DNA of 35,458 nt from Candidatus Competibacteraceae bacterium (lineage in GTDB: Bacteria; Pseudomonadota; Gammaproteobacteria; Competibacterales; Competibacteraceae): contig RXIX01000026.1 in assembly GCA_003989075.1 (NCBI GenBank), positions 1-35,458 of the forward strand, written 5' to 3'. The position numbers and the translations under genes are program-made. Under the pieces are notes generated by a model, which made no database searches, had not been told where the DNA came from, and was given only the letters and a program-made list of their open reading frames with translations. Numbering within the stretch: the stretch's first letter is position 1; every line of letters starts with the position of its first letter. Positions 1 through 35,458 of this stretch are shown piece after piece.

Positions 1-3000
1 AGCGTGGTCACGCTCTCGCCGAGCGCGCAACCCGGCTCCGTCTTTGTCGGCTGGGATGGCGCCTGCAGCGGCACGGCCACCTGCACGGTGACCATGGACA
101 CCGCCAAGAGCGTAACCGCCCGCTTCAACCTGGTGAATGAACTGTCGGTAACCGTCAAATCGGCCACCGGCTCCAGCGGTGGCGTGACCAGCATCCCGGA
201 CGGCATCAACTGCGGTGCGGACTGCGCCGAAGTCTACGCCGCCAATACCACGGTCACCCTGACCGCCGTCGCCGGTACCAACTCCGTGTTCGTCGGCTGG
301 GCGGAAGCCTGCGCCAGCGCCGGCAAGGCCCTGAGCTGCGATGTCACCATCGACGCCGCCAAGAACGTCACCGCCTACTTCGCCCCGGCGCTGTCGGTCA
401 CGGTGATCAAGGGCGGCACCGGCAGTGGCACCGTCACCAGCAGCCCAAGCGGTATCGCCTGCGGCTCCGACTGCTCGGAAAGCTACCTGCTCAACACCAC
501 GGTCACCCTGACCGCTACCGCACAACCCGGCTCCGCCTTCACCGGTTGGAGCGACGCCTGCAGCGGCGCCACCGCCACCTGTCAGGTGCTGGTCGATGCC
601 GCCAAGAGCGTCACCGCCACCTTCACGCTGGATAACACCCTCAGCCTGACGGTCAACAAATCCGGCAGCGGCGCGGCCAACGGCAAGATCGTCAGCAACC
701 CGGCCGGCATCGACTGCGGCAGCGACTGCAGCGGCAGCTACGCCAAGGACAGCACGGTCACCCTGACCGCCACCTCCGGCTCCGACGCCGTATTCACCGG
801 CTGGAGCGGCGCCTGCAGCGGCACCGCATCAAGCTGCACCGTGACCATGAACGAAGCCAGGACGGTGACCGCCTTCTTCAGCATCGCCTACCCGCTCACG
901 GTCAGCAAATCCGGGTCCGGCAGCGGCAGGGTGGTCAGCAGCCCCGAAGGCATCTTCTGCGGCACCGATTGCCAGGAAAGCTATCCCTCCGGCACCAGCG
1001 TCACCCTGACGCCGATCCCTGACAGCGGCTCGGTCTTTGTCTCCTGGAGCGAAGCCTGCAGCGGCACCGGCACCTGCACGGTCAGCATGAGCGAAGCACG
1101 CAGCGTTAACGCCAACTTCGCCCCGCTCAAGACCCTGACCGTCAGCAAGACCGGCACCGGCAGCGACGCCGGCACCGTCACCAGCGCTCCCGCCGGCATC
1201 AACTGCGGCAGCGACTGCTCGGAAGGCTACCCGATCAACACTCCGGTGACCCTGGCCGCCACGCCGGCCGCCAACATGAGCTTCACCGGCTGGGGCGGCG
1301 CCTGCACCGGTACCGCCACCACCTGCACGGTGGTGCTGGATACCGACAGGACCGTATCGGCAAACTTCCAGTCGGTTCAGCACAACCTGACCATCGTCAA
1401 GAACGGGTCGGGTACGGTGACCAGCACCCCGGTCGGCATCGACTGCGGCAGCGACTGCAGCGAGAACTATAACTACGGCACCACGGTCTCGCTCAACGCC
1501 ATCCCTGCGACCGGCTACCAGTTCAGCGGCTGGAGCGGCGCCTGCACCGGCAGCGCCAGTTGCACGGTCACCATGACCGCCGCGCGCAGCGTCACCGCCG
1601 TGTTCGCACCCATCACCTACGCGCTGACCACCAGCAGGGCTGGCACCGGCAGCGGTACCGTGACCAGCGACACCGGCGGCATCAACTGCGGCGCCACCTG
1701 TCAGGTCAACTTCGTCGCCGGCACCGTGGTCACCCTGACCGCTACCCCGGCGAGCGGCTCGGCCTTCTCGGGCTGGAGCGGCGCCTGCACCGGCACCGGC
1801 ACCTGCGCAGTGACCATGGATGCCGCCAAGTCGGTCACCGCCACCTTCGGCTCCACCACGCTTCCGGATCTGGTGCTGACCTCGCTGGTCAGTCCGGGAC
1901 CGGGCACGAACGGCCAGCGTAACGTCAACTTCCGGCTCACCGTGGCCAACCAGGGCGCGGCAGCGGCTGGCAGCTTCAAGGTGGGGCTGTATTTCACCAT
2001 CGACAGCACGGTAGACCCGGCCACGGATGTCAATTCCGGCACGGAATGCAATGTCAGCAGTCTGGCGGTGAATGCTACCTATGTCTGCGAAGGCAATATC
2101 GTGCTGCCGGCAAGCCTGCCGTCCGGAGTCTATCTGCTCGGTGCCTACGCCGATCCGCAAAACCAGATTGCCGAACTGAGCAAGGCCAACAACAGCCGCG
2201 TGACCACCAATACCTTCACCATTTACCGGCTGAATGTCGTAGTGGACGCTGCTGGCAACGGCACGGTGTACAGCCAGCCCAGCGGCATCAATTGCAGCAT
2301 CAGCAGCAACTGCGAGATACCGTTCCTGTCCGGCGACACGGTCACCCTGACCCAGGCGGCCAAGACTGGCTACAGCTTTGCCAACTGGAGCGGCGCCTGC
2401 ACCGGCACCGCCAGCACCTGCACGGTGACCATGAATGCCAATAAGAACGTGGTTGCCCGCTACACCTTCCTGCCCAACTACACCCTGACGGTAAGCAAGG
2501 CCGGCACCGGTGCGGGTACGGTCGCCAGTAATCCTGCCGGTATCAGTTGCGGCACGGATTGCAGCGAGTCCTATACCAGCGGTGCTTCGGTCACCCTGAC
2601 CGCCAGCGCCGCCAGCGGCTCGACCTTCACCGGCTGGAGTGGCGCCTGCAGTGGCACGGACACCTGCACCGTGAGCATGGATGCCGCCAAAGCGGTTACC
2701 GCCACCTTCACCCTGCCCGGTTACACCTTGACCGTGAACAAGGCCGGTACCGGTTCGGGTACGGTCACCAGTGATCCCGCCGGCATCAGTTGCAGCACGG
2801 ATTGCAGCGAGTCCTACACCAGCGGCGCTTCGGTTACCCTCATCGCCACCACGGCCAGCGGCTCGACCTTCACCGGTTGGAGTGGCGCCTGCAGCGGTAC
2901 CAGTACCTGCACGGTGAGCATGGATGCCGCCAAGAGCGTGACCGCCAATTTCATGCTCAGCAGCTATGCATTGACAGTAGCTAAAGCGGGTACCGGTAGT

Positions 3001-4062
3001 GGCACGGTCACCAGTGATCCCGCCGGCATCAGTTGCAGCACGGATTGCAGCGAGTCCTACACCAGCGGCGCTTCGGTTACCCTCACCGCCAGGGCCGCCA
3101 GCGGCTCGACCTTCGCCGGCTGGAGCGGCGCCTGCAGCGGTACCAGTACCTGCACGGTGAGCATGGATGCCGCCAAAGCGGTCACCGCGACCTTCAACCT
3201 GCCCCGCTACACCCTGACGGTCAGAACGGCCGGCACCGGTTCGGGTACGGTCACCAGTGATCCCGCCGGTATCAGTTGCGGCACGGATTGCAGCGAGTCC
3301 TATACCAGCGGCACTGCGGTCACCCTGACCGCCAGCGCCGCCAGCGGCTCGACCTTCGCTGGCTGGAGTGGCGCCTGCAGCGGTACCAGCACCTGCAAGG
3401 TGAGCATGAGCGCGGCCAAGACAGTCACCGCGACCTTCCTGCCCCGCTACACCTTGACGGTGAGCAAGGCCGGCACCGGTTCGGGTACGGTCGCTAGTAA
3501 TCCCGCCGGCATCAGTTGCGGCACGGATTGCAGCGAGTCCTATACCAGCAGCACTGCGGTCACCCTCACCGCCAGGGCTGCCAGCGGCTCGACCTTCGCC
3601 GGCTGGAGTGGGGCATGTACCGGTACCGCCAGCACCTGCAAGGTGAGCATGGATGCCGCCAAAGAGGTCACCGCGACCTTCACCCCACCCCGCTACACCT
3701 TGACCGTGAGAAAGGCCGGCACCGGTTCAGGTACGGTCACCAGCGATCCTGCCGGCATCAGTTGCAGCACGGATTGCAGCGAGCCTTACACCAGCGGCGC
3801 TTCGGTTACCCTCACCGCCACCACGGCCAGCGGCTCGACCTTCGCCGGCTGGAGTGGCGTCTGCAGTGGTACCAGTACCTGCACGGTGACCATGAGCGCG
3901 GCCAAAACAGTCACCGCCACCTTCAACCGCTCCATGAGCAGCAGCTATCCGACGGAAGCGGCCCTGCTCACCACTCTCGTCCCCGGTGCCTACACCGCCA
4001 TCGTGCGTGGTGCCGGCGTCACGACCGGCAATGCCCTGGTCGAGGTGTTCGATCAGGATTGA
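1..4062 (+). CDS. Large cysteine-rich InlB-B-like repeat protein with CARDB-like domain (5' partial)
   Basis: The reading frame is open at the left edge, so the true start and any signal peptide lie outside the window. About 1,350 residues are visible. They form one partial and 14 complete repeats of about 80 residues. Each repeat has an LTV..G.G.GTV strand pattern, a CGxDC motif, a TVTLTA strand, a GWSGAC motif, a second Cys near CTV, and ends in VTATF. This resembles the divergent InlB B-repeat (Flg_new) family of bacterial surface proteins. Repeats 8 and 9 are separated by a CARDB-like beta domain at about 1861-2230. The C-terminus is a short tail containing PGAYTAIVRGAG and ending in EVFDQD. 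Most repeats carry four cysteines, which suggests disulfides and hence a periplasmic or external location. Adhesion or surface binding is a guess; no catalytic motif is visible. A terminator follows 22 bases after the stop. Confidence 0.85.
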   Translation, partial: SVVTLSPSAQPGSVFVGWDGACSGTATCTVTMDTAKSVTARFNLVNELSVTVKSATGSSGGVTSIPDGINCGADCAEVYAANTTVTLTAVAGTNSVFVGWAEACASAGKALSCDVTIDAAKNVTAYFAPALSVTVIKGGTGSGTVTSSPSGIACGSDCSESYLLNTTVTLTATAQPGSAFTGWSDACSGATATCQVLVDAAKSVTATFTLDNTLSLTVNKSGSGAANGKIVSNPAGIDCGSDCSGSYAKDSTVTLTATSGSDAVFTGWSGACSGTASSCTVTMNEARTVTAFFSIAYPLTVSKSGSGSGRVVSSPEGIFCGTDCQESYPSGTSVTLTPIPDSGSVFVSWSEACSGTGTCTVSMSEARSVNANFAPLKTLTVSKTGTGSDAGTVTSAPAGINCGSDCSEGYPINTPVTLAATPAANMSFTGWGGACTGTATTCTVVLDTDRTVSANFQSVQHNLTIVKNGSGTVTSTPVGIDCGSDCSENYNYGTTVSLNAIPATGYQFSGWSGACTGSASCTVTMTAARSVTAVFAPITYALTTSRAGTGSGTVTSDTGGINCGATCQVNFVAGTVVTLTATPASGSAFSGWSGACTGTGTCAVTMDAAKSVTATFGSTTLPDLVLTSLVSPGPGTNGQRNVNFRLTVANQGAAAAGSFKVGLYFTIDSTVDPATDVNSGTECNVSSLAVNATYVCEGNIVLPASLPSGVYLLGAYADPQNQIAELSKANNSRVTTNTFTIYRLNVVVDAAGNGTVYSQPSGINCSISSNCEIPFLSGDTVTLTQAAKTGYSFANWSGACTGTASTCTVTMNANKNVVARYTFLPNYTLTVSKAGTGAGTVASNPAGISCGTDCSESYTSGASVTLTASAASGSTFTGWSGACSGTDTCTVSMDAAKAVTATFTLPGYTLTVNKAGTGSGTVTSDPAGISCSTDCSESYTSGASVTLIATTASGSTFTGWSGACSGTSTCTVSMDAAKSVTANFMLSSYALTVAKAGTGSGTVTSDPAGISCSTDCSESYTSGASVTLTARAASGSTFAGWSGACSGTSTCTVSMDAAKAVTATFNLPRYTLTVRTAGTGSGTVTSDPAGISCGTDCSESYTSGTAVTLTASAASGSTFAGWSGACSGTSTCKVSMSAAKTVTATFLPRYTLTVSKAGTGSGTVASNPAGISCGTDCSESYTSSTAVTLTARAASGSTFAGWSGACTGTASTCKVSMDAAKEVTATFTPPRYTLTVRKAGTGSGTVTSDPAGISCSTDCSEPYTSGASVTLTATTASGSTFAGWSGVCSGTSTCTVTMSAAKTVTATFNRSMSSSYPTEAALLTTLVPGAYTAIVRGAGVTTGNALVEVFDQD
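1861..2230 (+). other. CARDB-like domain inside the repeat protein
   Basis: Between repeat units 8 and 9 the protein changes to about 120 residues without the repeat signature. It reads LPDLVLTSL, then a VNFRLTVANQGAA strand, GLYFTIDSTVDPATD, a Cys pair near ECNVSS and YVCEG, and finally GVYLLGAYADPQNQIAE-SKANN. This is the pattern of CARDB (cell adhesion related domain in bacteria), an Ig-like beta-sandwich. It may act as a spacer or binding module. The assignment rests on pattern recognition only. Confidence 0.7.
2479..3930 (+). repeat. Six tandem, nearly identical coding repeats (240-246 bp units)
   Basis: Six successive units start at about 2479, 2722, 2965, 3208, 3448 and 3694. Their lengths are 243, 243, 243, 240, 246 and about 237 bases. 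They are much more alike at DNA level than the upstream units, sharing long identical stretches around the AGISCGTDCSESYTSG and ASGSTFAGWSGAC coding segments. All length differences are multiples of three, so the frame is kept. This pattern fits recent tandem duplication or gene conversion within the large repeat gene. Confidence 0.9.
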
Positions 4063-4084
4063 TCCCCGGCCTCTGCAAAACACC

Positions 4085-4108
4085 AGCCCCGCTCCGGCGG
4101 GGCTTTTT
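4085..4108 (+). terminator. Intrinsic terminator after the repeat protein gene
   Basis: A perfect 8-bp stem, AGCCCCGC (4085-4092) and GCGGGGCT (4097-4104), has a TCCG loop and is followed by a run of T to 4108. It lies 22 bases after the stop of the repeat protein gene and separates it from aroK. Confidence 0.93.
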
Positions 4109-4214
4109 CATGTCCGGTGCAGGCCTTGGCCTGGTGTCCAGCCGTCGCCCGGCAAGCCGGATACCGTACAATACGTCCCTCAGCGCCACTGCCCGTTAAC
4201 GGATTTTGTCCACC

Positions 4215-4745
4215 ATGCCACACACAGTGCCACGCATTTTCCTGATCGGCCCGATGGGCGCCGGCAAGACCACCATCGGTCGCCGCCTGGCTCAGGTGCT
4301 GGATCGTGAATTCCTCGACAGTGACCACGAGATCGAACAGCGCGCCGGCGCCAGTATCCCGCTGATTTTCGAACTGGAGAGCGAAGCCGGTTTCCGCACC
4401 CGCGAAAAGACTGTGATCGCCGAATTGACTCAGCGTCCCGGTATCGTGCTGGCCACCGGCGGCGGCGCAGTGCTCGACCCGGATAATCGCCGCTGTCTGG
4501 CCGGGCGCGGCTTCGTCGTCTACCTGTACGCCTCGGTCGATGAACAACTCCAGCGCACCCGCCACGATACCCAGCGTCCGCTGCTGCAAACCGCCGATCC
4601 GCGCGCCCGTCTGGCCAGCCTGCTTGAACAGCGCGACCCGCTCTACCGGGAGATCGCCGATCTGGTGGTCAGCAGTGATGGCCAATTGTTGCGCACCATC
4701 GTGCAGCAGATTCTCGATCATCTGCCGTCCAGCCTGCCGCACTGA
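4215..4745 (+). CDS. aroK: Shikimate kinase
   Basis: This enzyme phosphorylates shikimate with ATP to give shikimate 3-phosphate, a cytoplasmic step of chorismate synthesis. The 176-residue length is normal for AroK. A Walker A motif, GPMGAGKT, is at residues 12-19. The shikimate-binding DSD is at 35-37, the FR of GFRTRE at 60-61, and TGGGAV follows residue 80. The lid region carries [10 protein letters not shown] chose ATG 4215; a TTG three codons upstream (4206) is possible, and neither has a strong ribosome binding site. aroB follows after 52 bases, the usual order. In many gammaproteobacteria pilQ precedes aroK, but here a terminated repeat-protein gene does, so aroK needs its own promoter in about 4110-4214. 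A TACAAT at 4167-4172 is a weak -10 candidate. Confidence 0.96.
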
Positions 4746-4797
4746 GCGCACCGGCTCACCGCACCCTTTTCCTTTTGGCCCGGACTTGCCCAAGCCC

Positions 4798-5883
4798 ATG
4801 AAAACCCTGCACGTTGAACTCGGCGATCGCCGCTATCCGCTCTATATCGGTCCTGGCCTGCTCGGTCAGGCTGAACTGTTGCGCCCACATATCGCCGGTC
4901 GGCAGGTGCTGGTGGTGACCAACACCACCGTTGCACCGCTGTATCTGGAACGGACCTGCGCCGCGCTGCAGGGCCTGCGCTACGAGGCGGTGATTCTGCC
5001 CGATGGCGAGCGCTACAAGACCCTGGAAACCCTGGATGCAGTGTTCACCGCGCTGCTGGAAAAGCGCTTCGATCGCCATTGCACCATCCTCGCACTCGGC
5101 GGCGGGGTGATTGGCGATCTGGCCGGCTTTGCTGCGGCCTGCTATCAGCGCGGCGTGGATTTCATCCAGGTACCGACTACGCTGCTGGCCCAGGTTGATT
5201 CTTCCGTTGGCGGCAAGACCGCAGTCAATCATCCACTGGGCAAGAACATGATCGGCGCCTTTTATCAGCCGCGCTGCGTGCTTGCCGACACCGAGACCCT
5301 GAACACGCTGCCGGATCGCGAGCTGAGTGCCGGCCTGGCCGAAGTGATCAAGTACGGGCTGATTCGCGATCGGCCGTTCCTGGAATGGCTGGAGGCGAAT
5401 CTGGATGCGCTACTGATCCGCGATGCCGCCGCGCTCAGCGAGGCAATTGAGCGCTCCTGCCGCAACAAGGCCGAGATCGTCGCCGCCGACGAGCGCGAAA
5501 CCGGCGAACGCGCTCTGCTCAATCTTGGCCATACCTTTGGCCATGCCATCGAAACCGGCGTCGGCTATGGGCAGTGGCTGCATGGCGAGGCGGTCGCGGC
5601 CGGTACGGTGCTGGCCGCCGATCTGTCGGCGCGGCTGGGCTGGCTGAACCGGACCCAGGTGGAACGGGTGCGGACCCTGCTGGCCCGTGCCCACCTGCCG
5701 CTCGATCCGCCGCTGCGCCTGACCACCGATGATTTCCTGCGGCTGATGGCGGTGGACAAGAAGGTACAGGATGGGCGGCTGCGCCTGATTCTGCTGCGCG
5801 AATTGGGCCAGGGCGTGATCGCCAGCGATGTCGATGCACAGCGCCTGCGCGAAACTCTCGATTACGCGCTGCGCCAGCATTGA
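4798..5883 (+). CDS. aroB: 3-dehydroquinate synthase
   Basis: This NAD- and metal-dependent enzyme converts DAHP to 3-dehydroquinate, the second shikimate-pathway step. The predicted protein has 361 residues, the family length. The NAD-binding core is visible as [11 protein letters not shown] followed by [18 protein letters not shown]. The metal ligands are Glu182 (AEVIKYG), His245 (HTFGH) and His262 (HGEAV). I chose ATG 4798 because MKTLHVEL is where family members begin. The frame is open upstream to 4540, but that part overlaps aroK in another frame and has no family resemblance. It is probably co-transcribed with aroK. The next gene is convergent and its stop lies 7 bases away, with no clear terminator between. 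Confidence 0.97.
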
Positions 5884-5890
5884 ACTCCGA

Positions 5891-6508
5891 TCAGGGCGCC
5901 GGATCGCTGAACAGGGTGTCGAGGCCGGCCTGTTCCAGCTCGGCGTAGGTAGTGGCGCGCTGCGCCGGATCAAGGTCCAGCCCCAGCAGCAGGCCGATCT
6001 GCGACAGCGAGAACAGGCCGCGCACCGCCGGCCGGCCGGTGGCGGGGTCGTTGTCCACGACCAGGGCATGCTGACGGTTCATCTGGCGCAGGGTGGCGAG
6101 CACATCGCCGACCCGCGCTACCCGCACATCTTCCAGGCGCAGCACGTCCAGCCTGGGCTGCAGGGTCATGATGTCGGCGACCAGCAGATCTTCCCAGGCA
6201 CCGCCGGCCTTGGCCAGGATGCGCCCCGGCCGTTCGCCGGCCAGGTCGCGACTGGTGATCAGGCCGATGATCTGGCCGCTGGCATCGCGCACCAGCAGCA
6301 TGCGCACCCGCCGGCGGATCATCATGTCCAGCGCCGTGCTCAGCGGCGTGGCCAGTTCTGTCGTGTAGGCCGTGACCTGACTGAGATCGGTCATCACCGT
6401 CAGCGCTGGATCATCGCCGCTGACATGGTTGGGCAGCTGCTGCTGGGGGCGAAAGTAGCCAGCGCCGGCGTCCAGGTGGTGCAGGGGGAGTGGCTGGTAG
6501 TGGTTCAC
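5891..6508 (-). CDS. CBS-domain pair protein
   Basis: The 205-residue protein contains two CBS motifs, at about residues 39-90 (ending GLITSRDLAGE) and 112-173 (ending VRGLFSLSQIGLLLG). CBS pairs bind adenine nucleotides or related ligands and usually regulate another protein or domain. No catalytic or transport domain is attached and no membrane segment is seen, so the partner is unknown. The start used is GTG at 6508, with GGAG about 10 bases upstream at 6519-6522. It is the last gene of the leftward gltB-gltD-hemE-NUDIX-CBS block, 58 bases after the NUDIX gene. It converges on aroB with almost no space. Confidence 0.85.
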   Translation of the reverse strand: MNHYQPLPLHHLDAGAGYFRPQQQLPNHVSGDDPALTVMTDLSQVTAYTTELATPLSTALDMMIRRRVRMLLVRDASGQIIGLITSRDLAGERPGRILAKAGGAWEDLLVADIMTLQPRLDVLRLEDVRVARVGDVLATLRQMNRQHALVVDNDPATGRPAVRGLFSLSQIGLLLGLDLDPAQRATTYAELEQAGLDTLFSDPAP

Positions 6509-6566
6509 GCTGCAGTTACTCCGAGCAGTTGCCTATTCCCGGGCGGCGAACCGCCAGGATCACGCC

Positions 6567-7013
6567 TCAGCGCCGCCGCGTGTTCTGACCCAGGATTGGA
6601 TCACTCCATTCCAGAATCGCCCGCACCCGCGGGGTCAGCATCGACCAGGCTTCGTGGCGATTGACCCAGCGGAACTCGCTATGTTCCGGGCGGCCCAGTT
6701 CCGGGTTGGGCGGCAGCCAGACCGCTGTGCTGGTGGTCTCGGCGACGTAGTAGCGGGCGACCTTGCGGCCCTGGTTATAGGGCTGGGTTTCCCGGTACTG
6801 CTCACCCCAGCGAAAGCGCAGTCCGGTCAGCGAGGTTTCTTCCTCGACCTCGCGGATGGCGGCCTGCAGCGGTGATTCATTGGCTTCGACCACGCCCTTG
6901 GGGAAATCCCAGTAATTGTAGGCGCGCAGCAGCAGATACTCGTAGTGATCGCGCTGCCAGTGCACCACGACCACGCCGCAGGAGAGGATGCGCACGCTGG
7001 ACGGCCGCGTCAT
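6567..7013 (-). CDS. NUDIX hydrolase, diadenosine tetraphosphatase-like
   Basis: The NUDIX box lies at about residues 40-62 and reads GVVEANESPLQ followed by AAIREVEEETSL. It fits G-x5-E-x7-REUxEE, except that the conserved late Gly is replaced by Ser. The WDFPKG lead-in is typical of bis(5'-nucleosyl)-tetraphosphatase (ApaH-like NUDIX) proteins, which cleave nucleoside polyphosphates; the exact substrate cannot be read from sequence. I chose ATG 7013 (148 residues). An upstream start at 7058 would overlap the end of hemE by 20 bases and adds a Pro-rich stretch with no family resemblance. It lies 25 bases after hemE on the same strand, so co-transcription is likely. Confidence 0.87.
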   Translation of the reverse strand: MTRPSSVRILSCGVVVVHWQRDHYEYLLLRAYNYWDFPKGVVEANESPLQAAIREVEEETSLTGLRFRWGEQYRETQPYNQGRKVARYYVAETTSTAVWLPPNPELGRPEHSEFRWVNRHEAWSMLTPRVRAILEWSDPILGQNTRRR

Positions 7014-7038
7014 CGCTCCGCTTGCCGGCGGCTGTGGT

Positions 7039-8121
7039 TCACGCCCCGGCACGCGCATGACCTGCGGCTGTGCTCAGCTCATGGACTGCCTCGATCAAAA
7101 CCCGGGCATGTTCCGGATCGACGCCGGGCTGGATGCCATGGCCAAGATTGAAGACGTGGCCGGGACCGGGACCGTAGTCGGCGAGCACCGTGGCGACCTG
7201 TTCGCGAATCCGCGCCGGACTGGCGTACAGCACCGCCGGATCAAGATTGCCCTGCAGTGCGACCTGTGCGCCCACGCGGCGCCGCGCCGCGCCCAGATCT
7301 ACGGTCCAATCCAGGCCGACTGCATCGCAACCGCTGGCGGCGATGTCTTCCAGCCAGGCGCCGCCGCCCTTGGTGAACAGGATCACCGGCACCCGCCGAC
7401 CCTCGGCCTCGCGGCGCAGCCCGGCGACGATGCGCTGCATGTAGGCCAGCGAAAATTCACGATAGGCACACGGGCTGAGAATACCGCCCCAGGTGTCGAA
7501 CAGCATCAGCACCTGCGCGCCGGCCTCGACCTGAGCATTGAGATAGGCGGTGACTGCGGTCGTGGTCACGCTCAGCAGCCGGTGCAGCACCGCCGGCTGT
7601 TCGTAGAGCAGGCCCTTGACGCGGGCGTAGTCCTTGCTGGAGCCGCCCTCGACCATGTAGGTGGCCAGGGTCCAGGGGCTGCCGGCGAAACCGATCAGCG
7701 GTACCCGCCCGGCCAGTTCGCAGCGGATCAGGCGCACTGCGTCCATGACGTAGCGCAGTTCCAGCATTGGATCGGGTGCGCCCAGCCGCTCGATATCGGC
7801 GACGCTGCGCAGTGGCCGGGCAAAACGCGGCCCTTCGCCCTCGCTGAACGACAGACCCAGGCCCATGGCATCGGGCACGGTGAGGATGTCCGAGAACAGG
7901 ATGGCGGCATCGAGTGGGAAACGCGCCAGCGGCTGTAGGGTGACTTCGCAAGCCAGCTCCGGCGTCTGGCACAGGGTCATGAAGCTGCCGGCGCGGGCGC
8001 GGGTGGCGCGGTATTCGGGCAGATAGCGTCCGGCCTGGCGCATCAGCCAGACCGGCGTAGCATCGACCGGCTGGCGGAGCAGGGCGCGCAGCAGGCGTTC
8101 ATTGTGGAGTGTGGTGGTCAT
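7039..8121 (-). CDS. hemE: Uroporphyrinogen decarboxylase
   Basis: HemE removes four carboxyl groups from uroporphyrinogen III to give coproporphyrinogen III in cytoplasmic haem synthesis; no cofactor is needed. The 360-residue length is usual. Family motifs are clear: [13 protein letters not shown] near the N-terminus (substrate-binding Arg loop), [14 protein letters not shown], and [18 protein letters not shown] chose ATG 8121 because [11 protein letters not shown] matches the family start; a longer frame to 8172 has no such match. No strong ribosome binding site is visible. The 143-base gap from gltD contains a tandem 7-base repeat (8203-8218), so hemE may have its own promoter or may be read from gltBD. 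Confidence 0.97.
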
Positions 8122-8264
8122 GAATGTGATCTTTTCGAGCGGCCTACTCGACGGTGAGGCATGGCCTGGCAAACGCCACCGGTGCAGTCCGGTTAAAATT
8201 CCGCCAAGTGTGCCAAGTTTCCGTGGTAGCGTCCATGCCTTCCACCACCACTCCTCCAGCCAGT

Positions 8265-14280
<6,016 letters not shown>

Positions 14281-14407
14281 GAGTAGGTTCGCTTGCTTGC
14301 GGGATAGAGATCGGGAGAGCAAAGACAAATGACGTGCCACTGATGGGCCGCTGGCCCAGTGCGCGGGCGAAAATTTTGACTCACGCCACCGCCGATATGG
14401 AAATCCA

Positions 14408-14442
14408 GCCCTTTCATAACGATAAGCAGTCGTTAAAGGGGC
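14408..14442 (-). promoter_or_regulatory. Long imperfect hairpin in the gltB leader
   Basis: On the minus strand the sequence pairs GCCC with GGGC, then TTTAACGA with TCGTTA-tg-AAA, around the loop CTGCTTA. The core TAACGA (14417-14422) and TCGTTA (14430-14435) is a perfect inverted repeat with a 7-base spacer. It lies about 20 bases after the predicted transcription start and about 130 bases before the gltB start codon. It could be an RNA structure or a regulator site; no known motif is recognised. Confidence 0.5.
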
Positions 14443-14468
14443 ATGGGGGACAAGACAAGGCGATTGCG

Positions 14469-14497
14469 AGTATAGCCAGCGACAACACATGGGGCAA
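14469..14497 (-). promoter_or_regulatory. Predicted sigma70 promoter for gltB
   Basis: On the minus strand a -35 box TTGCCC (14497-14492) and a -10 box TATACT (14474-14469) are separated by exactly 17 bases. The predicted transcription start is near 14462, giving a leader of about 180 bases before gltB. It is inferred from sequence only. Confidence 0.6.
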
Positions 14498-14500
14498 ACC

Positions 14501-14515
14501 GGGTCTGGTTGACCC
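14501..14515. promoter_or_regulatory. Inverted repeat upstream of the gltB -35 box
   Basis: GGGTC-TGGTT-GACCC is a perfect 5-base inverted repeat centred at about -46 relative to the predicted gltB start. That is a common position for an activator site. It does not match a regulator motif I can name. Confidence 0.4.
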
Positions 14516-14542
14516 AAAAACAGTGCAATATGCCCGATGGAG

Positions 14543-14580
14543 TGCGCCAGAATGGCGCATGCGGCCGCGACCGATGCGCC
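14543..14580. repeat. Three-arm inverted repeat cluster (TGCGCC / GGCGCAT / ATGCGCC)
   Basis: GGCGCAT at 14554-14560 is complementary both to TGCGCC upstream (14543-14548, 5-base loop) and to ATGCGCC downstream (14574-14580, 13-base spacer). The two pairings exclude each other. The cluster lies upstream of the predicted gltB promoter, so it may be a protein-binding region rather than an attenuator. Confidence 0.45.
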
Positions 14581-14650
14581 GGAGTAAAGCCGGTCCCGCA
14601 CCGGTCATTGCCTTGTGTCCAGCGTTATGCGCGCACTTCGAGTGCATGGA

Positions 14651-14676
14651 GTGAAATCCCCGCTTGCGCGGGGATG
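14651..14676. repeat. REP-like palindromic repeat, copy 1
   Basis: A 26-base element begins GTGAAA and contains the perfect palindrome ATCCCCGC-TTGC-GCGGGGAT (14656-14675). It is identical to the copy at 14712-14737. Elements of this kind are scattered between genes in many proteobacteria. Read on the minus strand, the hairpin followed by TTTCAC lies just beyond maeB and might help end or protect its mRNA. Confidence 0.8.
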
Positions 14677-14711
14677 ATGTCGGTGCTGGGCCTGCAACTG
14701 GCCCGCGAGGC

Positions 14712-14737
14712 GTGAAATCCCCGCTTGCGCGGGGATG
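14712..14737. repeat. REP-like palindromic repeat, copy 2
   Basis: This is an exact second copy of the 26-base element, starting 61 bases after copy 1. The 35-base spacer itself holds a GGGCC-N7-GGCCC inverted repeat (14688-14704). A third GTGAAA at 14760-14765 lacks the palindrome. The array resembles a BIME-type pair of REP elements more than a CRISPR. Confidence 0.8.
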
Positions 14738-14781
14738 CCGATCTGGCCAGATGGCTGGCGTGAAACCAATGCACCGGATGC

Positions 14782-17070
14782 CTAGCGGGGCATGAGGCGC
14801 TGTTGCAGGGCCTGCTCCTGGGCGTCGACGGCAGCGATGGCGGTCATGTTGACGATGCGCCGTGCGGTGGCCGAGCGGGTGAGAATATGCGCCGGCTGCG
14901 CCAATCCGAGCGTGATTGGTCCGACCGAGACGCTCTGGGTCACTTCCTTGATCAGGTTGTGGGCGATATTGGCGGCGTCGATATTGGGCATGATCAGCAG
15001 GTTAGCCGCACCCTTGAGCCGCGAATGCAGGAATACCCGGTTGCGCAGTTCCTCGGACAGGGCGGCATCGCCGCGCATCTCGCCTTCCACTTCCAGATCC
15101 GGGGCGCGCTGGCGGATCAGTTCCAGGGCCTGAGCCATCTTGCGCGCCTGCGGCGCCGTGTGCGAGCCGAAGCTGGAATGCGACAGCAGTGCGACCTTCG
15201 GTGGTACGAAGCGGGCAACTTCCTCGGCGGCGAGCAGGGCGATCTCGGCGATTTGCTCAGCGCTGGGATCGGCGTTGAAGTCGGTATCACAGAAGAACAG
15301 CGGTCCGTGGGCAGTGATCAGCATGTTCATCGCCGCCGGGGTTTTCACGCCCGCGCGCAGGCCGATGATGTCGAGTACATATTCGACGTGGTCGGGGTAG
15401 CCGCCGATCAGGCCGCAGAGCAGGGCGTCGGCGTGACCAAGGCGCAGCAGCAGCGCGCCGATCACCGTGGCGCGGGTATTGACGCGGATGCGTGCCTTGC
15501 TCGGGTCGACGCCCTGGCGGCCGCATAGCCGGTGATATTCCTGCCAGCAGTCTTCGTAGTAGGGGTTGTTCTGCGGATCGACCAGCTCGAAATCGCGGTC
15601 GGGGCGAATGCGCAGGCCCAGTTCGGCAATGCGCTGTTCCACCCGCCAGCGCCGGCCAATCAGGATCGGTGTAGCCAGACCGTCATCAATAACGGCCTGC
15701 GTCGCCCATAGGACCCGCTCTTCCTCGCCCTGGGCATACAGCACCCGCTTGCGGTCGGTCTTGGCGCGATCGAACAGCGGTCGCATCACCAGGCCGGAGC
15801 GATAGACCCGCTGGCTGAGCTGGGTGTGATAGGCACTGAAGTCACGGATCGGTCGGGTAGCGACGCCGCTGTCCATGGCGGCGCGCGCAACCGCCAGTGG
15901 CAGGGTCAGCAGCAGGCGCGGCTCGAAGGGCTTGGGAATCAGATACTCCGGGCCGAAGTTGAGCGGCTGGTCCCCATAGGCGGCGGTTTCCTCCTGGGAA
16001 TGCGGCTCGCGCGCCAGGTCGGCCAGGGCGCGCACGCAGGCCAGCTGCATCGCTTCATTGATCGTGGTCGCGCCGACGTCCAGCGCGCCGCGGAAGATAT
16101 ATGGGAAGCACAGGACGTTGTTGACCTGATTGGGGTAGTCGGAGCGGCCAGTGGCGATGATCGCATCGGGCCGGGCGGCCTTGGCCTCTTCGGGCATGAT
16201 CTCCGGCACCGGATTGGCCAGGGCCAGGATCAGGGGCTTGTCGGCCATGGTCTTGACCATATCACCCGTCAGCACGCCGGCCTTGGACAGACCCAGGAAC
16301 ACATCAGCGCCCACCAGGGCCTCGGCCAGGGTGCGCGTCTCGGTGTCTGCGGCATAGGCGGCCTTTTCCGGATCCAGCGCGCCTCGTCCTTTGTAAACCA
16401 CCCCGCGGCTATCGCAGACGATGATGTTCTCGCGGCGCAGACCCAGGCCCACCAGCAGATTCAGGCAGGCGATGCCCGCAGCACCGGCGCCGGAAGTGAC
16501 CAGCCGCACCTGACCGATATCCTTGCCGACCAGCGACAGAGCGTTAAGCACGGCGGCAGCGGTGATGATCGCGGTGCCGTGCTGGTCATCGTGGAACACC
16601 GGAATCTTCATTCGCTCGCTCAGGCGGCGCTCAACGTAGAAGCATTCCGGAGCCTTGATATCTTCCAGATTGATGCCGCCAAAGCTGGGCTCCAGGCTGG
16701 CAATGATCTCTACCAGCTTGTCGGGATCGTGCTCGTTGATTTCGATATCAAATACATCGATACCGGCAAATTTCTTGAACAGCACGCCCTTGCCTTCCAT
16801 GACCGGCTTGGCCGCCAGCGGGCCGATGTCGCCGAGGCCGAGCACGGCGGTGCCATTCGTGATCACCGCCACCAGATTGCCGCGCGCAGTGACGGTGGAC
16901 ACTTCGCGCGGATCCTGGACGATGACCTCGCAGGCGGCGGCAACACCCGGCGAATAGGCCAGCGCCAGATCATGCTGGTTGGCCAGCGGTTTGGTCGGGG
17001 TGACTTCGATCTTGCCATACGGGGCCATGCGGTGATAACGCAGGGCGTTTTCGCTGAAATCGTCAGCCAT
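14782..17070 (-). CDS. maeB: NADP-dependent malic enzyme (with phosphotransacetylase-like domain)
   Basis: MaeB oxidatively decarboxylates malate to pyruvate, making NADPH, in the cytoplasm. The 762-residue protein has the MaeB two-part layout. The malic enzyme domain covers about 1-430, with the substrate region YSPGVA and the nucleotide fold [16 protein letters not shown]. The C-terminal phosphotransacetylase-like domain covers about 440-760, with [19 protein letters not shown]; in known MaeB proteins this domain is regulatory and responds to acetyl-CoA. I chose ATG 17070 ([14 protein letters not shown]), with a loose AGGAG 12 bases upstream. It is divergent from the fumarase gene across 257 bases, which hold a short palindrome at 17152-17162. 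Both enzymes use malate, so shared control is plausible. Confidence 0.96.
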
Positions 17071-17151
17071 GGGCGGGACGGCTCCTGAAGAAAGAAAGTG
17101 AGGGTGGCGCGGGTCCACCGGTGTTGGGTTGGAAAGGCATCAGCTTGATCG

Positions 17152-17162
17152 ACGCTAAGCGT
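17152..17162. promoter_or_regulatory. Short palindrome in the maeB-fumarase divergent region
   Basis: ACGCT-A-AGCGT is a perfect 11-base palindrome about 80 bases from the maeB start and 165 bases from the fumarase start. Its position suits an operator shared by divergent genes, but chance is not excluded. Confidence 0.3.
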
Positions 17163-17245
17163 AGCGGAAAGCGCGCGCAGGTGACGGCTGCCGGATGCGC
17201 AGGGAGCTGCCCGGTCCAGGGCGCACCGCCGCCGGGCGTGAATAC

Positions 17246-17254
17246 TGCTAAAAT
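17246..17254 (+). promoter_or_regulatory. Extended -10 promoter for the fumarase gene
   Basis: TG-C-TAAAAT forms an extended -10 element with no good -35 box 17 bases upstream. The start point would be near 17261. The ribosome binding site AGGAG follows at 17317-17321, 6 bases before ATG 17328. Confidence 0.5.
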
Positions 17255-17327
17255 GCACCCCGTTGCACCGAAGATCGAGCCGGGGCGCGGCGCCGTGTCC
17301 TGGCATTCCTGCCCCTAGGAGCGCGCA

Positions 17328-18842
17328 ATGACCACCATCCGTCAAGAAGACTTCATCCAGAGCATCGCCGACGCCTTTCAGTACATCAGCTATTACCACC
17401 CAGTCGATTACATCAAGGCGCTGGCCGCAGCCTATGAACGCGAGGCAAGCCCAGCGGCCAAGGATGCCATCGCGCAGATCCTGATCAACTCGCGGATGTG
17501 CGCCGAGGGCCACCGGCCCATCTGCCAGGACACCGGCATTGCCCTGGTGTTCCTCAAGGTCGGCATGGACGTGCACTGGGATGCGACGCTGTCGGTGCAG
17601 GAGATGGTCGACGAAGGCGTGCGCCGCGCCTATCTCAACCCGGAGAACAAGCTGCGCGCCTCGGTGCTGCGCGACCCGGCCGGCAAGCGCCAGAACAGCA
17701 AGGACAATACCCCGGCGGTGGTGCATTACGAAATTGTCCCCGGTCACCATGTCGAGGTGATCTGCGCGGCCAAGGGCGGTGGTTCGGAAGCCAAGTCCAA
17801 GTTCGCCATGCTCAACCCGTCCGATAATCTGGTTGAATGGGTGCTTAAGACCGTGCCGACCATGGGCGCGGGCTGGTGCCCGCCGGGCATTCTCGGCATT
17901 GGCATTGGCGGCACGCCGGAAAAGGCCTTCATGCTGGCCAAGGAATCGCTGATGGCCCCGGTTGATATTCAGGAACTGATCGCCCGTGGCCCGGCCAATC
18001 GCGCTGAGGAATTGCGCATCGAGCTGTATGAAAAGGTCAACGCTCTGGGTATCGGCGCGCAGGGTCTGGGTGGTTTGACCACGGTGCTGGATGTCAAGGT
18101 GCTCGATTATCCGACCCATGCCGCTAATCTGCCGATCGCAATGGTGCCCAACTGCGCCGCCACCCGTCACGCCCATTTCCATCTCGACGGCAGCGGTCCG
18201 GCCAAGCTGGAGCCGCCGAGCCTGGAGGATTGGCCGCAGTTGACCTATGCGCCGACCAATGCCCGTCGCGTCGATCTGGCCACCGTCACCCGCGAGGACG
18301 TAGCGACCTGGAAGACCGGCGAGGTGCTGCTGCTCAACGGCAAGATGCTCACCGGTCGCGATGCTGCCCACAAGCGCATGACCGACATGCTCAGCGCCGG
18401 GCAGAAACTGCCGGTCGATTTCACCAACCGCTTCATCTACTACGTCGGTCCGGTTGATCCGGTGCGTGATGAAGTCGTCGGCCCCGCCGGTCCGACTACG
18501 GCCACGCGCATGGACAAGTTCACCCGGCAGATGCTGGAACAGACCGGCCTGCTGGGCATGATCGGCAAATCCGAACGCGGCGATCTGGCGATCAGTGCGA
18601 TCAAGGACAACAAGGCGGTTTATCTGATGGCGGTCGGCGGCGCCGCCTATCTGGTGTCCAAGGCGATCAAGTCAGCGCGGGTGCTGGCCTTTGAAGATCT
18701 GGGCATGGAAGCGATCTACGAGTTCGAGGTCAAGGACATGCCGGTGACGGTGGCGGTCGATTCGCAGGGCTCCAGCGTCCACAAGACCGGGCCGAAGGAA
18801 TGGCAGGTCAAGATCGGCAAGATTCCGGTGGTTGAAGCCTGA
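17328..18842 (+). CDS. Class I fumarate hydratase (iron-sulfur type)
   Basis: This enzyme interconverts fumarate and malate in the TCA cycle with an oxygen-sensitive 4Fe-4S cluster. The 504-residue single chain is the length of the homodimeric class I fumarases (FumA/FumB type). Visible marks are CQDTG with Cys66, a likely cluster ligand; GGGSEAKSKFAMLNPS; VPNCAATRHAHFHLDGSG with a second conserved Cys; and the C-terminal region beginning YYVGPVDPVRDEVVGPAGPT. The start is well supported by AGGAG 6 bases upstream. It is divergent from maeB and followed, after 114 bases with a large palindrome, by the CorA-like gene. A class I tartrate dehydratase relationship exists at family level, but fumarase is far more likely here. 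Confidence 0.95.
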   Translation: MTTIRQEDFIQSIADAFQYISYYHPVDYIKALAAAYEREASPAAKDAIAQILINSRMCAEGHRPICQDTGIALVFLKVGMDVHWDATLSVQEMVDEGVRRAYLNPENKLRASVLRDPAGKRQNSKDNTPAVVHYEIVPGHHVEVICAAKGGGSEAKSKFAMLNPSDNLVEWVLKTVPTMGAGWCPPGILGIGIGGTPEKAFMLAKESLMAPVDIQELIARGPANRAEELRIELYEKVNALGIGAQGLGGLTTVLDVKVLDYPTHAANLPIAMVPNCAATRHAHFHLDGSGPAKLEPPSLEDWPQLTYAPTNARRVDLATVTREDVATWKTGEVLLLNGKMLTGRDAAHKRMTDMLSAGQKLPVDFTNRFIYYVGPVDPVRDEVVGPAGPTTATRMDKFTRQMLEQTGLLGMIGKSERGDLAISAIKDNKAVYLMAVGGAAYLVSKAIKSARVLAFEDLGMEAIYEFEVKDMPVTVAVDSQGSSVHKTGPKEWQVKIGKIPVVEA

Positions 18843-18869
18843 GAGCCGTTTGGGATTCGGTCGTTCGGC

Positions 18870-18917
18870 CCTCGCCCCTGCTTCTTCTCCCAGTCGGGAC
18901 AGGGGGTGGAGGCGAGG
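18870..18917. repeat. Large imperfect palindrome after the fumarase gene
   Basis: CCTCGCC (18870-18876) pairs with GGCGAGG (18911-18917), and CCCTG with CAGGG lies further in. There is no T-run, so a simple intrinsic terminator is not supported. It is loosely similar to the palindromes at 9777 and 25458. Confidence 0.5.
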
Positions 18918-18956
18918 TAATACGTCTTTACACGTCTTGCGGCAGGGACTGAAGCA

Positions 18957-20621
18957 ATGAGCGATACCGACAACAACAGCGCTGCTCATGTCCGCCATTT
19001 CCGGCAAATCCTGCTCTGGCCATTGCAGTTGATGCCGTTCCAGACTTCACAGATTCAGAAGCACTGGGAACTGCTGCAACTGGCTCCGGACAATCCCTGG
19101 GCTGAAGTGGACGACGAGTTTCCCAGCGATCCGGCTGAATTCAAGGAGCGGCATTACGCCGAATTCATCACCTTTCTGCCCTATGTGCAGCGTTTTCTCT
19201 ATGGCGAGGGCAGTGGGCGTGGTGCCGGCGACGATGCCGGCTATGGCGAATCGCCGATCAAGGTGTTCCGCCGCACCGATGTCGCCCGGGCGCGGGTGAC
19301 CTTTGAGGCGGGCGAAACACCGGTGCTATTTGAAATCGCCCATATCGACCTGTATTTCTTTCTCGATCTGGATATCGCCATCCTGGTGGTGGAAATCCAT
19401 ACCCATGATCTGTCGCTGCACCGGGCCCAGGATGCGCTGGCCCGTTTTGGCCGCGCCTATCCGCCGAACTGGAGCGCTGCCGGTCAGGGCGGGCACTGTC
19501 TGAGCAAGATCGAATGGCTCGATCACGCCGGTACGGTGCTGGCAGCCTCGGATTACGAGAATCGCGAAAAATTCCTGCGCTTTGCCTGCGAGCACCGCAC
19601 CCCGCGCATGGCCGCGCACTGGGAATACCTGCTGCGGCCGATGGTGCTGCACTACTCCGATCGTAATGGCGCGCTGCGCTATCGGCAGATCGAATACCAC
19701 CGCATGCCGCTGATGGGCTATCTGGCGCTGGATGATCCGCGCCGGTTGACCCGTGGTGATTATGTGCGCCTGGGGCTGGTGGCCGGGCCGGGCGCCTCGG
19801 GCTCATTGCCGTATTCAGAACGTTATCTGCAGGATTTCGAAACCCGCTATTGCTATGACCGCTATCGCGAGGATCGCGAGGGCCACGACTGGATTGACAC
19901 CCGCACCATGTGCTGCGGCCACGCGTTCGTCATTGTCGGCAATCATAAGGATCACTTCTTCACCGATGCTGAAAATGGTTTGCTCAGCCATTTTCGCCAC
20001 CAGTATTTTCTGCTGTTCCTGATCGCGCATATGCACAAGGTGGCGTTGCTGATGCTATCCGATCGCCTGGTGGTGGCGCTCAGCCGGCTGGAAATCCACG
20101 ACGTGGAATCGGTCAAGCGCTTCAAGCGCGAAATTCGCCACACTATGGAAATCTTCCTGCGCTTTACCCACCGCTACTGGTTTCACGAACTGTCCAACCA
20201 GATGCAGTTGCGCGATCTGTACCAGATGTGCGTGCGCCATCTGGATACGCCGCGCCTGTATAACGAGGTGCGCCAGTCCGTCTATGACATGCATGGCTAT
20301 CTGGAAAGCGATGGCATTCGCCGTCAAGCCAATACTGTGGTGCGGCTGACCGTGGTGACCACTTTTGGCATGATCGGCACGATCACGACCGGTATTCTGG
20401 GCATGAACGTATTTGATGAAGCCGGCGAGCCGAGCTGGTATCGCCTGCTGCTGTTCATGCTGGTATTCGTGCCGACCACCGTGCTGACCTTGTACACCAT
20501 CGAGCAATCCAAGTCGCTGGCTGATTTCCTCGAAGCTCTGGCTAATGAGCGCTGGGGAATCGGGCGCAAATTCAAGGTGCTGTTCAGATCATGGTGGCGG
20601 CGGCCGAATCAACCGTCCTGA
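18957..20621 (+). CDS. CorA-like inner-membrane protein with long N-terminal region
   Basis: The 554-residue protein ends in two likely transmembrane helices (about 460-481 and 494-515). They are joined by GILGMNVF, in which residues 482-484 are the GMN signature of CorA-family Mg2+/divalent-cation channels. A positively charged tail of about 39 residues follows, ending WWRRPNQPS. The remaining 455 or so residues are mostly soluble and longer than in E. coli CorA (316 residues in all). They include a DLYFFLDLDIAILVVEIHTHD segment interrupted by no obvious motif. This suggests a divergent CorA subgroup; the ion carried cannot be told. Start ATG 18957 has a weak upstream GGGA. The crotonase gene follows after 31 bases on the same strand, so co-transcription is possible though their functions look unrelated. 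Confidence 0.75.
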   Translation: MSDTDNNSAAHVRHFRQILLWPLQLMPFQTSQIQKHWELLQLAPDNPWAEVDDEFPSDPAEFKERHYAEFITFLPYVQRFLYGEGSGRGAGDDAGYGESPIKVFRRTDVARARVTFEAGETPVLFEIAHIDLYFFLDLDIAILVVEIHTHDLSLHRAQDALARFGRAYPPNWSAAGQGGHCLSKIEWLDHAGTVLAASDYENREKFLRFACEHRTPRMAAHWEYLLRPMVLHYSDRNGALRYRQIEYHRMPLMGYLALDDPRRLTRGDYVRLGLVAGPGASGSLPYSERYLQDFETRYCYDRYREDREGHDWIDTRTMCCGHAFVIVGNHKDHFFTDAENGLLSHFRHQYFLLFLIAHMHKVALLMLSDRLVVALSRLEIHDVESVKRFKREIRHTMEIFLRFTHRYWFHELSNQMQLRDLYQMCVRHLDTPRLYNEVRQSVYDMHGYLESDGIRRQANTVVRLTVVTTFGMIGTITTGILGMNVFDEAGEPSWYRLLLFMLVFVPTTVLTLYTIEQSKSLADFLEALANERWGIGRKFKVLFRSWWRRPNQPS

Positions 20622-20652
20622 TGCTGGACTTGCCGCCTTCTGGAGCGCTGCG

Positions 20653-21468
20653 ATGCTGGATTTTAGCTGCCTGACTGTGAACCTGAGCGATCAGGTTGCC
20701 TGGATTGAACTCAACCGCCCCGACAAGGCCAATGCGCTCAACGGTCCGTTGTGGCGGGAAATCGGCGCGGCCTTTCGCTGGGTGGACGATACCCCCGAGG
20801 TACGGGTGGCGGTGCTGAGTGGCGCGGGCCGGCATTTTTGCGCGGGCATCGATTTTGAACTGATGGGCGAAGTGCTGGATGCGGTTGAAACCCGTGGTCC
20901 AGGGCGCAAGGAAGAGCAGTTGCGCCGCGCCATTCTGGATCTGCAGGCTTCCTTCACTGCGCTGGAGCAGTGCCGCAAGCCGGTGCTGGCCGCCGTGCAG
21001 GGCCTGTGCATTGGCGGCGGGCTGGACCTGATTGCCGCCTGCGATATGCGCTATGCCAGTGCCGAGGCTGCGTTTTCGCTCAAGGAAGCGGATCTGGCGA
21101 TCATCGCCGATGTGGGCAGTCTGCAGCGCCTGCCGCAGGTGATCGGTGCGGGCCGGGTGCGTGAACTGGCCTTTACCGCCCGTCAGTTCGATGCGGCCGA
21201 GGCGCAGGCGATGGGGTTGGTGAACCGGGTGTATGCCGACGCCGCACAACTGCGTGATGCAGTACGGGCGATCGCGCTCAGCATTGCCGCAAAATCACCG
21301 CTGACCGTGCGCGGCATCAAGCAGGTGCTCAATTACAGCCGCGATCACAGCGTTGCCGATGGCCTGGATTATGTGGCGACCTGGAATGCCGCCATGCTGC
21401 TGTCCGATGATACCCGCGAGGCAATCACGGCAGCGATGCAGAAGCGGCAACCGCGCTTTCAGGATTAA
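20653..21468 (+). CDS. Crotonase-family protein, delta(3,5)-delta(2,4)-dienoyl-CoA isomerase-like
   Basis: The 271-residue protein has the crotonase fold with an oxyanion loop (HFCAGIDFELM and GLCIGGGLDLIAACDMRY). Three acidic residues, Asp125, Glu145 and Asp153, match the spacing of the catalytic Asp/Glu/Asp of the mammalian peroxisomal/mitochondrial enzyme ECH1, which shifts double bonds during breakdown of unsaturated fatty acids. IADVGSLQRLPQVIG and YSRDHSVADGLDYVATWN are also close to ECH1. A plain enoyl-CoA hydratase role is less likely. I chose ATG 20653, with GGAG 7 bases upstream (20642-20645). An in-frame extension to 20545 would run into the CorA-like gene. No other fatty-acid oxidation gene is nearby. 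Confidence 0.87.
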   Translation: MLDFSCLTVNLSDQVAWIELNRPDKANALNGPLWREIGAAFRWVDDTPEVRVAVLSGAGRHFCAGIDFELMGEVLDAVETRGPGRKEEQLRRAILDLQASFTALEQCRKPVLAAVQGLCIGGGLDLIAACDMRYASAEAAFSLKEADLAIIADVGSLQRLPQVIGAGRVRELAFTARQFDAAEAQAMGLVNRVYADAAQLRDAVRAIALSIAAKSPLTVRGIKQVLNYSRDHSVADGLDYVATWNAAMLLSDDTREAITAAMQKRQPRFQD

Positions 21469-21489
21469 GGCGCGGGTGCTGGGTCCGTT

Positions 21490-21528
21490 GCGGCAGCGTG
21501 TGCGCTGTGCTCGAATTGACGCTGCCGC
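21490..21528. terminator. Perfect 10-bp hairpin between convergent genes
   Basis: GCGGCAGCGT (21490-21499) and ACGCTGCCGC (21519-21528) form a perfect 10-bp stem with a 19-base loop, in the 75-base gap between the convergent crotonase and aminotransferase genes. There is no T-run on either side, so termination is inferred from position rather than from a classic motif. Confidence 0.45.
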
Positions 21529-21543
21529 TGGCCGGTTCAGCGT

Positions 21544-22740
21544 TCAGATCGCCACGACACCGGCGACATTTTCCTGGCGCGGCTGCTCCTGCTGTTCGCG
21601 GATCACCTCCGCCAGCACCGCCAGGCCACGCTCCAGTTGCTCGGGCGTAGCGTGACTGAAGTTCAGGCGCATGAACGCGCCGCGCCCAGCGCTGGCATTG
21701 GCGAAGAAGGCCTCGCCGGGCATGAACGCGACCTTGCGCTCCAGCGCCCGCACCAGCAGTGCCCGGGTATCGCCGCCCCCCTTAAGCCGTACCCAGAAAA
21801 ACAGCCCGCCATGGGGCAGGGTCCAGTCCGCCAGCTCGCCCAGATGACGGGTCAGCGCCGCCTGCATCGCATCGCGTCGCTCGCGGTAGAAGGCGCGCAG
21901 CCGCTGCAGATGCGCTGGATAATCTGCATCAGTCAGGAAGCGGGCGCACCACCATTGGCCAATGCGATTGCTGTGCAGGTCGGTGGACTGCTTGAGGCGC
22001 ACCAGATAGGGCTGCACATCCTCGGACGCGGCGATATAGCCGATGCGCAGCCCGGGAATGCCGGTCTTGGAAAAGGTGCCCATGTACATCCAGCTATTGC
22101 CGTCTTCGAGCTGTGCGCACAGCGGGCCGCGATCCACCGCTTCATAGACCAGTTCCCGGTAGGGCTCATCCTCCAGCAGGGGCGTGCCGGTGTCGCGCAG
22201 CACGCTGGCCACTGCGGCGCGGGTCGCGGCGTCATAGCAGACACCAGCCGGGTTCTGGAAGGTCGGGATCAGGTAGACAAAGGCCGGCCGCTGGCGCTGG
22301 ATCACCTGGCGCAGCTGGTCCGGATCGATGCCGCATGCGGTCAGCGGCAGTTCCTCAAAGCGCGCGCCAAACAGGCGAAACGATTGCAGCGCTGCCAGAT
22401 AGCTCGGCGCTTCCACTGCGACCGGCGTACCCGGGTCGATGTACAGCTTGGAGACCAGATCAATGCCTTGTTGCGAGCCACTGGTGATCAGGACCTGCTC
22501 GGCGCGACAACGCAGACCCAGATCGCTCAGTTGCGCGGCAATGGCGGTGCGCAGTTCTGGTTCACCATCGGTGGTGCCGTACTGGCTCAGATCAGGCGGC
22601 AGTGCGGTCAAATCCAGCGGTGGCATCGCCTCGCGTGCCGGCAGGCCACCGGCGAAGGAAATAATGTCGGGTTTCTGAGTAAGGGCGAGCAGTTCGCGAA
22701 TCAGTGAACTGGTCAGGCGATCGACGCGTTCGGAGAACAT
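21544..22740 (-). CDS. PLP-dependent aminotransferase, 2-aminoadipate transaminase-like
   Basis: The 398-residue protein is a fold-type I aminotransferase of class I/II. Typical marks are ISFAGGLP near the N-terminus, ITSGSQQGIDLVSK (PLP phosphate region), IPTFQNPAG (Asn163), DEPYRELVY (Asp191), GTFSKTGIPGLRIGY with the Schiff-base Lys225, and GGLFFWVRL. The ISFAGGLP and SGSQQGIDL pattern is that of the LysN/2-aminoadipate and MocR-related aminotransferases, but no N-terminal GntR DNA-binding domain is present. Substrate cannot be assigned from sequence. ATG 22740 has AGGAA 9 bases upstream. ycgL lies 63 bases upstream on the same strand, so the two may share a transcript. Confidence 0.9.
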   Translation of the reverse strand: MFSERVDRLTSSLIRELLALTQKPDIISFAGGLPAREAMPPLDLTALPPDLSQYGTTDGEPELRTAIAAQLSDLGLRCRAEQVLITSGSQQGIDLVSKLYIDPGTPVAVEAPSYLAALQSFRLFGARFEELPLTACGIDPDQLRQVIQRQRPAFVYLIPTFQNPAGVCYDAATRAAVASVLRDTGTPLLEDEPYRELVYEAVDRGPLCAQLEDGNSWMYMGTFSKTGIPGLRIGYIAASEDVQPYLVRLKQSTDLHSNRIGQWWCARFLTDADYPAHLQRLRAFYRERRDAMQAALTRHLGELADWTLPHGGLFFWVRLKGGGDTRALLVRALERKVAFMPGEAFFANASAGRGAFMRLNFSHATPEQLERGLAVLAEVIREQQEQPRQENVAGVVAI

Positions 22741-22803
22741 CGGCGGGCATTCCTGGGCGGATGAGCGGCAAGGGCGTGGGACGATGGCGGGTTATGCGTG
22801 CAG

Positions 22804-23058
22804 TCAGTGATGCGGCATGAACAGATCATCGCGGCGCGGCATCTGCAAATGCCAGCCGCGCTCGCGCAGGTTGTGCAGCACTTCGGCGGTGTCTTCCTGG
22901 GCCAGGCGGCGCTGCGGGTGCAGGTCCAGGTCCATGACATGCGCCGGCGTGCCGAACATGGCCAGCAGCGGATCGGGCAGGGCGGAAAAGTCATCCTTGG
23001 TGGCGATGTACAGGTAGGTATCCTGCTTTTTCGGGCTCTTGTAGATGGCACACTGCAT
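22804..23058 (-). CDS. ycgL: YcgL domain protein
   Basis: The 84-residue protein has the YcgL pattern. It begins MQCAIYKSPKK, then has TYLYIATKDDFSALPD-LLAMFGTP, VMDLDLHPQRRLAQED, and a final LRERGWHLQMP. YcgL is a small, mostly gammaproteobacterial family whose molecular role is not settled. I chose ATG 23058 because a GGAG lies 6 bases upstream and the E. coli protein starts at the same place. The frame is open to 23340, but that extension runs through the divergent carbonic anhydrase gene. It shares a short upstream region with the carbonic anhydrase gene. Confidence 0.92.
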   Translation of the reverse strand: MQCAIYKSPKKQDTYLYIATKDDFSALPDPLLAMFGTPAHVMDLDLHPQRRLAQEDTAEVLHNLRERGWHLQMPRRDDLFMPHH

Positions 23059-23093
23059 GGACGTCTCCAGGGGAAAGGTTGGTGAAGGACGGG

Positions 23094-23099
23094 TATAAT
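23094..23099 (+). promoter_or_regulatory. -10 box of the carbonic anhydrase promoter
   Basis: A consensus TATAAT lies 35 bases before the carbonic anhydrase start, with GGGAG (23122-23126) between them. No good -35 box is visible at 16-18 bases, where the sequence is GGGAAA-like and overlaps the ycgL ribosome binding region. Confidence 0.55.
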
Positions 23100-23134
23100 G
23101 CGCGCCGGACCACGGCTTAACGGGAGATTGCACC

Positions 23135-23800
23135 ATGACCGAAATCAACGAACTATTGCAAGGTTTCCAGCGCTTTCGCGTCAAGAGTTTTGAGCCTAAC
23201 CGGGAGATGTACAACCGGCTGGCGATGAAAGGCCAGACGCCGCGCACCCTGTTGATTGGCTGCAGTGATTCGCGGGTTGATCCAGCGATCCTGACCGATT
23301 CAGCACCGGGCGATCTGTTCGTGGTGCGCAATGTGGCCAACCTGATCCCGCCCTATGAGACCACCGGCCGCTTTCACGGCACCAGCGCTGCACTGGAATA
23401 CGCGGTCTGCAATCTGCAGGTCAACAACATCATCGTCCTGGGGCATTCCCACTGCGGTGGCATCAGTGCGCTGCTCGATGGCTATGGCGAGAACGACGAG
23501 GGCGAGGGCTATATCGCCCCTTGGGTGCGGATTGCCGCACCGGCCCGCGATGAGGTGCTGCGGCGCTGGCCGGACGCCAGCCGCGAATTCAGGCAGCGCG
23601 CCTGCGAGCGCGCCGGGGTGCGCACCTCGCTGAATAATCTGATGACGTTTCCCTTCATTCGCCAGCGGGTCGAGGAAGGTGGCCTGCGCATGTATGGCTG
23701 GTACTACGACCTGGAAAATGGCGAGCTGATGCAGTACGACCCGGACAAGGATCGCTTTTACGACCTGTACTTTGGTCCGCTGGCCGCCGATATCCCGTAA
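23135..23800 (+). CDS. can: Beta-class carbonic anhydrase
   Basis: This zinc enzyme interconverts CO2 and bicarbonate in the cytoplasm. The 221-residue protein has the beta-class signature: IGCSDSRVDP with Cys43, the Asp45/Arg47 dyad, and GHSHCGG with His104 and Cys107 completing the zinc site. The length is normal for Can (CynT2) types. ATG 23135 has GGGAG 8 bases upstream and a TATAAT further up. It is followed after 66 bases by purH on the same strand. AIR carboxylation in purine synthesis uses bicarbonate or CO2, so the neighbourhood is sensible, but a functional link is inference only. Confidence 0.95.
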   Translation: MTEINELLQGFQRFRVKSFEPNREMYNRLAMKGQTPRTLLIGCSDSRVDPAILTDSAPGDLFVVRNVANLIPPYETTGRFHGTSAALEYAVCNLQVNNIIVLGHSHCGGISALLDGYGENDEGEGYIAPWVRIAAPARDEVLRRWPDASREFRQRACERAGVRTSLNNLMTFPFIRQRVEEGGLRMYGWYYDLENGELMQYDPDKDRFYDLYFGPLAADIP

Positions 23801-23866
23801 AACTGCGGACACACCCGTTCCCGTTACAACCGCGCTTTCCCTCTCCCCGACGCACGGACTCCTCGC

Positions 23867-25447
23867 ATGAACCCGACCCCCGCGCCTGCCATTCGCCGCG
23901 CCCTGATCAGCGTCTCCGATAAGACCGGCATCCTCGATTTTGCCCGTGCCCTGCATCACTTGGGCGTGGAAATTCTCTCCACCGGTGGCACGGCCCGCCT
24001 GCTGGCAGACAGCGCTGTGCCGGTGATCGAGGTGGCCGACTACACCGGCTTTCCGGAAATGATGGATGGCCGCCTCAAAACTCTGCACCCGAAAATTCAT
24101 GGCGGCCTGCTGGGCCGGCGCGGTCAGGACGAGGCGGCGATGAGCGCGCATGACATTCCGCCGATCGATCTGCTGGTGGTGAATCTGTATCCCTTTGAGG
24201 CGACGGTGGCCAAGCCGGACTGCAGTCTGGCCCATGCCATCGAGAACATCGACATCGGCGGACCGACCATGCTGCGCGCCGCCGCCAAGAACCACGCCGC
24301 CGTCACCGTGGTGGTCGATGCCGCCGATTACGCGCGGGTGCTTGATGAGATGCGTGCCGGCAATGGCGCGGTCAGCGCCGCGACCCGCTTCGATCTGGCG
24401 CTGAAGGTGTTCGAACACACCGCCCGCTACGAGGGTGCGATTGCCAATTATCTCGGTTCGATCCGCGCCGGGGACGTGCGCGATCCGTTCCCGCGCAGCT
24501 ACAGCGTGCAGTTTCGCAAGGCGCAGGACATGCGCTATGGCGAGAATCCGCATCAGGGCGCGGCCTTCTATGTTGAGCCACAGCCGGGTGAAGCCTGCAT
24601 CGCCACTGCCCGCCAGTTGCAGGGCAAGGAACTGTCCTATAACAACGTTGCCGATACCGATGCGGCGCTGGAATGCGTCAAGAGCTTTGCTGCGCCGGCC
24701 TGCGTGATCGTCAAGCACGCCAATCCCTGCGGCGTGGCGGTGGGCGCCAGCCTGCTGGAAGCCTATGACCGCGCCTATCAGACCGATCCCACCTCCGCCT
24801 TTGGCGGCATCATCGCCTTCAATCGGCCGCTGGACGCAGCGACTGCCAAGGCGATTGTCGATCGCCAGTTCGTCGAAGTGATCATCGCGCCACAGGTCGC
24901 GCCCGAGGCCCTGGCGGTGACGGCCAGCAAGCAGAACGTGCGGGTGTTGGCCTGCGGTGACTGGGGCGCGCAACGGATAGCGGGCTGGGATTACAAGCGC
25001 GTTACCGGTGGCCTGCTGGTGCAGGATCGCGATCTGGGTCAGGTGGGCCTGGCCGATCTGAAGGTGGTCAGCCAGCGTCAGCCGAGCGCGGCGGAACTGG
25101 CCGATCTGCTGTTTGCCTGGCAGGTGGTGAAGTTCGTCAAATCCAATGCCATCGTCTTCTGCCGCGACGGCATGACGCTCGGGGTGGGCGCCGGGCAGAT
25201 GAGCCGGGTCTATTCGGCGCGCATCGCCGCGATCAAGGCCGCCGATGTGCAGTTGAGTCTGCAAGGCTCGGTGATGGCCTCCGATGCCTTTTTCCCGTTC
25301 CGCGATGGCATCGACGCCGCTGCCGAGTTTGGCGTTACTGCCGTGGTGCAGCCGGGTGGGTCGATGCGCGATGCCGAGGTGATCGCCGCCGCCGATGAGC
25401 ACGGCATGGCGATGGTGTTGACCGGCATGCGGCATTTCCGGCACTAA
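23867..25447 (+). CDS. purH: Bifunctional AICAR formyltransferase/IMP cyclohydrolase
   Basis: PurH performs the last two steps of IMP synthesis: formyl transfer from 10-formyl-tetrahydrofolate to AICAR, then ring closure. The 526-residue length is usual. The N-terminal MGS-like cyclohydrolase domain covers about 1-200 ([32 protein letters not shown]). The formyltransferase domain follows, with [13 protein letters not shown] holding the catalytic Lys-His, [14 protein letters not shown], and the C-terminal [21 protein letters not shown] 23867 fits the family start; no strong ribosome binding site is seen. purD follows after 51 bases, a common pairing, with a small palindrome between them. Confidence 0.97.
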
Positions 25448-25457
25448 CAACATTCCG

Positions 25458-25476
25458 CCTCTCCCTGCGGGAGAGG
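25458..25476. repeat. Perfect CCTCTCCC/GGGAGAGG palindrome between purH and purD
   Basis: CCTCTCCC (25458-25465), TGC, GGGAGAGG (25469-25476) is a perfect 8-bp stem with a 3-base loop. No T-run follows, so it is probably an intergenic palindrome that leaves purHD transcription intact or only reduces it. Looser relatives lie at 9777-9802 and 18870-18917. Confidence 0.7.
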
Positions 25477-25498
25477 ACTGCGGTTGAGGGGTACACTG

Positions 25499-26797
25499 AT
25501 GAATATCCTGATCGTTGGCGGCGGTGGTCGCGAACATGCCCTGGCCTGGAAGGTGGCGCAGTCCAGCCGGGTCAGTAATGTTTACGTCGCACCGGGCAAT
25601 GCGGGTACCGCCCTGGAACCCAAGGTGACCAATATCGCGATCACTGCCGATGATCCGCCGGACCTGCTCCGGTTTGCCCAGGCGCATCATGTCGATCTGA
25701 CCATCATCGGCCCGGAAGTGCCGCTGGTCCTGGGCATCAGCGATCTGTTCGCGGCGGCGGGCCTGGCCTGCTTTGGACCCCGGCAGGCGGCAGCGCAGCT
25801 GGAAGGTTCCAAGGCCTTTGCCAAGGATTTCCTGGCCCGGCACGCCATTCCTACGGCCCGCTACCAGAGCTTCACCGATGCCGATGCTGCTGAAGCCTTC
25901 ATCCGCGAGATGGGCGCACCGCTGGTGGTTAAGGCCGATGGGCTGGCGGCGGGCAAGGGCGTGGTGCTGGCGCAGAGCATCGAGGAGGCCATCGCTGCCG
26001 CCCGGAGCATGCTCAGCGGTTCGGCGTTTGGTGCTGCCGGTCAACGCGTGGTAGTCGAGGAATTCCTGGTCGGCGAGGAGGCCAGCTTCATCGTCATGAC
26101 CGATGGCGAGTTCATTCTGCCGCTGGCCTCGTCACAGGATCACAAGGCCCGCGACAATGGCGATCAGGGACCGAACACGGGTGGCATGGGTGCCTATTCG
26201 CCGGCGCCGGTGGTGACCCCGGAGCTGCATGAGCGGATCATGGCGGAGATCATTGCCCCGACCGTGCGCGGCATGGCCGCCGAGGGTTGCCGCTATGTCG
26301 GCTTTCTCTACGCCGGGGTGATGGTGACCGCCGAGGGACCGAAGGTGCTGGAGTACAACTGTCGGCTCGGCGATCCCGAGGCCCAGCCGCTGCTGATGCG
26401 CCTGCGCTCGGATCTGGTCGAGCTGTGCAAGGCAGCGCTGGAGGGGCAGTTGGCCACGGTCGAAGCCGAGTGGGATCCGCGCCCGGCGCTGGGCGTGGTG
26501 ATGACGGCCGGTGGCTATCCGGGCCGCTATCGGCAGGGCGATGTCATCGAGGGCCTGCCGGCGCATGATGAGGATCTGGATGATGACCTCAAGATCTTCC
26601 ACGCCGGCACCCAGGAGGCCAAGGACGGCAACGTCGTGACCCATGGTGGTCGGGTGTTGTGCGTCACGGCCCTGGGGGGCAGCGTCGCCGAGGCGCAAAG
26701 CCAGGCCTATAACCTGGTCAAGCAGTTGCGCTGGGAAGGCGCCTACTATCGTACCGATATCGGCTATCGCGCCATCGCCCGCGAGCGGGGTGAATAG
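25499..26797 (+). CDS. purD: Phosphoribosylamine-glycine ligase (GAR synthetase)
   Basis: PurD joins glycine to phosphoribosylamine with ATP, the second step of purine synthesis. The 432-residue protein shows the family start MNILIVGGGGREHALAWK, an ATP-grasp core (VVKADGLAAGKGVVLA, VVVEEFLVGEEASF), QDHKARDNGDQGPNTGGMGAYSP-type loop residues, and YNCRLGDPEAQP. I chose ATG 25499; a TTG at 25484 is also in frame but adds only five residues, and GAGGGG sits just upstream of the ATG. It is likely co-transcribed with purH. ubiU begins one base after the purD stop, so ubiU may be translationally coupled. Confidence 0.97.
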   Translation: MNILIVGGGGREHALAWKVAQSSRVSNVYVAPGNAGTALEPKVTNIAITADDPPDLLRFAQAHHVDLTIIGPEVPLVLGISDLFAAAGLACFGPRQAAAQLEGSKAFAKDFLARHAIPTARYQSFTDADAAEAFIREMGAPLVVKADGLAAGKGVVLAQSIEEAIAAARSMLSGSAFGAAGQRVVVEEFLVGEEASFIVMTDGEFILPLASSQDHKARDNGDQGPNTGGMGAYSPAPVVTPELHERIMAEIIAPTVRGMAAEGCRYVGFLYAGVMVTAEGPKVLEYNCRLGDPEAQPLLMRLRSDLVELCKAALEGQLATVEAEWDPRPALGVVMTAGGYPGRYRQGDVIEGLPAHDEDLDDDLKIFHAGTQEAKDGNVVTHGGRVLCVTALGGSVAEAQSQAYNLVKQLRWEGAYYRTDIGYRAIARERGE

Positions 26798-26798
26798 C

Positions 26799-27830
26799 AT
26801 GGCCAGTCCGGCTCCTACCGCCAAGGCATCCACCTTGGAACTGGTCTGTCCCGCGGGCAACCTGCCGTCGCTGAAAACGGCCGTCGATCACGGCGCCGAT
26901 GCGGTGTACATCGGCTTTCGCGACGACACCAACGCCCGGCATTTTCCCGGCCTGAACTTCGACGCCAAGGCCGCCGAGCAGGGCGTGCGCTATGCCCAGA
27001 CCCGTGGCCGGCGGGTCTTCGTCGCCCTTAACACCTTTCCGCAGCCGGACGGCTGGGCGCGCTGGCAGCGGGCGGTTGATCAGGCCGCCGAATTGGGTGT
27101 GGATGCGGTGATCGCCGCCGACATCAGCGTGCTCGACTACGCCTGCCAGCGGCATCCGCAACTGCCGCTGCACCTGTCGGTACAGGGTTCGGCCACCAAC
27201 TACGAAGCGATCCGCTTTTACCATGAGCGCTTTGGCATCCGTCGGGTGGTCCTGCCACGGGTACTGTCGCTGCCGCAGGTACGCCATGTGTTGGATAGCA
27301 GCCCGGTCGGCATCGAAGTCTTTGGTTTTGGCGGTCTGTGCATCATGGTCGAGGGGCGCTGCCTGCTGTCTTCCTACGTCACCGGCGAATCGCCCAATAT
27401 GTGCGGGGTCTGCTCGCCGGCCAAGGCGGTGCGCTGGGAGGAAACCCCGCGTGGCCTGGAAACGCGGCTCGGTGGCCTGCTCATCGATCGTTATGAGCCC
27501 GACGAGCCGGCCGGCTATCCGACCCTGTGCAAGGGCCGCTTCATGGTTGGCGACCAGACCTATTACGCCATCGAGGAACCGACCAGCCTCAATACCCTGG
27601 AGCTGCTGCCGGAGTTGCAGGCCATGGGTATTGCCGCAATCAAGATCGAGGGTCGCCAGCGCAGTCCGGCCTATGTCACCCAGGTGACCCGGGTCTGGCG
27701 GGCGGCGATTGATGCCTGCCGGCGTAATCCGGCCGGCTATGCGCCAAAACCGGAATGGCTGCGCGAACTGGGCAAGGTGTCCGAGGGGCATCAGACCACG
27801 CTTGGCGCCTATCACCGTACCTGGCAGTGA
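26799..27830 (+). CDS. ubiU: Oxygen-independent ubiquinone hydroxylation protein UbiU (U32 family)
   Basis: UbiU works with UbiV to hydroxylate ubiquinone precursors without O2. The 343-residue protein belongs to the U32 peptidase-like family (LELVCPAGNLPSLKTAVDHG, AVYIGFRDDTNAR). The four likely 4Fe-4S ligands are Cys181, Cys188, Cys205 and Cys244. Their spacing of 7, 17 and 39 residues matches E. coli UbiU (169, 176, 193, 232). ATG 26799 begins one base after the purD stop; a longer frame starting inside purD is spurious. ubiV follows after 12 bases with its own GGAG, so the two are an operon. Presence of this pair indicates quinone synthesis under anaerobic conditions. Confidence 0.95.
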   Translation: MASPAPTAKASTLELVCPAGNLPSLKTAVDHGADAVYIGFRDDTNARHFPGLNFDAKAAEQGVRYAQTRGRRVFVALNTFPQPDGWARWQRAVDQAAELGVDAVIAADISVLDYACQRHPQLPLHLSVQGSATNYEAIRFYHERFGIRRVVLPRVLSLPQVRHVLDSSPVGIEVFGFGGLCIMVEGRCLLSSYVTGESPNMCGVCSPAKAVRWEETPRGLETRLGGLLIDRYEPDEPAGYPTLCKGRFMVGDQTYYAIEEPTSLNTLELLPELQAMGIAAIKIEGRQRSPAYVTQVTRVWRAAIDACRRNPAGYAPKPEWLRELGKVSEGHQTTLGAYHRTWQ

Positions 27831-27842
27831 GGAGCAATCGCC

Positions 27843-28766
27843 ATGGCAACCGTTGAACAAGGCCTGCCGCGCCTGGCGCTCGGTCCGGTGCTGTATTACT
27901 GGCCGCGGCAGATGCTGCTCGATTTTTACGAGCGGATGAGCGCGGCGCCGCTGGACATCGTGTATATCGGCGAAACCGTATGCTCCAAGCGCCATGCCCT
28001 GAATACCACCGACTGGCTGGACCTGGCGGAACGCATCAGCGCGACCGGTAAGGAGGTGGTGCTGTCGACGCTGGCGCTGCTGGAAGCGGAATCGGAACTG
28101 AAGACGCTGCGCCGGCTGTGCGCGAATGGCCGCTTTACCGTTGAAGCGAATGATATGGGCGCGGTGCATCTGCTGGCGGCGCAGGGCGTGCCGTTCGTGC
28201 TCGGCACCGGGATCAATGTCTATAACGAGCGCACCCTGGGTGTTCTGGCCAGGCTGGGCGCGCAGCGCTGGGTGATGCCGGTGGAATTGTCGCGGGAGAC
28301 GCTGGCGGCGATTCAGGCCCGACGGCCGGCCGGTGTCGAGACCGAGGTGTTCGCCTATGGCCGCCTGCCGCTGGCCTATTCGGCGCGCTGTTTCACGGCC
28401 CGCTACCATGACCTGCCCAAGGATGATTGCCAGTATCGCTGTCTGGACGATCCCGAGGGCCTGACCCTGAGCACCCGCGAGAGCCAGATCTTCCTGACGC
28501 TGAACGGGATTCAGACCCAGTCAGCACAGACCTGCAACCTGCTGGCGGAATTGGCCGATTTGCGCGCGCTGGGTGTGGACGTGCTGCGCCTCAGTCCGCA
28601 GCCGCACGACATGGAGACGGTGATCGAGGCGTTTGCCGCCTGTCGGAGCGGTGCGCGTGATCCACGCGAAGCGGCGCAGGCCTTGAATGCCGGCCTGCCA
28701 CACGGTGCCTGCGATGGCTACTGGCAGGGCCAGCCGGGTCTAAGGCAGGTCGCGGCAGCGGTGTAG
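27843..28766 (+). CDS. ubiV: Oxygen-independent ubiquinone hydroxylation protein UbiV (U32 family)
   Basis: UbiV is the partner of UbiU in O2-independent ubiquinone synthesis; known UbiU-UbiV complexes carry one 4Fe-4S cluster in each chain. The 307-residue protein has IVYIGETVCSKR and ends its Fe-S motif with ARCFTARYHDLPKDDC-QYRC. The likely ligands are Cys47, Cys183, Cys196 and Cys200, with the last three spaced as in E. coli UbiV (180, 193, 197). ATG 27843 has GGAG at 27831-27834, 8 bases upstream and directly after the ubiU stop. A strong hairpin terminator follows the gene and is shared with the convergent ubiT. Confidence 0.95.
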   Translation: MATVEQGLPRLALGPVLYYWPRQMLLDFYERMSAAPLDIVYIGETVCSKRHALNTTDWLDLAERISATGKEVVLSTLALLEAESELKTLRRLCANGRFTVEANDMGAVHLLAAQGVPFVLGTGINVYNERTLGVLARLGAQRWVMPVELSRETLAAIQARRPAGVETEVFAYGRLPLAYSARCFTARYHDLPKDDCQYRCLDDPEGLTLSTRESQIFLTLNGIQTQSAQTCNLLAELADLRALGVDVLRLSPQPHDMETVIEAFAACRSGARDPREAAQALNAGLPHGACDGYWQGQPGLRQVAAAV

Positions 28767-28796
28767 GGCGGGCGAGTGGGCTGCGGCTGAAGGAAG

Positions 28797-28843
28797 AAGC
28801 CGTTCAGGGTTCGCCAGGCGTACTCTGAACGGCTTTTGTTTTT
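28797..28843 (+). terminator. Intrinsic terminator between ubiV and ubiT
   Basis: AAGCCGTTCAG (28797-28807) and CTGAACGGCTT (28825-28835) form a perfect 11-bp stem with a 17-base loop, followed by TTGTTTTT. It ends ubiV. On the other strand the stem is followed by CTTCC and could weakly end ubiT as well. Confidence 0.92.
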
Positions 28844-28844
28844 G

Positions 28845-29369
28845 CTAGGCTGTGCGTCCGCTGAAGCGCTCATGGACGCGCAGCAGGGCGCTGGTGGCGC
28901 GCAGCAGCGGCGGCAGTGGCCCGCCGGTGGCGTCCAGATCCTGGCTGTCCAGCCAGTTTTTCAGCTCCAGGCCCAGGGCAGTATCGCCCTCCATCAGCAC
29001 GCGGCGGCTGAAAAACAACGTATCGGAATCCTCGCGACGGGTGGCCAGCACCAGGAAATCGTACAGCGTACCGCTGATGCTCAGATCTGCAGGTGCGGCC
29101 TGTGCGCCGGGGACAAAACCGGCCGGCCCGGCAAAGCGCAGGCGATATTCCACGCCGGCATCACGCAGGCGGATCAGGAGCAGCCGGTCACGCAGGAAGT
29201 CGAATTCGCCCTCGCGAATGCCGGCGGCGAACAGCACGTTCAGCGCCGTGGTCAGCAGGGTCGAATGCACCGGACCGGGAATCAGTCGCAGCGGTAGCGC
29301 CAGTGGTGCGGGCAGGGTCGGACGACGGGGAGCCTGAACAGGCGTGGCAGTATCGGCAGTAGCGTTCAT
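28845..29369 (-). CDS. ubiT: SCP2-domain ubiquinone accessory protein UbiT
   Basis: The 174-residue protein has a SCP2-like lipid-binding domain with the strand pattern LFFSRRVLMEGDTALGLELKN, GTLYDFLVLATRRED and FDFLRDRLLLIRL. UbiT (YhbT) is the O2-independent counterpart of UbiJ and holds the hydrophobic ubiquinone intermediate. It is named mainly because UbiU and UbiV are adjacent; UbiJ-like SCP2 proteins are otherwise similar. In E. coli ubiT is divergent from ubiUV, while here it converges on them. It lies 48 bases after rho on the same strand, so it may be read from the rho transcript. It uses ATG 29369; no strong ribosome binding site is seen. Confidence 0.88.
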   Translation of the reverse strand: MNATADTATPVQAPRRPTLPAPLALPLRLIPGPVHSTLLTTALNVLFAAGIREGEFDFLRDRLLLIRLRDAGVEYRLRFAGPAGFVPGAQAAPADLSISGTLYDFLVLATRREDSDTLFFSRRVLMEGDTALGLELKNWLDSQDLDATGGPLPPLLRATSALLRVHERFSGRTA

Positions 29370-29417
29370 CGGGAACAGTCGTCGGGAAAATTCGTCACGG
29401 GTCCGGAGCCGGGCGCC

Positions 29418-30674
29418 CTAGCGCTTCATCGACTCGAAGAATTCCTTGTTGGTCCGGGTGTTCTTCAGCCGCTCAAGCAGGAATTCCATCGCCTGCAGCT
29501 CATCCATCGGGTGCAGCAGCTTGCGCAGAATCCACATCTTCTGCAGATCGTCAGCGTCGGTGAGCAGTTCCTCGCGGCGGGTGCCGGAGCGGTTCAGGTC
29601 GATCGACGGGAATACACGCTTTTCGGAAATGCGCCGGTCAAGATGGATTTCCATGTTGCCGGTGCCCTTGAATTCCTCGTAGATCACATCATCCATGCGC
29701 GAGCCGGTGTCGATCAGCGCGGTGGCGATGATGGTCAGCGAGCCGCCTTCCTCGATATTGCGCGCTGCGCCAAAGAAGCGCTTGGGCTTTTGCAGGGCGT
29801 TGGCATCGACGCCACCGGTGAGTACCTTGCCCGAGGCCGGCACCACGGTGTTATAGGCACGCGCCAGCCGGGTGATGGAATCGAGCAGGATCACCACGTC
29901 GCGCTTGTGCTCGACCAGGCGCTTGGCCTTATCGGAAACCATTTCCGCAACCTGCACATGGCGGGTGGCCGGTTCGTCGAAGGTGCTGGAGATCACCTCG
30001 CCGCGCACCGAGCGCTGCATCTCGGTCACTTCCTCCGGGCGCTCGTCGATCAGCAGTACGATCAGGTAGCACTCGGGATGGTTGGCGGCGATGCTTTGGG
30101 CAATATTCTGCAGCATCATGGTCTTGCCGGCCTTGGGCGGCGAGACGATCAGACCGCGCTGGCCCTTGCCAATCGGCGCGACCAGGTCGATGACCCGGGC
30201 GGTGATGTCCTCGGTGCTGCCATTGCCGCGCTCCAGCTGCATGCGTTCGGTGGCGTGCAGCGGGGTGAGGTTCTCGAACAGGACCTTGTTCTTGGAGACC
30301 TCGGGCGGTTCGAAATTGATGTCGTTGACCTTGAGCAGGGCAAAGTAGCGCTCGCCTTCCTTGGGGGGGCGAATCTTGCCGCTGACCGTGTCGCCGGTGC
30401 GCAGGTTGAAACGGCGGATCTGGCTGGGCGAGACGTAGATGTCATCAGGGCCGGCCAGATAGGAGCTGTCGGCGGAACGCAGGAAGCCGAAGCCGTCCTG
30501 GAGAATTTCCAGGACGCCATCGCCGGAGATATCCTCACCATTCTTGGCCAGAGCCTTGAGAATGGCGAAGATCACGTCCTGCTTGCGCGACCGTGCCATG
30601 CCCTCGAGCTTCAGATCCTGCGCGATGGCGATCAGGTCGGCGGCGGATTTCTTTTTGAGTTCAGTCAGATTCAT
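29418..30674 (-). CDS. rho: Transcription termination factor Rho
   Basis: Rho is a hexameric RNA helicase that ends transcription at C-rich untranslated RNA. The 418-residue protein is the usual length. The N-terminal domain ([15 protein letters not shown]) and the RNA-binding cold-shock-like motif DGFGFLRS (about 60-67) are clear. The P-loop SPPKAGKT is at 178-185, with Lys181 and Lys184 at the same positions as in E. coli. Walker B and R-loop regions read [14 protein letters not shown] and [16 protein letters not shown] 30674 gives the family start; no strong ribosome binding site is visible. trxA lies 199 bases upstream, as in E. coli, where a leader before rho takes part in autoregulation; the leader here shows no obvious element. 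Confidence 0.98.
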
Positions 30675-30873
30675 GGAAGCTACATGCTCGAGACGGCAGG
30701 CGCGGGCAGGCGGTGCCGGCGGGGAGGGGTGCGTGTTCTCGGGTCGGGAAACGAGCCGGGCGACGGGCCGAACGGGCTTGGTGTATGGGCGGCTTGGGGA
30801 TGAACGCCGCAGTGAAAGCTAGCATGGCCATCCGGCGGCGTCTACCCTGGGCGGACGCCGCATCGGGCGGCGC

Positions 30874-31203
30874 TTAGCGCAGACTGCTATCGAGGAAGGC
30901 GATCAGTTGCGACTTGGACAGCGCACCGACCTTGGTCGCTTCGACGTTGCCGCCGCGGAACAGCATCAGGGTGGGAATGCCCCGGATACCATACTTGGGC
31001 GGGGTGTTCTGGTTTTCATCGACGTTCAGCTTGCAGATCTTGACGCGGCCGGCATATTCCGCGGCGACCTCATCGAGGATCGGAGCGATCATGCGGCAGG
31101 GTCCGCACCACTCGGCCCAGTAATCCACCAGGACCGGCTGACCGGCCTTGAGGACCTCGGCGTCGAAGGTTTCGTCGGTGATATGTACGATGTGCTCGCT
31201 CAC
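30874..31203 (-). CDS. trxA: Thioredoxin 1
   Basis: TrxA is a small cytoplasmic dithiol reductase. The 109-residue protein has [10 protein letters not shown] with redox cysteines Cys33 and Cys36, the buried Asp of VLVDYWA, and the cis-Pro loop [12 protein letters not shown]. The start codon is GTG at 31203, with GGAG 9 bases upstream. The next in-frame ATG would remove most of the active domain. It lies between rho (same strand) and the divergent rhlB, the same order as in E. coli. A GCC-rich hairpin without a T-run lies just beyond its stop (30856-30872), so read-through into rho is likely. Confidence 0.97.
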
Positions 31204-31489
31204 GGAAGGCGTCTCCGGTTTAGGAAGGAGGCTGGCGGCCGGTCGCCCGGTCGGGCAGCGGGAAGCGCTGAAATGGACAGGATATGCAATGGCGCCGGGG
31301 GTCTGGCAGGGGCACCCGCCTGGTGCGACCGCGAAAATCGGCGGCGCGCGGCGTTCAACGGCTGATATTGTGGCAAAATAGCCAATCGGGGCACAAATTT
31401 CCTTGCAGCATGTTCTTGCAGAATTTCAGCCCAAACCGGGCGCCGATGCAAGTCCCCCAAACCTGCCCATCTGGGATTTCGCTGATCAC

Positions 31490-32761
31490 ATGCAAAAAGA
31501 CCATCTTACCAACGTCCCCTTTTCCGGGCTCGGCCTGAGCGAATCACTGCTGGAAAGCCTGGAAGATACCGGCTTTACCTATTGCACGCCCATCCAGGCG
31601 GCTACGCTGCCCCTGGCCTTGCAGGGTCAGGATATCGCAGGCCAGGCGCAGACCGGCACCGGCAAGACCGCCGCGTTCCTGCTGGCTGCCCTGCATCATC
31701 TCATGGAAACCCCGGTCGCGGCCGATGCAGTCGGGCCCTGGACCCTGATTATCGCCCCGACCCGCGAACTGGCGGTACAGATTCATCGCGATGCCGAACT
31801 GCTCGGCCGCTACACCGGCCTGAAATTTGCCGCCGTCTATGGTGGCACCGGCTACGATAGCCAGCGCCGCCAGCTCGAGGCCGGGGTTGACGTCCTGATT
31901 GGCACGCCGGGCCGGTTGATCGACTACTTCAAGCAGGGCGTCTACAAGCTGTCGGCGATTGAAGTCGTGGTGCTCGACGAGGCCGACCGCATGTTCGATC
32001 TGGGCTTCATCGCCGATATTCGCTACCTGCTGCGCAAGATGCCACCGCCCGACAGGCGCATCAATATGCTGTTTTCCGCCACGCTCAGCAACCGGGTGAT
32101 GGAACTGGCCTATGAGCATATGAACGATCCGCGGGTGGTGCGCATCGAGGCCGAGCATGTCACGGCCGAGAAAGTCCGTCAGGCACTCTATCACGTCCCC
32201 GCGCATGACAAGATCGCGCTGCTGTTTGGCGTGCTGCGCCAGCAGGAGCCCAAGCGCACCATGATCTTTGTCAACACCAAGCGCGCCGCCGAGCGGGTGA
32301 CCGGCTATCTGCTGGGCAATGACTACGAAGCCGGCGTGCTCTCTGGCGATATCCCGCAGAACAAGCGCCTGAAGCTGCTGGAAGCCTTCCAGCAGGGCGA
32401 GCTGCCGATTCTGGTGGCCACCGATGTTGCGGCGCGGGGCCTGCACATTCCCGATGTCACCCACGTCATCAATTTCGACCTGCCGCAGGATCGCGAGGAT
32501 TACGTGCATCGCATCGGCCGTACCGCGCGCATCGGCGCCAGTGGCGATGCCATCAGCTTTGCCTGTGAGGAATACGTGTACTCGCTGCCCGATATCGAGG
32601 ATTTCATCGGCCAGAAGATTCCCGTGCTGCCGGTGACCGAGGAGCTGCTGCCCGAATACAAGCCGGCCAGGCGTCTGGAACGCCGCAGGCCGCTGTTGTC
32701 GGGTGGCGAGCATCGTGGCCGTGGCCGCACGCCGCACCGTCGGCCGAGCGGTCGGGGCTGA
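31490..32761 (+). CDS. rhlB: ATP-dependent RNA helicase RhlB
   Basis: RhlB is a DEAD-box helicase; in E. coli it works with RNase E and PNPase in the RNA degradosome. The 423-residue protein has the Q motif ([14 protein letters not shown]), Walker A AQTGTGKT at 53-60, [18 protein letters not shown] (DEAD box), [19 protein letters not shown] and HRIGRTAR. The C-terminal tail is rich in Arg, Gly and His, suited to RNA binding. I chose ATG 31490 because [14 protein letters not shown] aligns with E. coli RhlB (421 residues); a TTG at 31403 would add 29 residues without family support. It is divergent from trxA. The 286-base spacer holds an AT-rich TGGC-N6-GCCA (31371-31384) that may mark a promoter. 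Confidence 0.94.
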
Positions 32762-32764
32762 GCG

Positions 32765-34312
32765 GTGGCGGCACAGCGTTCCCGGGCCGTTGTGGCCGCC
32801 GGGCACCCTGAAACAACGGCCGCGGCCTGCGCGGTGCTGCGGATGGGCGGCAATGCCTTTGACGCGACGGTGGCAGCGGGCTTTGCCGCGACGGTAGCCG
32901 AGCCGGCTCTGGCCAGTCTGGGCGGTGGCGGCTTCCTGCTGGCGCGTACCGCTGTGGGCCGGGCCGTGCTGTTCGATTTCTTCGTCGATACCCCGGGGCA
33001 GGGCCTGCAGCCTAGCCTGCTGGAGCCGCATTTTCACCCGGTCACGGTGCATTTCCCCGGCAGCGAGCAGGTGTTCAATGTCGGCATGGGTTCGGTAGCG
33101 GTGCCTGGCGTGCTGCGCGGCTACCTGCATGTCCACCGGCGTTTGGGGCGTCTGCCGCTGCGTGAGGTGCTGGCGCCGGCGATCGATCTGGCGCGCGAGG
33201 GGGTGCTGATCAATCGCGCCCAGGCCTATTTCCTCGATCTGCTGGTGCCGATCCTGACCCTGACCGCGACCGGGCGGGCGCTGTTCGAGCCGGACGGGCG
33301 CTATCAGGTCGAAGGCAATCGTTTTTGCAATCCGGAGCTTGCGGCATTCCTGGAAAGCCTGGTCGATGACGATGGCGAGCGGGCCTTTTATGAGGGTGCT
33401 CTGGCGCAGCGCATCGCCGCCGACATGCGCGAGGGCGGTGGCCTGCTGACGCTTGCGGATCTGGTCAGCTATCGGGTGATCGAGCGCGAGCCGCTACCGG
33501 TGGATGTGCGCGGCCTGCGTCTGCTGACCAATCCGCCCCCATCGTTTGGTGGTTCGCTGATTGCCCTGTTGCTGCGCCTGCTGGAGGCGCGCGCACCGGC
33601 GGATTTGCAGTTTGGCTCGCCGGCGCATCTGGCGCTGCTGGTGGCGGCGATGGAAGAGGTTGACCGGCGGCGCGCTGAAGGCTATCTGAGTCCGGTTGAT
33701 CTGGGGCGTCCCGGCCTGAGCGAAAGTCTGGAACGGGTGCGCAGCGCCTCGGGCGGCACCACCCATGTCAGTGTTTGCGATGCCGAAGGCAATGCTGCCA
33801 GCATGACGATCTCCAATGGCGAGGGTTCCGGGTATTTCGTGCCCGGCACCGGCGTGATGCTGAACAATATGATGGGCGAGGATGACCTGCACCCGGAAGG
33901 CTTCCATGTCAGCCCGCCAGGGGTGCGGGTGGCGTCGATGATGGCGCCCTCGCTGCTGCTGGACGGTGAGCAGTTGCGCCTGGTGCTGGGCAGCGGGGGC
34001 AGCAAGCGCATCCGCACTGCAATAGCGCAGGTAATCAGCAACCTGGTCGACTTTGGCATGGCGCCGCGCGCGGCGGTCGAAGCGTCCCGGTTGCACTGGG
34101 ATGGCGAGCGCGTGCAGGTCGAGCCGGGTTTTGCCGAGGCATCCCTGGCGGCGCTGGCGACCCGCTGGCCGGTCAATTGCTGGTTGACGCAGGATGTGTA
34201 TTTTGGTGGTGTCAATGCCGTGGCGCCTGTGGGCGAGGGTGCCGGTGATCCGCGTCGTGGTGGTTGCGCCGCGGTGGTGGAATGGCCCGAACCTTTTTCC
34301 GAATCAAGGTGA
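32765..34312 (+). CDS. Gamma-glutamyltransferase-family protein, no visible signal peptide
   Basis: This Ntn-hydrolase family member has 515 residues, somewhat shorter than the roughly 560-580 of secreted enzymes. GGNAFDATVAAGF is the typical N-terminal motif and GGTTHVSVCDAEGNA holds the predicted nucleophile Thr332, before which the proenzyme cleaves itself. VNPG-like features are weak, but LGSGGSKRIRTAI stands where E. coli Ggt has GSPGGSR. The family cleaves glutathione and other gamma-glutamyl compounds, usually in the periplasm. Here the N-terminus MAAQRSRAVVAAGHPE shows no signal peptide, so the protein may be cytoplasmic or the start may be wrong. The GTG start lies 3 bases after the rhlB stop, suggesting translational coupling; no better start is visible. 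Confidence 0.85.
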   Translation: MAAQRSRAVVAAGHPETTAAACAVLRMGGNAFDATVAAGFAATVAEPALASLGGGGFLLARTAVGRAVLFDFFVDTPGQGLQPSLLEPHFHPVTVHFPGSEQVFNVGMGSVAVPGVLRGYLHVHRRLGRLPLREVLAPAIDLAREGVLINRAQAYFLDLLVPILTLTATGRALFEPDGRYQVEGNRFCNPELAAFLESLVDDDGERAFYEGALAQRIAADMREGGGLLTLADLVSYRVIEREPLPVDVRGLRLLTNPPPSFGGSLIALLLRLLEARAPADLQFGSPAHLALLVAAMEEVDRRRAEGYLSPVDLGRPGLSESLERVRSASGGTTHVSVCDAEGNAASMTISNGEGSGYFVPGTGVMLNNMMGEDDLHPEGFHVSPPGVRVASMMAPSLLLDGEQLRLVLGSGGSKRIRTAIAQVISNLVDFGMAPRAAVEASRLHWDGERVQVEPGFAEASLAALATRWPVNCWLTQDVYFGGVNAVAPVGEGAGDPRRGGCAAVVEWPEPFSESR

Positions 34313-34319
34313 AATCGGC

Positions 34320-35458
34320 ATGGAACTGAAGGATTATCTGCTGATCCTGGCCCGGCGCGATGGATCGGATATTTATCTGAGCACCGGCGCGCCGCCCTGT
34401 GGCAAGTTCCAGGGCGTGCTGCGCGCCCTGGACAAGGAGCCGCTGCCGCCGGGTCGGGTCAAGCAGATCGCCTATTCGGTCATGGACGCGGCGCAGATCG
34501 CCGAGTTTGAGAAAACCCTGGAGATGAATCTGGCCATCGGCGAGTCGGGCATTGGCCGCTTCCGGGTCAATATCTTTCGGCAGCGCGGCGAGATCTCGAT
34601 GGTGATCCGCAACATCAAGACCGAGATCCCCAGCATCGAGAGCCTCGGCCTGCCGTCAGTGCTGACCCAGGTGATCATGGAAAAGCGTGGCCTGGTGCTG
34701 TTCGTCGGCGGCACCGGCTCGGGCAAGTCGACCTCGCTGGCGGCGCTGATCGACTACCGTAACAGCAACAGCGGTGGTCACATCATCACCATCGAGGATC
34801 CGATCGAATTTGTGCATCGCCACAAGCGTTCCGTGATCAACCAGCGCGAGGTCGGTGTCGATACCCTCAGCTATGCCGACGCGCTCAAGAACACCCTGCG
34901 CCAGGCGCCGGATGTGATCCTGATTGGCGAGATTCGCGACCGCGAGACCATGGAACACGCCCTGGCCTTCGCCGAAACCGGCCATCTGGCGATTTCCACC
35001 CTGCACGCCAACAGCGCCAATCAGGCTCTCGACCGCATCATCAACTTTTTCCCCGAGGAGCGCCGCCCGCAACTGCTGACCGATTTGGCCGGCAACCTGC
35101 GCGCCTTTGTCTCGCAGCGACTGATTCCAACCGTGGACGGCAAACGGGTCGCGGCGATCGAAATCCTGCTCAATTCGCCGATGGTCGAGACCCTGATCAA
35201 GCGCGGTGAGGTCAGCAGCCTCAAGGAGATCATGGAAAAGGCCACCGGCCAGGGCATGCAGACCTTCGATCAGGCGCTGTTCACCCTGCATCAGGCCGGC
35301 AAGATCAGTTTCGAGGAGGCGATCAAGAACGCCGATTCCGCCAATAATCTGCGCCTGCGCATCAGTCTCAGCGGCGGGGCACCGCGCGTTGCTGGCGAGG
35401 GTGGGGCGGCCCTGACCCTGGAAGCACTCGCCGAACCGCAGGCCGATGAGGAAGAAAA
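34320..35458 (+). CDS. pilU: Twitching motility ATPase PilU (3' partial)
   Basis: PilU is a cytoplasmic hexameric ATPase that helps PilT retract type IV pili. The 379 complete codons present nearly equal the known Pseudomonas length (about 382), so only a few residues are missing at the window edge. The N-terminal MELKDYLLILARRDGSDIYL, Walker A GGTGSGKS (130-137), the Asp box EDPIEFVH, Walker B IGEIRDRET, and the His box STLHANSA are all present. PilU rather than PilT is suggested by GAPPCGKFQG and the extended C-terminus. ATG 34320 has AGGTGA 7 bases upstream, overlapping the stop of the preceding gene. pilT usually lies just upstream of pilU; here the GGT-family gene does. Confidence 0.93.
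   Translation, partial: MELKDYLLILARRDGSDIYLSTGAPPCGKFQGVLRALDKEPLPPGRVKQIAYSVMDAAQIAEFEKTLEMNLAIGESGIGRFRVNIFRQRGEISMVIRNIKTEIPSIESLGLPSVLTQVIMEKRGLVLFVGGTGSGKSTSLAALIDYRNSNSGGHIITIEDPIEFVHRHKRSVINQREVGVDTLSYADALKNTLRQAPDVILIGEIRDRETMEHALAFAETGHLAISTLHANSANQALDRIINFFPEERRPQLLTDLAGNLRAFVSQRLIPTVDGKRVAAIEILLNSPMVETLIKRGEVSSLKEIMEKATGQGMQTFDQALFTLHQAGKISFEEAIKNADSANNLRLRISLSGGAPRVAGEGGAALTLEALAEPQADEEE

What the first reader, a model, noticed from the sequence alone, without database searches (positions are those of the whole stretch)
18957..20621. CorA-like protein with a 450-residue soluble region
GMN plus two C-terminal helices indicate the CorA superfamily, but the N-terminal region is far longer than in classical CorA and I recognise no domain in it. 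It may sense or transport a different ion, or use another gating ligand.
Basis: partly seen in the sequence, partly recalled or inferred. Interest (0 to 1): 0.5.

Follow-up and report, generated by a model that had tools for sequence, protein, structure and literature searches.

The report
Chromosomal cousin of CRISPR CorA channel
This bacterial gene appears to make a membrane channel whose large sensor part is shared with a channel that some CRISPR immune systems are thought to open with a chemical signal, but this version sits among ordinary chromosomal genes, also in bacteria without such an immune system, so its own signal is unknown.

Summary
The ORF is real (554 aa, window 18957-20621 +). 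GMN and two C-terminal helices are there; only the stalk-pore part resembles classical CorA. The long N-terminal region is not an orphan: residues 12-489 align over 437 columns with CorA proteins of type III CRISPR loci (hhalign E 4.7e-52; N-domain alone 8.4e-24), the family whose Bacteroides fragilis member binds SAM-AMP. The N-domain does not align with four classical-type CorAs (E 0.25) and has no clear solved fold. The window protein belongs to a conserved chromosomal clade. Of 62 genomes with such a copy, 36 show no type III RAMP gene; in 25 of the other 26, full-length copies and RAMPs lie on different contigs. Divergent relatives sit beside cas10/RAMP genes. GMN is kept in 71 of 72 clade rows, against 2 of 7 CRISPR rows, and part of the site that Chi et al. 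mutated is changed. Most likely it is a CRISPR-independent, ligand-gated divalent-cation channel whose ligand is probably not SAM-AMP. Homology is firm; ligand gating and ion are inferred. Against this: in a phylum sample, carriers have type III systems more often than non-carriers.

The parts
18957..20621 (+). chromosomal CRISPR-CorA-type channel protein, 554 aa, ATG start, stop included
   Evidence: PADLOC CorA models PDLC01043 (2e-63, residues 9-501) and PDLC01174 (7.3e-39, residues 45-505)
18978..19991 (+). N-terminal sensor domain, residues about 8-345, homologous to the cytoplasmic domain of type III CRISPR CorA proteins
   Evidence: hhalign A4 vs A5 E 8.4e-24; vs classical-type CorA E 0.25; AF2 alone pLDDT 85.7, pTM 0.86
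19452..19463 (+). motif R166-A-Y-P169, counterpart of the CRISPR RR(I)YP motif; R166 kept in 71 of 72 A1 rows and aligned with Arg in six of six CRISPR rows
19692..19709 (+). motif E246-Y-H-R-M-P251, counterpart of the CRISPR DDRMF motif; R249 kept in 68 of 72 A1 rows, positions 247 and 248 not acidic in any of 72
20163..20207 (+). family signature, residues 403-417 (FTHRYWFHELSNQMQ); F403 and F409 in six of six CRISPR rows, T404 and Y407 in four of six; the two Gln are also present in the CRISPR rows
20247..20504 (+). stalk helix plus TM1 (431-487) and TM2 (493-516)
   Evidence: AF2 secondary structure; Pfam CorA 384-513
20400..20408 (+). GMN motif, residues 482-484
17328..18842 (+). upstream gene: class I (Fe-S) fumarate hydratase; 114 nt before the corA-like gene
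   Evidence: found near the gene in kin
20653..21468 (+). downstream gene: crotonase/enoyl-CoA hydratase, probable ATG 31 nt after the corA-like stop (the mechanical ORF starts at 20545)

Best explanation
The protein is a chromosomal, CRISPR-independent member of the family so far described as the CorA effector of type III CRISPR systems. Shown: residues 12-489 are homologous to those proteins, sensor domain included; only the stalk and pore are detectably homologous to classical CorA; it belongs to a conserved clade found in many genomes where no type III RAMP gene was detected. Inferred: it is a pentamer in which the ~345-residue cytoplasmic domain binds a small intracellular ligand (probably nucleotide-like) and moves the stalk helix to open a GMN pore. 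The pore remains selective for divalent cations, so the role is regulated Mg2+ or other divalent flux rather than membrane-wrecking immunity. The ligand is probably not SAM-AMP itself, since part of the site needed in B. fragilis CorA is replaced while neighbouring Arg residues are kept.
For: PADLOC CorA models match 9-501; the genome's three other CorAs match them only in the pore part at 11-22 bits. hhalign against six CRISPR-type CorAs E 4.7e-52 over 437 columns, N-domain alone 8.4e-24; against four classical-type CorAs E 0.25. Of 62 genomes with a window-type copy, 36 have no RAMP match; in 25 others full-length copies and RAMPs are on different contigs. Tree: 65 window-type rows in one group (SH-aLRT 94), III-D-like L101 next to it (99). 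GMN in 71 of 72 clade rows against 2 of 7 CRISPR rows; R166 71/72, R249 68/72, residue 248 acidic in 0/72. B. fragilis CorA binds SAM-AMP, and R152/R153 and D219/D220 variants lose immunity, though the authors could not exclude a change of quaternary structure (PMC10600005, passages).
Against: No ligand, ion or oligomer was measured. Carriers have type III RAMPs more often than non-carriers in a phylum sample: 9 of 15 against 26 of 383, 4 of 8 genera against 18 of 205; the nine lie in three families. Within the window's own family there is no association (15 of 26 against 5 of 11). Many genomes are fragmented or incomplete, so absence of RAMPs or of linkage is not certain in each. The B. fragilis sequence was not in hand, so matching its RR and DD to the motifs seen here is inferred, and one realignment lets E246 stand for the first Asp and R166 for the first Arg. 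No widely conserved neighbour points to a ligand.
Confidence: 0.6

Rival explanations
1. It is a CorA-type Mg2+ channel gated by Mg2+ itself; the large N-domain is a structural or lineage-specific replacement with no small-molecule ligand.
For: GMN kept in 71 of 72 rows; PF01544 above cut-off; no ligand shown; lone chromosomal gene without widely conserved neighbours.
Against: The N-domain has no detectable similarity to four classical-type CorAs but aligns with domains of a family with a nucleotide-derived ligand, keeping R166 and R249. The genome already has three other CorA genes.
Confidence: 0.2
2. It is a type III CRISPR effector acting in trans: Cas10 encoded elsewhere in the genome produces the messenger that opens it.
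For: Own genome has a type III-B locus on another contig; raw co-occurrence 9 of 15 carriers against 26 of 383 non-carriers.
Against: 36 of 62 carrier genomes have no RAMP match, including 20 of the 21 genomes reached through loci. The own III-B locus carries a Csx1-type CARF-HEPN protein and a CARF5-type protein; none of the ten ORFs scanned there was listed as CorA or DHH_CorA, and the own genome's only PDLC01043 match is the window gene. The SAM-AMP site seems only partly kept.
Confidence: 0.1
3. It is a stand-alone anti-phage effector with its own messenger-making partner, unlinked to CRISPR.
For: Homology to an immune effector family; five of seven CRISPR rows have lost or changed GMN, so the family can serve immunity.
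Against: No family that I recognise as defence among the 25 shown of 109 Pfam families in 115 neighbouring ORFs; no relative found in viral contigs or phages; fumarase and enoyl-CoA hydratase flank it in kin; short branches compared with the CRISPR rows.
Confidence: 0.1

Closest known systems
Type III CRISPR-associated CorA effector (B. fragilis CorA; PADLOC PDLC01043/PDLC01174 'CorA-like')
   Same: Homology from residue 12 to 489: sensor domain, stalk and pore; shared R166, Y168, P169 region, R249, F403 and F409.
   Different: Not linked to cas genes; not fused to a DHH (NrN-type) domain as in the Arcobacter and Haliscomenobacter proteins; GMN kept in 71 of 72; the residue before R249 is not acidic.
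Classical CorA / ZntB / Mrs2 (Pfam PF01544)
   Same: Stalk-pore region, GMN, two C-terminal TM helices; structural matches to CorA/MRS2 rest mainly on about residues 345-520.
   Different: N-terminal ~345 residues not alignable by profile; the N-domain model alone has no PDB match at Foldseek E<=1e-3 and no VIA-align Z>=5.
CRISPR-linked CorA L101 (genome G213, beside a Cas10-like gene and RAMP genes that PADLOC names Csm3, Csm4 and Cas7_IIId)
   Same: Closest CRISPR-linked relative found: 38% identity, 432 bits to the clade profile, next to the clade in the tree.
   Different: GGN instead of GMN; RR before AYP; D-E before R.

Membership tests
CorA superfamily (PF01544) | C-terminal stalk and two TM helices with GMN | tested here: met
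   PF01544 29.5 bits against cut-off 27; GMN 482-484; AF2 helices
CorA superfamily (PF01544) | CorA/ZntB-type N-terminal alpha/beta domain | tested here: not met
   N-domain profile vs four classical-type CorAs: hhalign probability 0.25 (in %), E 0.25
Type III CRISPR-associated CorA family | long N-terminal sensor domain homologous over its length | tested here: met
   E 8.4e-24 over 294 columns; PADLOC 212.7 bits, residues 9-501
Type III CRISPR-associated CorA family | encoded beside type III cas genes | tested here: not met
   Own genome's Cas10 (palm domain) and RAMP matches are on contig C2, the gene on C26; flanking genes are metabolic
Type III CRISPR-associated CorA family | SAM-AMP degrading partner (NrN/DHH, DEDD or lyase) fused or adjacent | tested here: not met
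   Flanking genes are fumarase and enoyl-CoA hydratase; no DHH_CorA match in P0001. A partner elsewhere in the genome was not sought.
Type III CRISPR-associated CorA family | residues needed in B. fragilis CorA (R152/R153, D219/D220) | tested here: inconclusive
   One Arg (R166) kept and the residue before R249 non-acidic in 72/72, but motif assignment is inferred without the B. fragilis sequence; E246 may stand for one Asp
Type III CRISPR-associated CorA family | binds SAM-AMP | not testable with these tools
   needs a binding assay
ligand-gated divalent cation channel | ligand-dependent opening and divalent selectivity | not testable with these tools
   GMN conservation is suggestive only

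The most novel reading that the evidence does not exclude
Bacteria carry a housekeeping Mg2+ (or other divalent) channel opened by a nucleotide-type second messenger, from which the type III CRISPR CorA effectors were recruited (or with which they share a common origin); SAM-AMP-like signalling would then exist outside immunity, with an unknown synthase.
Probability: 0.3. Interest if true: 0.8.

Novelty: new variant of a known kind. Interest (0 to 1): 0.55.

Why it matters
[quoted passage not shown] A conserved chromosomal relative, probably less toxic (inference), gives another protein for structure and ligand fishing, and raises the question of a messenger-gated divalent channel outside immunity. 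It also warns annotators: PADLOC CorA models score such chromosomal genes at 153-212 bits (15 genomes), so a bare hit is not proof of a CRISPR effector.

Tried and rejected
Pfam and NCBIfam gave only the CorA stalk-pore part. phmmer/hmmsearch against PDB gave weak CorA hits in the same part, best E 0.0014. Foldseek with the full model ranked CorA first but with TM 0.17; VIA-align rows near Z 8 rest mainly on the helical part and are mixed with unrelated helical proteins such as spectrin, Z 10.9. The N-domain alone: Foldseek best E 0.025 (Pct1 RNA triphosphatase, TM 0.12), VIA best Z 4.5; read as no clear match, not as a new fold. A search for a conserved neighbourhood failed: the largest ORF clusters are the gene itself and ORFs overlapping it (judged by the coordinates of the representatives), and the largest cluster away from it covers 11 of 80 loci; clusters in 8 loci (polyphosphate kinase by eye) and 6 loci (CYTH by eye; annotated) look lineage-bound. 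A Pfam scan of 115 neighbouring ORFs (of 142 picked at 49 of 71 loci; the rest, among them the longest, were left out) matched fumarase and enoyl-CoA hydratase in four members each and every other family shown in one or two (25 of 109 families shown). Promoter and terminator scans found no more than shuffles. Viral contigs and phages gave no relative. ORF lists are mechanical and may hold antisense ORFs.

Literature searches that did not show a description of CRISPR-independent members of this family: (listings with starts of abstracts; passages of PMC10600005, PMC11229360, PMC12255297, PMC12669027). This is weak evidence, since most subscription papers and all bioRxiv preprints are missing from the library, and no whole paper was read. 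PMC6022700 was a wrong guess and is unrelated.

Rows left out: of the 80 loci, nine are not in A1: four with a stop in the stretch as extended (L021, L026, L055, L070), one with an X (L010) and four Nitrospira near-copies (L063, L065, L067, L083). A4 holds 62 of the 71 loci plus the window. The tree holds 52 of the 72 A1 rows, 13 other chromosomal rows and seven CRISPR-type rows; its CRISPR rows have long branches (1.9-8.1), the tool warns of long-branch joins, and the root is unknown, so the direction of recruitment is not shown. The CRISPR-type proteins L104/L148 (partial) and L130 are not in the residue counts or the tree. The separate pieces in G030 and G034, the 52-residue match in G002 and the fragment in G021 were not counted as full-length copies in the RAMP linkage count (G030 and G034 were not given; they do count as carriers in the within-family test).

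Full report
What is there. Window 18957-20621 (+) encodes 554 residues. Pfam sees CorA only in residues 384-513; all 72 members of alignment A1 hit the same Pfam family, and the other matches shown are weak (best E 0.0069, at most 11 members). GMN lies at 482-484. The AF2 model (72 sequences; pLDDT 83.9, pTM 0.80) has a mixed alpha/beta region up to about residue 336, three helices, a long helix 431-487 that contains the GMN, and a helix 493-516.

What the N-terminal region is. PADLOC models named CorA-like match residues 9-501 (PDLC01043, 212.7 bits) and 45-505 (PDLC01174, 131.9 bits). The genome's three other CorA genes match these models only in the pore part at 11-22 bits. That the models come from type III CRISPR loci is recalled, but type III loci hold such proteins: on an Arcobacter plasmid the annotated CorA gene lies beside cas10, cmr4-6, cas1 and cas2, on a Haliscomenobacter plasmid beside cas10 and cmr3-6, on a Tistrella plasmid beside RAMP genes, cas1 and cas2. 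The first two are fusions of a DHH domain (PADLOC DHH_CorA) with the CorA part, 302-436 bits to the two CorA models. hhalign of A1 against six CRISPR-type CorAs gives probability 100, E 4.7e-52, 437 columns, residues 12-489. The N-domain alone (residues 8-345, 63 sequences) gives E 8.4e-24 over 294 columns. Against four classical-type CorAs (three of this genome, one of another) the full alignment matches only residues 419-520 (E 6.4e-7) and the N-domain not at all (E 0.25).

Known biology of the relatives. B. fragilis CorA binds SAM-AMP made by the Cmr complex; R152A/R153A and D219A/D220A variants lose immunity, though a change of quaternary structure was not excluded; the phosphodiesterase NrN is needed too; the channel mechanism is proposed, not shown (PMC10600005, passages). 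CorA was found in 53 type III loci, and an Actinomyces clade may use cA6 (PMC11229360, passages). Whether III-D CorAs sense SAM-AMP is open (PMC12669027, passages).

The window gene is not encoded with CRISPR genes. A scan of bacterial and archaeal genomes found 418 encoding stretches; the 80 kept (51-78% identity) carry titles of Beta-, Gamma- and Alphaproteobacteria and Nitrospira, plus one Gemmatimonadaceae. Among 59 related genomes 27 have a match, one of them a 52-residue piece. In an evenly drawn sample of 398 Pseudomonadota genomes 59 have a PDLC01043 match, but only 15 match over the sensor domain (153 bits or more). I searched 71 genomes for type III RAMPs: 62 with a window-type copy, six with a divergent relative, three without either. 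Of the 62, 36 have no RAMP match. Of the 21 genomes reached through loci (21 of 80 chosen, mostly named isolates), 20 have none. In 25 of the 26 carriers with RAMPs, no full-length copy lies on a RAMP contig; one of them (G021) also has an 80-residue fragment about 80 kb from RAMPs. For the 26th, the Azospirillum soli copy, contig numbers could not be matched, but the coordinates are at least 19 kb apart. Assemblies are fragmented, so longer-range linkage cannot be excluded. By contrast, five divergent relatives (G213, G159, G339, G303, G262) lie within 10 kb of RAMPs, each with a Cas10-like protein in the locus; the sixth and weakest (G650, 47 bits) lies on a contig without RAMP matches. Of ten ORFs scanned in the five loci, one (L146) is a DHH_CorA protein.

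Result against this reading. In the 398-genome sample, 9 of 15 carriers have RAMPs against 26 of 383 non-carriers (Fisher p 4e-7, not corrected for kinship); by genus 4 of 8 against 18 of 205 (p 0.005). The nine fall into three families. Within the window's own family, 15 of 26 carriers and 5 of 11 non-carriers have a Cas10 match of 36 bits or more (p 0.72). I cannot exclude that some lineages use it with a type III system in trans.

Evolution and residues. In a 72-row tree the 65 chromosomal rows form one group (SH-aLRT 94), and L101, linked to III-D-like genes, is next to it (99); the CRISPR rows have end branches of 1.9-8.1 against a median of 0.2, and the tool warns about such branches. 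GMN: G 72/72, M 72/72, N 71/72 in A1; of seven CRISPR rows only Arcobacter and L102 have GMN, Haliscomenobacter has GIN, L101 GGN, and L103, L105 and Tistrella have none there. The only RR in the Arcobacter and Haliscomenobacter CorA parts is in GRRIYP and the DD that aligns between them is in DDRMF, so I take these as B. fragilis R152/R153 and D219/D220 (inference). In A1 the first motif reads G165 (68/72)-R166 (71/72)-A-Y168-P169 and the second E246 (72/72)-Y247-x248-R249 (68/72)-M-P251; positions 247 and 248 are acidic in none of 72. A second alignment aligns Arg with R166 and R249 in six of six CRISPR rows but lets E246 pair with an Asp in four. So the site is partly kept and partly rebuilt.

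Mechanism. Shared homology, a kept Arg core and a kept GMN pore suggest a pentameric channel whose sensor domain binds an intracellular ligand and opens a divalent-selective pore. Strong conservation argues for physiology rather than suicide. In the window the gene lies between fumarase (114 nt upstream) and an enoyl-CoA hydratase (probable ATG 31 nt downstream) on the same strand. Of 108 non-window loci searched (many cut short; a genome may be held twice), 11 show the fumarase and 10 the hydratase, four of them both; elsewhere the neighbourhood varies. The ligand is unknown.

Verdict. Membership by descent is firm; membership of the CRISPR system fails on linkage and partner; gating and ion are inferred. 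New variant of a known kind.

Noticed in passing
G000:C2:19380-37622 (L108, L110): Own genome has a mixed CRISPR locus: Cas4b, Cas1b, Cas3b, Cas7b, Cas8b (I-B) next to Cmr6, Cas10, a CARF-HEPN Csx1 and a CARF5-type protein (III-B); none of the ten ORFs scanned was listed as CorA or DHH_CorA.
   Followed up: partly
window 1-4062 +: Open-ended ORF with 13 Flg_new_2 (InlB B-repeat type) stretches and a CARDB domain: possibly a surface protein cut by the window edge.
   Followed up: no
L060:2665-4893; L153:8485-8961: A polyphosphate-kinase-like gene (by eye) directly upstream in Nitrospira and an annotated CYTH-domain gene near an Azospirillum copy; among 115 neighbours one matched PPK2 and one PP_kinase_C_1. 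A link to polyphosphate or triphosphate metabolism is possible but unproven.
   Followed up: partly
window 17328-21468: Fumarase - corA-like - enoyl-CoA hydratase is also seen in related loci such as L005, L024, L087 and L094; the fumarase is 92-96% identical there while the corA-like protein is 58-78%.
   Followed up: partly
G030:C45:5762-7237; G034:C319:3291-4927: Copies of the corA-like gene that appear as three and two separate pieces, possibly frameshifted or misassembled.
   Followed up: no
window 26643-28766 +: UbiU (NCBIfam, above cut-off) followed by a second U32 peptidase-family gene, plausibly UbiV: anaerobic ubiquinone synthesis pair.
   Followed up: no
L152:6835-10182: Tistrella mobilis protein of 1115 aa beside CRISPR genes whose C-terminal part matches PADLOC CorA models (residues 723-993) but which has no GMN.
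   Followed up: no
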